A stretch of DNA of 64,000 nucleotides. Origin: Antrihabitans stalactiti. GTDB lineage: Bacteria > Actinomycetota > Actinomycetes > Mycobacteriales > Mycobacteriaceae. Location: contig NZ_VCQU01000004.1 of NCBI RefSeq assembly GCF_012932915.1, positions 124,001-188,000 of the forward strand, in the 5' to 3' direction. Positions within the stretch are counted from its first letter, which is position 1. The number at the start of each line of letters is the position of its first letter. Shown here in pieces: positions 1-64,000 of the stretch. The translations under genes and the position numbers were made by a program. Below the pieces are notes generated by a model. It saw nothing but the letters and a program-made list of their open reading frames with translations, was not told the DNA's origin and ran no database searches.

Positions 1-963
1 GGGCGACTGACAGTCGCAGAACACCTCGAAGACTGGCTGGCCGGAAAGCGCGACATTCGGCCCAACACTCTTCGAAACTATCGCGATGCTGCCAAGCCGA
101 TACTTCGCGACCTCGGACAGCTGGCGTTGCAACAACTGACCAAGGCTCACATAGATCGGTTCCTGACAAGTCTCCGACGCCGTGACGGCAAACCGTATGC
201 ACCCGAGACGATTCGGCTGACGCTCTCTGTGCTGAAACAGGTGACGAAGGACGCCAAACGGCAGGGCCTGATCGCGAGGGATCCAGCCGAGTTTGTTCAG
301 GCCCCTATTCCCGCCCATGGACACCGAACCGCGGTCTGGACACGTCAGGAGGCGAACCAGTTTCGCAACCACGTTCGCGGTGATCGCCTGTACGCGTTAT
401 GGCTTCTGACGCTATGCGGACTGCGGCGCTCAGAAGTGCTGGGCTTGCGATGGGTCGACGTCAACTTTCAGTCCGAAACCATCGTGGTCCGCCAAGCGAG
501 GGTGGAGGTCACTGCAAGCTTCATCGATGTGCAGCCACCAAAGACCACCCGTGGCCTGCGCACCCTCCCAATCACAGGTGAGGTCTCAGCCGCGCTGCAG
601 GCGTTGCACAGGATCCAGAGCTCAGAACACATCGAGTTCGGGGGCGGCAGCCTCAACGAGTCGGCACTGATTGCGACGGAGCCCGACGGCCGACCGATTC
701 TCCCCCGGACCTACACAGACCGCTTCAGGCGCGCCGCGAAGAATGCTGGCGTACCAGTGATCACTCTGCGCAATGTTCGTCACACGTCGGTCTCGGTCAT
801 GCTGGATGCCGGGATCCCGCCGACGACCGTCGCAGCCTGGCATGGCCACGACCCGCGAATGACCGTCAGCGTGTACGGCCGGACGTACGACGACTCGTTG
901 AGAATCGCGGGCGCATCGATGTTCCAAAGCGTCGAGGAGCCCGACGACAGCGCGTTGGGATAA
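1..963 (+). CDS. Tyrosine recombinase (phage-type integrase), 5'-truncated by window edge
   Basis: The open frame enters from the left edge, so the N-terminus lies outside the window. Seen: an N-terminal SAM-like core-binding domain (LTVAEHLEDWL, then RPNTLRNYRDA) followed by the catalytic domain with the first Arg in LCGLRRSEVLGLRW, the beta-hairpin Lys in PPKTTRGLRTLP, the GH of WHGHDP and the Tyr nucleophile in VSVYGRTY. The usual HxxR box reads RNVR, so its His is replaced by Arg; such replacement occurs in some integrases but is atypical. The gene points at a tRNA-Ala 3' end 73 nt away, the usual arrangement for an actinobacterial integrative element. An internal TTG at 127 is only an artefactual start. 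Family assignment is secure; activity is inferred. Confidence 0.9.
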   Translation, partial: GRLTVAEHLEDWLAGKRDIRPNTLRNYRDAAKPILRDLGQLALQQLTKAHIDRFLTSLRRRDGKPYAPETIRLTLSVLKQVTKDAKRQGLIARDPAEFVQAPIPAHGHRTAVWTRQEANQFRNHVRGDRLYALWLLTLCGLRRSEVLGLRWVDVNFQSETIVVRQARVEVTASFIDVQPPKTTRGLRTLPITGEVSAALQALHRIQSSEHIEFGGGSLNESALIATEPDGRPILPRTYTDRFRRAAKNAGVPVITLRNVRHTSVSVMLDAGIPPTTVAAWHGHDPRMTVSVYGRTYDDSLRIAGASMFQSVEEPDDSALG

Positions 964-989
964 TTTCGGGATACGCGTGCAGGACATAC

Positions 990-1032
990 AAGAAACCGCA
1001 GGTCAGAAACATACTCTGACCTGCGGTTTCTT
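990..1032. terminator. Perfect 18-bp hairpin, bidirectional terminator
   Basis: The arms AAGAAACCGCAGGTCAGA and TCTGACCTGCGGTTTCTT are perfect reverse complements around a 7-nt loop. A/T-rich ends give a short U-run on both strands. It lies 4 nt past the 3' end of the minus-strand tRNA-Ala and 26 nt past the plus-strand integrase stop, so it can end both transcripts. Confidence 0.8.
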
Positions 1033-1035
1033 CGG

Positions 1036-1108
1036 TGGAGCTAAGGGGACTCGAACCCCTGACCCCCACACTGCCAGTGTGGTGCGCTACCAGCTGCGCC
1101 ATAGCCCC
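1036..1108 (-). tRNA. tRNA-Ala (anticodon GGC)
   Basis: Read on the minus strand the gene starts GGGGCTATGGCGCAGCTGG and folds into a standard cloverleaf. The acceptor GGGGCTA pairs with TAGCTCC (one G-U), the anticodon loop is TGGCAGT between CACAC and GTGTG, and the T-arm contains GGTTCGAGTCC. The discriminator is A; the chromosome continues CCG, so the terminal A of CCA is added after transcription. A short spacer separates it from the DsbA-like gene on the same strand. Its 3' end faces the integrase and is the probable attachment site of the element to the left; no second copy of the tRNA 3' end is present in the window. Confidence 0.95.
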
Positions 1109-1180
1109 GAACTTCGCGGTCTCGTTGCCTGACCGCTCGATCGAAGTTACACCATCGCAGGGATGGCCAACAAATCCCGC

Positions 1181-1915
1181 CTACAGCTTGCCGATCCAGC
1201 CGGCGTCGGAGACGTTGACCTGCTTGCCGCCGGACTGGACGGTCGGCGTCGCGACTCCGGTCGTGCCTTGCAGATATTCAATTCCTGCCTTGGCTGCGGC
1301 TGCTGCGTCGTTGATTTTCGTTCCGCTGGCGATGCACTGGACCGCCGAGTCTGGCGCGCCGGCTTCTCTTGCGAGGTCGGCAAGCTGTTGCTCGGTGTAG
1401 TCGCTCGAACCGCCCTCGGCGGGCTGCGTTGCGGCGGAGAACAGCTCGGTGTGGAACTTGGCAAAAGCGGTCGCGTTGCCGCTTTCGGCAACACAGAGCG
1501 TCGCTGCGATGGCGCGCGTCGAATACGTCTTGCTCGACGACTTGGTGTTCAGGAAGTCGATGAGCCGGTAGTGGACCGCAACTTTGCCTTCGTCGATTGC
1601 CTGCGCGAGCTGCTGACCGTAGCGCTCCTCGAACACCCGGCAGGCGGGGCAGAGCGGGTCCTCGAACACGTCGATCTGGGACTTCGCGTCGGGCAGTCCG
1701 AGCCGGACCGTGTTGTCCGGCAACAACTGGACCTGAAGTGCGGAATTGTGCGCAGTCCCGTAGCCCTCGTTGAGCGGTTTACTCCGGTTGTTCTGCCAGA
1801 TCACCCCACCGATCACCACGATGGCAATGACGACGAGCGCTATGCCACCGAGGATGTAGGTGGTCGTGCTCGACGACTTCTGCGGAACGTACTTCGCATT
1901 GCCCTTCGGGCTCAC
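1181..1915 (-). CDS. Membrane-anchored DsbA-family thiol oxidoreductase
   Basis: The 244-aa protein has a short cytoplasmic tail, one transmembrane helix at about residues 21-41 (YILGGIALVVIAIVVIGGVI) and an extracytoplasmic thioredoxin-fold domain with the redox motif CPAC in EDPLCPACRVFEERYG. This is the architecture of actinobacterial DsbA-like proteins that oxidise or isomerise disulfides of exported proteins. Its ATG overlaps the stop of the upstream MauE/DoxX gene by 4 nt, so the two are translationally coupled. In Mycobacterium the DsbA-like gene is paired with VKOR; here a MauE-like protein takes that place, so it is the likely electron-transfer partner (inference). Start chosen from the overlap and the tail-TM layout. 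Confidence 0.85.
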   Translation of the reverse strand: MSPKGNAKYVPQKSSSTTTYILGGIALVVIAIVVIGGVIWQNNRSKPLNEGYGTAHNSALQVQLLPDNTVRLGLPDAKSQIDVFEDPLCPACRVFEERYGQQLAQAIDEGKVAVHYRLIDFLNTKSSSKTYSTRAIAATLCVAESGNATAFAKFHTELFSAATQPAEGGSSDYTEQQLADLAREAGAPDSAVQCIASGTKINDAAAAAKAGIEYLQGTTGVATPTVQSGGKQVNVSDAGWIGKL

Positions 1916-2460
1916 TGGCTCTCCTTCACCATCGATAATTCTGCGACCACTGTGCCAGGTTCACCTGAGAAGTTCTGACGCGACCGCGGACCGAGTGCAG
2001 CCCATGTGCGCGGGAACACAACCAGCCACGCAGCGAGTGCGAGGAATCCGAGGTCGCGTGCGATTTCCGTCGCGTAGTCCCAGCCGTCGATGCCAGCGGT
2101 CACTCCCCCGCCGCTGAAGCATCCGCAATCGATCGACAGGCCGCGCGCCCAGGACGAGATGATCGCGCCGATGAACGCCAGCAGCATGATGCCCGAGGCC
2201 ACTGCAGTCGGTCGCACAGCCAGGCCGATCAACAACAGCAGTCCGAACGCGATCTCGATGAACGGGAAGGTGTTCGCAACGGGGCGAACGAGATCGTCCG
2301 GAAGCAATTGGTAGGCATGGACGGCAACGATGGTCTGCGACGGGTCGGCAGCCTTCAGCCAACCCGAGATCAACCAAACGGTGGCCAGACCCAATCTGGC
2401 GAGCAACGTGACTGCGCGAATCCACACAAAACCCGAGAGTACCGACCGGCGTAGATTCAC
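1912..2460 (-). CDS. MauE/DoxX-family membrane protein, candidate redox partner of DsbA
   Basis: The 182-aa protein has about four hydrophobic helices and a MauE/DoxX-type core: LARLGLATVWLISGWLKAADP, a FIEIAFGLLLLIGL helix, and the short cysteine motif IDCGCFSGGG before the last helix. MauE proteins are membrane components linked to disulfide formation in periplasmic enzymes, and some MauE/DoxX proteins act together with thioredoxin-fold partners. It is the first gene of a two-gene unit with the DsbA-like gene (4-nt overlap). The GTG start lies only 4 nt from the divergent VIT1-type GTG start, so the two promoters must overlap the neighbouring coding regions. A slightly later start cannot be excluded. 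Confidence 0.75.
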   Translation of the reverse strand: MNLRRSVLSGFVWIRAVTLLARLGLATVWLISGWLKAADPSQTIVAVHAYQLLPDDLVRPVANTFPFIEIAFGLLLLIGLAVRPTAVASGIMLLAFIGAIISSWARGLSIDCGCFSGGGVTAGIDGWDYATEIARDLGFLALAAWLVVFPRTWAALGPRSRQNFSGEPGTVVAELSMVKESQ

Positions 2461-2464
2461 CCGT

Positions 2465-3196
2465 GTGACCGATCCACTTCCGGATTCCGAGGCGATGCCG
2501 CACGAATTCGATCATGAGCACTCCAATGTGTCGGGCGGCTGGTTGCGGGCGGCGACGTTCGGCGCCATGGACGGCCTAGTCAGCAATACCTCGCTCATCG
2601 CGGGAGTCGGCGGCGCGGGGGTAGCGGCGCACACCATTGTCTTGAGTGGTGTCGCCGGCCTCGTGTCGGGAGCGTTCTCGATGGCGCTCGGTGAATACAC
2701 GTCGGTCGCGACGCAAAACGAGCAACTCGAGGCGGAGGTCCGCGTCGAACGGCGTGCGATGAAGAAGCATCCGGAGGCCGAGCTCGCGGAGTTGGTCGAC
2801 ATGTTCACCAACATGGGGATGAGTCGCGACACCGCGACGGCCGCGGCCAACGAAGTTCACACCGATCCCGAACGCGCGCTGAACATTCACGTCACCCAAG
2901 AACTCGGGCTCGACCCCGACGAGAAGCCGTCGCCGTGGGTCGCGGCAGGCTCGTCGTTCGTGATGTTCTCAGTTGGAGCAATATTCCCACTGATTCCCTA
3001 CTTGCTCGGATTTGCCTCCCTTGCAGCAGGTTTAGCGGTCGGCGGACTCGGGCTGCTGCTGGCAGGCGCGCTCGCGTCGCGGTTTACCACTCAATCGGTC
3101 GCGCAGGCCGCGTTGCGGCAGTTGGTGTTCGGCGCGATCGCGATCGGCGCGACCTACGCGGTCGGCTCAATCATCGGGATCGGACTTCCCGGCTGA
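2465..3196 (+). CDS. VIT1/CCC1-family metal (Fe/Mn) transporter
   Basis: The protein (243 aa from the GTG) shows the VIT1 signature GAMDGLVSNTSLIAGVGGAG in the first helix, then GAFSMALGEYTSVATQNEQL, a charged cytoplasmic helical insert (about residues 85-150) and three C-terminal helices ending GSIIGIGLPG. This family moves Fe2+ or Mn2+ across membranes. The open frame extends upstream through mauE, so the start was chosen at GTG 2465: a -10-like TAGATT ends 7 nt before it, fitting a leaderless transcript. ATG 2495, with a weak GAGG upstream, is the alternative. The 3' end overlaps the convergent MFS gene by 30 nt. Confidence 0.85.
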   Translation: MTDPLPDSEAMPHEFDHEHSNVSGGWLRAATFGAMDGLVSNTSLIAGVGGAGVAAHTIVLSGVAGLVSGAFSMALGEYTSVATQNEQLEAEVRVERRAMKKHPEAELAELVDMFTNMGMSRDTATAAANEVHTDPERALNIHVTQELGLDPDEKPSPWVAAGSSFVMFSVGAIFPLIPYLLGFASLAAGLAVGGLGLLLAGALASRFTTQSVAQAALRQLVFGAIAIGATYAVGSIIGIGLPG

Positions 3197-4414
3197 GACG
3201 CCTTCCCGCACCATGGGTTCAGCGACTATCGACCAGCCGACTGCGGTCACGAGCAGCAGCCCACCCGTGACCGCGAAAGCGACCGAATACGAAAACCCTT
3301 GTGCGAGTGCTCCTGCCGCGATCGGACCGATGACGACGCCCATATCGGTGATCATTTGGACCGCTGCGAGCACCGGGCCGCCGCGGACCTTCGACCCGAT
3401 GATGTCGGCGATGGCCGCCTGCTGTGATGGCATGCCCAACCCAGTCCCGACACCGGCCAGAAAGCCCATCACGAGAAACACAGCGATGGACTCCGAGACG
3501 CCCATCGCAATGGTGCTGACTCCGCAGATGACGGCCCCGAGGACCAGGAACGGCTTGCGCCCGTATCGGTCCGAGAGCCGGCCCGCAGGGATCAGTACGA
3601 GCGCGTCACCGACGGCAAAGATGGTCAACGCGATTCCCGCCACCCCAGCGCCGCGGTGCAACGTCTCGACGACGAACAACGGGATGACCGCGAACCGCAC
3701 GCCCATGACCGCCCAGCCCTGAACGAAGCTCGCCCACAGCGCAGCCCGGTAGGTCGTCTTCGCCCAGGCTTGTCGAAGCGTCATCGTCTGCACGTCGCCC
3801 GGTGGCGCCGGGGCTGCCAACGCCGAATCACGGAGCGCGAAATAGACGACAGCCGCAGCGATCAGCAGCGCGACCGCGTAGATCGCGAACGGCACCCGTA
3901 GCCCGAAGCCGAGCAACGCACTGCCGACGAGCGGTCCAGAGATCGAGCCGAACAGGAAACTCGTTGCGTAAAGCCCCGACACACGACCGCGCATGTGCGG
4001 CGGGGAGATTCGGATGATCAGACCGAGGGAGGAGACGGTGAACATCGTCGAACCGATACCGCCGAGCGATCGGAACACGAGCAACTGCCAGTACTCCTGT
4101 GCGAACGCGCACGCACCGGTCGACAACGCGACGATCATCAGGCCGGTCAGGTAGATCGGGCGCTCTCCGCTGCGCTGGACCAGTCGACCGCTCAGCGGCG
4201 CGAACAGCAAGCGCATCAATGCGAACGCGCTGATGATGCCCGACGCCGCTGCTACACCGACGCCGAAACTCCGCGCGTACTGCGGCAGCGCTGGCGCGAC
4301 GATGCCGAACCCAAGTGCGATCACGAAGCTCGCGGTGACCATCACCCAGATCTCGGGCGGCACCCCCTCGGACCGTGAGTGAGTTTGGCCCCCAGAGGGG
4401 ACAGACTCACGCAC
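3167..4414 (-). CDS. Major facilitator superfamily transporter (12 TM)
   Basis: The 415-aa protein has twelve predicted hydrophobic segments. The loop between helices 2 and 3 carries PLSGRLVQRSGERPIYLTG, a variant of MFS motif A, and the second half repeats it as LSDRYGRKPFLVLG. The FVIALGFGIVAPALPQYARS opening and overall length fit drug/metabolite efflux MFS proteins of the DHA1 type; the substrate cannot be told. The start overlaps the upstream phosphoglucomutase stop by 8 nt, and the 3' end overlaps the VIT1-type gene antisense by 30 nt. A later GTG start near VPPEIWV is possible. The family is clear, the role is not. Confidence 0.85.
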   Translation of the reverse strand: MRESVPSGGQTHSRSEGVPPEIWVMVTASFVIALGFGIVAPALPQYARSFGVGVAAASGIISAFALMRLLFAPLSGRLVQRSGERPIYLTGLMIVALSTGACAFAQEYWQLLVFRSLGGIGSTMFTVSSLGLIIRISPPHMRGRVSGLYATSFLFGSISGPLVGSALLGFGLRVPFAIYAVALLIAAAVVYFALRDSALAAPAPPGDVQTMTLRQAWAKTTYRAALWASFVQGWAVMGVRFAVIPLFVVETLHRGAGVAGIALTIFAVGDALVLIPAGRLSDRYGRKPFLVLGAVICGVSTIAMGVSESIAVFLVMGFLAGVGTGLGMPSQQAAIADIIGSKVRGGPVLAAVQMITDMGVVIGPIAAGALAQGFSYSVAFAVTGGLLLVTAVGWSIVAEPMVREGVSAGKSDPDD

Positions 4415-6053
4415 GGGCGCGCAGCGCTTCCCCTACCAACTCCTGCGCAGCATCCTGCACGAGCTTCAGATGGTCCGGCCCTTTGAAGGACTCGGCGTAG
4501 ATCTTGTACTTGTCCTCGGTGCCCGAGGGTCGCGCCGCGAACCACGCACTGTCAGTCGTCACCTTCAGACCGCCGATTGCTGCGCCGTTACCAGGCGCCT
4601 TCGTCAGCGTCGCGGTGATCTTCTCGCCGGCCAACTCGGTCGCAGTGACCTGCTCGGCCGACAGGTCCGCCAGGACCGCTTTCTGCGCGCTCGTCGCCGC
4701 GGCGTCGATGCGCGCATACGCCGGACTGCCGTAGCGCTTCTCGAGTTCGGAGTAGCGCGATGACGGACTCTGCCCAGTCACGGCTGCGATCTCCGAAGCG
4801 AGTAGCGCAAGGACGATCCCATCTTTGTCGGTGGACCACACTCCGCCGTCCATGCGCAGGAAAGAGGCTCCCGCGCTCTCTTCACCGCCGAATGCGAGCG
4901 TCCCGTTGAAGAGGCCCGGCACGAACCACTTGAAGCCGACGGGCACCTCGTACAGCTCCCTGCCGAGGACCGACACGACGCGGTCGATCATCGACGACGT
5001 GACGACCGTCTTTCCCACCTTGGTCAAGGCGTCCCAGCCGATTCTGTTCGCGACGAGGTAGTCGATCGCGACGGCGAGAAAGTGGTTCGGATTCATCAAT
5101 CCGCCGTCGGGTGTGACGATGCCGTGGCGATCGGCGTCGGCGTCGTTCCCCGTCGAAATGTCGTAGGCGTTCTTCGCCGCGATGAGCGAGGCCATCGCGT
5201 TCGGCGACGAGCAATCCATCCGGATCTTGCCGTCGGTGTCGAGCATCATGAAACGAAATGTCGCGTCGACGGTGGGATTGACGACGGTCAGGTCGAGGTC
5301 GTGCCGATCGCCGATCTCGCCCCAGTAGTGCACACTCGCCCCACCCAAAGGGTCTGCGCCGATGCTGATTCCGGCGCCGCGGATCGCGTCGAGGTTGAGC
5401 ACGTTGGGCAGATCGGCGACGTAGATGTCGAGGTAGTCGTAGCGCTCGACGGAGGTGCTCAGGGCCTGCCCGACGGTGACGCGCTTGACGCCCTCCAGGC
5501 CGTTGCGCATCAACTCGTTGGCCCGCGCCGCGATGGCGTCGGTCACCTTCGAATCGGCGGGGCCACCGTGCGGTGGGTTGTACTTGAAGCCGCCGTCGCG
5601 GGGTGGATTGTGCGACGGCGTGACGACGATGCCGTCGGCCTGCGCCATCGCACCCGAACTGTTGAAGCGAAGGATTGCATGGCTCACCGCAGGCGTGGGT
5701 GTGTAGCCGTCGCGCGAGTCGATCGCGATCGTCACACCGTTAGCGGCGAGGACCTCCAGCGCGGTCGTCCAAGCCGGTTCGGAAAGTGCGTGCGTATCTC
5801 TGCCGAGAAAGAGTGGGCCGGTGATGTCGTGGCTAGCGCGGTACTCAGCGATGGCCTGGGTGATGGCAAGGATGTGCGATTCGTTGAACGCGCAATCCAG
5901 ACTCGACCCCCGATGACCCGACGTGCCGAAGACCACCTGCTGCGCGGGATCCGAAGGGTCGGGGACACGGCTGTAGAAGGCGGTCACCAGGTGCGCCAAG
6001 TCCTCCAGGTCCTCCGGCCGCGCCGGCTTACCGGCTCGATCGTGGGCCACCAT
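4407..6053 (-). CDS. pgm: Phosphoglucomutase (alpha-D-glucose phosphate-specific)
   Basis: The 548-aa protein is full length for bacterial Pgm and interconverts glucose-1-phosphate and glucose-6-phosphate, linking glycolysis to trehalose, glycogen and envelope polysaccharides. Motifs in order: GTSGHRGSS near the N-terminus, the active-site serine loop VVTPSHNPPRDGGFKYNPPH, the Mg-binding loop GNDADADRHGIVTP, the sugar-binding FGGEESAGASFLR and the C-terminal phosphate-binding RPSGTEDKYKIYAESF. An AGGAG lies 4 nt before the ATG. The gene overlaps the MFS gene downstream by 8 nt, so they may share a transcript, although no functional tie is evident. Confidence 0.95.
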   Translation of the reverse strand: MVAHDRAGKPARPEDLEDLAHLVTAFYSRVPDPSDPAQQVVFGTSGHRGSSLDCAFNESHILAITQAIAEYRASHDITGPLFLGRDTHALSEPAWTTALEVLAANGVTIAIDSRDGYTPTPAVSHAILRFNSSGAMAQADGIVVTPSHNPPRDGGFKYNPPHGGPADSKVTDAIAARANELMRNGLEGVKRVTVGQALSTSVERYDYLDIYVADLPNVLNLDAIRGAGISIGADPLGGASVHYWGEIGDRHDLDLTVVNPTVDATFRFMMLDTDGKIRMDCSSPNAMASLIAAKNAYDISTGNDADADRHGIVTPDGGLMNPNHFLAVAIDYLVANRIGWDALTKVGKTVVTSSMIDRVVSVLGRELYEVPVGFKWFVPGLFNGTLAFGGEESAGASFLRMDGGVWSTDKDGIVLALLASEIAAVTGQSPSSRYSELEKRYGSPAYARIDAAATSAQKAVLADLSAEQVTATELAGEKITATLTKAPGNGAAIGGLKVTTDSAWFAARPSGTEDKYKIYAESFKGPDHLKLVQDAAQELVGEALRARA

Positions 6054-6131
6054 GTGTCTCCTCTGCGGTTACGTTCTCCGCCGCTTCACTGCCCCCGGGC
6101 ACGGATTGCGGCATATTCGCTTCGTATTCGA

Positions 6132-6494
6132 TCACGCTAGGACCCACTGCGTCGCGGCGGAACCCGAGATCGCAGCACCGACACCGGCAACTAGACTCAC
6201 GGCGACATTGGCGAGGGCATAAAGGTAGCTCCCGCCCTCGATCAGCCGCCAGGTTTCGTAGCCGAAGGTGCTGTAAGTCGTCAGTGCGCCACAGAAACCC
6301 GTTCCGATAAGAGCCGCGACCGGGCTGCCGGCGTTCGCGCCCACCAGTCCCCCAAGGATCGCCGAACCCACAATGTTGACGGTCAGCGTTCCCCATGGCA
6401 TCAGACTGTCATGACGCGACTGCACCGCGCGGTCGATCGAATAGCGGACAGGTGCTCCCACCATTCCACCGAGCAGCACGAGCAGCGCAGTCAC
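6132..6494 (-). CDS. crcB: CrcB/Fluc fluoride channel, second subunit
   Basis: The 120-aa protein has four hydrophobic helices and the CrcB hallmarks GGMVGAPVRYSIDRAV, PWGTLTVNIVGSAILGGLVG and GFCGALTTYSTFGYETWRLI (the TTYSTF polar track). Fluc channels export fluoride as antiparallel dimers; Gram-positive bacteria often encode two subunits side by side. Its GTG overlaps the stop of the DUF190 gene as GTGA, making it the third gene of crcB-DUF190-crcB. Together with 6822..7241 it is probably an obligate heterodimer (inference from the family). Confidence 0.92.
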   Translation of the reverse strand: MTALLVLLGGMVGAPVRYSIDRAVQSRHDSLMPWGTLTVNIVGSAILGGLVGANAGSPVAALIGTGFCGALTTYSTFGYETWRLIEGGSYLYALANVAVSLVAGVGAAISGSAATQWVLA

Positions 6495-6829
6495 TCGGCG
6501 ACCTCGGATCCGAAGTGCAGATGCTCGACTTCGTCGAGTGTCACGGTCGCCTCGGTGAGAAGCTCGGCGATGTCACTGGTGAACGCGCGGATCCGCTGCT
6601 CGTCGTCGATGATCACGACCAGTACGGGAAGCGACTCAGCGAGGTCGAGCAGCCGCGTCGTATGGATTCGCGACGACGCCCCATAGCCTTCGACACCGCG
6701 CCATACGCTCGCGCCCGCCAGCCCGGAATCACGTGCCCGTTTGACGATTTCTTGGTACCGCGGCTTGTGGTGCCACATGTCGTCTTGTCCGAGCAAGATC
6801 GATAAGCGCAACGACGTCGTACTATGCAT
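6491..6829 (-). CDS. DUF190 protein between two fluoride-channel genes
   Basis: The 112-aa soluble protein starts MHSTTSLRLSILLGQDDMW and has the DUF190 pattern: an early HKPRYQEIVKRARDSGLAGA segment and a VLVVIIDDEQRIRAF strand, consistent with a ferredoxin-like GlnB-type fold. Start chosen at ATG 6829 because GGAG precedes it closely; the open frame runs further upstream through crcB. It overlaps the upstream crcB by 8 nt and the downstream crcB by 4 nt, so all three are translationally coupled. DUF190 genes are common in Gram-positive crcB operons; a regulatory role in fluoride export is only inferred. Confidence 0.85.
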   Translation of the reverse strand: MHSTTSLRLSILLGQDDMWHHKPRYQEIVKRARDSGLAGASVWRGVEGYGASSRIHTTRLLDLAESLPVLVVIIDDEQRIRAFTSDIAELLTEATVTLDEVEHLHFGSEVAE

Positions 6830-7241
6830 CTCCAGCTCCTCGAGTCGAGATCCCACTCGCCGTCCTTGTACACAGGACGCCAAGCAGCACCGCCGAGACT
6901 GCAGCAATCGGGGTACCGACAAAATACAAAAATGCGGTCAGGTGAACGCCGGACTCGAACAGCCCGCGCACCTCGACCGTGAAGGTCGAGAACGTGGTGA
7001 AGCCGCCCAGAAACCCGATTCCGAGGAATGGACGCAGCAGCCGATGCGCCGCCCAGACCTCGGTGATGAGGACCATCAAGATCCCGATCAAGAAGCAACC
7101 GAGCGAGTTGATCAACAGGGTCGACCAAGGGACATGGCCAGGCTTGTGCGGAATCCAGACACCGATCGCATACCGCGCAAGAGCGCCGATCCCTCCACCG
7201 ACGGCAATCACGCCGAGGACGGGCAGATCGTCCTTCTTCAC
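6822..7241 (-). CDS. crcB: CrcB/Fluc fluoride channel, first subunit
   Basis: The 139-aa protein has four helices and CrcB motifs: GGGIGALARYAIGVWI, PWSTLLINSLGCFLIGIL and GFLGGFTTFSTFTVEVRGLF. The GTG start is supported by a strong AGGAGG 7 nt upstream. It is the promoter-proximal gene of the fluoride operon. The 105-nt gap to the LON-domain gene is the only place for a promoter or riboswitch, but no convincing fluoride riboswitch is visible there. The C-terminus (RTASGISTRGAGDA) extends past the last helix compared with its partner. Confidence 0.92.
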   Translation of the reverse strand: MKKDDLPVLGVIAVGGGIGALARYAIGVWIPHKPGHVPWSTLLINSLGCFLIGILMVLITEVWAAHRLLRPFLGIGFLGGFTTFSTFTVEVRGLFESGVHLTAFLYFVGTPIAAVSAVLLGVLCTRTASGISTRGAGDA

Positions 7242-7346
7242 AGTGCGTCCTCCTACTCCGCGCCGAGCCGGACGCGAGCCCCCACCGCGCCACTCATCCT
7301 AACCAGGACGAATTGCCACAGGAGTGGTTCGGCGTCGAATCGCCAA

Positions 7347-7994
7347 TCACTGCAATCGAAACCGTAACGCGGCGACGACATCGTCGAGCGACTCCGCGAG
7401 CGCCGTCAATCGCTGGGCTGGACCGGGCGCACTCAGCACACGCTGGCGATCGGTTTCGCCGATAGGAAGGCCGGCGGAGAGCACGAACGACCGTGTGGAC
7501 GGATCGTCCGGGAGTTCAGGTTCGTTGAATTCGGGAACCGACTTGCCCGACTGCTCGGCCAATTCACGCCAGACGAGATCGAGTTGGGTAATGGCATCGA
7601 GCACGCGCGCCAGTGGGACCGCATCGTCACCATCGAACTCGTCCGGCCACACCTCGACCTCCGCTCGTGGATAGGGGTCGTCGGGTAGCCAGCGACTGAC
7701 CCGCACCCTGTCCTCGCCGACGCACAACAGTCCGAACCGGTTGCCTGGTATCGGCACACACGACGCGATGCGCGCGATGGTGCCGACATCGGTCCGTACA
7801 TCGTCGCCGCCCACTTCGTGGCCACGCGAAATCAGGACGACGCCGAACCTCGGGTCGTCATCGAGAATGCAGTTGTCGACCATGGCGATGTATCGGGGCT
7901 CGAACACCTGCAGCGGCAGGCGCTCGCCCGGCAACAGCACGGTGCCGAGCGGAAACATCGGCAGAACTTCCACACCGACAGCATGCCTGCTCAC
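7347..7994 (-). CDS. LON substrate-binding domain protein (stand-alone)
   Basis: The 215-aa protein consists of the N-terminal domain of Lon (PUA-like) with no ATPase or protease part: LPMFPLGTVLLPGERLPLQVFEPRY, then DDPRFGVVLISRGHEVGGDD and an all-helical C-terminal half. Stand-alone versions are widespread in actinobacteria; their function is unknown, with substrate recognition for proteolysis a guess. It starts 3 nt after the P450 stop and is the last gene of the ABC1-P450 operon. A later in-frame GTG (position 7973) is an alternative start. Confidence 0.85.
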   Translation of the reverse strand: MSRHAVGVEVLPMFPLGTVLLPGERLPLQVFEPRYIAMVDNCILDDDPRFGVVLISRGHEVGGDDVRTDVGTIARIASCVPIPGNRFGLLCVGEDRVRVSRWLPDDPYPRAEVEVWPDEFDGDDAVPLARVLDAITQLDLVWRELAEQSGKSVPEFNEPELPDDPSTRSFVLSAGLPIGETDRQRVLSAPGPAQRLTALAESLDDVVAALRFRLQ

Positions 7995-7997
7995 ACC

Positions 7998-9095
7998 TCA
8001 CGCGTGCGAGCGCAGGTGCAATTCGTTCAATGCGTGGAAGGTGGTCGAGTCACGCCAGACAGCGTCCCGCTCGGCAAGCCGGAGATCCGGGAATCTCGTG
8101 AAGAGCCCGGTCAACGCCTCGATGGCCTCCAATCGTGCCAGCGCTGCACCGAGGCAGAAGTGCGGACCACCGCCGAATGCCAAGTGCCCCTGTGGTTCAC
8201 GGGACAAGTCGAGCCGTAGCGGATCGTCGAATCGGCGCGGATCGACGTTGGCGCGGTCCAGCGCGAGCAGCGCGAAGCTGCCGGCAGGAATGTGTACGCC
8301 GGCCAACTCGACGTCTTCGACCGCGGTTCGCCCTGCAACCTTGATCGGGCCCTCCATGCGGAGCAACTCTTCGACGGCCCGCGCAGGATCGGTCAGCAGA
8401 TGCGCACGCTGGTCCGGATTACGAAGCACCGCAAGAGTTCCGTTGCCGATCACATTCGCAGTGGTTTCGTGTCCCGCAGCGAGCAGCAAGACACACATCG
8501 AGATGACCTCGTCGACGGTCAGGCCGCCTTCGAGCATGGAGGAGATGAAGTCGTCCCCCGGATGCTGTTTACGGTCGGCGATGATCGGTGTCAACCACAT
8601 CATGAGATCCATCGATGCATCGATGCTGGCTTCGAGATCTTCTGCAGTGGAATCGAATTCGAGCATCCGGACCAGGTCTGGCGTCAGATCCTGAAACATC
8701 TCCGCGCCTTCGGCTCCCACATCGAGCAATTCGGCGATCACCGCAAGGGGCACGACGTAGGCGAAGTCCGACATCAACTCGATGTCGTCATCGAGACCGC
8801 TCAACGCAGCGTCGACCACTGCGCGGATGCGTGGCCGCAACCGTTCGATAGCCCTGGGTGTGAATGCGGGGCTGACCAGCCGACGTAGCCGCGTGTGGTC
8901 CGGCGGATCCATGAAGAGGACGATCGTAGACGGCAACTGCTGCATCTCCGCTGGCGCCAATGAATTTCGCCGAGGATCGCTGCTCCACGACAGACTCCGC
9001 ACCACCGCCGCGACCTCGTCGAACCCGGACACGATGAATGCGCCACTCTCTTCATCCCGCTCCACCGGGCTGGTCACTGCTATCGGTGTCGTCAC
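7998..9095 (-). CDS. Cytochrome P450
   Basis: The 365-aa protein is a soluble bacterial P450 (class I type). Seen: the C-helix region DPPDHTRLRRLVSPAFTPR, the I-helix LLLAAGHETTANVIG with the acid-alcohol-type pair, the K-helix ExxR as EELLR, and the heme loop FGGGPHFCLGAALARLE with the Cys thiolate. Start at GTG 9095, which overlaps the TGA of the upstream ABC1 remnant (GTGA) and has GGAGG 8 nt upstream; the TTG at 9110 is less likely. It is coupled to the ABC1-kinase array upstream and to the LON-domain gene downstream. No ferredoxin gene is adjacent. The substrate is unknown. Confidence 0.92.
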   Translation of the reverse strand: MTTPIAVTSPVERDEESGAFIVSGFDEVAAVVRSLSWSSDPRRNSLAPAEMQQLPSTIVLFMDPPDHTRLRRLVSPAFTPRAIERLRPRIRAVVDAALSGLDDDIELMSDFAYVVPLAVIAELLDVGAEGAEMFQDLTPDLVRMLEFDSTAEDLEASIDASMDLMMWLTPIIADRKQHPGDDFISSMLEGGLTVDEVISMCVLLLAAGHETTANVIGNGTLAVLRNPDQRAHLLTDPARAVEELLRMEGPIKVAGRTAVEDVELAGVHIPAGSFALLALDRANVDPRRFDDPLRLDLSREPQGHLAFGGGPHFCLGAALARLEAIEALTGLFTRFPDLRLAERDAVWRDSTTFHALNELHLRSHA

Positions 9096-9407
9096 ACTTC
9101 TGCCCTCCAAAAGGCTGCTTCCAGTTCACCCATCTGCAGCGCACGCTGGAACAGCGGTTGCGTCTCACCGTCACCGGAGAGCGCCGAGAACGACAGAATC
9201 TGCCCAGCCTTCATCAGCACCCCCTTGGAGTGCCCAAGACGCTCGGCATCGCTCCGCTGTGCGCGCGTGAAATTCGGCCGAGTCTCCCCCACTTCGCCTG
9301 CGCCGCAGCGACTCCACGACCGCCTCACCTGCGGTCCGGCCGGCCAGGCCGACCAGCGGCGCGACGCGGCGGACCCTGCCTGTCCGTGGTGGCTCATACG
9401 CATTCAT
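9092..9407 (-). pseudogene. Decayed ABC1/UbiB kinase copy (N-term joined to C-term, frameshifted)
   Basis: Compared with the intact copy at 9528..10925, this stretch keeps the N-terminal block VAPLVGLAGRTAGEAVVESL in one frame, then after a net 1-nt shift near 9255-9275 continues in another frame with ERLGHSKGVLMKAGQILSF, which includes the KxGQ motif of the ABC1 family. It then jumps directly to a C-terminal tail LQMGELEAAFWRAEV resembling the intact tail TPMGERDMAFWGASL. About 350 residues of kinase core are missing. The start ATG 9407 overlaps the end of the preceding remnant, and the TGA overlaps the P450 GTG. Hence it is a deleted, frameshifted tandem copy, not a working kinase. Confidence 0.8.
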
Positions 9408-9531
9408 ATCGCCGCTCCCAGGCCGCCGCGGCCTCGCCCATGGGTGTCGCTACCGCCTCGCCTGCCGTCCTTCCCGCCAGACCGACTAGCGACGCCGCTC
9501 GACCGACGCGACTAATGTGTTCGCCATTCAT
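9394..9531 (-). pseudogene. Minimal ABC1/UbiB remnant (45 codons), N-term fused to C-term
   Basis: This short frame starts at ATG 9531, overlapping the TGA of the intact ABC1 gene (ATGA), and reads SRVGRAASLVGLAGRTAGEAV, almost identical to the intact N-terminus, then jumps straight to ATPMGEAAAAW, matching the intact C-terminal ATPMGERDMAFW. A 1-nt loss at the very end (TGGGAGCGGCGATATGA where an in-frame TGG-GGA-GCG would be expected) turns the last residues into ERRYECV. The whole kinase core is gone. It could still be translated as a 45-residue peptide because it keeps its coupled start. Confidence 0.75.
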
Positions 9532-10925
9532 AGCGACGCCCCCCAGAACGCCATGTCCCGCTCACCCATCGGCGTTGCCGCCGGACCGCCGCGGTCCCAC
9601 TCGGATCGGATGGCTTCCCACGGCGCGGTCGCGCGGAGGGCGCCGAGCACCGAGTTCATGCCTACGTCGATACGGACCATCATCGTGTACTGCGGATCAG
9701 GTGAAAGCGTGCTCAGCACATCGCGATACGGACCGATCGGCGAGAACTTGACCGCCACCGCCTCTCCTGCGGTGGATGCCGAGCAGGTGTAAGGCTGCGG
9801 TTCGGTCAACGATTCCATGCCTCGCCGATACCAGTCGAGCAGCTGCTGCCGATCCGGCTCGGCGCTCGGCGACAGGAAGCCCATGCGGCGCATGACTTTC
9901 GCGAGTTCATCGCCGTCGCGGTCGACCGCTGCCGACACCGACGCCTTCATATCACCGACGCGGACCGCATCCAAGCGCTTGATGCAACCGAAGTCGAGAA
10001 AGGTCACGCTGCCATCGTCGTGGAATAGATAGTTGCCCGGGTGCGGGTCCGCGTGGAAGAGCAGCAATCGACGCACGCTACCGATCGCAAAACGAAATAT
10101 TGCTTCGCCCCACCTATCGCGGAGCGCGATGTCGGCTTCGATTGCTTCCGAAAACCGCTTACCCTCAACAAGTTCCATCGTCAGAACGCGACTGGTGGTG
10201 TACTCCGAACAGACCTCGGGCACGCGGATGAACGGGTGCCCTCGGTAGTGGTCGGCGAATTCCGCTTGATTCTTCGCCTCGACGAGGTAGTCGATTTCCT
10301 CGCCGATTCGCTCGGATACCTCGGCAGCGATCGAGCGAACGTCGAATCCGATCGAGTTGGGCGCCATGCCTTTGAGCACTTGGAGGAAGGTCGCCAGTAG
10401 CTCGGCGTTGTCGAGGTCGGCGCGAATCGCTTTCGCCACACCCGGGTACTGAACTTTGACGGCGACGCGCCGCCCGTCGTGCAGTCTGCCTGCGTGAACC
10501 TGGCCGATCGACGCTGCACCGAGGGGCTCTCGGTCGAATTCTGCGAAGACCTGCTCAGGTGGCCCACCCAACTCGGCTTCGATGACTGCCACGACGTCGG
10601 AGTACGGCATCGGCGGCGCGCTGTCCTGCAGCCGGGCGAGCGCGCGCTGGTAGACGGACTGACTCGAGCCAGGAACGGCTGGCCCGAAGGTGGTGAAGGA
10701 CAGAATCTGGCCGGCCTTCATCAAGACGCCTTTGGACTGACCAAGCCGGTCGGCGTAGCGCTGCGCATTTCGTTCCTGCCGCCCCGACCGCTCGGCCCGA
10801 CCTGTTCTGCGACGCAGCGACGAGACGACCGCCTCCCCCGCGGTCCGGCCGGCAAGCCCGACGAGTGGCGCCGCGCGACCGACCCGGCTTCCACTCGAGA
10901 TGTGGGACTTTCGCTGATCCGCCAC
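9528..10925 (-). CDS. ABC1/UbiB-family atypical kinase (intact copy)
   Basis: The 465-aa protein has the ABC1 layout: the KxGQ motif in GVLMKAGQILSFTTF, the A-rich loop EPLGAASIGQVHAGRLHDGR in place of a Gly-rich loop, the VAVKVQYPGV lysine strand, the catalytic FHADPHPGNYLFHDDGSVTFLDFG (HxDxxxxN then DFG). ABC1 proteins act in isoprenoid-quinone or lipid metabolism and often show ATPase rather than protein kinase activity. GTG start with AGGGG upstream. First gene of an operon with two remnants of itself, a P450 and a LON protein; divergent from a TetR gene across two shared operator-like palindromes. A link to modification of a lipid by the P450 is inference. Confidence 0.9.
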   Translation of the reverse strand: MADQRKSHISSGSRVGRAAPLVGLAGRTAGEAVVSSLRRRTGRAERSGRQERNAQRYADRLGQSKGVLMKAGQILSFTTFGPAVPGSSQSVYQRALARLQDSAPPMPYSDVVAVIEAELGGPPEQVFAEFDREPLGAASIGQVHAGRLHDGRRVAVKVQYPGVAKAIRADLDNAELLATFLQVLKGMAPNSIGFDVRSIAAEVSERIGEEIDYLVEAKNQAEFADHYRGHPFIRVPEVCSEYTTSRVLTMELVEGKRFSEAIEADIALRDRWGEAIFRFAIGSVRRLLLFHADPHPGNYLFHDDGSVTFLDFGCIKRLDAVRVGDMKASVSAAVDRDGDELAKVMRRMGFLSPSAEPDRQQLLDWYRRGMESLTEPQPYTCSASTAGEAVAVKFSPIGPYRDVLSTLSPDPQYTMMVRIDVGMNSVLGALRATAPWEAIRSEWDRGGPAATPMGERDMAFWGASL

Positions 10926-10957
10926 TGTGACCCCTATTGAAGTGCCGCTTTGATCAC

Positions 10958-10973
10958 CTCAGTGAACACTTAG
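10958..10973. promoter_or_regulatory. TetR operator-like palindrome, site 1
   Basis: CTCAGTGAACACTTAG is an imperfect palindrome (pattern CTnAGTG-nn-CACTnAG). A second site with the same pattern lies 41 nt further on. It sits 33 nt upstream of the ABC1 GTG, where binding would cover that promoter. The natural binder is the adjacent TetR protein (inference). Confidence 0.65.
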
Positions 10974-11014
10974 TTCGCTGCGCCGTCAACCTCTCTGGTT
11001 GACCCTTCGCGAGG

Positions 11015-11030
11015 CTCAGTGTTCACTTAG
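11015..11030. promoter_or_regulatory. TetR operator-like palindrome, site 2
   Basis: CTCAGTGTTCACTTAG shares 14 of 16 bases with site 1 and ends 3 nt before the TetR ATG at 11034. Binding here would block tetR itself, so autoregulation plus control of the divergent ABC1-P450 operon is the simple model. Confidence 0.65.
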
Positions 11031-11033
11031 ACC

Positions 11034-11627
11034 ATGGCCACGGCAACCCTCACTCGAGATCGCATCCTCGACGCAGCCATGGAACTGTTCAGCGAGAACG
11101 GGTTCCGCGGCACGAGCATTACGCAGATCGAGACTGCAGCCGGACTGACGCCAGGCGCAGGCGGTATCTACCACCACTTCAGGACCAAGGAGTCGTTGCT
11201 CGAAGCTGGGCTGGCGCGCCATCTCGATCGACTGCTCGCACTGCGCGACATCACGAAGTTGATGGCGGGCCTAGGCGACCTCCGCGCCGAACTGATGCTG
11301 ATGGCTCGGTACGTGCTGTCGGAAATGGACAACGAGCAGACTCTGCTTCGCATCCTCGCTACCGAGTCGCGATCGCGGCCACACGTTCTCGACGGTGGCG
11401 TCGAGGAACTGGTTCGACGAAGCTACTCCGGTTTTGCGGGTTGGCTGGTCGACGAAGCGAATCTGACGCGCGAACGGGCCGAAAGAATCGCCGTCGTCGG
11501 GCTCGGAGCGTTGCTGTCCGCGCGACTTATCCCGACGCTGTTCTCCGTCACGCCCACCGACGTGAGCGACGAAGACTTCGTCAAGACCTGGGTCGAAATG
11601 ATGGTGCGGACGATCGAAGAGTCGTAG
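11034..11627 (+). CDS. TetR-family regulator of the ABC1-P450 operon
   Basis: The 197-aa protein has an N-terminal helix-turn-helix (RDRILDAAMELFSENGFRGTSITQIETAAGLTPGAGGIYHHF, given here as the recognisable TetR consensus region, residues 8-49) and an all-helical ligand domain. It is divergent from the ABC1 kinase operon, with two near-identical palindromes between them, the second adjoining its own start. A repressor role with an unknown, probably hydrophobic, inducer is inferred from family and layout. Confidence 0.9.
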   Translation: MATATLTRDRILDAAMELFSENGFRGTSITQIETAAGLTPGAGGIYHHFRTKESLLEAGLARHLDRLLALRDITKLMAGLGDLRAELMLMARYVLSEMDNEQTLLRILATESRSRPHVLDGGVEELVRRSYSGFAGWLVDEANLTRERAERIAVVGLGALLSARLIPTLFSVTPTDVSDEDFVKTWVEMMVRTIEES

Positions 11628-11657
11628 TCCGCACTCCCAGGCCTTGACGAAAGACGT

Positions 11658-12113
11658 TCAGCCTTCGATGGTTTCGCACGCCCACTCGGTCCAGTCGGTG
11701 GTCGCCGAATTCTTCGCCCGCGTGCAGACCGTGCTGTTCGCCTCGAAGTTTCGGCCGTAATTGACGACCGCATAGTCACCACCGGTGTAGACCACCGCGG
11801 CGGCAAGGCAGCCGGTCAGGTTGACCGATTGGACCATCCGCTGCCCACCCTGCGGGGTGTAGGCGATTTCGTGCTGCCGGTCGCACACGTTGTCGGTCGC
11901 AATCGACGCAGGTTGACCGAAGTAGAACTGCGACGCAACGCTCTCGACGTAAGTTCCGCTCCCCCGGACGTTGATGCAATTGTGTGCGAGCACACCACCT
12001 TTGGACCAGGTGCAGCCGTTCGCGTCCGCCGCCGCCCGTGGTGCCGAGACGACGCTGATCGCCGCCGACGCAGCGATTCCGGCCAGCGCAAATACAGCAG
12101 ATTTCTTCAACAT
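11658..12113 (-). CDS. Secreted protein of unknown function
   Basis: From ATG 12113 (GGGGGAG 7 nt upstream) the 151-aa product starts MLKKSAVFALAGIAASAAIS, a signal peptide with probable cleavage after RAAA. The mature part has six or so Cys residues, including CTWSKGG, AHNCINVRG, CDRQHE, LTGCLAAA, VCTRAKN and WACETIEG, spaced as expected for disulfides in a small exported protein. I recognise no domain. It is transcribed alone, convergent with the TetR gene (30-nt gap) and followed upstream by a palindrome-terminated efflux gene. Confidence 0.75.
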   Translation of the reverse strand: MLKKSAVFALAGIAASAAISVVSAPRAAADANGCTWSKGGVLAHNCINVRGSGTYVESVASQFYFGQPASIATDNVCDRQHEIAYTPQGGQRMVQSVNLTGCLAAAVVYTGGDYAVVNYGRNFEANSTVCTRAKNSATTDWTEWACETIEG

Positions 12114-12167
12114 TTTCGTACTCCCCCATTGCGAATGTGAATCTCCCCGCAACGAGTAAACCACAAA

Positions 12168-12207
12168 GTGAGCCTTTCCGAAGTTCAGGGACTCCGGAAA
12201 GACTCAC
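12168..12207. terminator. Dispersed palindrome, copy 1 (diverged), terminator of the DHA2 pump gene
   Basis: The arms GTGAGCCTTTCCGAAGTT and GACTCCGGAAAGACTCAC pair with three mismatches around a short centre. The design (GTGAGTCTTT...AAAGACTCAC with GGAGTC inner parts) matches three other copies in the window. It lies 14 nt past the stop of the minus-strand MFS gene. Confidence 0.7.
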
Positions 12208-12220
12208 CAGGGGTTGACGC

Positions 12221-13723
12221 TCAGTGCACTGCGAGGACCAGTTCACCCTCACTCGGCGCCGGAACTTCGTTGCGTAGCAACACCGCGGAGATGACCGCGC
12301 CGATCAGAAAGATTCCCGTCGCCCACCAGAAGGTGGCTGTGTAGCTCGCGACTGCGGCGTGTGCGGCCGTGTCAGGCGACAACGCCTTGCCTGCAAGGAA
12401 ATTGGTCGATGCAGTCGCTGCGATCGTGGAAAGCAATGCCGTACCGATCGATCCGCCGACCTGCTGCATCGTGTTGACCATTGCGGAGGCCACACCGGCG
12501 TCTTCGTGCTCGACCCGGGAGGTAGCGCCTTGGAACGCCGTCGCCATCGAGGCACCCAAACCCAGGCCCATCAGGAGCAGTCCGGGCAGGATGTGCAGCG
12601 CGTAAGTGCTGTCGACGTCGATCTGAGTCAGGAACGCCATACCGGCGGCGCCGACGATCATTCCGGTGGTCATCAGCACTCGCGCACCGATCTTCGGCAA
12701 GAAGATCTGCGAAGACGTCACCGACGAAAGCACCATTGCGGCAACCATCGGCAGGAACGCGAGGCCGGTCATGATCGGCGAGAAGCCCAGGATCAGCTGC
12801 AGGTAATACGTCAGGAAGAGGAAGACCGCGAACATGCCGGCCCCGACCACGAAGACTGCGAGGTAGGACGCACCGCGGGTGCGGTCCAAGACGATTCGCA
12901 GCGGCAGCAGTGGGTTGGCAACGCGCCGTTGGATGGTGACGAACACGGCTAGCAACACGACGCCGACAGTCAGCCAGCCGATGGTCGAATAGTCGCCCCA
13001 GCCTTGCGATTCGGCCTGCGAGAAGCCGTACACGATGCTGAACAGTGCGCCGGTGACGGTGAACGTACCCGGCAAGTCGAGCTTCGGCCGGTTACCCGAC
13101 ACATGCTTAGCCAGCAGCAGCGAAGCACCGACGATCGCGACGGCCGCGAAGATCAGGTTCACGTACATCGCCCAGCGCCAGGACGCCCATTCGGTCAGCA
13201 TGCCACCGAGCAACATACCGATCGCGCCGCCTGCGCCGGCGATGGCACCGAAGATGCCGAAAGCCTTTGCGCGTTCACGTGGTTCGGTGAAGGTGACAGT
13301 CAACAGCGACAATGCGGCCGGTGCGAGCATCGCGCCGAACACACCCTGGCCTGCGCGTGCGATGACCAGCATTTCGAAGCTCGTTGCCGCGCCGCCGACT
13401 GCAGAGGCAACGGCGAAGCCGGCGAGTCCGGTGAGGAACATCGTGCGGCGGCCGAAGAGGTCGCTGAGCCTGCCACCGAGCAGCAAGAGGCTGCCGAATG
13501 CGAGCGCGTACGCAGTCACTACCCACTGCCGGTTCGCGTCGGAGAAGCCGAGGGAATGCTGGGCTGCGGGCAGCGCGATGTTCACGACTGTCGCGTCGAG
13601 CACAACCATGAGTTGGGACAGTCCGAGTACGCCGAGCACCCACCAACGAGCGGCGTGCGATCCGCGCCGGCTCGCGAGAGACGTTGCGGGCGGCGTCTCG
13701 GCTTCGATTGTTGCGGTGGTCAT
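12221..13723 (-). CDS. DHA2-family MFS efflux pump (14 TM, EmrB/QacA type)
   Basis: The 500-aa protein starts MTTATIEAETPPATSLASRR and has fourteen hydrophobic helices. Motif A is GGRLSDLFGRRTMFLTG, and the opening LSQLMVVLDATVVNIALPAA plus the motif-C-like GAGGAIGMLLGGMLTEW are typical of DHA2 multidrug/H+ antiporters. ATG 13723 was chosen because GAGGT precedes it and the conserved family start begins there; the open frame extends 19 codons further. It is divergent from a TetR gene with inverted repeats in between, the classic repressor-pump layout. The substrate is unknown. Confidence 0.92.
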   Translation of the reverse strand: MTTATIEAETPPATSLASRRGSHAARWWVLGVLGLSQLMVVLDATVVNIALPAAQHSLGFSDANRQWVVTAYALAFGSLLLLGGRLSDLFGRRTMFLTGLAGFAVASAVGGAATSFEMLVIARAGQGVFGAMLAPAALSLLTVTFTEPRERAKAFGIFGAIAGAGGAIGMLLGGMLTEWASWRWAMYVNLIFAAVAIVGASLLLAKHVSGNRPKLDLPGTFTVTGALFSIVYGFSQAESQGWGDYSTIGWLTVGVVLLAVFVTIQRRVANPLLPLRIVLDRTRGASYLAVFVVGAGMFAVFLFLTYYLQLILGFSPIMTGLAFLPMVAAMVLSSVTSSQIFLPKIGARVLMTTGMIVGAAGMAFLTQIDVDSTYALHILPGLLLMGLGLGASMATAFQGATSRVEHEDAGVASAMVNTMQQVGGSIGTALLSTIAATASTNFLAGKALSPDTAAHAAVASYTATFWWATGIFLIGAVISAVLLRNEVPAPSEGELVLAVH

Positions 13724-13743
13724 ATTTACCTCGAAGTCTAAAT

Positions 13744-13801
13744 CGGAGGTATCTCCTCCGGTTAAGAAAGACCGTAGCACGGTAACGGAGAAGATGTCTC
13801 C
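13744..13801. promoter_or_regulatory. Pump/TetR intergenic inverted repeats (candidate operators)
   Basis: Two inverted repeats sit between the divergent pump and TetR genes: CGGAGG-n5-CCTCCG at 13744-13760 and GGAGA-n5-TCTCC at 13787-13801. Both contain GGAG...CTCC half-sites. A -10-like TAGAAT at 13821 ends 6 nt before the TetR GTG, pointing to a leaderless regulator transcript. Confidence 0.5.
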
Positions 13802-13832
13802 ACTTATTCGGAAACCTTGCTAGAATGGGCTT

Positions 13833-14516
13833 GTGAACCCCGTCACGACCACCTCGTCAACCGCCACCGCTCCCCGTCCTCTGCGCGCCGACGCTGCCCG
13901 AAATCAGCGGCGCATCATCGCTGCTGCGCGAGAACTGTTTGCGACTCGCGGTCTCGACATCACGTTGGACGACGTGGCAGAGCACGCGGGCGTTGGCGTC
14001 GGGACCGTGTACCGGAGGTTCGCGAACAAGCAGGAACTGATCGACGGGGTCTTCGAGCAGCACGTCGAAACCATGGCTGAACAGGCCGAATGCGCCTTGG
14101 CCAATCCCGACCCCTGGGAAGGTCTCGTTGCATATTTCGAGTTCGCGTGCCGCAATATGGCTGCCAACCGCGGTCTCGGCGAAGTGATCATGGGCCTCGA
14201 CGACGGGCGCGACCGCGTCGCGACGATGCGCGAACGGATGCAGCCAGCCGTCGAGAAGTTGATCGATCGCGCTCGCAGCGCGGGCGCACTGCGTCCGGAC
14301 GCCGAGCCGGGCGATTTCTATGCGCTCATCCACATGGTCGACGCGATTGCCGACTTCTCCCGGAACGTGAACCCAGACGCGTGGCGCCGCTATTTCGCGG
14401 TTGTGTGCGACGGCCTACGCGCCGACTGCACACCGCGCGGTGAGTTGCCGAGCTACCCCCTCACGCACGAGCAGATCCACGAAGCCAAGTCGAGCTGCTT
14501 CAACCGTCGACGCTGA
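13833..14516 (+). CDS. TetR-family regulator divergent from the DHA2 pump
   Basis: The 227-aa protein has the TetR helix-turn-helix at about residues 22-65, with RELFATRGLDITLDDVAEHA and VGTVYRRFANKQELIDGVFE, and a C-terminal helical domain of the SbtR-like type common in actinobacteria. GTG start at 13833, probably leaderless. It likely represses the divergent efflux gene and itself. Its TGA abuts the TGA of the convergent SGNH hydrolase with no gap (TGATCA). Confidence 0.9.
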   Translation: MNPVTTTSSTATAPRPLRADAARNQRRIIAAARELFATRGLDITLDDVAEHAGVGVGTVYRRFANKQELIDGVFEQHVETMAEQAECALANPDPWEGLVAYFEFACRNMAANRGLGEVIMGLDDGRDRVATMRERMQPAVEKLIDRARSAGALRPDAEPGDFYALIHMVDAIADFSRNVNPDAWRRYFAVVCDGLRADCTPRGELPSYPLTHEQIHEAKSSCFNRRR

Positions 14517-15407
14517 TCAGTCGTTCACAGCAGCCAGCACCGACCGCGCTTGAAAGTCTGCGCCGAGTTGATTCGGATGCAGCGGGACCGCCAGACCTGG
14601 CGGATCGGCAGAAAACGGGATCAGCCCCTCGACCCACCGAACGCCAGGAGGCTGGCACGCATCGTGGCCGAGGCTTCCCGAATAGGTATCGACGAGCTCG
14701 ACGCCCACCTGGGACGCAGCGCTCGCCAACATGGCATTCAGTTCGATCAGCTTGTCCGCGAGCCATAGAGCGTCGCCGTCCGCAATCGGGACCATCGGAT
14801 AGCAGCTGACGCCAGGCGTCACGCCGGCCATGAAGTTCACCAACAAGATTCGAGCCCGAGGCGACCGTTCGCGGACTCCGTCGAGCGTCCCGACAATCTT
14901 GGCTTGGGCATTGGCGATGTTCACCGAGATCTTGTCGACCCCGTTGATCGTCCATCTGTCCTTGCATGGTGAGCCGAACGCGGTCGGGCTGCCGCAACGC
15001 AGCGCCGCAGACATCAGGTCGATGTCGTTACCACCGATGCCAACCGTCACCAAATCCGTTGTCGGAGTAAGCCGATCGAACTGGGGCGGGTTCGGCGGCC
15101 CCACAAGAGGGCTTTGCGAACCCACCATGTCGACAGTCTTCGCCGACGAGCAAGTCGCATCGCGGAAGACCGGCACGTTCAACGCAGCAGCGACTTGCTT
15201 CGGGTAATCCCGCGAGCTTTGTACACATCCCTCGGGCACGAACTGGGTCGTGATCTGCGTCAACGTCGCATCCGCCGAGTACGAGTCACCCAGGGCGACG
15301 TACTCGGTGTAAGCCGGTGCGGCAGACGCTGCAGGGACCGACCCGGCGCTGAGAGTCGCGCCGATCGCCAATGCGGTCACGATCTGTGGCAGTCGACTCG
15401 CTGTCAT
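14517..15407 (-). CDS. Secreted SGNH/GDSL-family hydrolase (lipase/esterase)
   Basis: The 296-aa product starts MTASRLPQIVTALAIGATLS, a signal peptide cleaved near ASAA. Block I is YVALGDSYSA with the Ser nucleophile, block III is VTVGIGGNDIDL with the oxyanion Asn, and the C-terminal block V is VPLHPNQLGA with the catalytic His. Several Cys pairs (CVQSS/CSSAK, CGS/CKDR, SCYP/DACQ) match the Streptomyces-type secreted lipase (SCO7513-like). Start ATG 15407 overlaps the LysR stop by 4 nt, so it is co-transcribed with the regulator. It presumably hydrolyses an external ester or lipid. Confidence 0.9.
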   Translation of the reverse strand: MTASRLPQIVTALAIGATLSAGSVPAASAAPAYTEYVALGDSYSADATLTQITTQFVPEGCVQSSRDYPKQVAAALNVPVFRDATCSSAKTVDMVGSQSPLVGPPNPPQFDRLTPTTDLVTVGIGGNDIDLMSAALRCGSPTAFGSPCKDRWTINGVDKISVNIANAQAKIVGTLDGVRERSPRARILLVNFMAGVTPGVSCYPMVPIADGDALWLADKLIELNAMLASAASQVGVELVDTYSGSLGHDACQPPGVRWVEGLIPFSADPPGLAVPLHPNQLGADFQARSVLAAVND

Positions 15408-16357
15408 GATCTGGCCCTCTTGTTCTGTCGGTCCTCGAACGGGTGCTCGATCGCCGCGACGAGGTCGGTTTCCCGGTCCCGAACCTCGAACACGGTCTTG
15501 ACAAAGCGCTCGACCAGCGGCGTTCGCTTGCTTTTCGCCCAGCCGATCGCTACGACCGATCCCGCCACGTCGTCGATCGGAATGTATCGAACACCGAACT
15601 GCGGCGTATATCTGCTCGCTGCAGCGACTGTCACGGTCGCGCCGACACCCGAGGCCACCAACGCGAGCTCTTCGGTGTGCGAACTCGTGAGCGCGACGAC
15701 GGGAGCGCGAGTTCCGCCGCGGTAGTCCTCCAACGTCCACATCCGTCGCCACAGCTCATCGGGCGTCCTCGCGACTACGAGCGGCTCGGCGAGCAATTCG
15801 CGGACCGACACCGATTCACGTTGCGCAAGCCGGTGACTCGCCGCCATGCCGACCACCAACGGCTCGACGAATAGTGGTTCGAGTTCGATGTCGGCGGCCG
15901 AGAGCGGCGGCCGCAGGATGGCAACGTCGGACGATCCGTCGGCCAACCCTGCGGACGGATCGTCGAAGCCGAACTCCCGTAGTTGGATGTGAATGCCGGG
16001 ATTCGTGGCGCCGAACGCGGTCACGATCGGTTCCATCAATTCCATCGCCCCGCCGACGAGGAAGCCCAACCGCAGAATCCCGACGTCACCCTGCGCGACT
16101 CGCCGTGCGGCGTCCACTCCAGCATCGATCGTCGCAAGTGCCTCACGCGCCGTCGAAAGAAAAACTACGCCTGCTGGCGTAAGACCGACCGATCGCGTTG
16201 TCCTCGTAAGCAATTGCGCGCCGACGTCGTCTTCGAGTTCGCGTATCTGCTTCGACACGGCCTGCTGAGCGACGAAAAGCCGCGCCGCTGCGCGGCTGAA
16301 GTTCAGCTCGTCTGCAACGGCGACAAAGTAGCGAAGCTTCCGGGTGGAGACATCCAC
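15404..16357 (-). CDS. LysR-family regulator
   Basis: From GTG 16357 the product is 317 aa. The N-terminal winged helix-turn-helix reads TRKLRYFVAVADELNFSRAA then LFVAQQAVSKQIRELEDDVG, followed by a periplasmic-binding-like effector domain with RLGFLVGGAMELMEPIV. It is coupled to the SGNH hydrolase and divergent from the sugar-lactone oxidase operon (97-nt gap). LysR proteins usually control a divergent operon in response to a substrate or intermediate, so it is the likely activator of the oxidase/aldolase operon. No SD is seen before the GTG; a nearby in-frame start is possible. Confidence 0.88.
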   Translation of the reverse strand: MDVSTRKLRYFVAVADELNFSRAAARLFVAQQAVSKQIRELEDDVGAQLLTRTTRSVGLTPAGVVFLSTAREALATIDAGVDAARRVAQGDVGILRLGFLVGGAMELMEPIVTAFGATNPGIHIQLREFGFDDPSAGLADGSSDVAILRPPLSAADIELEPLFVEPLVVGMAASHRLAQRESVSVRELLAEPLVVARTPDELWRRMWTLEDYRGGTRAPVVALTSSHTEELALVASGVGATVTVAAASRYTPQFGVRYIPIDDVAGSVVAIGWAKSKRTPLVERFVKTVFEVRDRETDLVAAIEHPFEDRQNKRARS

Positions 16358-16454
16358 AACTGATGATTGTAGGTAACAGATCGACACGATGTTTCCCTTT
16401 GCGGCGATTCCGTAGGACTGTGGAGAGACACCGACGTCGACGTAAGGACCATCG

Positions 16455-17780
16455 ATGACCTCGCAGCCTTGGCGGAACTGGAGCGGGCGACTTGCTGCCA
16501 ATCCGGTTCGCGTCGAGCATCCAGCCGACGTCGACGCGGTGGCGACCGCAGTCAAGACCGCGGCATCGGCGGGGTTGCGAGTAAAAGCCGCAGGCAGCGG
16601 GCATTCGTTCTCCGAGATCGGACTGCCCGACGGGGTCCTGCTTCGCCTCGATCGATTGACCGGCATCCTCTACAGCGACACCGACACCGGACTTGTCACC
16701 GTCGCCGCGGGCACTCCGCTGTACGAGCTGAATCCCGCGCTCGCCCAACTTGGTTTGGCGATGGAGAACCTCGGCGATATCGACAGGCAGACGATCAGCG
16801 GCGCGACCGCGACGGGAACGCACGGCACCGGCGTCGGCCTCGGGAGCATCTCCACGCAAATTCGCGCGCTCGAGATCGTGCTGGCCGATGGGTCGATCGT
16901 GACGTGTTCGGCGACCGAGCGCCCTGAACTGTTCGCCGCGGCTCGTGTAGGCCTCGGCGCTCTGGGAATCGTGACATCGATTACGTTGCAATGTGTTCCG
17001 AGTTTCGCCTTGCACGTCGTCGAAGAAGCGATGCCGTTGGCGGACGTGCTCGATCAACTCGACGACCTGGTCGATGGGAACGATCACTTCGAGTTCTTCT
17101 GGTTCCCCCACTCCAAGACGGCACTCACTCGGCGCTGCACCAGACTTCCCGCGACGACGCCGCTCCGACAGCTAGGTGCCACTCGTCGGAGGCTCGACGA
17201 GTTCAGCGCGAACACAGTGTTCGAGGGACTACTGCGCGTGGGGACCAGGCAGCCGAGGCTCGTCCCTGCGATCACGCGGTTGGGGGCGCGCCTCATGGGC
17301 AGTAGCGATTTCGTCGACGAGTCACACCTCGCGCTGGCGTCCCGACGCGACGTGCGTTTCAACGAAGGTGAATTCGCCTTCGACCGCGCGAAGGCAGTGT
17401 CCGTACTACGCGAGATCGAGCACTTCGCCGACCACACGGACGAGAAGATCTCGTTCCCGCTCGAAGTGCGTTTCGTTGCCGCGGACGACATTACGCTCGC
17501 CCCGACCTCGGGGCGGACCAGCTGCTACATCGCGTTCCACCAGTATCACCGCATGCCGTACGAGTCTTACTTCGCTTCGGTGGAAGCGATATTCGCCGGA
17601 GTCGACGCACGACCACATTGGGGGAAGATGCACACGCTCGACGCCGCCACGCTGCGCACCCGCTACCCGAGGTTCGACGAATTCGTCGGTCTGCGTGACG
17701 AACTCGATCCGCACGGCGTCTTCACCAACGCCTACTTGAACCGCGTCCTCGGCGAGCCCGTATCGAGCGGCGACAAATGA
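16455..17780 (+). CDS. FAD-dependent sugar-1,4-lactone oxidase (D-arabinono/L-gulono-lactone oxidase family)
   Basis: The 441-aa protein has an N-terminal PCMH FAD-binding domain with AAGSGHSFSEIG, whose His is the usual covalent-FAD site, and GDIDRQTISGATATGTHGTG, then the ALO domain ending HWGKMHTLDAATLRTRYPRF. Relatives oxidise D-arabinono-, L-gulono- or L-galactono-1,4-lactone, or alditols. It is first in an operon with a PLP aldolase-like gene (4-nt overlap) and a Tat phosphoesterase, divergent from LysR. The true substrate is not deducible. Confidence 0.88.
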   Translation: MTSQPWRNWSGRLAANPVRVEHPADVDAVATAVKTAASAGLRVKAAGSGHSFSEIGLPDGVLLRLDRLTGILYSDTDTGLVTVAAGTPLYELNPALAQLGLAMENLGDIDRQTISGATATGTHGTGVGLGSISTQIRALEIVLADGSIVTCSATERPELFAAARVGLGALGIVTSITLQCVPSFALHVVEEAMPLADVLDQLDDLVDGNDHFEFFWFPHSKTALTRRCTRLPATTPLRQLGATRRRLDEFSANTVFEGLLRVGTRQPRLVPAITRLGARLMGSSDFVDESHLALASRRDVRFNEGEFAFDRAKAVSVLREIEHFADHTDEKISFPLEVRFVAADDITLAPTSGRTSCYIAFHQYHRMPYESYFASVEAIFAGVDARPHWGKMHTLDAATLRTRYPRFDEFVGLRDELDPHGVFTNAYLNRVLGEPVSSGDK

Positions 17781-18964
17781 GCCCGGACTTCGTCGGGCTG
17801 CAGAACGCGACCGCACACCTGCAGCCTCCGTTCGCCGTCATCGACCGCGCTGCGCTGCTGACCAATGCGGACGACATGGTTCGGCGCGCGAACGGTACGC
17901 CGATCAGGCTCGCCAGCAAGTCGGTCCGGTGCCGCGAGATCATGCGATCGGTCCTGAAAATGGACGGCTACCAAGGAATTCTGGCCTTCACCCTCCCGGA
18001 GGCCATCTGGCTGGCCGACGACTTCGACGATGTTCTCGTCGCTTACCCCACCGTCGATACAGACGCATTGCGGCAGTTGGCGAGCGATGCACACCTCGCG
18101 GCGAAGGTCACCATCATGGTCGATTCGATCGCCCACCTCGACTTCCTCACTGCCACAGTCGGAACCGATGGAACTCCGTTGCGGCTGTGTCTCGATCTGG
18201 ACGCGTCCTTGGAATACCTGGACGGCCGCGTGCATATCGGCGCTCGACGTTCGCCGCTGCACACACCTGACCAGGCGGCTGCCCTCACACGGGAAATAGT
18301 GTCCCGTAAAGAGTTTCGGCTCGTCGGACTGATGTGCTACGAGGCGCAGATCGCCGGCGTCGGCGACGACGCTCCCGGACCGTTGTTGCGACGGCTGGCA
18401 ATTCGAGCGATGCAACACGTTTCGGGGAGCGAACTGCGCGACCGTCGCGCCGCCGTCGTCGACGCGGTTCGGGCAATCGCTCCGCTGGAGTTCGTGAACG
18501 GCGGCGGGACAGGAACATTGGAGACGACGTCCGCCGAGACTGCAGTCACCGAACTCGGCGCCGGCTCGGGGCTGTACGGTCCGGCGTTGTTCGATACCTA
18601 TCGCCATTTCAAGCCGTTGCCTGCTGCATTCTTCGTTCTCTCGGTTGTCCGGCGGCCTACTCCCGAAATCGCCACGGTTCTCGGCGGTGGCTGGATAGCG
18701 TCGGGGGCGGCCGGACCCGATCGATTGCCGACCCCGGCGTGGCCCGAAGGCCTCGGCCTCATCGCCGCCGAGGGTGCTGGCGAGGTGCAGACTCCGCTCC
18801 AAGGTCCGGGTGCCGCCGACCTCGCCATCGGGGACCGAGTCTGGTTCCGACACACCAAGGCCGGCGAACTGTGCGAACACGCAGACGTATTGCACTTCGT
18901 CGAGGACGGTCGCATCGTGGAATCCCTGCCGACCTACCGCGGAGAAGGCAAGATATTCGCGTGA
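17777..18964 (+). CDS. PLP-dependent alanine-racemase-fold protein (amino acid deaminase/aldolase type)
   Basis: The 395-aa protein has the D-threonine-aldolase / D-serine-dehydratase-like organisation: an N-terminal alanine racemase TIM barrel with the PLP lysine in PIRLASKSVRCREIM, then EFVNGGGTGTLETT (phosphate-binding glycines), and a C-terminal beta domain with the metal-binding His and Cys pair HTKAGELCEHAD. Such enzymes act on beta-hydroxy-D-amino acids. It overlaps the sugar-lactone oxidase gene by 4 nt (ATGA), so the two are made together and probably act on one compound class. Confidence 0.85.
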   Translation: MSPDFVGLQNATAHLQPPFAVIDRAALLTNADDMVRRANGTPIRLASKSVRCREIMRSVLKMDGYQGILAFTLPEAIWLADDFDDVLVAYPTVDTDALRQLASDAHLAAKVTIMVDSIAHLDFLTATVGTDGTPLRLCLDLDASLEYLDGRVHIGARRSPLHTPDQAAALTREIVSRKEFRLVGLMCYEAQIAGVGDDAPGPLLRRLAIRAMQHVSGSELRDRRAAVVDAVRAIAPLEFVNGGGTGTLETTSAETAVTELGAGSGLYGPALFDTYRHFKPLPAAFFVLSVVRRPTPEIATVLGGGWIASGAAGPDRLPTPAWPEGLGLIAAEGAGEVQTPLQGPGAADLAIGDRVWFRHTKAGELCEHADVLHFVEDGRIVESLPTYRGEGKIFA

Positions 18965-18974
18965 GGCATTCGCG

Positions 18975-20027
18975 ATGACCGTGATCACTCGACGCACCCT
19001 GCTCGGCGGATCGCTGGCGGCGGCCGCAGCCCTCGGCGCCACCTTGGTCCCCGGCGGCGCACCAGCCCGAGCCTCAACGAAATTCCCGTTCCCGAGCGGC
19101 CAGAACTTGACCGTTCTCGTCACCGGCGATGCCGGAACCGGCGAGGCTGGCCAGCTTGCTGTCGCGACCGCGGCACGAAAACTGTTCGCCGACGAGCCGC
19201 TCTCACTCGCAATCGGTCTCGGCGACAACATCTACGAAGACGGCCCCGAATCCCCCGACGACGACGAGTTCGCCACCAAGTTCGAGGTCCCCAACGCTGG
19301 GCTGGACGTGCCGTGGCTGATGGCGCTCGGCAACCATGACAACACGCTGATCCTCCCTGGCGACGGCAGTTGGCTGGAGCGAGGTAACAACGAAGTCGGG
19401 TATCACGCCCGCTCGCCACGCTGGTGGATGCCGTCGCGGTACTACTCGGTCGCGCTACCTGCGGCGAGCCCCATCGCAGAGTTCTTCGTGCTCGACCTGA
19501 ATCCTTTGTGCGCCTACATTCCCCAGTTGCTCGGCTATTGGGCGCCGAACGGTCAGTACATGACAGAACAACGAAAGTGGCTGCGCGACGGTCTATCCGC
19601 CTCGACTGCGCGGTGGAAATTCGTGTGCAACCACTTCCCGTACATCGCCAACGGGCCACACGGGAGCGCAGGCGCCTACGACGGCGTTCCTGGCCTCCTC
19701 CCCCACGCGAACGGCACCTTCGTCAAAGAGCTGTTCGACCAGGAGGTCATCGGGCGTGCCCAGTTCCTTCTTGCCGGTCACGACCATTCGCAACAGGTCC
19801 TCGCGCCGACTGCAGCCACGGGCGGTGCCCACCAGATCGTGAGCGGGGCCGCCGCCAAAACGGTCGGCGGTCAATCGCGCATCACCAATCCCGCGCTCTA
19901 CCAGAACTTCTCTAGCCTCGGCTTCATGGTTCTCGACATCTCTCCCGCCGCGGTCTCGGTCCGCGTCTATACAGTCGACGTCACGACGTCGGCCGCGACG
20001 CTCGCCTTTGCGCAGCGCCTCGCGTAG
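18975..20027 (+). CDS. Tat-exported metallophosphoesterase (purple-acid-phosphatase-like)
   Basis: The 350-aa product begins MTVITRRTLLGGSLAAAAAL, a Tat signal (twin Arg, hydrophobic core, ARAS cleavage). The calcineurin-like metal motifs follow: TGDAG, GLGDNIYEDG, ALGNHDN, CNHFPY and LAGHDHSQQV. The open frame continues upstream but ATG 18975 lies 10 nt after the previous stop and starts the signal peptide. It is the third gene of the oxidase/aldolase operon. It may release phosphate from an exported substrate before uptake (inference). Confidence 0.88.
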   Translation: MTVITRRTLLGGSLAAAAALGATLVPGGAPARASTKFPFPSGQNLTVLVTGDAGTGEAGQLAVATAARKLFADEPLSLAIGLGDNIYEDGPESPDDDEFATKFEVPNAGLDVPWLMALGNHDNTLILPGDGSWLERGNNEVGYHARSPRWWMPSRYYSVALPAASPIAEFFVLDLNPLCAYIPQLLGYWAPNGQYMTEQRKWLRDGLSASTARWKFVCNHFPYIANGPHGSAGAYDGVPGLLPHANGTFVKELFDQEVIGRAQFLLAGHDHSQQVLAPTAATGGAHQIVSGAAAKTVGGQSRITNPALYQNFSSLGFMVLDISPAAVSVRVYTVDVTTSAATLAFAQRLA

Positions 20028-20068
20028 CGATCGCGCGACACCCCTGGACAACACCGCGCGCGTCATTT

Positions 20069-20088
20069 AATGTACCGACCGATACATT
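20069..20088. promoter_or_regulatory. Candidate TetR operator upstream of the SDR operon
   Basis: AATGTA-CCGACCGA-TACATT is an inverted repeat 10 nt upstream of the SDR ATG, ending just before its GGAGG. The ACCGACCG core is seen in operators of several TetR proteins. The TetR gene in the same operon (21886) is the natural candidate binder. Confidence 0.6.
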
Positions 20089-20098
20089 CGGAGGTGCT

Positions 20099-20833
20099 AT
20101 GAACGGCAAAGTGGCCGTGGTAACCGGTGGCAGTCGTGGGCTCGGGAAGGCAATGGTCCGTGCGTTCGCGCAGGCCGGAGCCGATGTCGTAATCGCGAGC
20201 CGCAAGGTCGAGGCGTGTGAAGAGCTGGCGGAGGAAATCCGCGAGGAATACGGCCGACGCGCCCTTCCAGTGGCATGCAACGTCAGCGATTGGTCGCAAT
20301 GCGACGCGTTGGTCGAGACCGCCTACGCCGAATTCGGAAAGGTCGACGTTCTCGTCAACAACGCCGGACTCTCCCCCTTGTACCCGAGCCTGGACCAGGT
20401 CAGCGAGGCGTTGTTCGACAAGGTCATCGGCGTCAATCTCAAAGGGCCGTTTCGCCTTTCGTCGCTGATCGGCAGTCGTATGGCAGCGGGTGACGGCGGG
20501 TCCATCATCAACATCAGCTCGATTGCCGCGATTCGACCCGACACCAACGCCGTTCCCTACGGTGCCGCCAAAGCCGGTCTGAACGCCTTGACCGAAGGGG
20601 TTGCGCACGCGTTCGGTCCGAAGGTGCGGTGCAATGCGATCCAGTGCGGACCGTTCGCCACCGACATCGCCGCTGCGTGGCCCGAGAATGCCCGCGAGTT
20701 CCTCGGCCGACAACTCGCTCTCGGCCGAGTCGGCGAAGCGGAAGACATCGTCGGCGCCGCAATGTATTTCGCGACCGACGCGTCGGCATATTGCACGGGA
20801 ACGATCCTGCGACTCGACGGCGGATGGCGATGA
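20099..20833 (+). CDS. Short-chain dehydrogenase/reductase (SDR)
   Basis: The 244-aa protein is a classical SDR: NAD(P) motif TGGSRGLG at residues 9-16, NNAG (VLVNNAGLSP), catalytic Ser in IINISSIAA and YGAAK (Tyr and Lys), ending LDGGWR. It resembles gluconate-5-dehydrogenase and 3-oxoacyl-ACP-reductase-type enzymes. GGAGG lies 4 nt before the ATG. It leads an operon SDR-zinc alcohol dehydrogenase-TetR-acyl-CoA dehydrogenase, which suggests stepwise oxidation of an alcohol to an acyl-CoA-type intermediate. Confidence 0.92.
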   Translation: MNGKVAVVTGGSRGLGKAMVRAFAQAGADVVIASRKVEACEELAEEIREEYGRRALPVACNVSDWSQCDALVETAYAEFGKVDVLVNNAGLSPLYPSLDQVSEALFDKVIGVNLKGPFRLSSLIGSRMAAGDGGSIINISSIAAIRPDTNAVPYGAAKAGLNALTEGVAHAFGPKVRCNAIQCGPFATDIAAAWPENAREFLGRQLALGRVGEAEDIVGAAMYFATDASAYCTGTILRLDGGWR

Positions 20834-21882
20834 AGGCGCTCCTGTACGAAGGTCCGCAGGCGATCCGGTACCGCGACATGCCGGATCCGACGCTCGTCGA
20901 CGACCGTGGGGCTCTCGTTCGGGTGACGTCGGCGGGGATCTGCGGCAGCGACCTGCACATCTACGGCGGTCACGGCTTCAGCCCGGACCTCGGCTTCTGC
21001 GTCGGCCACGAAGCGGTCGGCGAGGTCGTCGAAGTCGGCTCTGCGGTGCGACGGTTCGCGGTCGGCGATCGGGTTCTCGTCGCCGCGTCGGTGGGCTGCG
21101 CGGGGTGCCCGGCATGTTGGTCCGGCCAGGTCTCGCGCTGTGAGAATCTCACGAGCCCCCTCGACGCCTGCTACGGTCTGAGCTCGAAACTACAAGGCGG
21201 ACAGGCCGAATTCCTCGCTGTCCCCCGGGCAGACGGCAACCTCGCGCACCTTCCCGACTCGATTTCCGACGAAGCGGGAGTTGTGTTGGCGGACAACGCC
21301 GCGACCGCGTGGTACGGGGCGCGACGCGCGCGTATCCAACCGGGTGAGACCGTCGCGGTGATCGGACTCGGTCCGGTCGGCTTGATGGCAGTCCAATCGG
21401 CGTTCGCAATGGGAGCCGCCCGCGTCCTCGGCGTCGACCTGGTGGCGCAACGACGCGACCGTGCCGCAGAGATGGGTGCCGAACCCATGGACGGCGACGA
21501 CCCGAAGACTCACATCCGCTCCGTGACAGGCGGACTCGGCGCCGATGTTGCCATCGAAGCGGTCGGGGCGGACGCAACGATCAGCCTCGCCACCAGCGCG
21601 GTCAGGCGGGGTGGCAGGGTCGGCGTCATCGGCGTCAGCCAGAACACCAAGTACTCGTTCAACATGCCGCTTGCCCAGGTCAAGGAGTTGGAGTTCACAA
21701 TCGGGCTGTGCTCGATTCAGTACGAGCTCCCGGCATTGCTGGCTTTGACTGCGGCAGGCCGGCTGAATCCTGAAGCCGTTGTCTCCCATCGGCTCCCACT
21801 ATCGGACGGCGAGCGCGCGTACGCCATGTTCGCCGGCCGGGAAGACGGGGTCAGCAAGATCGTCCTCGACCCTTCGGCCTGA
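20830..21882 (+). CDS. Zinc-dependent medium-chain alcohol dehydrogenase
   Basis: The 350-aa MDR protein has the catalytic zinc ligands in SAGICGSDLHIYGGHG (Cys) and GHEAVGEVVE (His, Glu), the structural zinc cysteines in CAGCPACWSGQVSRC, and the Rossmann motif GLGPVGLMA. Start ATG 20830 overlaps the SDR stop (ATGA); ATG 20824 is the alternative. It is coupled with the SDR, so the two probably act on one substrate series; the oxidised alcohol is not known. Confidence 0.9.
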   Translation: MKALLYEGPQAIRYRDMPDPTLVDDRGALVRVTSAGICGSDLHIYGGHGFSPDLGFCVGHEAVGEVVEVGSAVRRFAVGDRVLVAASVGCAGCPACWSGQVSRCENLTSPLDACYGLSSKLQGGQAEFLAVPRADGNLAHLPDSISDEAGVVLADNAATAWYGARRARIQPGETVAVIGLGPVGLMAVQSAFAMGAARVLGVDLVAQRRDRAAEMGAEPMDGDDPKTHIRSVTGGLGADVAIEAVGADATISLATSAVRRGGRVGVIGVSQNTKYSFNMPLAQVKELEFTIGLCSIQYELPALLALTAAGRLNPEAVVSHRLPLSDGERAYAMFAGREDGVSKIVLDPSA

Positions 21883-21885
21883 CTG

Positions 21886-22494
21886 ATGACACAACCCCGA
21901 CGCGGTCGGCCACCGGCACAGGATTCGGCTGACACTCGCGACCGAATCATCGAAGCAGCGACAGAGCTGTTCGCCACCAAAGGATTTCACGGAACAGGCG
22001 TTGCAGAGATCGGGACCCGCGCCGATGTGCAGCGTGGCGCGTTGTATTACCACATCAAGTCCAAGGAGGACTTGCTCTGGGGGATTTTGCGCGACTACAC
22101 GAATGTTCTCCTCGCCGAAGCCGAGGCGGTATCGGCAACCGACGACGACCCGACCACCAAGTTGCACAACCTGATCCGCAGCCACGTCACACTGATCGTC
22201 AAGTATCAGCGCGAGGTCGGAATCCAGATCAAAGACTCCGGTGCGCTCACCGGCGGCAGTGCTGCGCAACTACAGGAACTGCGCGATCGGGTCCAGCAGC
22301 AGTGGCAACAGGTACTCGACGACGGTTGCGCTACAGGCGATTTCCGTACGAACGACCACGTGATCACCAACAGCCTGCTCGGCTTGGTGAACATGGTGTG
22401 GTTTTGGTACCGCCCCGGCGGTTCGAGCACACCGACCGAGATTGCCCACATGATCGCCGCCATGGTTTTCGACGGGATCACCACACGAAATTGA
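21886..22494 (+). CDS. TetR-family regulator inside the SDR/ADH/ACAD operon
   Basis: The 202-aa protein has the TetR HTH at residues 19-62: ATELFATKGFHGTGVAEIG and QRGALYYHIKSKEDLLWGIL, the YYHIKSKEDL segment typical of regulators of fatty acid or sterol catabolism (KstR2-like relatives). It starts 3 nt after the alcohol dehydrogenase stop and ends 10 nt before the acyl-CoA dehydrogenase, so it is co-transcribed with its likely targets and would feed back through the palindrome at 20069. Confidence 0.9.
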   Translation: MTQPRRGRPPAQDSADTRDRIIEAATELFATKGFHGTGVAEIGTRADVQRGALYYHIKSKEDLLWGILRDYTNVLLAEAEAVSATDDDPTTKLHNLIRSHVTLIVKYQREVGIQIKDSGALTGGSAAQLQELRDRVQQQWQQVLDDGCATGDFRTNDHVITNSLLGLVNMVWFWYRPGGSSTPTEIAHMIAAMVFDGITTRN

Positions 22495-22504
22495 GGAGTG
22501 TTCC

Positions 22505-23794
22505 ATGGCATGGGATTTCGAGACCGACCCGGAATTTCAAGTGTTGCTCGACTGGGCCGACGAATTCGTCCGCACTGAGGTCGAACCGCTGGATTACGTG
22601 TTCGCCAATCCATACGACCGCAGCGACAAAGCGGCGATGGAGTTCACCGCACCGCTCAAACAGGCCGTCAAGGACCATGGACTGTGGGCCTGCCACCTCG
22701 GTCCGGAGTTGGGCGGTCAAGGGTTCGGGCAGCTCAAGCTCGGATTGCTCAACGAGGTGCTCGGCCGGTCATTGTGGGCGCCGTCGATTTTCGGCTGTCA
22801 GGCGCCGGACTCCGGCAACAGCGAGATCCTCGCGCACTACGGCACTGCAGAACAGAAGGCCCGTTATCTGCAGCCGCTGCTCGACGGCGATATCGGCTCC
22901 TGCTACTCGATGACCGAACCGCAAGCAGGTTCGGACCCGACGCTGTTCACCACTCGCGCCGTGCGCGATGGTGATTCGTGGGTGATCAACGGCGAGAAGT
23001 GGTTCAACTCCGTCGCCGCGTTCGCCGAGTTCTTCATCGTGATGGCCGTGACGAACCCCGAAGCCAGCGCGTACCAAGGCATGTCGATGTTCATCGTCCC
23101 CGCGGGGACGCCTGGCCTGGAGATTGTCCGCAATGTGACGGTCCATGGGTTCAGCGAGCACGAGGGGTACGTCCGCTACACCGACGTTCGGGTTCCTGCA
23201 GACCACCTGCTCGGACCTGAGGGCGGCGCCTTCGTCGTCGCCCAGACCCGCCTGGGTGGTGGTCGCGTGCACCACGCGATGCGCACAGTCGCGTTGGTGC
23301 AGAAGGCATTCGACATGATGTGCGAGCGGGCGGTCTCACGTCAGGTCCGTACGGGGACGCTCGGTTCGTTGCAGATGACACAAGAGCGGATTGCGGACAG
23401 CTGGATCGAGATGGAGCAGTTCCGGCTGCTCGTGCTGCGGACCGCGTGGCGGATCGACCGCTACAACGACTACCTGAAGGTCCGTAAAGACATCGCCGCC
23501 ATCAAGGTCGCGATGCCCAAGGTGATGCACGATGTCGCGCAACGCGCGCTCCACCTGCACGGCGCGCTCGGCGTCTCGGAGGAGATGCCGTTCGCGCAGA
23601 TGATGCTGTACGCCGAAGTGATGGGAATCGCCGACGGACCGACCGAGGTCCACAAGGTCACGCTGGCCAAGCAGATCCTCCGCGATTACCAACCGGCGGA
23701 AGGCTTGTGGCCGAGCAGCCACATTCCGGCGCTGTGGGAGAAGGCGCAGCAACACGTCGCCGCGCGAATGGAGCACGTAGTCGGCAACCTCTGA
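22505..23794 (+). CDS. Acyl-CoA dehydrogenase (ACAD10/11-like)
   Basis: The 429-aa flavoprotein shows the ACAD signature YSMTEPQAGSDPT (FAD/substrate-binding), WVINGEKWFNS, TRLGGGRVHHAMR and the C-terminal LHLHGALGVSEEMPFAQM with GIADGPTEVHKVTLAKQIL. The long form with an N-terminal LLDWADEFVRTEVEPLDY resembles the ACAD10/11 branch rather than short-chain ACADs. GAGGAG precedes the ATG. It is the last enzyme of the operon and introduces a double bond into an acyl-CoA made from the preceding oxidations (inference). Confidence 0.92.
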   Translation: MAWDFETDPEFQVLLDWADEFVRTEVEPLDYVFANPYDRSDKAAMEFTAPLKQAVKDHGLWACHLGPELGGQGFGQLKLGLLNEVLGRSLWAPSIFGCQAPDSGNSEILAHYGTAEQKARYLQPLLDGDIGSCYSMTEPQAGSDPTLFTTRAVRDGDSWVINGEKWFNSVAAFAEFFIVMAVTNPEASAYQGMSMFIVPAGTPGLEIVRNVTVHGFSEHEGYVRYTDVRVPADHLLGPEGGAFVVAQTRLGGGRVHHAMRTVALVQKAFDMMCERAVSRQVRTGTLGSLQMTQERIADSWIEMEQFRLLVLRTAWRIDRYNDYLKVRKDIAAIKVAMPKVMHDVAQRALHLHGALGVSEEMPFAQMMLYAEVMGIADGPTEVHKVTLAKQILRDYQPAEGLWPSSHIPALWEKAQQHVAARMEHVVGNL

Positions 23795-23935
23795 CGCGCC
23801 GTGTCCCCCGATCGGGGGACATCAGGTGTGGCCGGTGGGTGGACAGACGCGGAGTCGCGATCGAGGGATAGTTATCTCATGGCCGGAACACAACCGGCCG
23901 AACCCGAAAATCGCACTCAGACAGGAACTTTCGCC

Positions 23936-24373
23936 ATGACTGCCACGATCACGCACCTTCGCCCCACCGATACCGCCACACCCGTCCGCGGCAAGTCGAT
24001 TGCGATCACCATCACCAACCACACCGACGAGATCCTCGTGCTGGTCGGCACCACCAAGTCGAAGGGCAAATGGATCACGGCGCCGACCGCGTACCTCGCT
24101 CCGCACACCTATCAGGTGGTCCGCGCACTGACGCCGGAATCCGATCGCTTCGACGTCGCACTCACATACTCGTTGTCGGGCCGCCGCCACGTCACCCTGC
24201 GAGCGGGGAGCAACGGAAGCTCGGTCAACATCGACCGTGGCCGATACCGTCAAGCGCACGGCGACCTTCGAGTCGGGTCGATCATCACGGGAAGTGCGGA
24301 GAACATGCGCGCAGCCTTCGACGTCGGACTGCCCTTACCGACGCCGCACGCACCGCGCCTTCCGCCCCGCTGA
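23936..24373 (+). CDS. Small protein of unknown function
   Basis: The 145-aa product from ATG 23936 (AGGAA upstream) begins MTATITHLRPTDTATPVRGK and has alternating beta-strand segments (IAITITNHTDEILVLVGTT, VALTYSLSGRRHVTLRAG) and a proline-rich end. No signal peptide or known domain is visible. ATG 23879 and 23801 are in frame but have poorer contexts; a TAGTTAT just upstream of 23879 may be a -10 box. It is followed by a perfect terminator palindrome. Gene status is probable from codon pattern; function is unknown. Confidence 0.6.
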   Translation: MTATITHLRPTDTATPVRGKSIAITITNHTDEILVLVGTTKSKGKWITAPTAYLAPHTYQVVRALTPESDRFDVALTYSLSGRRHVTLRAGSNGSSVNIDRGRYRQAHGDLRVGSIITGSAENMRAAFDVGLPLPTPHAPRLPPR

Positions 24374-24378
24374 CCCTC

Positions 24379-24418
24379 GTGAGTCTTTTTGGAGTCCAGG
24401 GACTCCAAAAAGACTCAC
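24379..24418. terminator. Dispersed palindrome, copy 2 (bidirectional terminator)
   Basis: GTGAGTCTTTTTGGAGTCC and its exact reverse complement flank a 2-nt centre (AG). It lies 5 nt past the hypothetical gene and 18 nt past the stop of the convergent VOC gene. The internal T5/A5 tracts, placed in the stem rather than after it, are unusual for a simple intrinsic terminator. Confidence 0.8.
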
Positions 24419-24436
24419 AAGGGGTTGGGGCAGTAG

Positions 24437-24850
24437 CTATTTCAGCACCACCAATTCCAAGGCAATGTTGTCGGGATCCCGAAATTCCAAGATGTACATC
24501 GCGCCGGCGTCCTTGATGCCGGCGTGGGCAATGCCGTTCTCGTCCAGGAACGCCGCCGCAGCGTCGAGCGCGGACCGATCGGCAAGGGTGAAGGCGAGGT
24601 GGTCGAGTCCAACTCGATTTTCGTCGAACGTGTCCGACGCGACGGGCCGCAACCCGAGCAGCGACTCTCCGACCTTGTAAATCACGCCGCCGAACAGAAA
24701 CCAGTACTTCTCCCGCGTCGCATCGTCGGCGTCGGCGGGAAGCTCCCATGCGACCGGCCATCCGAACAGAGCTTCGTAGAACGCGCGCGACCGCTCGATG
24801 TCGGTGACAGTCAGCCGGACGTGTGAAAACGAATTCGTGGCGATAGGCAT
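24437..24850 (-). CDS. VOC-family (glyoxalase/dioxygenase superfamily) protein
   Basis: From ATG 24850 the 137-aa product has two beta-alpha-beta-beta-beta modules: FSHVRLTVTDIERSRAFYEA with the first metal-type His, LDHLAFTLADRSALDAAAAF and the end MYILEFRDPDNIALELVVLK with the C-terminal Glu. Such proteins include glyoxalases, dioxygenases and resistance proteins; which applies is not visible. It is 10 nt downstream of a TetR gene on the same strand and convergent with the preceding hypothetical gene. Confidence 0.85.
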   Translation of the reverse strand: MPIATNSFSHVRLTVTDIERSRAFYEALFGWPVAWELPADADDATREKYWFLFGGVIYKVGESLLGLRPVASDTFDENRVGLDHLAFTLADRSALDAAAAFLDENGIAHAGIKDAGAMYILEFRDPDNIALELVVLK

Positions 24851-24860
24851 GAAATCGACA

Positions 24861-25508
24861 CTACGTGTCTGCCGTGCCACCCTCCGGCAGGTAATACGCG
24901 CCGAGGATGGCACCGAATCCGACGATATCGTCGATGATTTCGGCGGCCTCGGCTTCGAAGACCCCGAAACGCCACGCTGTCACTAGCTCCAGGACACCGC
25001 CGACCGCGATCAACACGCTCCGACGAAACTTGGTTTCATCGATGCCCGACCGGAGGCGGCCCGTCGCTCCAGCCACGACGACGTCGGTCACGGTGATCAG
25101 CAGGTCGCGGCGGCGACGTTCAAGCACGGCACTTCCGGCATGATCGCCGAACAGAATTTGCGCTCTGGGTGGATCGAGCGCGACGCCGAAAACCACGCTC
25201 GTCACTGCTTGGCGCAGTACTTCGAGCGGATCACCATCCGGATCGGCGGTCAGCGCAGTCGACAACGCCGCGGTCATGTCGTCGCGGACCTGATCCCATA
25301 CGGCCGCGAGGAGTGCGTCTCGGTCGGCGAAGCTTTCGTAGAAGTAGCGGTCGATCAAACCCGACCGAGCGCACACGCCGCGCATGGTTACCGATGCCCA
25401 GCCACCCTCGTCCCATATTTCGGCAGCGGCCTCGAGGAGGCGCGCGCGACGCTCGGCTTGCCGCTGCGCCGCCGTTCTGCCACCCCAAGTCTGCGATTTC
25501 GCCGTCAC
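24861..25508 (-). CDS. TetR-family regulator divergent from P450-ferredoxin
   Basis: The product (215 aa from GTG 25508) starts TAKSQTWGGRTAAQRQAERR, then the HTH LLEAAAEIWDEGGWASVTMR and ARSGLIDRYFYESFADRDAL. GTG 25541 is an alternative. It sits divergent from a P450 gene as in the mycobacterial Rv3058c-cyp136 pair, which supports a repressor role for the P450. Two inverted repeats lie in the shared upstream region. Confidence 0.88.
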   Translation of the reverse strand: MTAKSQTWGGRTAAQRQAERRARLLEAAAEIWDEGGWASVTMRGVCARSGLIDRYFYESFADRDALLAAVWDQVRDDMTAALSTALTADPDGDPLEVLRQAVTSVVFGVALDPPRAQILFGDHAGSAVLERRRRDLLITVTDVVVAGATGRLRSGIDETKFRRSVLIAVGGVLELVTAWRFGVFEAEAAEIIDDIVGFGAILGAYYLPEGGTADT

Positions 25509-25517
25509 GGTCCCATC

Positions 25518-25547
25518 TTGACAAACGAGACGAGCAGGCACCTAATT
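25518..25547 (+). promoter_or_regulatory. Candidate sigma70-type promoter for the P450 gene
   Basis: TTGACA at 25518-25523 is a consensus -35 hexamer; 17-18 nt downstream is CCTAAT/CTAATT as a -10 candidate. It points toward the P450 and leaves about 85 nt of leader holding two inverted repeats. Assigned by pattern only. Confidence 0.45.
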
Positions 25548-25590
25548 GAAGGCAGTCGCCATCACTTTGGAGGCGGCTGGGAATGGCATG

Positions 25591-25620
25591 TGTGCGCACA
25601 GTTTTCGCAACGACGCGAAA
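25591..25620. promoter_or_regulatory. Inverted repeats in TetR-P450 intergenic region
   Basis: TGTGCGCACA (25591-25600) is a perfect 10-bp palindrome, followed at once by TTTCGC-n6-GCGAAA (25603-25620). Both lie between the divergent TetR and P450 starts, 14 nt upstream of the P450 ATG, and are candidate operators for the TetR protein. Confidence 0.5.
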
Positions 25621-25633
25621 GGACCGCGAATCG

Positions 25634-27079
25634 ATGATCCCCGCCGTGCTATGGAAGGCGAAGGCCGCCGGAATACGCCTGACCGAGCTCTACCCGTCAG
25701 CCGCTCGACCACTCGCCGACCCACCCCCTGGCAGCGGACTGAAGCCCGTGATGGGCGATTTCGGGCCACCGTTGCTCGGCCACACCCTCGGCGTGCTTGT
25801 CGATTCGCTTGGCGGCGCCCGCCGCAGCTTCGACAAGTACGGATACGTGCTGTGGCACGGCCTCATGGGGCGACGGGTAGTCATGGTCGGCGGTCCGGTG
25901 GCGACCGAAGCGGTCCTACTCGACCGCGACAAGGCGTTCTCCGCCGAAAAGGGCTACGGGTTTCTCATCGGTCCGTTCTTCCGCGGCGGCATGCTGCTCC
26001 GCGACTTCGATGAGCATCTGTATCACCGGCGGATCATGCAGCAGGCCTTCACTCGTCCGCGGCTGATCGGCTACCTCGATCTCACGACGCCAGGTATCCA
26101 ACGCGGGCTGAGCGACTGGAAGCCCGCCAAACAGTTCCCGCTCTACACCTCTGCCAAGAAGGTGCTGCTCGAGCTTGCCACCGAAGTATTCATGGGCAGC
26201 GAACTCGGACCCGAAGCCAAAGTCGTGGAACGCGCCTTCGAAGACGCAGTCCAGGGCGGTCAGGCTGTCGTGCGCGCAAACGTGCCGGGCGGCGTCTGGG
26301 CGCGCGGTCTACGTGGGCGGCACGTCCTGAAGAACTACTTCCGCCGCGAACTGCCGGCCAAGCGTGCGGGCGACGGAACCGACCTCTTCAGCGTCTTGTG
26401 CCGTACCAAGAGTGAAGAGGGGCACACGTTCTCCGACGACGACATCGTCAACCACATGATCTTCGTGATGATGGCCGCGCACGACACCAGCACCATCGCG
26501 CTATCGATGATGGCTTATCTGATCGGCAAGCACCCAGAATGGCAGGACAGACTGCGCGCGGAGTCGTTCGCACTCGGAAAAGAGACGCTCGAATACGACG
26601 ATCTCGAGCGCTTGCCATCCCTTGACCTCGTGTTCAAAGAGACCCTGCGCATGTACGCGCCAGTGGGCCAGCAGGTCCGAGAAGCGGTGAAAGACACCGA
26701 GATTCTCGGCCACTACATCCCTGCGAAAACGACCGTCATCATCGGCTCGTACCCGTCCATGCGGATGGAGGCATGGTGGCCGCACCCAGACGAATTCGAC
26801 CCCGAACGATTCGCCGAACACCGACGCGAAGACAAGGTCCATCGCTTCGCCTGGTCGCCGTTCGGCGGCGGCGCCCACAAATGCATCGGCCTCTACTTCG
26901 GTGGAATGACGGTGAAGGCGATCATGCATCAGATGTTGCTGCACTATCGCTGGACGGTCCCCGCCGATTACGAGGTCCCACTCGGGTGGGGCACCGGACC
27001 CACTCCAGTCGACGGGCTGCCCATCGATCTGTTTCGGTTGACCGCGGCAGACCGGCTGTCGGCAAGGCGGACAGCATGA
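25634..27079 (+). CDS. Cytochrome P450 (CYP136-like)
   Basis: The 481-aa P450 has the I-helix FVMMAAHDTSTIALSMMAYL, the ExxR motif FKETLRMYAPV, PERF-type DEFDPERFAEHR and the heme loop SPFGGGAHKCIGLYFGGM. The AHDT variant of AGxxT, the length and the divergent TetR agree with CYP136 of mycobacteria. ATG 25634 was chosen because the conserved region begins there; in-frame sequence continues upstream. It overlaps the ferredoxin gene by 4 nt, so the electron donor is made with it. Substrate unknown, possibly a lipid. Confidence 0.9.
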   Translation: MIPAVLWKAKAAGIRLTELYPSAARPLADPPPGSGLKPVMGDFGPPLLGHTLGVLVDSLGGARRSFDKYGYVLWHGLMGRRVVMVGGPVATEAVLLDRDKAFSAEKGYGFLIGPFFRGGMLLRDFDEHLYHRRIMQQAFTRPRLIGYLDLTTPGIQRGLSDWKPAKQFPLYTSAKKVLLELATEVFMGSELGPEAKVVERAFEDAVQGGQAVVRANVPGGVWARGLRGRHVLKNYFRRELPAKRAGDGTDLFSVLCRTKSEEGHTFSDDDIVNHMIFVMMAAHDTSTIALSMMAYLIGKHPEWQDRLRAESFALGKETLEYDDLERLPSLDLVFKETLRMYAPVGQQVREAVKDTEILGHYIPAKTTVIIGSYPSMRMEAWWPHPDEFDPERFAEHRREDKVHRFAWSPFGGGAHKCIGLYFGGMTVKAIMHQMLLHYRWTVPADYEVPLGWGTGPTPVDGLPIDLFRLTAADRLSARRTA

Positions 27080-27288
27080 AGATCATCGTCGACCGCGGCC
27101 GGTGCGAAGGGCACGGTATGTGCGAATCGTTGGTCCCCGACGTTTTTCGCGTCGACGACGAAGGCTTGTCGACCCTGCTGCGCGAGACCCCGCTCGACGG
27201 CGAATTGGACGAGGTTCACCTCGCCATCGACAGTTGTCCGGTCCAGGCATTGAGCTTGACTACTGGGTCTCCTCCCCCAGTCGAGTGA
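27076..27288 (+). CDS. Ferredoxin ([3Fe-4S] type), P450 redox partner
   Basis: The 70-aa protein reads MKIIVDRGRCEGHGMCESLV and ends with a SCPVQALSL segment; only three Cys in cluster positions (RC, GMC, SCP) indicate a [3Fe-4S] cluster, typical of ferredoxins that feed actinobacterial P450s. The ATG overlaps the P450 stop (ATGA). Its last 29 nt overlap antisense with the mycothiol-type gene that follows. Confidence 0.92.
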   Translation: MKIIVDRGRCEGHGMCESLVPDVFRVDDEGLSTLLRETPLDGELDEVHLAIDSCPVQALSLTTGSPPPVE

Positions 27289-27976
27289 GGAACGCGGCCA
27301 ATGCAGCCGGATCTCCCCATGACCGCACCCCCGATCGGTCGCGATTCCACAGGTAGAGAAGCAGATTCGACGGCTCACCCGCGAAGCCGGCGTCTGCAGG
27401 CGAATCATCGGCCGCACGGTCGACGCCGTCGGTCCGCAGGGTGACGGCCCATCGACGCTTCCCGCGATCCAATTGCACTGTGCGCCCCGCTCCTTCGGCG
27501 AGTTCGGGGGTGTCACCGAAGTCGTAGGTTACAAAGCCGAGAAGCTCGTCGACGCCGTCTGCCGCTAGGTCTGCGTCGATCGCGGTCCGCTGGCTGTTCG
27601 CGAGCTCCGCATCGACTCGATGCACCGCCGTCTCCAAAGCCATTCGGCGATACCAGAACCCGACGGTTTGATCGGGCGGAAACCAGGTTTGAGTCTGTTG
27701 CCGTGGGTCACGTGCGAGGAGTTGCTCGAGCAACGCATCCCGCTGGGCTATGAACCACGCACCTGACTCCGGCGTCGTTCGCTCGTTGCTGACCGGTTCG
27801 CGATCGAGGGTCATGCACAGCACCTTGTGTTCGTAGACCTGCCCGACATGCCGGACCAGGTCCAGCGCGGTCCACCCGGGGCACGACGGAACCGGCGCTT
27901 GCCAATCACCTTCAGCAGCCTCGAGCAACAACTCGCTATCGGCGCGGATCAGTTCCAGGTATCGAGGGAACTCCAT
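27260..27976 (-). CDS. Maleylpyruvate isomerase N-terminal / DinB-like family protein
   Basis: From ATG 27976 the 238-aa product has the MDMPI/DinB four-helix fold: EGDWQAPVPSCPGWTALDLVRHVGQVYEH with the conserved W and H, then WYRRMALETAVHRVDAELA with the second metal-type His, and a C-terminal domain. In actinobacteria this family includes mycothiol-dependent isomerases and transferases. The six codons upstream of 27976 lie in the palindrome at 27991 and are not part of the gene. Actual substrate unknown. Confidence 0.85.
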   Translation of the reverse strand: MEFPRYLELIRADSELLLEAAEGDWQAPVPSCPGWTALDLVRHVGQVYEHKVLCMTLDREPVSNERTTPESGAWFIAQRDALLEQLLARDPRQQTQTWFPPDQTVGFWYRRMALETAVHRVDAELANSQRTAIDADLAADGVDELLGFVTYDFGDTPELAEGAGRTVQLDRGKRRWAVTLRTDGVDRAADDSPADAGFAGEPSNLLLYLWNRDRSGVRSWGDPAALAAFLTRLGEETQ

Positions 27977-27990
27977 ACCGCCATCCTCCC

Positions 27991-28046
27991 TCACCCTCGT
28001 GAGTCTTTTAGGAGTCCCTGGACTCCTAAAAGACTCACGAGGGTGA
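27991..28046. terminator. Dispersed palindrome, copy 3 (perfect 27-bp arms)
   Basis: The core GTGAGTCTTTTAGGAGTCC and its reverse complement flank CT at the centre (27999-28038); an extra TCACCCTC/GAGGGTGA extends the perfect arms to 27 bp each. Relative to other copies one T of the T5 tract is A, and the opposite arm carries the matching change, so pairing has been kept. It lies downstream of the minus-strand methyltransferase gene. Confidence 0.8.
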
Positions 28047-28134
28047 GGTAAGTCCGTCGCCCGGCCAGACCCTGTGGATCCCGCCGAACATGCGGACCCG
28101 CAACAGAAACCGAGGCGCGAAAAGCTGCGCTCGC

Positions 28135-28980
28135 TCAGGTGACCCGAGCCGCCACCAGGGTCTCGAAGGTGTAGGGCCGCAGGCCATCGGCGCGACCGGC
28201 GAAGTATCGCTGCTGGAGGTCTGCACGGGATGGATGGTCCATGACCTTCAGCCCGCAGCGGCGGATCAGCCTCTCGATCTCGGATACCGGCCAGCCAGGC
28301 TGAAGAGGCTCGCCGACAGAAGCCGCGATCGGTGTGTAGATACGGGCGAATTCCGTCCCCACGTCGTCGAGCGCACAGTCCTCGGCCCGATAGGAGAACA
28401 CCACCTCGGAACCGGGGGCAGCCGCCGCGATCGTGCGCAATCCCGACTCGATCGCCTGTGCCGTCAAATAGGGGGCGACGCCCGTCCAGCAGAACATCGC
28501 CGGCTGCGCCCAGTCGAACCCGGCCGCGCCCAGAGCATCCTGAACCGGTCCGGCCTCGAAATCAGCCGGCACGAATACCTGCGAGTCGCTGAGCGGCAGG
28601 CCGAGCTCCCCGACCCGCTGGACCTTCCAGGCCTGGGAGGCAGGGTGATCGACCTCGAACACCGTCAGCGAGCCGAGCAGATCCGGCCGCCGCCACGCGA
28701 ACGAGTCAAGCCCCGCGCCAAGAATCACGTACTGCGTGAAGCCGCCGGCAGCCAGCCGGTCCTCGGCGTACCGGCTGCGGGTGCAGACAGCCGCGCGGGA
28801 TTCGAGACGGACCGGGCCGGGGAACAGCGGATCGTATTGGTCGCGCAGTTGCTGCCACACCGGGCCGACAAGCACCAGGGCCAGCGCATCGTCCAGTACC
28901 CACGGCGACGCCGTCTCCAGGCGAAGCAGTCCACGGGATATGGCCGCAAACATCGCCGTCCTGCTTGGCGCGCTTTCCAT
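28135..28980 (-). CDS. SAM-dependent methyltransferase (LCMT/TIGR00027-like family)
   Basis: The 281-aa protein has the family pattern SRYAEDRLAAGGFTQYVILG then GAGLDSFAWRRPD (SAM-binding motif I), FEVDHPASQAWK (acidic motif II) and FCWTGVAPYLTAQAI. This leucine-carboxyl-methyltransferase-related family is expanded in mycobacteria and nocardiae; targets are largely unknown, mostly O-methylation of small molecules. It stands alone between a palindrome and the tmRNA terminator, a place favoured by inserted genes, but no direct repeats or integrase remnants were seen. An SD-like GAGGA lies just upstream of the ATG. Confidence 0.88.
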   Translation of the reverse strand: MESAPSRTAMFAAISRGLLRLETASPWVLDDALALVLVGPVWQQLRDQYDPLFPGPVRLESRAAVCTRSRYAEDRLAAGGFTQYVILGAGLDSFAWRRPDLLGSLTVFEVDHPASQAWKVQRVGELGLPLSDSQVFVPADFEAGPVQDALGAAGFDWAQPAMFCWTGVAPYLTAQAIESGLRTIAAAAPGSEVVFSYRAEDCALDDVGTEFARIYTPIAASVGEPLQPGWPVSEIERLIRRCGLKVMDHPSRADLQQRYFAGRADGLRPYTFETLVAARVT

Positions 28981-29087
28981 GCGATCCTCCTCGCCGGCGA
29001 GAACCCAGCATGCCGACTCACGCTGCGCACTTCACAGGATGCGCCCAAAGTGCCCAGGCCACCCCATCTGCGGGTAATCGGCGCGTG

Positions 29088-29124
29088 AAAAAGCCCCCTG
29101 ACCTGGAATCCAGATCAGAGGGCC
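29088..29124 (-). terminator. Intrinsic terminator of tmRNA
   Basis: On the minus strand the 3' flank of ssrA forms GGCCCTCTGATCTGG-ATT-CCAGGTCAGGGGGC followed by five T residues, a textbook intrinsic terminator with one G-U pair in the stem. It lies 5 nt past the tmRNA 3' end. Confidence 0.85.
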
Positions 29125-29128
29125 TCGG

Positions 29129-29499
29129 TGGAGCTGCCGGGAATCGAACCCGGGTCCTCTGCCGAATCTCCAGGGCTTCTCCGTGTGCAGTTCGCTATGT
29201 CTCTACTTGGATCTCCGGGTCTCGCGAACAAGCTCGGATGACGATCCCAGTCGCTGTTTGATGTCCCGCACGACTCCGCGACCGAGTCGATTGGTAAATC
29301 CCTCTAGCTGATGCCAGTACCCGGACCGAGGGCGAGCCCGGACTGACAGACACGCTCTAGGTGCTGTTAGGCAGCGAGAGCGTAGTCGCGCTGATTGGAA
29401 TCGGCGCTTAATTGGTTGCAATGACGCTTACGGTGGTCTCTTGCCTGCACCGACACGCTTCCCCTGAATCAACGTACAAAGTCGAAACCGTTCAGCCCC
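29129..29499 (-). ncRNA. ssrA: tmRNA (ssrA), tag ADSNQRDYALAA
   Basis: The minus-strand RNA starts GGGGCTGAACGGTTTCGAC, a conserved tmRNA 5' end, and ends GGTTCGATTCCCGGCAGCTCCA; the 7-bp acceptor (GGGGCTG with CAGCTCC) closes the tRNA-like domain. The internal reading frame at 29405-29367 encodes ADSNQRDYALAA followed by TAA, the normal actinobacterial degradation tag. Length about 371 nt, with CCA partly encoded (ACC). The partner gene smpB lies 0.9 kb upstream on the same strand, separated by an EamA transporter. It rescues stalled ribosomes. Confidence 0.97.
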
Positions 29500-29547
29500 G
29501 TACGCTCCGGCACCATGCCGGACTATCTATCTTACCGCACTCGATGC

Positions 29548-30399
29548 TCACGAGCCCGCGATTAATCCGACCGCAGCGAGGGCGAGCACCATGCCGAATT
29601 GCTGTGACCGCCCGACTCGTTCGCCGAGCATCACCATTGCGAGCAGCACCGTCGCAGCTGGGTACAGCGACCCGATCACGCTGACGAGCGAGAGCAGTCC
29701 GCCGTGGAATGCATACAACAGCGCGGCGTTCGCAATCACGTCGAGGACGCTGACGTAGGCCGCGAGCCGCAGCGGTTCACCGCGTGGCGGCTTGAACTGG
29801 GCCGTGACCAGCGCGACAACCCAGACGACGGCAGTCGCTGCGATTCGCGAGGCCAGCAGTGGCCACAGGCCGCTGTCGCCGTCGATCTTGTGCAAGAAGA
29901 TGAAGGCGAAGGCGAACGCCACCCCGGACCCGACCGTCAACCATGCGACGGTCCGGCTGAATCGCAGCTCGCGACCGCCGGTGATCTCTTCGGTCGTGTC
30001 GTCGGGCGATTCCTTGCTGACCAACACCACCGCAACCAAGGCCAATGCGATTCCTGCGAACGCCAGAAGGCCGGGGCGCTCTCCGATCGCCAACCCGACC
30101 AACACAGGAATCCCAGCAACGAGAACCGCCGTCAAGGGTGAGACGACAGCCATCGGACCCGACGCGAGCGCGAGGTAGAACCACCACACGGCGAGCCCGC
30201 CCGCCACGCCGGAGCCGAGCCCCCACAGCAAAGACTCCGTCGTGACCGTTCCGCCCACAAAAGGCGCCGCGATCAAAACCAACACGACCGACAGCGGGTA
30301 GGACACGATCACGATCCGCAATGCGGCAACGCGTCGCGACGCAACTCCCCCGATGAAATCGCTCACGCCGTATCCGACGGCGGCAACGAGCGCAAGCAA
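29548..30399 (-). CDS. EamA/DMT-superfamily transporter
   Basis: The 283-aa protein has ten hydrophobic helices arranged as two EamA halves, opening LALVAAVGYGVSDFIGGVAS and with GPMAVVSPLTAVLVAGIPVL; the second half ends SLYPAATVLLAMVMLGERVGRSQ. Members export metabolites or drugs; no substrate can be named. TTG 30399 is the only usual start codon in frame; a CTG four codons upstream is possible. It lies 8 nt downstream of smpB and separates smpB from its RNA partner ssrA. Confidence 0.85.
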   Translation of the reverse strand: MLALVAAVGYGVSDFIGGVASRRVAALRIVIVSYPLSVVLVLIAAPFVGGTVTTESLLWGLGSGVAGGLAVWWFYLALASGPMAVVSPLTAVLVAGIPVLVGLAIGERPGLLAFAGIALALVAVVLVSKESPDDTTEEITGGRELRFSRTVAWLTVGSGVAFAFAFIFLHKIDGDSGLWPLLASRIAATAVVWVVALVTAQFKPPRGEPLRLAAYVSVLDVIANAALLYAFHGGLLSLVSVIGSLYPAATVLLAMVMLGERVGRSQQFGMVLALAAVGLIAGS

Positions 30400-30407
30400 A
30401 ATCGATG

Positions 30408-30881
30408 TCAGCGCATGCCCTTGATACGACGACCAAGCTCACGCGTGACCTCACGCTCGGCGTCTCGTTTGGCCAGGTCCTGGCGCTTGTCGTAGTCCTG
30501 CTTACCGCGAGCCAGAGCGATTTCGACCTTCACCTTGCCGTCCGAGAAATACATCGACAGCGGGACCAACGTCTGGTTGCCCTCGCGCGTCTTACCGACG
30601 AGGCTCTCGATTTCGCGCTTGTGCAGCAGCAACTTCCGGGTGCGTCGCGGTGAGTGGTTCGTCCAGCTGCCTTGGGTGTACTCGGGAATGTGCAGACCGC
30701 GCAGCCAGACCTCGCCGTCGTCCACCGTCGCGAACGCATCGACCAACGATGCGTGACCTTCGCGCAAGCTCTTCACTTCGGTGCCGACGAGCGCGATGCC
30801 GGCTTCGTAGACGTCGATGATCGCGTAGTTGTGCCGCGCCTTGCGGTTGGTCGCAATGACCTTGCGACCTTTCTCCTTCAT
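30408..30881 (-). CDS. smpB: SsrA-binding protein SmpB
   Basis: The 157-aa protein has the SmpB OB-fold: [20 protein letters not shown], the [19 protein letters not shown] signature, [13 protein letters not shown] and the basic tail [21 protein letters not shown] that folds in the ribosomal mRNA channel. It binds tmRNA in trans-translation. It lies downstream of ftsX as in Mycobacterium (Rv3100c-Rv3101c). An inverted repeat stands 17 nt upstream of its ATG. Confidence 0.96.
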
Positions 30882-30898
30882 GGTGTGCCCTCCGGGCT

Positions 30899-30940
30899 TG
30901 TGCGCGATTTTTACCCCTGCGGGGGTAAGACTCGCGCACA
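30899..30940. repeat. Inverted repeat in the ftsX-smpB gap
   Basis: TGTGCGCGA...TTACCCC-TGC-GGGG(G)TAA...TCGCGCACA forms a long interrupted hairpin between the ftsX stop and the smpB start. It could attenuate read-through from ftsEX into smpB or act as a terminator with a downstream smpB promoter; no long U-run follows it, so function is open. Confidence 0.55.
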
Positions 30941-30947
30941 GTTGTGG

Positions 30948-31853
30948 TTATTCCCGCACGTACAGCCGCAGCGTGATGTACGCGGTGATCGCCGCGAACC
31001 CAATGCCACCGACCGCGAGGAACGGCGAGATCAACAAAATATCCCAGCCCGTCACTCGTGCGAATACGTTGTTCTTGTACAGCTCGCCTAGTGCATCGTC
31101 GATCACCAGCGGCTTCGCTACGAGCAGTCCGACGAGCGCAAGAACGAAACCGAACAGCGCGGCGACGACCGCCTCCAAGAGGAACGGCAACTGCGTGTAC
31201 CAGCGGGTCGCGCCGACGAGCCGCATGATGCCGACCTCGGCTCGGCGAGTGAACGCCGCGATCTGCACCATGTTCGCGATCAACAGCAATGCCGCCAAAG
31301 CTTGGACCAGTGCCATCGCGAAGGCTGCGTTGCGGAGTCCATTGAACACGCTGACCAGTCGATCGACGAGTTCTTTTTGGTTGAGGATGTTGTGCACGCC
31401 CGGTCTGTTCTCGAATTTTTCGAAGATGACGCCGTAGCGGTCGGGGTCGCTCATCTTGACCTTGAGCGACGCGGGCAACGCTTCGTCGCTGATCAACTCC
31501 GCGAACTCGGGCTGATTCTTGAAGGTGTGCTCGCGCGCATCCTTCAATGCATCGGCCTTGCTCAAATACTGGACGCTGACGACGCCGGGGGTCTGCTCGA
31601 GGTCGGCGCGTAGACCTTTGCAGACGTCCTGCTCACAGTTCGGGTCGGAGGCGGATACATCGTCGGTCAGATAGATCTGCACCTCGACCCGGTCGAGGAA
31701 GAACTCTTTCGTCTTGTTCGCCATCTGAACCGCAAGCAGACCACCGCCGAACATTGCCAACGAGATTGCTGTAGTGAGAATCATGGCGAGCGTCATGGTG
31801 ATGTTTCGGCGCAGGCCTCGGAAGACCTCGCTGAAGATGAAACTGGCGCGCAT
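30948..31853 (-). CDS. ftsX: Cell-division protein FtsX
   Basis: The 301-aa protein has the FtsX layout: cytoplasmic N-terminus FRGLRRNITMTLAMILTTAI with TM1, an extracellular loop of about 120 residues containing CEQDVCKGLRADLEQTPGV (a Cys pair) and three C-terminal TM helices with VGIMRLVGATRWYTQLPFLL. With FtsE it forms an ABC-type complex that activates peptidoglycan hydrolases (RipC in mycobacteria). It follows ftsE by 44 nt. Confidence 0.95.
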   Translation of the reverse strand: MRASFIFSEVFRGLRRNITMTLAMILTTAISLAMFGGGLLAVQMANKTKEFFLDRVEVQIYLTDDVSASDPNCEQDVCKGLRADLEQTPGVVSVQYLSKADALKDAREHTFKNQPEFAELISDEALPASLKVKMSDPDRYGVIFEKFENRPGVHNILNQKELVDRLVSVFNGLRNAAFAMALVQALAALLLIANMVQIAAFTRRAEVGIMRLVGATRWYTQLPFLLEAVVAALFGFVLALVGLLVAKPLVIDDALGELYKNNVFARVTGWDILLISPFLAVGGIGFAAITAYITLRLYVRE

Positions 31854-31897
31854 AGGAAATTGCAGTCCTTAAGTCGGTGCAGCCGAAGGTGTGTTGG

Positions 31898-32587
31898 CTA
31901 TCTGCCGACGCCGTAGACGCCGTGAGCCTCGTCGCGGATCACCTTGCCAAGATTCAGTTCGACCACCCGCCGTCGCATCGAGTCGACGATGGTGTTGTCG
32001 TGAGTTGCCATCAGCACGGTCGTGCCCGTGCGGTTGATGCGCTCGAGGAGCAGCATGATGTCTTGGCTGGTATCAGGATCGAGGTTGCCGGTCGGCTCGT
32101 CGGCCAGCAGCACCAGCGGCCGGTTGACGAACGCTCGCGCGATGGCGACCCGCTGCTGCTCACCGCCGGAGAGTTCGGTCGGCAAGCGGTCTGCCTTACC
32201 GGACAGACCGACCAGCTCGAGCACCTCGGGCACCGTCTTCTGAATTGCCGATCGTGGCTTGCCGATCACCTCTAGCGCGAACGCCACGTTCTGCTCGACC
32301 GTCTTCTGCTGCAGCAGCCGGAAGTCCTGGAAGACGCAGCCGATTCGCTGCCGAAGCTTGGGTACGCGTCGTGCCGACAGCTTGTTCACATGGAAGTCCG
32401 CGACCTTGATATCGCCGGACGTCGGCGACTCCTCTTTCAGCAGCAGGCGGATGAGCGTCGACTTTCCCGAGCCTGACGAACCGATGATGAAAACGAATTC
32501 GCCCTTGTCCACCTCGATACTCACCTTGTCCAAGGCAGGCCGACCGGATGCCTTGTAGGACTTGGTCACATTCTGGAGGCTGATCAC
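31898..32587 (-). CDS. ftsE: Cell-division ATP-binding protein FtsE
   Basis: The 229-aa ABC ATPase has Walker [10 protein letters not shown], the Q-loop [10 protein letters not shown], the signature [14 protein letters not shown], Walker [12 protein letters not shown] and the switch His in MATHDN. Start GTG 32587 ([20 protein letters not shown]) was preferred over the upstream frame because mycobacterial FtsE starts here and a TAAACT -10-like box lies 8 nt before it, allowing a leaderless transcript. It powers FtsX in septal wall hydrolysis control. Confidence 0.95.
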
Positions 32588-32629
32588 GGGGAGCCAGTTT
32601 AGCTTCACGGCGCAGTAGCGCCGGGACCT

Positions 32630-32803
32630 CTACTTCGGCGGTGTTGTCGGGGCCGGTGTAGTGACCGTTTCCGACGTCTTCAGGAACGGAATCTGCACTA
32701 CCGGGTCGATAGGTCGCTCCGGTCGGACGAGGACCCACAGGGCGAGCGTCACGAGCCACGTGACGATCAAGATGATCGTCGACCGCCGCATTTTGACCTT
32801 CAC
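32630..32803 (-). CDS. 57-aa single-pass membrane protein between mscS and ftsE
   Basis: A GTG start at 32803 overlaps the mscS TGA (GTGA), and the frame runs to TAG at 32630. The product reads [20 protein letters not shown] at its start, one transmembrane helix at about residues 9-26, followed by VRPERPIDPVVQIPFL and a Thr/Pro tail TTPAPTTPPK. In Mycobacterium a proline-rich membrane protein (Rv3103c) occupies exactly this slot between ftsE and the MscS-like Rv3104c, so this is probably its short counterpart. It is a candidate accessory factor of FtsEX or of the channel; neither is shown. Confidence 0.75.
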   Translation of the reverse strand: MKVKMRRSTIILIVTWLVTLALWVLVRPERPIDPVVQIPFLKTSETVTTPAPTTPPK

Positions 32804-33705
32804 TCGGATTCTCCCGCCGCGTCGATCGTGCTCAACGGTGTGTTGGCCACGTTGGCCGCTGCGCCGTCCAATCCTTCTCGCCGTAGGGCTGCGGCGATTC
32901 GGATTCGCAGGTCACGACCGACCTGGAACTGCTTGCCGGGCAACGTGCGCGCCACGACGCGAATATTCACTCGATCGAGTTCGATGCTTTCGATTCCCAT
33001 CACGCTCGGTTCGTCGAGCAGCAGTGCTTGCAGCCGCTTCTCTTTGTAGGCCTTCGCACCCACATCACGCAGAATCTCGCTCACGTGGTTGACGTCGGCC
33101 GAGGCAGGGACCGGAACGTCGACGACTGCGCGCGCCCAGTCCTTCGACAGGTTCGTCACCTTGACGATCTGACCGTTCGGAACGGTGATGACCTCACCGT
33201 CGGTGGACCGAAGCTTGGTGATGCGCAAGGTCACGTCCTCGACGGCACCGCTCGCAGGCTCGGAAGCATTCGCGACATTGATTTCGACGACGTCACCGAA
33301 CCCGTATTGGCGCTCGGTGATGATGAAGAACCCGGCGAGTATGTCCTGAACGATGCGCTGCGCACCGAAACCCAGAGCAGCACCGAGGACGGCCGCGGGC
33401 GCCACCAGACCGTTCAGCGAAAAGCCCAGACGCTGGAGCACTTCCATGCCGATCAGGATGTAGGCGACGGTCAGCAGCACCCAGCTGAGCACTTGAGCAA
33501 GCGCGTGCCTGTGCTTGCTGGCCTCCGACCGGACCAGCGCGTCGCTGTGCGTGAAGCTCTGGTCGATCTGGTTGGTGATGTGGGTCCGGATCCACACGAC
33601 GAAGCGGCTCAGCAACATCGCCCCGACGATCAGGAGAATTACCTCGAGGCCGTCGTCGCGGAGCCAATCGGTGATGTCGGTGGTCGGCGCTACGCCCAGT
33701 TTCAT
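32800..33705 (-). CDS. MscS-family mechanosensitive channel
   Basis: The 301-aa protein has two to three N-terminal TM helices, then the MscS pore-lining helix and beta domain: [21 protein letters not shown], then [14 protein letters not shown] and [21 protein letters not shown], and a C-terminal alpha/beta domain. Start ATG 33705 overlaps the prfB stop (ATGA). It is the Rv3104c-position gene. It would release osmolytes on hypo-osmotic shock; coupling to prfB appears to be positional only. Confidence 0.9.
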
Positions 33706-34820
33706 CCGCTCGCCTGATCGCTCATGCGCCAGCGGATGCCGGACTCGAGGAAGCCGTCGATGTCGCCGTCGAGGACCGCCGACGGGTTGTTGACCTCGTA
33801 CTCGGTGCGCAGGTCCTTGACCATTTGGTACGGGTGCAACACGTACGACCGCATTTGGTTGCCCCACGAACTTCCGCTGTCGCTCTTGAGCGCGTCCATC
33901 TCGGCGCGTTCGTCGAGCCGCTTGCGCTCGAGCAGCTTGGCCTGCAGCACCCGCATCGCGGACACCTTGTTCTGCAGCTGCGACTTCTCGTTCTGGCAGG
34001 TGACCACGATCCCCGTGGGGATATGGGTCAGCCGGACCGCGGAGTCGGTCGTGTTCACGCTCTGCCCACCAGGACCCGACGACCGGTAGACATCCACGCG
34101 AAGGTCGCCCTCTGCGATGTCGATGTGGTCGGTGGTTTCGACAACCGGCAGCACCTCTACCTCGGCGAAGGAGGTCTGCCGGCGACCCTGATTGTCGAAC
34201 GGACTGATCCTGACGAGCCGGTGGGTGCCTTGCTCGACCGACAACGTCCCATAGCTATAAGGAGCCTTGACGGCGAAGGTCGCGCTCTTGATTCCGGCTT
34301 CTTCGGCGTAGGAGGTGTCGTAGACCTCGACGCCGTAACCGTGCTTCTCGGCCCATCGGATGTACATACGCATCAACATCTCGGCCCAGTCTGCCGCGTC
34401 GATGCCGCCTGCGCCGCTTCGAATGTTGACGAGTGCGTCACGCTTGTCGTATTCGCCGGACAGCAAGGTCCGTACTTCCATGGCTTCGATGTCGCCGTGC
34501 AGCGCGGTCCGCTCGGCGTCGGCGTCGGCCAGTGCGGTCACTGCCGCGTCGCCTTCTTCACCCTCCGCCAGTTCGTAAAGAATGGGCAGGTCGTCGAGCC
34601 GTTGCCGGAGTTCCTCGACCCGTCGCAGTTCGCTCTGCGCATGCGAAAGCTGGCTGGTGACCTGCTGCGCATACTCCTGGTTGTTCCACAGCGAGGGGTC
34701 GGCCGCCTGGTGCTCGAGTTCGTCGATGCGCCGGCGCAGCTCTTCCACATCGAGAACCGACTCGATCGTCTTGAGCGTTGTCTCGAGTTCGGCGAGGTCG
34801 GCGATTACGTCAGGATGCAC
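33702..34820 (-). CDS. prfB: Peptide chain release factor 2
   Basis: From GTG 34820 the product is 372 aa and recognises UGA and UAA stops. Seen: the helical N-terminal domain, the tripeptide anticodon SPF in [11 protein letters not shown] and the GGQ loop [20 protein letters not shown]. The frame stays open far upstream (to 35231), but that region is the carbonic anhydrase locus on the other strand. No in-frame UGA near codon 25 exists, so the autoregulatory +1 frameshift known from E. coli prfB is absent, as usual in this group. Confidence 0.95.
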
Positions 34821-34830
34821 GATGGTCAAG

Positions 34831-34857
34831 GTTACCGGGGCTCGCTGAGCCCCGTAA
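34831..34857. repeat. Inverted repeat upstream of prfB
   Basis: GTTACcGGGGCTC-GCT-GAGCCCCGTAAC forms a 12-bp stem with one bulged base, 10 nt upstream of the prfB GTG and 110 nt before the divergent carbonic anhydrase gene. It could be a leader hairpin affecting prfB translation or an operator; position alone does not decide. Confidence 0.5.
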
Positions 34858-34967
34858 CCGCGCGCGGCGTCGCAACCGTTGTGATCACGCTGCGCAGATA
34901 GGTCGACGCAGCTCATCGCAGGATCCACGCTCTCATATGCCTGAGTCCGCATAAGAGGAGATTCACC

Positions 34968-35462
34968 GTGACTGTCACCGATGAGTACTTGTCGAATAAC
35001 GCCGAATACGCCGCACAATTCAACGGGCCCCTGCCACTTCCCCCGAGCCGCAACGTCGCCGTCGTCGCCTGCATGGACGCACGGCTCGACGTCTACCGCA
35101 TCCTCGGCCTCGCAGAAGGTGAAGCCCACGTCATCCGCAACGCCGGTGGTGTCATCACCGACGACGAGATCCGCTCGCTGGCCATCAGCCAGCGCCTGCT
35201 CGGCACCAAGGAGATCATCCTCATTCACCACACGGACTGCGGGATGCTCACCTTCACCGACGACGACTTCAAACGCGGCATCCAGGAAGAGACCGGCTTG
35301 AAGCCCGCATGGTCCGCCGAGGCGTTCCCCGACCTCGAAGAGGACGTTCGCCAGTCACTGAAGCGAATCGAAGCCAATCCGTTCGTCACCAAGACCGAAT
35401 CGCTGCGCGGTTTCGTGTTCGATGTCGCAACCGGTCAGCTGAACGAGGTCAAGGCCGAGTAG
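34968..35462 (+). CDS. Beta-carbonic anhydrase (Rv1284-like)
   Basis: The 164-aa protein carries the beta-CA zinc motifs [17 protein letters not shown] (Cys, and the Asp-Arg dyad) and [10 protein letters not shown] (His-x-x-Cys), with [11 protein letters not shown] between them. It matches the short mycobacterial enzyme type that hydrates CO2 to bicarbonate for carboxylases. GTG start with AGAGGAG 7 nt upstream. It is monocistronic, divergent from prfB and convergent with the IclR gene. Confidence 0.93.
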
Positions 35463-35484
35463 AGCTGAGAACACCGAGCGCACT

Positions 35485-36231
35485 TCAATAGAGGAGCGGT
35501 CCGAGCGACATCGCGCAAGCTCGGGCCGCGTCGATGTGCGTGAGAATGGCGTCCTTTCGACTGGACGGTCCCGCGAGACACAATGCGCCGCGAGTCGTTC
35601 CGTCGAAGTCGAGGATTGGCACAGCGGTACAGGTGAGCCCGTCTGCGAGTTCGTCGATCTGGATTGCGAATCCCACTCGTCGTAGTTCGTCGAGATGGGA
35701 GCGTAGTGCGCTCAGGTCGGTGACTGTATGCGTGGTCAGCCGTATTAGCTTCTTGGGCAATGCATCTCGCCATGACGGGCTGTATGCGAGTAACGTCTTG
35801 CCCGCCGCGGATGCGTGTAGGTGGCGAACGAGTTCACGCTCAGCCTGAATGGGATGGTCCGGGTCGGCGTCGAGCACGCGGAGCGCCCCTGCGTGAAAGT
35901 CGATCACGTGCACGGCGAATCGCACTGATTGGCGCAACTCGTCGAGAGCCGAGCGCGCCGCGAACGGCACCACCGGCACCGACGCGGCGGTGATCAGTCC
36001 GTCGAGTCGCGCGCCGAGCCCGAACCCGCGCAAGTCCGACGTTCGCACCACATACTCGTCGGCAACGAGAGCGTTGAGCAGTCGGTAAGCAGTCGCTGTC
36101 GGCATGTGAAGCGCGGAGGCGATTTCCTTGGCGGACACGCCGAGTCCGAGGACCGCGATCGCTTCGATGATTCGTAGCGAATTCGACACAGCAGACGGAT
36201 GATGCCGCGAAGGGTCACGCAACGGGCTCAT
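35485..36231 (-). CDS. IclR-family regulator
   Basis: The 248-aa protein starts MSPLRDPSRHHPSAVSNSLR and has a winged HTH (VSAKEIASALHMPTATAYRL) followed by the IclR effector domain with HLHASAAGKTLLAYSP and IQIDELADGLTCTAVPILDF. Its ATG overlaps the stop of the upstream APC permease, so they form a unit divergent from the ethanolamine operon. It is therefore a good candidate to control ethanolamine or related amine uptake and breakdown (inference). Confidence 0.88.
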   Translation of the reverse strand: MSPLRDPSRHHPSAVSNSLRIIEAIAVLGLGVSAKEIASALHMPTATAYRLLNALVADEYVVRTSDLRGFGLGARLDGLITAASVPVVPFAARSALDELRQSVRFAVHVIDFHAGALRVLDADPDHPIQAERELVRHLHASAAGKTLLAYSPSWRDALPKKLIRLTTHTVTDLSALRSHLDELRRVGFAIQIDELADGLTCTAVPILDFDGTTRGALCLAGPSSRKDAILTHIDAARACAMSLGPLLY

Positions 36232-37697
36232 CGGAACGTCGGCGCGCGCAATAGGTCCGCGCGTTGTGTCTCGTCGTAAATCCCGACTGCCAGCAGCCTC
36301 GCGGGCAGGAGTGCAGCAAGCACCGCGGTGTAAATCCCCGCGAGCACGAGAATCACTCCGTAGACCACGATCATCCGATTCCCGTCGCGCACGGTCGAAA
36401 CTGCCGTGTTCGCTGCGAGGACCAGCAGCGCGACCGTGGCGACGGTGCCGATCACCCACACGTACACACTGCTTTCGCCTATTCGCCGCAGCAGCACCGG
36501 GGCCGCAACGCAGGCAGTGAGGTAGCTACCCAGGTAGCCACACGCGCTCAGGGTGAGGAACATTCGAAGTCCGTCTTCGGCGCTCACACCGAGAAGCAAC
36601 GCGGCGACGGGGACCGCCACCACAATCGCCATGGCTACAGCTATTGCGAGCGCTGGAGTGCGATACCGGGAATGTAAGCGCCCGAACGCGGCCGGGGCTA
36701 CTCCCTCTCGTCCCATACAGAACAGCACACGAACCAGGGCGTTCACGGACGCCAAGGTGCACGCGAAGAACGACGCCGCGATTCCCGCGTCCAACACCGC
36801 AGCCAACGTCGCCGAACCGTCCGACAGCAGCAACTCGACCAGCGGCGTGGAGCTGGAGCGCACCGACTCGGGGGCAGCGTAGAGCGCGATCGCTTGCACG
36901 GGTACAGCGATCAAGTAGATCACCGCTGCCGCAACGGGGGTCCATCGGATCGTTCGCGGGATCGACAGAAATGGTTGTTGGGCTTCACCACTCAACGCCG
37001 TCGAACTCTCGAACCCGACAAACGCACTGACGGCGACGACGATACCGACCGCCAAGACCTGGAAATCTCCATCCCAGCGCAAAGCAGGCGCGATCGGCTC
37101 GCCAGAGCGATGCCCGGTCGCCAACAGCGCCAGAATCGCGAGAACCATTGCTATTGAGGCACATTCCACAGCCAGCGTGACCAGCGCCGACATTCGAATG
37201 CCACGGATCATCACCAGGCAGGCGGTCAGCGCTGCGAGGACGGCGATGACAACGATTGCCGCCGTAGGTGTGTCGTCGGCAATGCCGATGCTGACGGCGA
37301 CATGAGCGAGATATGCGCCGACGGCAATCAAGCCGGCCATGGCCACTGAGCTGTAACCGACGATCGCTGACCACCCTGTCGGGACAGCAACTTTCGGGCC
37401 GAGACCGCGCGCAACATAGCTGTACAGGCCGCCGACCGACGCCATGCGCTGAGCCATCGGACGGATGCAGGCGGATACGAGCAGTGTCACCAGCGCCGCG
37501 CAGACGAAAGCAACGAACGCTCCTCCACCGCCTGCCGCGCCGATCACCAACGCAGGCGTGACTCCTGCCGTCCCGGCGGGCGCGATCGCAGCCACCGACT
37601 GCGCGAACACAGGCACGAAGGGCAGCCGACGACGCGGCAATCCGCTGACCGGTGAGGTGTCGACAACCAACGGATTCTCGCGTGGCGAGGCCGGCAT
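36228..37697 (-). CDS. APC-superfamily amino acid/amine permease
   Basis: The 489-aa product has about 12-14 hydrophobic helices, with AAIAPAGTAGVTPALVIGAA in TM1 and VGGLYSYVARGLGPKVAVPTG in TM2, a pattern of the APC family near the ABT/YgjI-type members. ATG 37697 was chosen since AGGGTGG precedes it; GTG 37706 is in frame. It is co-transcribed with IclR and divergent from a second, ethanolamine-type APC permease, so it may import a related amine or amino acid. Confidence 0.85.
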   Translation of the reverse strand: MPASPRENPLVVDTSPVSGLPRRRLPFVPVFAQSVAAIAPAGTAGVTPALVIGAAGGGGAFVAFVCAALVTLLVSACIRPMAQRMASVGGLYSYVARGLGPKVAVPTGWSAIVGYSSVAMAGLIAVGAYLAHVAVSIGIADDTPTAAIVVIAVLAALTACLVMIRGIRMSALVTLAVECASIAMVLAILALLATGHRSGEPIAPALRWDGDFQVLAVGIVVAVSAFVGFESSTALSGEAQQPFLSIPRTIRWTPVAAAVIYLIAVPVQAIALYAAPESVRSSSTPLVELLLSDGSATLAAVLDAGIAASFFACTLASVNALVRVLFCMGREGVAPAAFGRLHSRYRTPALAIAVAMAIVVAVPVAALLLGVSAEDGLRMFLTLSACGYLGSYLTACVAAPVLLRRIGESSVYVWVIGTVATVALLVLAANTAVSTVRDGNRMIVVYGVILVLAGIYTAVLAALLPARLLAVGIYDETQRADLLRAPTFR

Positions 37698-37795
37698 CGC
37701 CACCACCCTTCAGTCATCGACCCGAGATGCAGTCAGCGTCGAGCCGCACAATGACCGATGCATGAACGGTTTGTTTCCGTCATGTTAACTAGGTC

Positions 37796-37820
37796 GAGAA
37801 AATTGCGGTCGCAATTTCTC
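37796..37820. promoter_or_regulatory. Inverted repeat between permease/IclR and ethanolamine operons
   Basis: GAGAAaATTGCGGTCGCAATTTCTC is a near-perfect inverted repeat (one extra A) in the middle of the 284-nt divergent region. It is a candidate binding site for the IclR protein encoded at 35485. The rest of the region shows no cobalamin-riboswitch-like sequence and no small gene. Confidence 0.55.
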
Positions 37821-37981
37821 ACCAAACTTTGCAACGACGTCTGCCGGTCGTCACATCGCACAACTAGGTTCGAGAGATCAACGATTGATCGGTCCGACCG
37901 CGACGCCGCACCCGGGAGCCGAAATCGATTGCCACCCTCTATTTTCGCCTGCCGTCTATCGTGCCCAGTTGGAGTCGCGTC

Positions 37982-39421
37982 ATGTCTATCTCCGAAGCCC
38001 CCACTCCCCCACACCTCGAATCGGGGTCACAAAACGAATCGAGCGATTACCTCGCCAAGCGGCAGCTGAAGAAGGGCACCGCGGGTTGGGTACTGCTCGC
38101 AGGACTCGGTGTCAGCTACGTCGTGTCCGGTGACTACTCGGGCTGGAACTTCGGACTCGAGCAAGGCGGCTTCGGCGGTCTCGCCATCGCCGCGGTAGTG
38201 ATTGCCGCCATGTACTTTGCGATGGTGCTCGGCATGGCCGAGATGTCGTCGGCGCTGCCCGCAGCGGGCGGCGGCTATACGTTCGCTCGGCGCGCACTTG
38301 GCCCATGGGGCGGATTCGCCACCGGCACAGCAATTCTCATCGAATACGCGATCGCGCCTGCCGCCATAGCCACCTTCATCGGCGCCTATGTGGAGTCGTT
38401 GGGACTGTTCGGAATCCAAGACGGGTGGTGGGTCTACCTCGCCGTGTATGCGCTGTTCATCGGCATCCACCTGAGCGGGGCGGGCGAAGCGCTGAAGGTG
38501 ATGTTCGTAATCACCGCCATTGCCTTGATCGGACTTGCGATCTTCGTCGTCGCAGCAATCACGCACTTCGACGTCTCCAATCTGACGAACATCCCGGTAA
38601 CCGATGCCGCTGGCGCGTCGTCATTTCTGCCGCACGGCTACCTCGGAATCTGGGCAGCGATTCCCTTCGCGATCTGGTTCTTTCTTGCGGTGGAAGGTGT
38701 TCCACTCGCAGCTGAAGAGACGAAGAATCCCGAGAAGAACGTCCCGAGGGGAATCGTCGCCGCAATGGCCATTCTCCTCGTCACCTGCACGCTCGTCCTC
38801 GTTCTGACGACCGGCGCCGGCGGTGCTGACGCGATGCAGACCTCAGGAAATCCGCTCGTCGAAGCGCTCGGTGACAGCGGAATCGCGAAGGTGGTCAACT
38901 ACATCGGGTTGGCCGGGCTCATCGCTAGCTTCTTCTCGATCATCTACGCATACTCACGCCAGCTCTTCGCACTCTCCCGCGCCGGATATCTGCCGAAGTC
39001 GTTGTCGGTGACCAACTCTCGCAAGGCACCCGTACTCGCACTGGTCGTTCCCGGACTCATCGGATTTGCCCTGACCTTCACGGGAAAGGGCGCGATGCTG
39101 CTGAACATGGCCGTATTCGGCGCAGCGGCGAGCTACGTCCTCATGATGATCAGCCACATCGTGCTGCGCCGGCGCGAACCAGAGATGACCAGGCCCTACC
39201 GCACTCCCGGCGGGACCATCACGACCGGATTCGCCCTTGTCATTGCCTCGCTGGCCGTAGTCGCTACGTTCCTCGTGGACAGCACGGCAGCGCTCTGCTG
39301 CGTTGCGGTATTCGCAGCGTTCATGGCCTACTTCGGCCTCTACAGCCGGCATCACCTGGTGGCCAACTCACCCGACGAAGAGTTCGCCGCCCTCGCTCGA
39401 GCCGAACAGGAACTCGAATGA
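37982..39421 (+). CDS. eat: Ethanolamine permease (APC superfamily)
   Basis: The 479-aa protein has about twelve TM helices and matches ethanolamine permeases: SYVVSGDYSGWNFGLEQGGF in TM1, AEMSSALPAAGGGYTFARRA in TM2-3, and FFLAVEGVPLAAEETKNPEK. The conserved GDYSGWNFG is typical of this group. ATG 37982 was preferred over the upstream frame. Its stop overlaps eutB (ATGA), which fixes the substrate with fair certainty: uptake of ethanolamine for the lyase. Confidence 0.92.
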   Translation: MSISEAPTPPHLESGSQNESSDYLAKRQLKKGTAGWVLLAGLGVSYVVSGDYSGWNFGLEQGGFGGLAIAAVVIAAMYFAMVLGMAEMSSALPAAGGGYTFARRALGPWGGFATGTAILIEYAIAPAAIATFIGAYVESLGLFGIQDGWWVYLAVYALFIGIHLSGAGEALKVMFVITAIALIGLAIFVVAAITHFDVSNLTNIPVTDAAGASSFLPHGYLGIWAAIPFAIWFFLAVEGVPLAAEETKNPEKNVPRGIVAAMAILLVTCTLVLVLTTGAGGADAMQTSGNPLVEALGDSGIAKVVNYIGLAGLIASFFSIIYAYSRQLFALSRAGYLPKSLSVTNSRKAPVLALVVPGLIGFALTFTGKGAMLLNMAVFGAAASYVLMMISHIVLRRREPEMTRPYRTPGGTITTGFALVIASLAVVATFLVDSTAALCCVAVFAAFMAYFGLYSRHHLVANSPDEEFAALARAEQELE

Positions 39422-40827
39422 AGTTCCACCAGCACGTCGCAGGCACGACATATTCCTTCGGATCGCTCATCGAGGTCATGGCGAAGGCGACACCGCTTCG
39501 GTCCGGTGACGAACTCGCCGGGTGCGCCGCCGGCTCCGATGCGGAGCGTGCGGCCGCGTCGTGGGTGCTCGCCGATCTGCCACTGTCGACCTTTCTCGAG
39601 GAGCAGGTTGTCCCGTACGAGACCGACGCAGTCACACGACTGATCATCGACAACCACGACCGGCAGGCGTTCGCGCCAATTGCCCATCTCACAGTCGGCG
39701 GATTCCGCGACTGGATGCTGACGGCTGCAGCCACCCCCAATGGCGGCGCCGACCTGGTTGCGATCGCGAGCGGACTGACACCCGAGATGGTCGCGGCCGT
39801 CTCCAAGATCATGCGCAACCAGGATTTGATCGCCGTATCGAAGTCGCTCACGGTGACGTCGGCATTCCGGACGACGATCGGGCTACCCGGGCGGATCTCG
39901 ACACGACTGCAGCCGAATCATCCCACCGACGACCCCCGCGGGATTGCCGCAGCGACCTTGGATGGCCTGCTGCTGGGCTGCGGCGACGCTGTCATCGGCA
40001 TCAATCCCGCTACCGATTCACCCCGAGCGACATCCGATCTCCTCTACCTACTCGATGACGTCCGAACGCGTTTCGACATTCCGATGCAGTCGTGTGTCCT
40101 CTCCCACGTGACGACCACGATGGAACTGATCGAGAAGGACGTTCCGGTCGACCTCGTGTTCCAGTCGATCGCAGGAACCGAGGGCGCGAACGCGAGCTTT
40201 GGTGTCACGATTCCCCTGTTGCACGAAGCCAACGCAGCAGCGCGGTCGCTGCACCGCGGAACCGTCGGCGACAACGTCATGTACCTGGAAACCGGTCAAG
40301 GATCGGCACTGTCGGCGGGGGCACACCTGGGCACGGGTGGTCTCCCCGTCGACCAGCAAACGCTCGAAACCAGGGCATATGCCGTCGCGCGCGCGCTCGA
40401 TCCGCTGCTCGTCAACACCGTCGTCGGATTCATCGGACCCGAGTACCTGTACGACGGAAAGCAAATCATCCGCGCGGGACTCGAAGACCACTTCTGCGGC
40501 AAGTTGCTCGGCCTGCCGATGGGAGTCGACGTCTGCTACACCAATCATGCCGAAGCCGACCAAGACGACATGGACAATTTGCTGACGCTCCTCGGCGTTG
40601 CAGGCGCGGCTTTCGTGATCGCGGTTCCCGGTGCTGACGACGTCATGCTCGGATATCAGAGCCTCTCGTTCCACGACGCGCTGTACGTGCGCCAGGTTCT
40701 GGGTTTGCGGCCCGCACCCGAGTTCGAAGCGTGGCTGCACCGTCTGGGGATGGCCGACGCGGGTGGCCGAATTCTGCCCGTCGACGCTGCGTCGTCTCCC
40801 TTGCTCGCACTGGCGGTCAGCCGATGA
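39418..40827 (+). CDS. eutB: Ethanolamine ammonia-lyase large subunit EutB
   Basis: The 469-aa protein is full length for EutB: YSFGSLIEVMAKATPLRSGD at the start, LPGRISTRLQPNHPTDDPRG, then GCGDAVIGINPATDS and QSIAGTEGANASFGVTIPLL, and IGPEYLYDGKQIIRAGLEDHF. EutBC with adenosylcobalamin splits ethanolamine to acetaldehyde and ammonia. It overlaps both neighbours by 4 nt, so permease, EutB and EutC are co-translated. No EutA reactivase and no microcompartment shell genes are nearby. Confidence 0.96.
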   Translation: MKFHQHVAGTTYSFGSLIEVMAKATPLRSGDELAGCAAGSDAERAAASWVLADLPLSTFLEEQVVPYETDAVTRLIIDNHDRQAFAPIAHLTVGGFRDWMLTAAATPNGGADLVAIASGLTPEMVAAVSKIMRNQDLIAVSKSLTVTSAFRTTIGLPGRISTRLQPNHPTDDPRGIAAATLDGLLLGCGDAVIGINPATDSPRATSDLLYLLDDVRTRFDIPMQSCVLSHVTTTMELIEKDVPVDLVFQSIAGTEGANASFGVTIPLLHEANAAARSLHRGTVGDNVMYLETGQGSALSAGAHLGTGGLPVDQQTLETRAYAVARALDPLLVNTVVGFIGPEYLYDGKQIIRAGLEDHFCGKLLGLPMGVDVCYTNHAEADQDDMDNLLTLLGVAGAAFVIAVPGADDVMLGYQSLSFHDALYVRQVLGLRPAPEFEAWLHRLGMADAGGRILPVDAASSPLLALAVSR

Positions 40828-41582
40828 ACAACAACGTCGACGTCTGGTCGTCTTTACGTTTGACGACGCAGTCTCGAATAGGACTGGGGCGCGTTGGCAG
40901 TTCACTTCCATCCCACCGAGTGCTCGAGTTCAAGGCAGCGCACGCGGCAGCGCGCGACGCCGTTCACGTCCCGCTCGACGCGGGGGCATTCCTCGAGCGG
41001 GTCGAAGAACTGGGGATCGGATCGCCAGCCGTCGTATCGAGCAATGCGACATCACGCAGCGAGTACCTTCGACGTCCCGATCTCGGCCGCACAGCTGCGG
41101 ACCTCAGCGCCTTGTCACATACTTGTGACGACATCGGTTTCGTTCTCGCGGACGGATTGTCGCCACGCGCACTCGCCGACCACGGAATCGGGTTGCTCGA
41201 AGCTCTGATCGCCGAACTCGGCCCGATCTACAGCATTGCCCCTCCGGTCGTCGCCCTACAGGCGCGGGTCGCATTGGGCGATCACATCGGCCACGCAACA
41301 GGCGTCCACACGACGATCATGCTCATCGGCGAACGCCCCGGACTCTCGGTTGCCGACAGCCTCGGCGTTTACCTCACCCACCACCCCAAACCAGGGCGCA
41401 GCGATGCGGACCGCAATTGCATCTCCAACATTCACCCGCCGGACGGGCTGGACTACGTGCGAGCTGCGAAGATCACGGCAACCCTGGTCGCCGGCGCGCG
41501 CCAACTCGGGCGGTCCGGTGTCGACCTCAAAGACACCTCGACCGACGAACTGGCCGGGACAGACATTCTGACGCTCGATTAA
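40824..41582 (+). CDS. eutC: Ethanolamine ammonia-lyase small subunit EutC
   Basis: The 252-aa product starts MNNNVDVWSSLRLTTQSRIG; EutC features are SRIGLGRVGSSLPSHRVLEF, SNATSRSEYLRRPDLGR, VLADGLSPRA and IMLIGERPGLSVADSLGVYL, with RNCISNIHPPDGL near the end. EutC contributes the cobalamin-binding side of the active complex. The ATG overlaps eutB by 4 nt, and the stop overlaps the convergent phosphoesterase by 4 nt. Confidence 0.95.
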   Translation: MNNNVDVWSSLRLTTQSRIGLGRVGSSLPSHRVLEFKAAHAAARDAVHVPLDAGAFLERVEELGIGSPAVVSSNATSRSEYLRRPDLGRTAADLSALSHTCDDIGFVLADGLSPRALADHGIGLLEALIAELGPIYSIAPPVVALQARVALGDHIGHATGVHTTIMLIGERPGLSVADSLGVYLTHHPKPGRSDADRNCISNIHPPDGLDYVRAAKITATLVAGARQLGRSGVDLKDTSTDELAGTDILTLD

Positions 41583-42463
41583 CCCAACGCGTCGGACCAC
41601 GCGACGCCGTCGGTCATGATGACCGACTGTTCCGATACCGAAAACTCGGCCGTGTGTGCGACGCGCCGATTTACGAAGTCGAGGGCGTGCACGGTGACCG
41701 TGCCGCCCTCGACGACGATGCGCAGGCCCTGATTGTGCGGACCGTCGAGGGGTTGCTCTCCCCCGCTACCGTCCGGACCGAACCCGCGCTGGATCGCGCC
41801 GGTGTTCGCCGCGGCGAACGACGGCCGGCTGAACCAGTCGGGCCAGTACAGATTCCAATGGCTGTGACCGCTGAGGAACAGGACATTCGGATGGGCACCG
41901 AGGATCTCGAGCACGGGGTCTACCTCGGCGTAATCGTGTCCGTACATTTTCGGTGCCTGGGTCACCGGATCGTCGAACGAACCGGAGACGGTGTTGGGAA
42001 GGACGTGGTGGCTGAGCACGACGACTGGAACCTCCGCCGCGTGCCGCGCCAATTCTGTTGCGAACCAAATCAATTGCTCCTCGCCGAAGATCACGTAATG
42101 CCCAGACCGCTCGCTTCCGTCGGTCGTGCCAAGCCGGATGATCGGCACTCCGCCGACCTCGTGCGCCGAATAGAGGCTCGACATCCCGGTGTGTTCGAGG
42201 AACCTGTCGATGGAGACCGCTGTGGACCGGTGGTTGTAGAAGTCGTGGTTTCCGATCGTGAACAACGCAGGTGGGTGGGCGGTCGCGGCGAGATGTTTGG
42301 TGAGGTCCTTGTATTGCCGGACGCGACCGTTGTCGGTGAGGTCGCCGTTGATCAACAGCTGATCGGCGACCGTGAACTCGGCGAATGCGGCGAGCGCGAC
42401 GTCGAGGTCGGCCATGTCGCCCTGGATGTCGGAGATGACGTCGAAGCGAACCGGCTTGCTCAT
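41579..42463 (-). CDS. Cytosolic calcineurin-like metallophosphoesterase
   Basis: The 294-aa protein has the five metal blocks in order: [39 protein letters not shown] and LSGHSHWNL. There is no signal peptide. The D-block reads DIQGD where DxH is usual, so one metal ligand (His) is replaced by Gln; a mild oddity. It is transcribed toward eutC and divergent from hisN (31-nt gap). Substrate unknown. Confidence 0.87.
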
Positions 42464-42494
42464 GGGTCGAATTGTGCCCCGGTACGGTTGTGCC

Positions 42495-43292
42495 GTGCCC
42501 GACTTCGATGCCTATCAAGCAGATCTCGCACTCGCACTCGCGATTGCCGACGACGCTGACGCGATTACGCGCGACCGGTTCGGTGCCCTCGACCTCCATA
42601 TAGACAACAAGCCAGACCTGACGCCGGTCTCCGACGCCGACCTCGCGGTCGAGCGAGCGGTCCGTGCGGTGCTCGAGGCGGAGCGGCCGGACGACGCCGT
42701 ACTGGGCGAGGAGTTCGGCGGCAACGCGGAATTCACCGGCAGGCAATGGGTTATCGATCCGATCGACGGCACGAAGAATTTCGTACGCGGCGTGCCGATC
42801 TGGGCAACCTTGATCGCACTGTTGGAAGACGGTGTCCCAGTGGTCGGCGTCGTGAGCGCGCCTGCCTTGGTCCGTCGGTGGTGGGCGTCCGCGGGCGCAG
42901 GCGCCTGGAGCAGCTTCGACGGCAATACACCCAAACGTATTTCGGTATCCGGCGTCGCCTCGCTCGACGCGGCAAGTCTCAGCTTCGCCAGCCTGTCCGG
43001 CTGGCGTGACCGTGGACTGCGCGACCAGTTCGTTGCCCTCACCGACGAGGTCTGGCGGGTACGCGGCTACGGCGACATGTTTTCCTACTGCTTGATCGCC
43101 GAGGGCGCGGTCGACGTCGCCGCCGAGCCCGAGCTATCGCTCTGGGATATGGCGCCACTCGACTTGTTGGTCCGCGAAGCCGGCGGGCGCTTCACCTCGT
43201 TGGACGGAACGCCCGGACCGCACGGTGGAAACGCGGTCGCCTCGAACGGCCTTCTCCACGACGAGGTACTCGCGCGCCTCCACCCCTCGTGA
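42495..43292 (+). CDS. hisN: Inositol-monophosphatase-fold histidinol-phosphatase
   Basis: The 265-aa protein carries IMPase metal motifs: [27 protein letters not shown] and [19 protein letters not shown]. In Mycobacterium the gene in the same position (Rv3137, near fadE24-fadE23) is the histidinol-phosphatase HisN of histidine synthesis, which this most resembles. GTG 42495 was chosen; upstream sequence in frame belongs to the divergent gene. Its stop codon lies inside the palindrome at 43281. Confidence 0.88.
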
Positions 43293-43336
43293 GTCTTTTT
43301 GGAGTCCCTGGACTCCAAAAAGACTCACGAGGGGTG
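43281..43336. terminator. Dispersed palindrome, copy 4 (perfect 27-bp arms)
   Basis: The core GTGAGTCTTTTTGGAGTCC and its exact reverse complement flank CT (43289-43328); CACCCCTC/GAGGGGTG extends each arm to 27 bp. It overlaps the last codons and stop of hisN and ends 4 nt before the stop of the convergent DUF1304 gene, so it serves both. Confidence 0.82.
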
Positions 43337-43340
43337 GGAA

Positions 43341-43709
43341 TTAGAGGACCAGGTAGGCAATCAGCGCAATCAGTGGCGTGATGCCCTGCATGACCGCCGC
43401 GCGGAAGTACTGGGCACCGCCGGTGGAGAGAACGGCCGCTGCGCCGACGATGCTCGCGCACGCGAACAGCACGATCGCGTGGCCCGCGTCGCCGCCGATC
43501 ACCAAGCCGACGACGATGCCGATCGCAAGAAACAAATTGTAGAACCCTTGGTTGAAAGCCATGGGACGCAACACTTCTGCGTCGGCTTGGCTGGCGACCG
43601 AGAAGCGCTTCCACACCTTCGGCTGCGTCCATAGAACGCTCTCCATCACGAAGATGAATACGTGGAGGGCGGCGGCAATGGCTGCAAATACTCCTGCGAC
43701 GATCGGCAT
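43341..43709 (-). CDS. DUF1304 small membrane protein
   Basis: The 122-aa protein has four hydrophobic helices and the DUF1304 pattern: FAAIAAALHVFIFVMESVLW, RPMAFNQGFYNLFLAIGIVV and GGAQYFRAAVMQGITPLIAL. The family is widespread and uncharacterised. It stands alone, convergent with hisN and divergent from the acyl-CoA dehydrogenase operon. Confidence 0.87.
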   Translation of the reverse strand: MPIVAGVFAAIAAALHVFIFVMESVLWTQPKVWKRFSVASQADAEVLRPMAFNQGFYNLFLAIGIVVGLVIGGDAGHAIVLFACASIVGAAAVLSTGGAQYFRAAVMQGITPLIALIAYLVL

Positions 43710-43766
43710 GTGATCAGGGTCTCACACTCGCTTCAAACCCTTGGTGAACTGCTATCGACGCCGTAC

Positions 43767-43782
43767 CTTACTCTGGAGTAAG
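43767..43782. promoter_or_regulatory. Perfect palindrome upstream of the fadE operon
   Basis: CTTACTC-TG-GAGTAAG is a perfect 16-bp inverted repeat, 33 nt before the acyl-CoA dehydrogenase ATG and 58 nt from the divergent DUF1304 start. It has the form of a TetR-type operator; no regulator gene is adjacent, so the binder is encoded elsewhere. Confidence 0.65.
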
Positions 43783-43814
43783 ATAGTCACCGACCACTGA
43801 TCAACGCCGAGAAA

Positions 43815-45218
43815 ATGGTGATCATGAGCAAGCAGAGCGCAACGAAGCGTAGGCCCCGCGATACTTCCGCGGTCAGCCTCAGCAACCACCCGAAGCGGGA
43901 CTGGATGGGTGCCGCAATGCGGGCCCTGACGACAGTCACCGGTTCCGAGCTGGCGGAGAAGTACAACCTCCGCAAGCCCATCAACCGAGTTACCTACGAA
44001 GGCACCAAGACCGGATTCCGCACCCTCGGCGCAGCTACTCGCGCTTTCGAGGCCGTGTCGGGCACCGGCAGCAAGCCGAAGCGGCTCCCCGAGAACGCGT
44101 CGAAGAAGGCCGACTACTTCGACCTCACTCCCGACGACGAGCAGAAGATGATCGTCGAGACGGTGAAGGAATTCTCTGCCGAGATTCTGCGTCCCGCCGC
44201 GTACGACGCCGACCACAACGCAAAGGCACCGGACGACCTGCTCGCCCGTGCGGCCGAACTGGGCATCACGCTGATCAACGTCCCCGAAGAGTTCGAAGGA
44301 GCGGCAAGCGAGCGCGGCGCCGTCACGAACTCCCTTGTTGCCGAGGCACTTGCCCACGGTGACATGGGCCTGGCGCTGCCGATCCTCGCGCCGAACGGTG
44401 TTGCGGTCGCGCTGACGCAGTGGGGTTCGGACGCACAGCAGAAGACGTACCTCCCCTCGTTCGCAGGCGAAAACGTGCCTGCCGCAGCGGTCGTCGTCTC
44501 CGAGCCGCGTGCACTCTTCGACCCGTTCGCGTTGCAGACCAAGGCAGTTCGTTCGCCGAGCGGTTACAAGCTCAACGGTGTCAAGAGCCTCGTGCCCGCC
44601 GCTGCCGACTGCGAACTGTTCATCATCGCAGCCGCGCTCGACGGACGTCCGACGTTCTTCATCGTCGAAGCCAGCGCCAAAGGTCTTGTCGTCGAAGCTG
44701 ATCCGAGCATGGGCGTTCGCGCCGCAGGCCTCGGCCGCTTGATCCTCAACGACGTTGCCGTCACCGAAGCTGCCATCCTCGGCGACGGCGATGCCGATCA
44801 GCGCGCCGGTGAATACGCCGATGCCATCCGCCTCGCCCGCCTCGGTTGGGCGTCGCTCGCGGTCGGCACCAGCCAGGCCGTGCTCGACTACGTCATTCCT
44901 TACGTCAACGAGCGCGAAGCGTTCGGCGAGCCGATCAGCCATCGGCAGGCCGTCGCATTCATGGTGGCCAACATCGCCATCGAGCTCGACGGACTTCGCC
45001 TGGTCACACTGCGCGGCGCTTCGCGTGCCGAGCAAGGACTTTCGTTCGCACGCGAGGCCGCGCTCGCGCGTCGCCTCGCATCCGAGAAGGGCATGCAGAT
45101 CGGCCTCGACGGCGTCCAGCTGCTCGGCGGTCACGGCTACACCAAGGAACATCCGGTGGAGCGCTGGTACCGCGACCTTCGAGCCATCGGCATCGCCGAG
45201 GGCATCGTCCTGATCTGA
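43815..45218 (+). CDS. Acyl-CoA dehydrogenase (FadE24-like)
   Basis: The 467-aa protein has an N-terminal extension (about residues 1-105, basic) before the ACAD core EQKMIVETVKEFSAEILRPA, PEEFEGAASERGAVTNSLVA and LDGVQLLGGHGYTKEHPVERWYRD. Length, extension and its position two genes after hisN and just before another fadE match mycobacterial FadE24 (Rv3139). ATG 43824 is an alternative start. It probably pairs with the next gene as a heteromeric enzyme, since adjacent unlike ACADs in this group often do (inference). Confidence 0.88.
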   Translation: MVIMSKQSATKRRPRDTSAVSLSNHPKRDWMGAAMRALTTVTGSELAEKYNLRKPINRVTYEGTKTGFRTLGAATRAFEAVSGTGSKPKRLPENASKKADYFDLTPDDEQKMIVETVKEFSAEILRPAAYDADHNAKAPDDLLARAAELGITLINVPEEFEGAASERGAVTNSLVAEALAHGDMGLALPILAPNGVAVALTQWGSDAQQKTYLPSFAGENVPAAAVVVSEPRALFDPFALQTKAVRSPSGYKLNGVKSLVPAAADCELFIIAAALDGRPTFFIVEASAKGLVVEADPSMGVRAAGLGRLILNDVAVTEAAILGDGDADQRAGEYADAIRLARLGWASLAVGTSQAVLDYVIPYVNEREAFGEPISHRQAVAFMVANIAIELDGLRLVTLRGASRAEQGLSFAREAALARRLASEKGMQIGLDGVQLLGGHGYTKEHPVERWYRDLRAIGIAEGIVLI

Positions 45219-45245
45219 CCCGGCTGCCCTCAAAGGACTGAATCA

Positions 45246-46475
45246 ATGATCAATCTGGAACTACCCAAGAAGCTGAAGTTCTCAGCCAACCAGGCGCATC
45301 AGGTCGCTGCCGAAATCTTCCGGCCGATCTCGCGCAAGTACGACCTCGGTGAGCACGAGTACCCGGTCGAGCTCGACACCATGGCTGCCATGGTCGAAGG
45401 CCTCGGCGACTCCGGCACCCAGGACATCGGTGGCGCAGCGGGCGGTCGCAGCACCGAAGAAGAAGACAAAAAGCACGCCACGGAGTTGCTCGGTAACTCC
45501 AACGGCGGCAACATGGCTGCCTTGCTCAACGCCCTCGAAACATCTTGGGGCGATGTCGGCCTGATGCTGTCGATCCCCTACCAGGGCCTCGGCAATGCCG
45601 CGATCGCAGCGGTTGCCACCGACGAGCAGCTTTCCCGTTTCGGCAAGGTGTGGGCAGCAATGGCCATCACCGAGCCGAGCTTCGGCTCCGACTCGGCCGC
45701 CGTCACCACCACCGCCGTGCGCGATGGCGACGAGTGGGTCCTCAACGGCGAGAAGATCTTCGTCACCGCTGGTCAGCGCGCCACCCACATCGTGGTGTGG
45801 GCGTCGGTCGACAAGTCCCTCGGCCGTGCGGCGATCAAGTCGTTCGTCGTTCCGAGCGACGCTCCCGGCCTGTCGGTCGCCCGGCTCGAGCACAAGCTCG
45901 GCATCAAGGCCTCCGACACCGCTGTGCTGCTGCTCCAGGATTGCCGCATCCCCGCGGACAACATCCTCGGCAGCCCGGAAGTGAACGTGGAGAAGGGCTT
46001 TGCCGGCGTCATGCAGACGTTCGACAACACCCGTCCCCTCGTTGCAGGCATGGCGGTCGGCGTCGGCCGCGCCGCGCTGGAGGAGCTGCGCAAGATCCTC
46101 GAAGACGCGGGCGTCGAGATCGACTACGACGCACCGGCATACAACCAGCACGCCGCAGCGGCGGAGTACATCCGCCTCGAGGCGGACTGGGAAGCCGCGT
46201 ACCTGCTGTGCTTGCGCGCGACCTGGATGGCCGACAACAAGAAGCCGAACTCGCTCGAGGCTTCGATGTCGAAGGCCAAGGCAGGCCGCATGGGCACCGA
46301 CGTCACGCTGAAGGCTGTCGAACTGGCCGGCGCCACTGGCTACTCGGAGCGGACGCTGCTCGAGAAGTGGGCACGCGACAGCAAGATCCTCGACATCTTC
46401 GAGGGCACGCAGCAGATCCAGCAGCTGATCGTCGCTCGCCGGATTCTCGGCAAGAGCTCCGCCCAGCTGAAATAG
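45246..46475 (+). CDS. Acyl-CoA dehydrogenase (FadE23-like)
   Basis: The 409-aa protein starts MINLELPKKLKFSANQAHQV; the core shows [20 protein letters not shown] (FAD loop), EWVLNGEKIFVTAGQRATHI and the C-terminal FEGTQQIQQLIVARRILGKS. It follows the FadE24-like gene by 27 nt, the order known from Mycobacterium. A strong hairpin terminator follows, so the synthetase genes downstream likely have a separate promoter. Confidence 0.9.
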   Translation: MINLELPKKLKFSANQAHQVAAEIFRPISRKYDLGEHEYPVELDTMAAMVEGLGDSGTQDIGGAAGGRSTEEEDKKHATELLGNSNGGNMAALLNALETSWGDVGLMLSIPYQGLGNAAIAAVATDEQLSRFGKVWAAMAITEPSFGSDSAAVTTTAVRDGDEWVLNGEKIFVTAGQRATHIVVWASVDKSLGRAAIKSFVVPSDAPGLSVARLEHKLGIKASDTAVLLLQDCRIPADNILGSPEVNVEKGFAGVMQTFDNTRPLVAGMAVGVGRAALEELRKILEDAGVEIDYDAPAYNQHAAAAEYIRLEADWEAAYLLCLRATWMADNKKPNSLEASMSKAKAGRMGTDVTLKAVELAGATGYSERTLLEKWARDSKILDIFEGTQQIQQLIVARRILGKSSAQLK

Positions 46476-46499
46476 GACTCAGCCGAAGTAGTAGCAGTA

Positions 46500-46540
46500 C
46501 CGAGAATCCCGCACGGCACCTTGCTGTGCGGGATTCTCGG
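46500..46540 (+). terminator. Hairpin terminator after the fadE pair
   Basis: CCGAGAATCCCGCACggc and its partner gctGTGCGGGATTCTCGG pair around ACCTT, giving a stem of about 18 bp. It lies 25 nt past the FadE23-like stop, with no long U-run, as common for actinobacterial terminators. Confidence 0.8.
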
Positions 46541-46610
46541 CTGTCGTGGTGCGCCCCTGTTACCCTGCGCGTGAAGGGCAAAGCAGCCCAGCGATCACGA
46601 AAGTTGTGCC

Positions 46611-48257
46611 ATGACACGCGACCTGCGCTCGATCAAGAAGTCACTCAACCTGATTCGCGAGACCGGTGTGGCGGTGAACAGGCTGCGACAGAGCGGCGTC
46701 GTTGATCCGCTTCGGCTGGATATCGCGCTACAGGCCGCGAAGAACGCGGCAACCTACGGTGCTGCAGCCGCGGTCGTCATCAAGGGCGCACGCGTGCACC
46801 CGGACCTCCCCGCCATCGCCGACGAACGTGGCGAATTGACCTACCGCGAGTTCGACGAGCAGTCGAGTGCCCTCGCTCGCGGGTTCGCCAGCCTCGGCCT
46901 CACCGAAGGCTCACGCGTCGGTGTGCTCGCGCGCGACCATCGCGGCTTGTTGTTGACGATGGTCGCGGCAGGCAAGGCGGGCATCCGCCTCGTGCTGATG
47001 AACACCGGATTCGCAAAGCCGCAGTTCGCGGCGGTCGTCGAACGCGAAGGCGTGAAGGCGATGGTTCACGACAGTGAATTCCTCGGCCTGCTCGATGCTC
47101 TTCCTGCCGACCTGCCCCGCGTCATTTCCTGGGTCGACGAGGACGACGCCGTTCCCGAGGGCGCCCACACGATCGAGTCACTGATCAAGGGCCGGCCGGT
47201 CGGTCCGGTACCTGCGCCGAAGACCGTCGGCGGCTTCGTGATCCTCACCAGTGGAACGACCGGATTGCCAAAAGGCGCACCCCGCAACAAGGTCTCCCCG
47301 CTCGCGACCGCGCAGATGGTGGACCGAATCCCGTTCCCGACCAAAGAGACGGTCATGATCGTCTCTCCGATCTTCCACAGCACCGGCCTCGGAACGTGGT
47401 TGGTGACGACCGCGCTATACAACAAGACCGTTGTGCGGCGGCGGTTCAATGCCGAGGCGACGGTCGCGGCAATTGCCGAACAGAAGGCCACCATGCTGGT
47501 CGCCGTGCCGACGATGTTGCATCGCATGATCGAACTGGGCCCCGAAATCCTCGGCAAGTACGACACGTCGTCACTGAAGGTCGTCGTGATCGCCGGTTCC
47601 GCATTGTCACCCGAACTGAGCAACCGTTTCCAGGATGCGTTCGGCGATGTCCTCTACAACCTGTACGGATCCACCGAGGTCGCCGTCGCGACGGTCGCAA
47701 CGCCGGCTGAGCTGCGCAAAGCCCCGGGCACCGCGGGTCGGTCGCCGATCACCTGCGAGGTCGTGCTGTTCGACGACGAGGGCAAGCGTGTGACCGAGAA
47801 GAACAAGGCCGGCCGAATCTTCGTCCGCAGCGGGTCACCGTTCGAGGGCTACACCGACGGCAGGCACAAGCAGATCATCGACGGCTTCATGTCCAGCGGC
47901 GACGTCGGCCATTTCGACGACGACGGATTGCTGTTCGTCGACGGGCGCGACGACGACATGATCGTGTCCGGGGGCGAGAACGTCTTCCCGCTCGAAATCG
48001 AGAACCTGCTCGCCGAACGCGAGGATGTCAACGACGTCGCCGTGGTCGGCGTCGACGACCCAGAATTCGGAAAACGCTTGCGCGCGTTCATCGTTGCCAC
48101 ACCGGACGCCAAGCGGGATGTCGACGAGATCAAGCTGTACGTGCGCGACAACCTCGCCCGCTACAAGGTCCCGCGCGACGTCGTCTTCCTCGACGAACTC
48201 CCCCGCAACGCCACCGGCAAACTCCTGCGCCGGGTACTGGTCGACATGGAGGTTTAG
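46611..48257 (+). CDS. Acyl-CoA synthetase (FadD-type), paralogue A
   Basis: The 548-aa adenylate-forming enzyme activates a carboxylic acid to its CoA ester. Seen: the P-loop ILTSGTTGLPKGAPR, the YGSTEVAVAT A5 motif, DDGLLFVDGRDDDMIVSGGE (A7/A8) and the A10 Lys in LPRNATGKLLRRVL. It lies 135 nt after the fadE pair and shares about the same blocks, position by position, with the next gene. Both have a similar N-terminal region (VRRKRL/LNPLRLD-type helix) before the AMP-binding fold. Confidence 0.92.
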   Translation: MTRDLRSIKKSLNLIRETGVAVNRLRQSGVVDPLRLDIALQAAKNAATYGAAAAVVIKGARVHPDLPAIADERGELTYREFDEQSSALARGFASLGLTEGSRVGVLARDHRGLLLTMVAAGKAGIRLVLMNTGFAKPQFAAVVEREGVKAMVHDSEFLGLLDALPADLPRVISWVDEDDAVPEGAHTIESLIKGRPVGPVPAPKTVGGFVILTSGTTGLPKGAPRNKVSPLATAQMVDRIPFPTKETVMIVSPIFHSTGLGTWLVTTALYNKTVVRRRFNAEATVAAIAEQKATMLVAVPTMLHRMIELGPEILGKYDTSSLKVVVIAGSALSPELSNRFQDAFGDVLYNLYGSTEVAVATVATPAELRKAPGTAGRSPITCEVVLFDDEGKRVTEKNKAGRIFVRSGSPFEGYTDGRHKQIIDGFMSSGDVGHFDDDGLLFVDGRDDDMIVSGGENVFPLEIENLLAEREDVNDVAVVGVDDPEFGKRLRAFIVATPDAKRDVDEIKLYVRDNLARYKVPRDVVFLDELPRNATGKLLRRVLVDMEV

Positions 48258-48317
48258 CGCGCCGTCGGCCGCTGCTAGTCTTCGGATATTCGTTAACCGA
48301 TGACAATGAGGTCACCC

Positions 48318-49963
48318 GTGGCTATCTCTCTGCCGTCACCTACCGATGCTGCCCGCAAGGTCGCTGACCTTGCCATGAGCGTCGAGGTCATGCGCAAACG
48401 CAAGCTCTTCAACCCGCTACGCCTCGACGAAGCCATTCGCTCGTCGATCGACGTCATGCGCTACGGACCGTTTGCCGGAGTCGTCCTGCACGCGGCGCAT
48501 CGCAATCCGTCGGCGCCCGCGATCATCGACGAAATCGGCACGCTGACCTTCAAAGATCTCGACGAGCAGTCCAGCGCACTTGCGCGAGGCCTGCAGGCCG
48601 AGGGCATCACCGAGGGAACGGTCATTGCGGCGCTGTGCCGTGATCACCGCGGCCTCGTGTTGACGATGGTCGCAGCGGGCAAGATCGGCGCCCGGCTGGT
48701 CATGATGAACACCGGGTTCGCGAAGCCGCAGTTCGCCGACGTCACCGCACGCGAAGGCGTCAAGGCCGTGCTGCACGACGGCGAGTTCGTCGGCCTCCTG
48801 GACGCAATCCCGCGCTCGATCCCCCGCTTCCTCACGTGGGTCGACGAGAGCGACGGCGCCGACCCCCGAACGCCGACGATCTACGACCTGATCGGCAAGC
48901 AGTCCCGCGAGAAGGTCAGCGCGCCGGGCAAGCCGGGCGGCATGGTGATCCTGACGAGCGGAACGACGGGAACGCCGAAAGGCGCACCACGCGATCGTGT
49001 TTCGCCGATGCAGTCCGCGCAGTTCCTCGACCGCATCCCGCTACCGTCGAACGAGACGATGTTCATGGCGGCTCCGATCTTCCACGGGACCGGCCTTTCT
49101 CAGTTCACCATCGGCATCGCGCTCGGCAACACCGTCATCCTCAGGCGCAAATTCAATCCGGAGGAGACACTGCGCGGGATCGCGGAGCACCGCGCATCCA
49201 CTCTGGTCGTCGTCCCGACGATGTTGCAGCGCATGATCGACCTCGGCCCCGAGATCCTCGCGAAGTACGACACCTCATCGTTGAAGGTCATCTTCGCCGC
49301 TGGCTCGTCGTTGTCGCCCGACCTCTGCAAGCGGACCGCCGACATCTTCGGTGATGTGCTGTACAACCTCTATGGCTCGACCGAGGTCGCGGTCGCGACG
49401 GTCGCGACTCCGGCCGAACTGAAGAAGGCGCCCGGCACGGTCGGGAAGCCGCCGGTCGGGTGCCGCGTCGTACTGTTCGACGACGAGGGCAAGCGCGTGA
49501 CGAAGGTCGGGGCAGTCGGCCGGATCTTCGTGTCGAGCGGCCTCAGCTTCGGTGGTTACACCGACGGTCGCAACAAGGAAGTCATCGACGGGTTGATGTC
49601 CAGCGGCGACATCGGGCACTTCGACGCAGACGGATTACTGTTCGTCGACGGTCGCGACGACGACATGATCGTCTCCGGCGGCGAGAACGTCTTCCCGCTC
49701 GAGGTCGAGAACCTGCTTGCCGATCGCTCCGACGTGCACGAAGCGGCAGTCATCGGCGTCGACGATCGCGACTTCGGAAAACGCTTGCGCGCCTTCGTCG
49801 TTCCAGGTCCGGACTCGCATCGCGACCCGGAAGAGATCAAGCAGTACGTCAAGGACAATCTCGCTCGCTACAAGGTTCCCCGCGAGGTCGTGTTTCTCGA
49901 CGAGCTTCCTCGCAACGCCACCGGCAAGCTGCTGCGCAAGAACCTCGCGGAAATCGCGATCGA

Positions 49964-49967
<4 letters not shown>
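48318..49967 (+). CDS. Acyl-CoA synthetase (FadD-type), paralogue B
   Basis: From GTG 48318 (GAGG 6 nt upstream) the product is 549 aa. ATG 48300 and 48306 are in frame but lie on or before the SD. Motifs: ILTSGTTGTPKGAPRD, YGSTEVAVAT, DADGLLFVDGRDDDMIVSGG and LPRNATGKLLRK. It is clearly a tandem duplicate of the gene before it, with long identical stretches (SSGDIGHFD/SSGDVGHFD, ENVFPLE). The stop overlaps galK by 4 nt in convergent orientation. Confidence 0.92.
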
Positions 49968-51039
<1,072 letters not shown>

Positions 51040-51043
<4 letters not shown>

Positions 51044-52071
51044 CGCGCCGCTCGCAATTGTGCTGCGACTGCCGCAGGGTCGGTGTCGTTGATGAACGCA
51101 CCCATTGCGGATTCCGACCCAGCCAGGTACTTCAACTTTCCTGGAGCTCGCCGGATCGAGAACAGCTGCATGTGCAGCCACCACGCATCGCGGTGCGTGG
51201 CCGGTGCCTGATTCCACGCGGCGATGTAGGGCATCGACTCGTCGAAGAGCGCCGCGAACCGCTGCAACATATCCAGGTAAAGGTCGGCGAAACCGTCGCG
51301 CTGGCTGTCGTCGAGGTCGGGGATGTCGGCGACTCGGCGGCGCGGAAACAGCTGGACCTCGAAAGGCCAGCGGGCTGCCACGGGCACGAACGCCAGCCAC
51401 TCGTCGTTGGTCGCCACGATCCGGTTCTCGTCGTCACGCTCACGAGCAAGCACGTCCTCGAACAGGTCGCGCCCCGTTTCGCGACGGTGCCGGTCCGCGC
51501 TCACGAGAATCTTCTCCGCACGCGGCGTGATGAACGGGTAGGCATAGATCTGGCCGTGCGGATGGCTGAGCGTGACGCCGATTTCCTCGCCGTGGTTCTC
51601 GAAGCAGAAAACTTGCGCAACGCCGTCACGCGCGGTGAGGTCTGCGGTGCGATCTGCCCACACGTCGACGACCATGCGCGCCCGAGCAAGTCCGAGGGCA
51701 GCAAATGTGGTGTCGTGGGCGCTGGTGAAGCACACGACGTCGCAATGACCTGGCCCACCGGCAAACGCGGAGAACCGATTATCGAACACGACGACCTCGT
51801 AGTCGGGTTCGGGAATCTCCGTCGCGCGCCCAGAAACCGATGGGCATAGAGGACACAGGTCCGTCGACGGTAGGAAAGTGCGCGTTTGGCGGTGAGTCGC
51901 GTGAGTGATCCACTCCCCCGTCAGAGCGTCGAGCGTTGTGTGTGAACGCGATTCGACCGGCGCCAGGTCGCGCGTGTCCGTTGCCGACCGCTCGCGCAGC
52001 TCTGAATCGTAGTAGCGGATCTCGCGTCCATCCGCCAGCGCCCGAACAGTCTTCGCCCACTGCGCTGCCAT
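51040..52071 (-). CDS. galT: Galactose-1-phosphate uridylyltransferase
   Basis: The 343-aa product from ATG 52071 has the zinc-type CPLCP, the FENHGEEIGVTLSHPHGQIY active-site segment with the HPH nucleophile, and the C-terminal HLQ-type WWLHMQLFSI. It exchanges UMP between UDP-glucose and galactose-1-phosphate. galT-galK is a compact two-gene operon; no galE is seen in the window. Confidence 0.94.
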
Positions 52072-52210
52072 GATGCGACAGTACTGTTGGCCGCCGCAGG
52101 ACCCTGACCTGCCCGAAAGTTGTAACAAGACGACTGGTTGACTTGATATCGGTGCTGAACGAGCATCGACATTCACCACGTCCGCGTTGCAGCAGAGGGC
52201 CAGCGTCATT

Positions 52211-52612
52211 GTGATCGAACGGAGAGCTCCACTTCCCGACTCCGCGCAGGGGTATCTCACTGCGCTGCCCGCACTCATCCTGCTCGATCGGCTACCAGTT
52301 GCGACGCTTGCGGTGCGCTACGACGGCACAATCGTCTACGCCAATCCAGCATTCGAGCAGATGCTCGGCTACGAATCGGGAATTCTGACCGATCAACCGA
52401 TCGACGCCGTCCTGGACGATCGACCACCTCGTGCAGCAGGCGGCGGCCTCATCTGTGGCCATTCGGGACGTTTGATCTCGCTTCGACATAGCGACGCAAC
52501 GATAGTTCGGACCGTCGCAAGCGAGTCGGTCATGATGCGCAAAGACGATCCGCTGGCCTTGGTCGTGTTTCACGACATCACCGAACAGCTCTGGACGGTC
52601 GGCGAACACTGA
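52211..52612 (+). CDS. Small PAS-domain protein
   Basis: The product (133 aa from GTG 52211; TTG 52187 is the alternative) is essentially one PAS domain: LLDRLPVATLAVRYDGTIVYANPAFEQMLGYESG, shown here by its core VRYDGTIVYANPAFEQMLGY, and the end ALVVFHDITEQL. There is no kinase, GGDEF or DNA-binding part, so it is a stand-alone sensor, known in mycobacteria and relatives. It is divergent from galT and 300 nt upstream of a flavohaemoglobin gene on the same strand; a functional tie to redox sensing is possible, not shown. Confidence 0.75.
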   Translation: MIERRAPLPDSAQGYLTALPALILLDRLPVATLAVRYDGTIVYANPAFEQMLGYESGILTDQPIDAVLDDRPPRAAGGGLICGHSGRLISLRHSDATIVRTVASESVMMRKDDPLALVVFHDITEQLWTVGEH

Positions 52613-52914
52613 ACTGCCCCAGCAACATTGGGCTCGTGAACAAATCTCTTGCATCGTCCTTGCTGTCCACAGCAAGGGCGGTTTCGCGCGCGTGCGATCG
52701 TGCGTTAGCTGACTCCGCTCTGCATTACAACCCCTGCCGAATAGACCGGCCGGTTTGTTACACCGATAGCGTATCGGTCAGGTCACGAATATGTCACACT
52801 ATTGCGGTAGGTATGGCGTTTGCCATATCTGTACGCAGGAAGTGGTAGCGGCCGAACGAACCGCTTGTCACTTCGGCCCGATGTGGGTGCTCTAGAGCGG
52901 AATGGGGTTCGGCA
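52613..52914. promoter_or_regulatory. 302-nt intergenic region with several palindromes before the flavohaemoglobin gene
   Basis: No gene of convincing coding pattern is visible. The stretch holds three perfect inverted repeats: ACCGGCCGGT (52745-52754), ACCGATA-GCG-TATCGGT (52762-52778) and TATGGC-GTTT-GCCATA (52812-52827). The first two stand 7 nt apart and share the ACCG...CGGT ends, so they may be bound by one regulator of the flavohaemoglobin gene. The region is relatively AT-rich. Confidence 0.55.
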
Positions 52915-54081
52915 ATGGATTCACAAACAGTGTCGCTGGTCCGGACCACCTTCAAGGCGGTTGCGGCGGTCGACGACGGCCCCGAACGCTTGACCAGGTC
53001 CTTTTACTCGATACTCTTCACCGACTACCCCGAGGCTCGGGATTTCTTCCCAGCCGCGATGGAGACGCAGCGCGACCGACTGGTCCGCGCGCTCGCCTAC
53101 GTCGTCGATCGACTCGAGGACGCCGACACGCTGCTGCCCTATCTGGCTCAACTGGGTCGCGATCACCGCAAGTACGGCACCCAGGACGCCCACTACACCG
53201 CCGTTGGTAACAGTCTGATCAAGGCTCTCCGAAATTTCGCCGGCGCGGAAATGTGGACAGACGACGTCGATCGTGCATGGAACGTTGCGCTGGGCGTCGT
53301 CGCCTCGGCAATGACCGGTGCGGCTAATGCCGACACTGCGCCGGCAGTGTGGGGCGGCACCGTGATCGAGACCAAGCAGGTGCTCCGCAACCTTGCAGTT
53401 ATCAAGCTGAAACTCAACGAGCCCATGCCCTACACACCCGGTCAGTACATGAGCGTGCAGATCCCGTCCCGGCCGCGCATGTGGCGCTACATGTCGCCGG
53501 CGACCCCGGCCAGCGACGACCTCACCGTCGAATTCCACGTCCGCGGCGTCACTGGCGGCTGGGTCAGCCCCTCGATGGTCAGCCACACTCAGGTGGGCGA
53601 GGAATGGCTGCTCGGCGCGCCCCTCGGATCACTGGGCGTGCCAGCCAATCCCGCCCGGGACATGCTCCTGATCGGCTGCGGTACCGGAATCGCCCCGCTG
53701 CGCGCCCAGGTGCTTGCAATGGCCGAGTGGACGACGAGCCGCCGGGTCCATATGTTCGTCGGTGGCCACCATCCGTGCGATCTCTACGACCTCGGCATGC
53801 TGTGGGACCTCTCGATGCAGAACCCGTGGCTGACGGTCACCGCCGTTACCGAGAACACCCACAATCCCTGGTGGCACGTCGCGGAGGATTACGAAGCAGT
53901 CAGTCCAGGCATGGGCACGTTGATGACCGGCCAGATCGGCCGAGTCGTCGCAAGCCTCGGCGACTGGGCCGACCGAGATATCCAGATCGCAGGCGCACCA
54001 TCGATGATTCAGACCACGAAGTTCCGGCTGATGGCCGGCGGCACGCCCGTCGAGAACATTCGCCACGACCCGCTGTACTGA
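52915..54081 (+). CDS. Flavohaemoglobin-like protein (type II-like)
   Basis: The 388-aa protein joins a globin domain (residues 1-135; proximal His in LGRDHRKYGT, B-helix Tyr in FYSILF) to a ferredoxin-reductase-like FAD/NAD module (GQYMSVQIPS, NAD loop GCGTGIAPLRA). The FAD-binding RxYS of Hmp reads RYMS, shifted and altered, a property of type II flavohaemoglobins such as the mycobacterial one, which oxidise D-lactate rather than use NADH. Length agrees. It may detoxify NO or handle lipid/lactate oxidation; context does not settle it. Confidence 0.85.
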   Translation: MDSQTVSLVRTTFKAVAAVDDGPERLTRSFYSILFTDYPEARDFFPAAMETQRDRLVRALAYVVDRLEDADTLLPYLAQLGRDHRKYGTQDAHYTAVGNSLIKALRNFAGAEMWTDDVDRAWNVALGVVASAMTGAANADTAPAVWGGTVIETKQVLRNLAVIKLKLNEPMPYTPGQYMSVQIPSRPRMWRYMSPATPASDDLTVEFHVRGVTGGWVSPSMVSHTQVGEEWLLGAPLGSLGVPANPARDMLLIGCGTGIAPLRAQVLAMAEWTTSRRVHMFVGGHHPCDLYDLGMLWDLSMQNPWLTVTAVTENTHNPWWHVAEDYEAVSPGMGTLMTGQIGRVVASLGDWADRDIQIAGAPSMIQTTKFRLMAGGTPVENIRHDPLY

Positions 54082-54082
54082 C

Positions 54083-55327
54083 CTAGTCGAAGGTCACCAC
54101 GTTCTGGTCCATGATCAGCTGGTCCGTGTGCTTGGTCGTGGGCCGATTCGGTAAGAGCACCAACGGAATTCCTGTCCCCTCGGCGGCGTCGAAGTCCGCG
54201 GTACTCGCGACCTGCCCGGTGACCGAGAAGCTTGCGTTCAGATAGGGCAAGCCCTGGGCGGCCAACGGCGACGGACCGTTCATGACGTGGAAATGCAGAT
54301 GCGGCGCAACGGAATTGCCGGTATTGCCGACGAGACCGAGTATGTCGCCCTTCTTCACCTTGTCGCCGAGCTTCGGCTTCACGCTGCCAGGCTGCATGTG
54401 GGCGTAGTTGATGAAGAAGCCGTCGCCGATATCGAGGACGACGAAGTTGCCGTCTGCCTCGTCGATCCCGATTCCCGCGGGGAAAGTACCCGGCGTCTGC
54501 TCGGGGAGATCGTTGCGAGTTCCAACCACAGTGCCATCGGCCGAGGCGAGAACATTCTTGCCGAAGATGAAGTAGCTCTTGGGGTCAGTGGGGTTTCCGA
54601 CGTAGATCCGATTCTGTTCGTCGGCCTGCTCGTAATCGATTGCATACCGCTGAGCCACGAAGGTCTGCCCGTTCACCGGCAAGATCGCGCGCGTGTGCCT
54701 GCTCGCATCACAGCATCCGTCGGCCGCGATGTAGCGCTCGCCCGCTAGCGGGGCGGCGAGCACCGGCAGCGTCCGCTTGTCCACCGTGGTCGCGCCGAGC
54801 CGCTCGGTAACCGAGTTCTTGCCGGGAGGTGCTGCTTCGGCAGTCACGGCGACCTCATGGACCAGCTTCTCCGGCACCGTCGCCGACTTGTCCAGCGTCA
54901 CGTGCAAGAAAATCGTGGCCGATTGACCGGCGTCGAGATGGTCCGTGCTGTCGCGTTCGCCTGCGGGCTGTACTCGCTGATGCAGTCGAGCGGCATCGAG
55001 GTCGTCGATTGTTTTCCCCGATGCGGCGTCGAGAACCTTCAGTCCGTCGATTGTCACCTTCCCGCTGGTGAAGTTGGTGACCGAGAGCTCGTAGACGAGG
55101 TGGTTCTTGCCGTCGGACCCTTCGAACGGCACCGGCGGGAACGTCACAGAGCCGATAAGCGGTGTCAGGGCATCTTTCCCGTCGACGGTTGCCGCCGAAC
55201 TGCTTGTTGTCGAGGTACTCGCCTCGTCGTCGTCGCTACCCGAACATCCGGCGGCGACAAGACATCCCACCGCCGCGAGTGCTGCCAATATGGTCGGAAG
55301 TGGGCGCCTGCGATATGTATTCGACAT
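54083..55327 (-). CDS. M23-like lipoprotein (LytM-type, first metal His missing)
   Basis: The 414-aa product starts MSNTYRRRPLPTILAALAAV with lipobox VAAGCSG, a Ser/Thr linker, a beta-sandwich domain and a C-terminal M23 domain. The end motif is PHLHFHVMNG (HxH), and GDILGLVGNTGNSVAPH is standard, but the first zinc motif HxGxD reads QRYAIDYE, with Arg in place of His. This variant is found in a branch of M23 proteins and questions peptidase activity; it may be an activator or have an alternative ligand. It is convergent with the flavohaemoglobin gene (1-nt gap). Confidence 0.85.
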   Translation of the reverse strand: MSNTYRRRPLPTILAALAAVGCLVAAGCSGSDDDEASTSTTSSSAATVDGKDALTPLIGSVTFPPVPFEGSDGKNHLVYELSVTNFTSGKVTIDGLKVLDAASGKTIDDLDAARLHQRVQPAGERDSTDHLDAGQSATIFLHVTLDKSATVPEKLVHEVAVTAEAAPPGKNSVTERLGATTVDKRTLPVLAAPLAGERYIAADGCCDASRHTRAILPVNGQTFVAQRYAIDYEQADEQNRIYVGNPTDPKSYFIFGKNVLASADGTVVGTRNDLPEQTPGTFPAGIGIDEADGNFVVLDIGDGFFINYAHMQPGSVKPKLGDKVKKGDILGLVGNTGNSVAPHLHFHVMNGPSPLAAQGLPYLNASFSVTGQVASTADFDAAEGTGIPLVLLPNRPTTKHTDQLIMDQNVVTFD

Positions 55328-55500
55328 GCCCAATTGTCACCCCTGCACGCCCGCGCCGGACCGAAACGTGCAACTTTCGACTACCGGACTCCAGGTCGAG
55401 AGTTGTTGCCCTACTACGGCTTCAACAGGTGGTTGCGATTCGACGGCGACCGGTATTCACTGATGGTTTACGAGACATTCCTACTCGATCGAGGTGGAAA

Positions 55501-55683
55501 ATGGCGCGCACCGAGTACCCGGCCAAAACTCCGATAATCGGAATGTTCATGGTGTTCGCTGCAATGGGGATCGTCGCGGTCACCGCATATCAGCACGCGG
55601 GATGGCTGTCGATCATCGGCTACGGCATCGCCGCGGTGATTGCGATTTTCGGCTTCACCTTCACGTTCCGAGATCTCTCCTAA
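55501..55683 (+). CDS. 60-aa membrane protein of unknown function
   Basis: ATG 55501 follows GGTGGA and opens MARTEYPAKTPIIGMFMVFA, with two hydrophobic helices (about residues 12-29 and 35-53) and a short FTFRDLS end. No family recognised. It lies between the divergent M23-like lipoprotein and the APC permease (39-nt gap) and may be co-transcribed with the permease. Confidence 0.65.
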   Translation: MARTEYPAKTPIIGMFMVFAAMGIVAVTAYQHAGWLSIIGYGIAAVIAIFGFTFTFRDLS

Positions 55684-55722
55684 ACTCTTCCACTCGCCCC
55701 CGCCGACTACTACGGTCGCGTC

Positions 55723-57204
55723 ATGGCTGCTCCTGAGAAGACGGGATACGACAATTCAGCGCTCTCGCACGAGGACGAGGGTTACCACAAAGGTCTGAAA
55801 CCGCGGCAATTGCAGATGATCGCGATCGGCGGCGCGATCGGTACCGGACTGTTCCTCGGTGCAGGCGGGCGTTTGGCCGACGCCGGTCCCGGACTGTTCC
55901 TCGTCTATGCGTTCTGCGGCATCTTCGTTTTCCTCATCCTGCGGGCGCTCGGCGAACTCGTCCTCCACCGACCGTCGTCGGGTTCGTTCGTTTCCTATGC
56001 GCGCGAATTCCTCGGCGAGAAGGCAGCATTCGTCGCCGGGTGGATGTACTTCCTGAACTGGGCGATGACGGCGATCGTCGACACGACGGCCATCGCAACG
56101 TACATGCATTTCTGGGGCGCGTTCCAACCCATTCCGCAATGGGTGATCGCGCTGATCGCGTTGGTCATCGTCCTCAGCATGAACTTGATTTCGGTAAAGC
56201 TGTTCGGCGAGTTGGAATTCTGGGCCGCACTGGTGAAAGTCGTTGCGCTGCTGACCTTTTTGGTTGCGGGCACTATCTTCCTCGGCGGCCGCTACAAGAT
56301 CGAGGATCAATCGACCGGCTTCAGCGTTATCGGTAATGCAGGCGGCCTGTTTCCGACCGGGCTGTTTCCGCTGGTGATCGTCACATCTGGCGTCGTATTC
56401 GCCTATGCCGCAGTCGAACTGGTGGGCACAGCGGCGGGCGAGACGGCGAATCCGGAAAAGATCATGCCCCGCGCCATCAACTCGGTGATTGCGCGTATCG
56501 CAGTGTTCTACGTCGGATCGCTGGTGCTGCTCGCGTTGCTACTCCCCTACACCGCATACAAGGCCGGCGAGAGCCCGTTCGTCACGTTCTTCTCGAAGAT
56601 CGGCGTCGACGGCGCAGGCTCGATCATGAATCTCGTCGTCGTCACGGCGGCGCTGTCCAGCCTCAACGCAGGCCTGTACTCGACGGGTCGCATCCTCCGG
56701 TCGATGGCGATGAACGGGAGCGCGCCCAAGTTCACCGGCAGGATGTCGAGCAACGGTGTCCCCTACGGCGGCATCCTGCTGACCGGGCTTATCACGCTGT
56801 TCGGCGTCGGGCTCAACGCATGGGTGCCAGGCGAAGCCTTCGAGATCGTGCTCAACATGGCCGCGTTGGGCATCATCGCGTCGTGGGGAACGATCGTGAT
56901 CTGTCAGATCCAGCTTTATCGCTGGTCACAGAAGGGAATTCTGGACCGGCCGAAGTTCCGCTTGTGGGGGTCGCCCTACACCGGATACGCGACGCTGGCG
57001 TTTCTGTTCGCCGTCCTGGTACTGATGGCGTTCGACCATCCGATCGGCACCTGGACCGTTGCGACCTTGGTCGTCATCATCCCGGCGCTGATCGGCGGCT
57101 GGTTCCTGGTGCGCGCCAGAGTGCTGACGGTCGCGCAGGAGCGGATCGGCTACACCGGTGAATTCCCGCTCGTCGCGAACCGCCCGCCGCCCGACGATCA
57201 GTAG
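55723..57204 (+). CDS. Amino-acid permease (APC superfamily, AAT type)
   Basis: The 493-aa protein has the AAT-family consensus [20 protein letters not shown] in TM1, [20 protein letters not shown] and [20 protein letters not shown], twelve TM helices in all. It resembles GABA/asparagine/lysine permeases of CycA-AnsP type. The charged N-terminus ([15 protein letters not shown]) is typical. The last 7 nt overlap the convergent transglycosylase gene. Substrate within amino acids not determined. Confidence 0.9.
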
Positions 57205-57758
57205 GACGAGTTGACGTTGTCCATCGAGCCGTACCGGTGGGCGGCGTAGTTGCAGGCCGCTGCGATGTTGGCGACCGGGTCGTAGATGTCGAACGACGTG
57301 CCCTCGACGTGGTAGGCAGCAAAAGTCGGGTCGATGACCTGCAGTAAACCCTTGGACGGGATGCCCGCCGCAGCGTTCGAGTCGTAGAGGTTGATGGCGC
57401 GCGGGTTGCCGGTCGACTCGCGCATGACGTTGCGCATGATGCCGTCGTAACTCGCCGGGATGTTGTGCGCATGGAGGATGTCCAGCGCCTGACGGATCCA
57501 GCCGTCCAGGTTGTCCGGGTACAGCGGCACAATCGGCGCAGGCAGGGGCGCGGGCTTGGCAATCGGCGCGGGCAGCGAATGCGCCACAAGCGCGATTTCA
57601 GGGCTCTGCACGGCAGGCGCAGCGTTCGATCCAGCGGCTCCGGTAGAGGCAATGGTGGCGAAGGCGGCAAGGACGAGCCCTGCAGTACCTGCGGTCCGGG
57701 CCACGGACGCAACCGGCGTTTCACGTTTGAACAAATGGGAAATAGAACGTTTGGACAT
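57198..57758 (-). CDS. Secreted lytic transglycosylase (SLT-like)
   Basis: The 186-aa protein has a long signal region ending near AGSNAAPA, a Pro/Ala linker ([19 protein letters not shown]) and an SLT-type domain with the catalytic Glu in [39 protein letters not shown] and [18 protein letters not shown]. It cleaves peptidoglycan glycan strands. It is transcribed alone with a leader region of possible length; the 3' end overlaps the permease by 7 nt. Confidence 0.88.
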
Positions 57759-58288
57759 GATTTTGTCGATTCCTAACCGGGTTTCGGCCGAAATCGGCCG
57801 TCAACAGGCAGCGGCGCACCCCACGGCGAGCGCATTAGGCACTCGGCGATGCGACCTGTTAGTTATTTGACAGTGAGCAACAGGGTCGTTCGCCCTGTCG
57901 GCATGACACAACTCGCGCAACCCACCGGTTCAGCGACCGGCTCGTAGTTCGTCTTCAGCGACTACGTCGCGTTGACTGCGCCGGCAACTCCGGCGAGCCC
58001 GAGCGATGTCGATGCGGGGTAAGTCCGCATGGATATCAACTCTCCTCGATACTTGCCCGACGTTTGCCTCGTCGAATCCGGTAACAGACTGATTGCGCAA
58101 CATGAACATAGGGTGAACGAAAGGTGAATGAATAGGTTGTTTTCACATTCTGCGACCATCGAGGGCAGAGAGAAACCGTGCTTCACCTGCAATTTCTTCC
58201 ACACAAACCGAGTGACCCATCCCACATAAAAAACTAAGCTGCATAGTTTCAAACTCGGTCATTTACGTGATTTCGGGTCTGTTTCGCG
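57759..58288. other. 530-nt intergenic region, AT-rich middle
   Basis: This gap separates the transglycosylase (upstream side) and the FAD monooxygenase (downstream side), both on the minus strand, so it must hold the transglycosylase promoter. It contains GC-rich short hairpins such as TTTCGGCCGAAA (57782-57793, within TTTCGGCCGAAATCGGCC) and CACCGGTT/GACCGGCT near 57920-57945. A 96-codon minus-strand frame exists, but its composition is not gene-like. No recognisable riboswitch. Confidence 0.5.
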
Positions 58289-59491
58289 TCAGAACGAGCG
58301 GCCCGACCGCGGCCCGGAGTCCGGCACCCCTGCGTAGTCGGGCAGCTCGACGCCGTTGACCGCGCGGTCGATCAGGTCCATGTCCCATTCTTCGGGCGCT
58401 GCGCTCGGATCCGCCTCCGGATCAGGGGCGGCCAGGCTGTGCACGTGCAGCCTGCCGATCTCCTGGTTTGCCTCGACGAACGAGCGCATCCGCTTCTCGT
58501 AGCCCGCGAACCCCGCCTCAGGTTCCCAGCCGGCGGCGGCAAGCTCGCCGGCCAGCAGGTAGGCGCCGACCAAGGCCAGCCCGGTACCCCCACCCGACAT
58601 CGGGGACGAGCTGAAAGCCGCGTCACCGAGCAGCCCCACCCGTCCGCTCGACCAGCGGTCCATCACCACCTGGGCGACCTGGTCGAGATAGAAGTCCGGG
58701 GTGTCGTCCACGTGCGCGAGGATCCGCGGAGTCAACCAGCCGAAGCCGTCCATGCGCTCCCGCAACAAACGCTTTTGGGCCGCCACGTCTCGGTAGTCGA
58801 CCTCGAAGTCGGCTGCAGTGAACGACAGCATGGCCATCGCCCTACTGGAATCCGGCAGGGGCCGCAGGCCCGCAGAGCGCCCGGCGTCCTGATAGTCGAT
58901 CAACCAGCGATCGATCCCGAACTCGTTGGGCACGCTGTAGAAGGCCAGGACGAGCCCGAGATGGCGGATGAACTGCTCGCGCGGCCCGAAGACCATCGTT
59001 CGCAGCGCCGAGTGCAGGCCGTCCGCCCCCACCACCAGGTCGAAGCGCCGACGGACGCCCCCAGCGAAGACCACGTCGACGCCGTCCGCGTCCTGGGTGA
59101 CCTCGGCGATCCGGTCACCGAAGATGTACTCGACGTCGTCTTTGGTGTCGTCGTAGAGCACCCGGGACATGTCACCGCGCAGGATCTCGATCTCCGAGAT
59201 GTACCCGTCGCCGCCGTGATCGTCTGCGCGAAAGGTCTCCAGCACTTTCCCGTCCACGTCGACGGTGTACGCGCCAGCGGTGTCGGTGCACGCCGCGCGT
59301 ATCGGCGCGTCCAGCCCCATCCGCCGGATCGCCTCCTTGGCCACCCCTCGTGCATCCACCGCCTGTCCACCGGGCCGCAATTCTGGGGCTCGTTCCACGA
59401 CGGTCACCTCGGCACCCCGCCTGGACAGCCAGTGAGCCAGCGCCGGCCCTGCGATGCTCGCCCCTGCGACCAACACCCTTGTTCCGGTCAC
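58289..59491 (-). CDS. FAD-dependent monooxygenase (PHBH/UbiH-like)
   Basis: The 400-aa flavoprotein has the N-terminal GASIAGPALAHWLSRRGAEV dinucleotide motif (GxSxxG variant of GxGxxG), the central VVGADGLHSALR (DG motif) and the second FAD motif RVGLLGDAAFSSSPMSGGGT (GD motif). It matches tetracycline-hydroxylase/aromatic hydroxylase relatives in actinobacteria. It stands alone beside the initiator tRNA, a spot where accessory genes can insert; I saw no flanking repeats. Substrate unknown. Confidence 0.9.
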   Translation of the reverse strand: MTGTRVLVAGASIAGPALAHWLSRRGAEVTVVERAPELRPGGQAVDARGVAKEAIRRMGLDAPIRAACTDTAGAYTVDVDGKVLETFRADDHGGDGYISEIEILRGDMSRVLYDDTKDDVEYIFGDRIAEVTQDADGVDVVFAGGVRRRFDLVVGADGLHSALRTMVFGPREQFIRHLGLVLAFYSVPNEFGIDRWLIDYQDAGRSAGLRPLPDSSRAMAMLSFTAADFEVDYRDVAAQKRLLRERMDGFGWLTPRILAHVDDTPDFYLDQVAQVVMDRWSSGRVGLLGDAAFSSSPMSGGGTGLALVGAYLLAGELAAAGWEPEAGFAGYEKRMRSFVEANQEIGRLHVHSLAAPDPEADPSAAPEEWDMDLIDRAVNGVELPDYAGVPDSGPRSGRSF

Positions 59492-59619
59492 GATGCCCCC
59501 TGTTCACCCGTCCAGTTCACAGCCTCGATCGTACGATGCGTGCTGCGGCCTCGGCCGACGTAAAACGGACATCATTGCTGCGGATTGCCCTGGTGGAATC
59601 CGTTCACAACGGACATGAA

Positions 59620-59652
59620 AACGGCTCCGGAGACTTGGTCTCCGGAGCCGTT
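59620..59652 (-). terminator. Terminator of tRNA-fMet
   Basis: AACGGCTCCGGAGAC and GTCTCCGGAGCCGTT pair perfectly around TTG (15 bp), followed on the minus strand by a short T-run. It lies 8 nt past the tRNA 3' end. Confidence 0.85.
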
Positions 59653-59660
59653 ATACCTAG

Positions 59661-59734
59661 TAGCGGGGACAGGATTTGAACCTGCGACCTCTGGGTTATG
59701 AGCCCAGCGAGCTACCGAGCTGCTCCACCCCGCG
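59661..59734 (-). tRNA. Initiator tRNA-Met (anticodon CAT)
   Basis: The minus-strand sequence CGCGGGGTGGAGCAGCTCGG begins a tRNA with the initiator features: unpaired C1 opposite U72 (CCCCGCT end), three G-C pairs in the anticodon stem (GGG-CTCATAA-CCC) and the anticodon CAT. The discriminator is A, and the chromosome reads ACT, so CCA is not encoded. The sequence is close to mycobacterial metU. Confidence 0.93.
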
Positions 59735-60726
<992 letters not shown>

Positions 60727-60735
60727 TCTAGCTTT

Positions 60736-60778
60736 CGACGAAAGCCGCTGCCTCCCTTGGGAGGTGGCGGCTTCGTCG
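60736..60778. terminator. Bidirectional terminator between rpf and DUF305 gene
   Basis: CGACG-a-AAGCCGCtgCCTCCC pairs with GGGAGGtgGCGGCTT-CGTCG, a stem of about 20 bp with one bulge and two wobble pairs, placed 10 nt after rpf and 2 nt after the convergent DUF305 stop. Confidence 0.8.
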
Positions 60779-60780
60779 TG

Positions 60781-61386
60781 TCATGGGTAAGCGAGCGTCG
60801 CGGCGTTCCGGGCCACGAGCATCGTGGTCATCATGCCGATCTCGTTTCCTTGCGCTTGCACCATGTCGAGCGCGAACAGCCGGACCGGTTGCGTCGTCGA
60901 TTCGTTGAACGCCTTTTGCGCCATATCGACGCCACCCCGGTGGTGGCGGACCATCAACTGCAGGAAATCGATCTCCGCTTCGGACCCATGCAGAGTTCCC
61001 AACCGCGTGATCTCCTCGACGCTCGCCATCCCCGGCATCGCCGGGCCGCCACCGTGATTCATCTGATGCGGCGGCGAAAAGGGCTCCCCTACAAGGTTGA
61101 GCCAGCCGCGCATCGTCGCAATCTCAGCCGTCTGTGCAGCGATGATCTGGTCGGCCATGGACCGGATGTAGGGATCGACATCGGATGCGAGCGTGTGCGC
61201 GAGTAATACCGCCTGCTCGTGATGAACCGACATGTCCTGGGCGAACTCGATCTCGGTCGCCGTCAGCCGGACCCCACCTTCGTCGGTGTGGCGATGGAAT
61301 TGGATCCACATTCCCGCGCCCACACCGACCGCGACGAGCACAACGGCAATGCCGAACCGCCACAACCAGCTTCGCTCAGGACCCAA
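60781..61386 (-). CDS. DUF305 exported/membrane-anchored protein
   Basis: The 201-aa protein has an N-terminal TM anchor (WRFGIAVVLVAVGVGAGMWI) and a four-helix DUF305 domain with two repeats: FAQDMSVHHEQAVLLAHTLA and FLQLMVRHHRGGVDMAQKAF, each with HH and Met residues, and a Met/His-rich loop HQMNHGGGPAMPGMAS. DUF305 is ferritin-like and the HH/Met pattern suggests copper or other metal binding. It overlaps the LVIVD gene by 11 nt, TTG start. Confidence 0.88.
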   Translation of the reverse strand: MGPERSWLWRFGIAVVLVAVGVGAGMWIQFHRHTDEGGVRLTATEIEFAQDMSVHHEQAVLLAHTLASDVDPYIRSMADQIIAAQTAEIATMRGWLNLVGEPFSPPHQMNHGGGPAMPGMASVEEITRLGTLHGSEAEIDFLQLMVRHHRGGVDMAQKAFNESTTQPVRLFALDMVQAQGNEIGMMTTMLVARNAATLAYP

Positions 61387-62911
61387 TGTAGGAATCCTGA
61401 TTCGCCGGCGGTGAATACACGCTGTTGTCGAGTTGCAAGACCATGAAGCCGTTGTCGGCGCACGTCGTCCACAGTTGGTCGCCGTGCCACTCGGGTGGTG
61501 AGAGGCACCAATCGGAGGAGATGTCGCCGCCGAAGATCATGCCGGTTCTAGGTCCGACTGCCTGGGCGGGATCGACCTTTCCCTCGATGATCGACCGAGC
61601 GAGCGGCACGAAGTCGAAGAGCGGTACACCGACGATTGACGCGACCGCGTGCACCGAGTTCGTCAATTCGAGATTCCTGCCGGTCTGTGCAGGCGGGTTG
61701 TAGTAGGCGATCTCGCGGATGTTGTGCATGTCCCGCACGTCGAAGACCCGGATCCCCGATGCCAACCACGAACACGCCAGGGCCGTGGGATCGACCGGCC
61801 GATCGGCAGCGCAGTAGTGCGCATCGTAGGAGAACAACGATCCGCCGGCGGACGACCGAATGTTCGAATCGATGTTGTCGGGCAGATTTATCTCGAGCTT
61901 GATCTTCTCCACGACGGTCGCGTGCGCGTCGTCGCTGATGTCGAAGAGCTTGATCCCACCCGAACCTGCTTCGTCGGTCGTGAAAATGTACGGCTTGCCG
62001 TCGTAGGTCACGGGCACCGTGTGCTGATTGAAGAAGCCGTCGGCCCACAAGTACGTAGCAACTTGCGGCACAACGGGATACGGGTCACGACGCTGGATCG
62101 CGCTGATGTCGAGGATATTCATGCCGGCCTGTACCGACAGATACATCCGATTGCCGTCCGGGCTGATGCCGAAACCGTGCTCGGTCAGGGCCTGCAAACC
62201 CTGCCAAATGATGCGCGGATTGGCGGTGTCGGAGATGTCGATGGCCGTCAACGCGCCGGGGAACGTACTCGACGCCCAGTAGGTGTTGCCGTCCGGCGAG
62301 AATCCGCCTTCATGGGAGAAGAACCACAACGGCATGGTGAGGTCCGTGCCGGGGCCTCGATTGAGCAACCGCGGATGGGCGCAATCGGAGATGTCGTAGA
62401 TCGAGAAGTACGCCGTGCCGGTCGTCGCGGGAGTCGCTGTCGCAGCGAGCAGTTTGCGGGCCTTGTTGACCTTCAAGCTTTCCCACGTGCCGCCGAGCAT
62501 CGCGGGCTCGTTCAGCGAGGCCGTGCGTACGGGGTTGGCCGGGTCGGACACGTCGAGCACCGACACTCCCGGGGCAGGTGAATTCAGCAGATTGCCCGGG
62601 AAGAACGTGCTCGTGTACGAGCAGTGCTCGTAGGTGACCGAGAGAATGCCGCCGCCGCGATCCTGGAACGCGCCGACCCTCGTCATGTTGCAGCGATAGC
62701 CCTGGGTACTGCGGCCGTTGTTGCGGTCCTCGGTTGGGACATCGCCCTGCAGACCGGTTTCAGGCAGCGACCCTGGTCCGCATGCTGCGCGTGGGACCGC
62801 CACATTCCCGATGTCGGGCAGCCAGAAGGTCTCGCCCACCGCCGTCGGTGAGACCCCGACAGCGAGCGAGACCGCAAGCGCAACTGCGACCAGAAGATTC
62901 CAACGAGACAT
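61376..62911 (-). CDS. Secreted LVIVD-repeat (beta-propeller) protein
   Basis: The 511-aa protein starts MSRWNLLVAVALAVSLAVGV, a signal peptide, and contains repeated blades of the LVIVD type: GVSVLDVSDPANPVRTASL, AYFSIYDISDCAHPRLLN, ALTAIDISDTANPRIIW, MNILDISAI, IKLFDISDDAHATVVEKI and IRVFDVRDMHNIREIA. Many Cys (at least eight) suggest disulfides. The function of this family is unknown. It is the first gene of a two-gene operon with DUF305; the pairing recurs in actinobacteria as far as I recall. Confidence 0.85.
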   Translation of the reverse strand: MSRWNLLVAVALAVSLAVGVSPTAVGETFWLPDIGNVAVPRAACGPGSLPETGLQGDVPTEDRNNGRSTQGYRCNMTRVGAFQDRGGGILSVTYEHCSYTSTFFPGNLLNSPAPGVSVLDVSDPANPVRTASLNEPAMLGGTWESLKVNKARKLLAATATPATTGTAYFSIYDISDCAHPRLLNRGPGTDLTMPLWFFSHEGGFSPDGNTYWASSTFPGALTAIDISDTANPRIIWQGLQALTEHGFGISPDGNRMYLSVQAGMNILDISAIQRRDPYPVVPQVATYLWADGFFNQHTVPVTYDGKPYIFTTDEAGSGGIKLFDISDDAHATVVEKIKLEINLPDNIDSNIRSSAGGSLFSYDAHYCAADRPVDPTALACSWLASGIRVFDVRDMHNIREIAYYNPPAQTGRNLELTNSVHAVASIVGVPLFDFVPLARSIIEGKVDPAQAVGPRTGMIFGGDISSDWCLSPPEWHGDQLWTTCADNGFMVLQLDNSVYSPPANQDSYIGS

Positions 62912-62988
62912 CCGACCTCCACGACCTTGTGGAACGGCCTGAGCCAGACCCCGCTCAGACTAACAACAGCTCTGGCGGGGCCGGCGCG

Positions 62989-64000
62989 TTATCCGGTGGC
63001 CTTCTGGTACGCGTCGATGGCTTTCTGCAACCTGTCCAGCGCTTCGTTCAAGGTGCCGAGCTGCGCGCTACGCACGTTGGTGATCGCGTCGTTCAAGTCC
63101 TTGAGCGCCTGGTCGCGGTTCGGTTGATTGGGCTGCGGCGCGGGCGTCGGAGCGGTGTTGTTGTCGGGCGTCGTGTTGCCCGGCGGCGGCACCGTCGCAT
63201 TCGGATCGAACCCCGGTGTCGTCGCAGCGTTGCCGATGCCTTCACCGAAGACTTGTTCCAGCGCGCCCTTGAGCGTGTCGGCAAACCCGACCTTCGGGTT
63301 CTGTTCGCCCCGAGCGCGATAACTGATCAACACCTTCGAAAGCTGAGGGAATGTCGGTGCTCCCCCGGTCTGCGCGTTTCGCTCCGTATAGAGCGGTTCG
63401 ACGTACAGAATTCCGCCCTCACCAATGGGCAACGTGAGCAAGTTCGCCTTGATCACTCGGTTGGTCAAACCGATCTGCCCTAGTGGCCCTGACACTTTCG
63501 GATCGGATGTCATGGTGCTCAGCGCCTGACCAGGACCCTGAGTTTGGGTATCGGTCGGGAGTTTTCGCACCGTGAATTTCCCGTAGTCGTCCGGATCGCT
63601 CGTCACCGTGATGTACGCAGACAGGAAGTCGCGCTGGAAGCCTCGCATCGCACTACTCAGAGTGAACGTGGGTTTTCCGTCCGGCTCACCGAGCAGCACG
63701 TAGTACGGCGGCTGGTTCGCGTCGCCTGCACTGTCGCCGGTCGGATCCTTCGGCACATCCCAGAACGAGTTGTTGGTGAAGAACTCTCGTGGATTGTCGA
63801 CGTGGTACTTCGCGAGCATCTCGCGTTGCACCTTGAAGAGATCCTCCGGATAGCGGAAGTGCGCCCGCAACTCCGGACTGATCGCCGATTGTGGCTGAAC
63901 GGTCCCCGGGAACACGCCGCGCCAGGCCTTCAGCACGGGATCGGTCGAGTCGACCTCGTAAAGCTTCACCGTTCCGTCGTAGGCATCGACGGTCGCCTTC
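62989..64000 (-). CDS. UPF0182 membrane protein, C-terminal part (5'-truncated by window edge)
   Basis: The frame is open to the right edge; the part seen (337 codons) is the extracytoplasmic C-terminal half of a UPF0182 (COG1615) protein, as in Mycobacterium Rv3193c. Motifs: ATVDAYDGTVKLYEVD (crossing the apparent internal GTG), PDLF-type RYPEDLFKVQREMLAKYHV, PYYVLLGEPDGKPTFTLSS and LPIGEGGILYVEPLYTERN, then a Pro/Asn-rich linker and a coiled helix ending LDRLQKAIDAYQKATG. The GTG at 63969 is not the start. Function of the family is unknown. Confidence 0.92.
   Translation of the reverse strand, partial: KATVDAYDGTVKLYEVDSTDPVLKAWRGVFPGTVQPQSAISPELRAHFRYPEDLFKVQREMLAKYHVDNPREFFTNNSFWDVPKDPTGDSAGDANQPPYYVLLGEPDGKPTFTLSSAMRGFQRDFLSAYITVTSDPDDYGKFTVRKLPTDTQTQGPGQALSTMTSDPKVSGPLGQIGLTNRVIKANLLTLPIGEGGILYVEPLYTERNAQTGGAPTFPQLSKVLISYRARGEQNPKVGFADTLKGALEQVFGEGIGNAATTPGFDPNATVPPPGNTTPDNNTAPTPAPQPNQPNRDQALKDLNDAITNVRSAQLGTLNEALDRLQKAIDAYQKATG

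Follow-up and report, generated by a model that had tools for sequence, protein, structure and literature searches.

UbiB/COQ8 atypical kinases support quinone synthesis, and the intact kinase gene of the locus described here, K, belongs to the same family (TIGR01982, E 5.5e-57, with COQ8A/B among the matching solved chains); however, K scores 193.3 against the equivalog cut-off of 487.55 for TIGR01982, and its neighbor is a cytochrome P450 gene. The solved chains nearest to K are 7cy2, 5yjz, and COQ8A/B, and the closest of all are mycobacterial ABC1 ATPases of the MABP-1 type (we presume that 5yjz and 7cy2 pair with Rv3197 and MSMEG_1954), to which K aligns over residues 9 to 370 or 372, the N-terminal part included. 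K scores 216.5 against the cut-off of 800 of the curated family NF050082, so it is not filed there, and the likeness implies no drug-related role.

Next to K lie two remnants of the same gene, R1 and R2. They resemble tandem-duplicate pseudogenes in their internal deletions, frameshifts, intact neighboring paralogue, and intact tandem in a congener, but differ in that the broken copies sit inside an operon whose chain of translation is still open. A known system close to this one is termination-reinitiation coupling at −4 overlaps. Reinitiation is reported to occur only where genes overlap or lie a very short distance apart, with the final 15 nt of the upstream gene being enough (PMC10666635). 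The ATGA and GTGA overlaps of our locus, including the one at the P450 start, are of this kind; here, however, the links would be degenerate open reading frames (orfs), and the coupling is putative.

The kinase-P450 locus and its regulator

The window, a stretch of 64,000 nucleotides of Antrihabitans stalactiti, carries the four elements on the minus strand in the order K (10925–9528), R1 (9531–9394), R2 (approximately 9407–9092), and P450 (9095–7998). K starts with GTG and encodes an intact ABC1/UbiB-type atypical kinase or ATPase of 465 amino acids (PF03109, E 1.2e-65, 221.5 bits versus a cut-off of 22.9). Its translation, read directly, carries KAGQ, HADPHPGN, and DFG, which we take to be the KxGQ, catalytic, and DFG-like motifs, respectively. 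The P450 gene is also intact, with 365 codons from the GTG at 9095. Its domain match (PF00067, E 1.1e-21, 77.6 bits versus a cut-off of 22.8) was obtained with a longer, 370-amino-acid form starting at 9110, and its best solved-structure matches include TamI, a vitamin D hydroxylase, PikC, and EryF.

Divergent from K is a TetR-family regulator gene (11034–11627, plus strand; PF00440, E 6.8e-15), and a TetR gene adjoins ABC1 in relatives as well. Ahead of K, a palindrome occurs twice, as CTCAGTGAACACTTAG (10958–10973) and CTCAGTGTTCACTTAG (11015–11030), and nowhere else in the genome; judged from sequence, the pair is likely the operator of this regulator. Between 8900 and 11100, no sigma-70-like site and a single terminator-like site were found, in line with chance. 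An Rfam search of 7500–12500 at the gathering threshold returned no match.

Two damaged copies of the kinase gene

An earlier note on this DNA proposed that two remnants keep the start and the end of K's gene, and comparison with K bears this out for both ends. When K was used as a query against the whole genome in six frames, the two N-side parts of R2 were recovered at E 1.8e-7 and 1.0e-6, and the N block of R1 at E 4.0e-4. At the DNA level, the 440 bases of the remnants matched K at E 4.6e-24, which, besides the self-match, was the sole match at E ≤ 0.01 (40 of the 75 first-look candidates were scored). For the C blocks, a profile built from 12 homologues without K was run over the window in six frames (127,912 positions). 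The R2 block ranked second with a score of 30.2, whereas K itself scored 34.9 and the highest-scoring unrelated position 14.9; the R1 block ranked fourth with 14.7, below one unrelated position, and convinces only together with its place. Base identity in a 60-base block shared by K, R1, and R2 is 73–82%. Pfam and NCBIfam searches at E ≤ 0.001 gave no match in the three remnant frames scanned, and neither R1 nor R2 has an ABC1 domain by that measure.

Both remnants are more broken than the note described. R1 is a 45-amino-acid orf in which the N block is joined to the C block at approximately 9451/9450; close to its end, near 9420–9417, the last codons carry a net frameshift of −1. R2 retains approximately 90 N-terminal codons, the KAGQ stretch included, and the C block, with a deletion junction at approximately 9140–9134. 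Around codon 53 (approximately 9248), the frame shifts by a net −2, which splits the conserved blocks of R2 between two frames. The N block is read from ATG 9407 as a 78-amino-acid orf that ends at 9171, and the later blocks follow the frame set by ATG 9403/9397, which runs to 9092. The note's claim that each remnant begins with an ATG overlapping the previous stop holds at the K/R1 junction; R2's own ATG 9407, however, now falls inside the R1 orf, and the ATGA at the R1 stop belongs to R2's other frame.

Relatives and phylogeny point to a decaying tandem array

As the note had suggested, we looked for relatives with two or three full ABC1 genes before the P450 gene, although in Antrihabitans, the actual genus, rather than in Rhodococcus, which the note had named. 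Four Antrihabitans genomes were compared, our own included, one of which (G001) gave no match at the cut-offs used. At the same place, Antrihabitans sp. YC2-6 has two full ABC1 kinases in tandem, 73% identical to each other, with ATGA at the junction between them and again at the junction with the P450 gene. A. stalagmiti has a single kinase at the locus, with ATGA. R1 and R2 show several marks of tandem-duplicate pseudogenes, namely homology to an adjacent intact gene, a disrupted frame, and intact counterparts in a relative.

Tree tests bear on how the copies arose. The AU test rejected K+R2 (p 0.019) and K+R1+R2 (p 0.022) but did not exclude R2 within the group of K and the YC2-6 copies (p 0.20), whereas the SH test rejected none of 10 topologies (R2 as sister of K, p 0.097); more than one number and order of duplications thus agrees with the tests. 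The idea that the remnants are recent copies of K was, for R2, rejected by AU but not by SH. In the tree, the two YC2-6 copies pair together (supports 94/77), which could reflect separate duplications or gene conversion. A nucleotide tree of the short blocks had supports of 36, 41, and 61, too weak for use.

Taken together, these results argue, with a probability of roughly 0.85, that the locus is a TetR-associated ABC1 kinase-P450 operon with a decaying tandem kinase array. Among the readings offered by the earlier note, the decaying tandem gains from the two full ABC1 genes of YC2-6 and from the AU result against K+R2, whereas use of the N-terminal peptide found no positive support. The loss looks like ordinary gene decay within an otherwise conserved gene pair, and the locus would be a snapshot of an overlapping-gene operon shedding tandem copies while its last gene stays expressible.

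An open chain of overlapping frames

K and R1 overlap by ATGA (9528–9531, minus strand), with a Shine-Dalgarno (SD)-like pairing of −9.3 kcal/mol. ATGA also joins the present stop of R1 to the ATG in R2's second frame (9394–9397, minus strand), and that frame runs by GTGA into the P450 start (9092–9095, minus strand), as noted earlier, with an SD-like pairing of −9.8 kcal/mol in the last R2 codons. Translation may pass from K through the two short frames to the P450 gene by termination-reinitiation at these 4-base overlaps; alternatively, the P450 gene may start from its own SD-like site. A deletion into the last codons of the P450-adjacent copy would remove the ribosome-binding site and start of the P450 gene, which would explain why the C end survived.

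It is also conceivable, though improbable, that selection keeps the remnants as translational relays that carry ribosomes from the K stop to the P450 start and couple both. The strict chain of 4-base overlaps, K to 9531 to 9397 to 9095, is open; an in-frame P450 start at −4 is present in 15 of the 19 relatives with a downstream P450 gene (29 loci examined); the requirements for reinitiation reported in PMC10666635 fit the overlaps; and the SD-like sites in the last upstream codons ahead of R1 and P450 reach or pass the 1% quantile set by 3000 random positions. However, when decay was simulated from the intact YC2-6 tandem, with deletions at random and a single small indel in each copy, the strict chain survived in 27.4% of 4000 runs, and in 57.3% under a looser rule. 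Selection for the chain is therefore not shown, and the overlap chain fails as proof of it; open chains of overlapping frames come cheap in GC-rich DNA. Moreover, the P450 gene has a strong SD-like site of its own, and the single kinase of A. stalagmiti, with its ATGA, needs no relay. A still more doubtful elaboration holds that the coding content of the relay orfs is dispensable while their starts, ends, and SD-bearing last codons are selected for passing ribosomes from the kinase to a P450 that has to be matched with it, the kinase of this TetR-controlled ABC1-P450 operon acting on the P450 or delivering a membrane-bound substrate.

Probably old copies and recent damage

To return to the decaying array, the conserved blocks, which were chosen by hand, differ from those of K for the most part synonymously. 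Over the 20 codons of the N block, the K/R1 comparison gives 13.0 synonymous against 1.0 nonsynonymous changes, and K/R2 gives 9.0 against 2.0; the 18-codon block of R2 after the shift likewise gives 9.0 and 2.0. Similar counts were obtained for the intact pairs K/A and K/B. A point against this reading is that, in some pairs, R2 and R1 lie at the upper end of nonsynonymous difference in the N block (6.0 for S/R2 and 4.0 for R1/R2). Among positions invariant in 13 homologues, R2 violates 0 of 22 and R1 1 of 8, a proline. The synonymous and nonsynonymous counts and the invariant positions lend no support to the earlier view that the deletions are old: as read from the sequences, the copies look old and the damage recent, because differences in the blocks are mainly synonymous, more firmly so for R2 than for R1. 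In the decaying array, a kinase gene would have become a tandem array whose divergent full copies coexisted for a long time, since their divergence is mainly synonymous and a congener still has two. The window's lineage would then have lost two copies by internal deletions and small frameshifts, recently on its own time scale, leaving K.

Very unlikely, in our judgment, is that R1 works as a 45-amino-acid peptide in which the N-terminal segment of K is put to use, perhaps in acting on K itself. The few nonsynonymous changes in its block RVGRAASLVGLAGRTAGEAV would suit such a peptide, but recent loss predicts an equal pattern, and from R1 alone, the two cannot be told apart. The R2 block after the shift is equally conserved, yet it cannot be read together with the R2 N block, and because these blocks sit in different frames, no single peptide explains both. 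The changed proline and the finding that, among the compared loci, only the window's own shows an additional short match to ABC1 (E ≤ 1e-3) also weigh against it. Tandem paralogues can be misassembled and the genome is a draft of 26 contigs, but collapse of a longer tandem array in assembly is the least probable explanation, as no exact word of more than 14 bases is shared by K, R1, and R2, too little for collapse, and the R1 and R2 junctions fall at separate points along the gene.

Recurrence of the TetR/ABC1/P450 unit

Narrow literature word searches met no description of a TetR/ABC1/P450 unit, a result that says little on whether the unit is in print. A plasmid search at E ≤ 1e-60 returned 3 records, all below 60% identity. 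Records from several actinobacterial orders contain the unit, often with the genes overlapping by 4 bases and with its own palindrome, and this recurrence suggests that an ABC1-family ATPase works together with a P450.

Kinase remnants between K and the P450 gene

The minus strand of the window, part of contig C21 in a genome of 6.76 Mb, reads K (an intact ABC1 kinase gene, 10925-9528), R1 and R2 (two remnant copies) and a P450 gene (9095-7998), with a TetR gene (11034-11627) divergent from K. R1 is a 45-codon ORF in which 27 kinase-start codons are fused directly to the kinase end (ATPMGE...AW), and its final codons carry a net -1 shift, so that it stops at 9394. In R2 about 90 N-terminal codons survive, the KAGQ stretch among them, and they lead into the C block MGELEAAFW. 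Near 9248, a net -2 shift separates the frame of its N block, open for 78 codons from the ATG at 9407 to 9171 (75 bases ahead of the P450 start), from that of its later blocks, which follow the frame of ATG 9403/9397 and end in GTGA at the P450 start. The large deletion in each remnant fuses kinase frame to kinase frame.

By sequence comparison, the likeness of the remnants to K is greater than chance. Searching the entire genome in six frames recovered the N-side parts of R1 and R2 at E 1.8e-7, 1.0e-6 and 4.0e-4, and the remnant DNA matched K at E 4.6e-24, its sole match besides itself at E <= 0.01, with scores computed for 40 of 75 candidates. When the window was ranked over all 127,912 of its six-frame positions, the R2 C block came second, below K; that of R1 came fourth, and its assignment rests partly on its location because one unrelated position scores higher. 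These matches and ranks bear out the earlier note's observation of internally deleted kinase copies. Five more ABC1-family genes occur in the same genome (L002-L006; contigs C20, C21, C24 and C26), with 32-40% identity to K.

Probable decay of a tandem array

We consider ordinary decay of a tandem array to be the main explanation of the locus, with a probability of roughly 0.85. The earlier note had named such a reading as one of several and suggested looking for more than one full ABC1 gene before the P450 gene; Antrihabitans sp. YC2-6 has two in tandem (A and B), each 68% identical to K and 73% to each other, with ATGA junctions between the kinases and at the P450 gene. A. stalagmiti has a single copy with an ATGA junction, and among four genomes of the genus (own included), G001 lacked matches both to K, at a cut-off of 1e-100, and to the P450, at 1e-90. 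With the own genome counted, genome searches gave matches at E <= 1e-95 in 15 of 401 genomes drawn from the family, and at E <= 1e-120 in 3 of 397 from the order and 2 of 394 from the class. A homology search collected 52 related loci; among those compared, a second, short ABC1 match was confined to the window's own loci.

In a protein tree, K was sister to the YC2-6 pair (support 100/99), whose copies grouped together (94/77); the fragments were weakly placed, R1 near one YC2-6 copy (80.9/49) and, at 65.4/81, R2 outside the K/YC2-6 group. Ten topologies were then compared. The AU test rejected R2 as sister to K (p 0.019), a K+R1+R2 clade (p 0.022) and a pairing of R2 with the second YC2-6 copy (p 0.039), and it did not reject R1+R2 (0.083), R1 with K (0.61), R2 inside the K/YC2-6 group (0.20) or R2 paired with A. 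stalagmiti (0.53). By the SH test, 0 of the 10 were rejected (lowest p 0.097). These results suggest that the array is probably older than a recent triplication of K would make it.

Timing of the damage

Substitutions were counted in codon blocks selected for being conserved, where the 20-codon N block gave, as synonymous and nonsynonymous changes, 13.0 and 1.0 for K/R1, 9.0 and 2.0 for K/R2, 12.0 and 4.0 for R1/R2, and, for the intact pairs K/A and K/B, 12.0 and 1.0 and 15.0 and 2.0. The highest nonsynonymous count was that of A. stalagmiti/R2 (16.0 and 6.0), and the highest among intact pairs that of A/A. stalagmiti (15.7 and 4.3). The 18-codon block past the R2 shift gave 9.0 and 2.0 for both K/R2 and K/A. 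Positions invariant in 13 homologues were violated at 0 of 22 by R2 and at 1 of 8, a proline, by R1; intact genes, left out one at a time, violated 0 or 1. By rough hand estimate (0 changes in 22 codons, about 2 nonsynonymous sites per codon), unconstrained change in R2 amounts to at most ~0.065 per site, or, equally roughly, between a tenth and a fifth of the R2 branch as gauged from synonymous divergence. On these counts, R2, and less firmly R1, appears to have been a working gene through most of its separate history. The substitution counts and invariant positions thus do not support the earlier note's view that the deletions are old, which took the age of the copies for that of the damage.

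Overlap chain and translation signals

The remnants might instead serve as a translational relay handing ribosomes from K to the P450 gene, a possible but less likely reading whose support goes no further than the overlap chain itself. The chain of -4 overlaps is strict (K to 9531 to 9397 to 9095), and it could function by reinitiation, since this process is reported to require overlaps or very short gaps, the final 15 nt of the preceding gene being enough (PMC10666635). We simulated decay on the YC2-6 tandem under three models with 4000 runs each. Strict and loose chains were retained in 32.2% and 66.0% of runs with random deletions only, 27.1% and 58.5% with in-frame deletions plus one indel each, and 27.4% and 57.3% with random deletions plus one indel each. 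As decay often retains the chain, the chain alone gives no evidence for selection. At all 18 single-kinase loci among the 19 sampled relatives with a P450 gene downstream, the end of the kinase gene is overlapped by a possible P450 start in frame, so no spacer is needed there.

The codons that close the kinase reading frame (FWGA in K and FWRA in R2) double as a Shine-Dalgarno-like stretch ahead of the start that follows, with duplex energies of -9.3 kcal/mol at the R1 start, -6.9 at R2 ATG 9407 and -9.8 at the P450 gene (1%, 5% and 10% quantiles of 3000 random positions: -9.3, -6.9 and -6.1). The values were -9.3 and -6.0 in YC2-6 and -7.0 in A. stalagmiti; 12 other relatives spanned -2.1 to -11.0, so a strong site is no group-wide rule. 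The deletions may have spared the C end of R2 because loss there would cost the P450 gene its start.

Gene neighborhood in relatives

We sampled 29 of 83 loci, chosen for a P450 or TetR match beside an ABC1 gene (L052 included; window loci, repeats L009-L011 and L064, own paralogues and loci without such neighbors left out). The P450 gene lay downstream of the ABC1 gene in 19 and upstream in 8 (L065-L072, Nocardiaceae loci with TetR, ABC1 and P450 gene types all present), and none was found within the stretch covered for L023 and L025. An in-frame ATG or GTG at -4, a predicted start, was present in 15 of the 19; in-frame starts lay at -23 in L020, -44 and -8 in L022, -47, -14 and +79 in L073, and -14, +1 and others in L074. 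MAG loci from Pseudonocardiales or Pseudonocardiaceae make up six of the 19. The 15 loci are not independent, because the five such loci placed in the tree (L016-L019, L034) are closely related and L016 and L052 share an identical MAG name. At L023:2073-5001, an Actinomycetota MAG contig, two divergent ABC1 genes (51% and 42% to K) adjoin each other and a TetR gene; a P450 match is absent.

Candidate operator and possible function

The TetR-K spacer holds two palindromes, CTCAGTGAACACTTAG and CTCAGTGTTCACTTAG, the 16-base copies lying at 10958-10973 and 11015-11030. Exact CTNAGTGNNCACTNAG is confined to this spacer in the whole 6.76-Mb genome (a reversed-pattern control was found once); it occurs once in YC2-6, ahead of the kinases, and once in A. 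stalagmiti, elsewhere in the genome, and is absent from the G001 genome. Among 13 TetR-ABC1 spacers, four had exact matches (window, L012, L014, L015) and six more a one-mismatch form judged by eye (L013, L020, L021, L024, L076, L077); L016, L017 and L022 had no site within one mismatch. This near-uniqueness, with similar sites in the matching spacers of other actinobacteria, suggests that the palindromes are probably a dedicated TetR operator.

The nearest named relatives of K are MABP-1 and UbiB/COQ8 proteins, yet K falls far under their curated cut-offs; of the solved structures, those of the TamI, vitamin D hydroxylase, PikC and EryF types come closest to the P450. By analogy with COQ8/UbiB, a reasonable guess is that the ABC1 ATPase makes a membrane-bound substrate available to the P450. 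Narrow word searches of the literature found no paper on the TetR/ABC1 kinase/P450 unit, which occurs, mostly with an in-frame P450 start at -4, in records from several actinobacterial orders (window 7998-11627, L012-L022, L024, L034, L076-L077).
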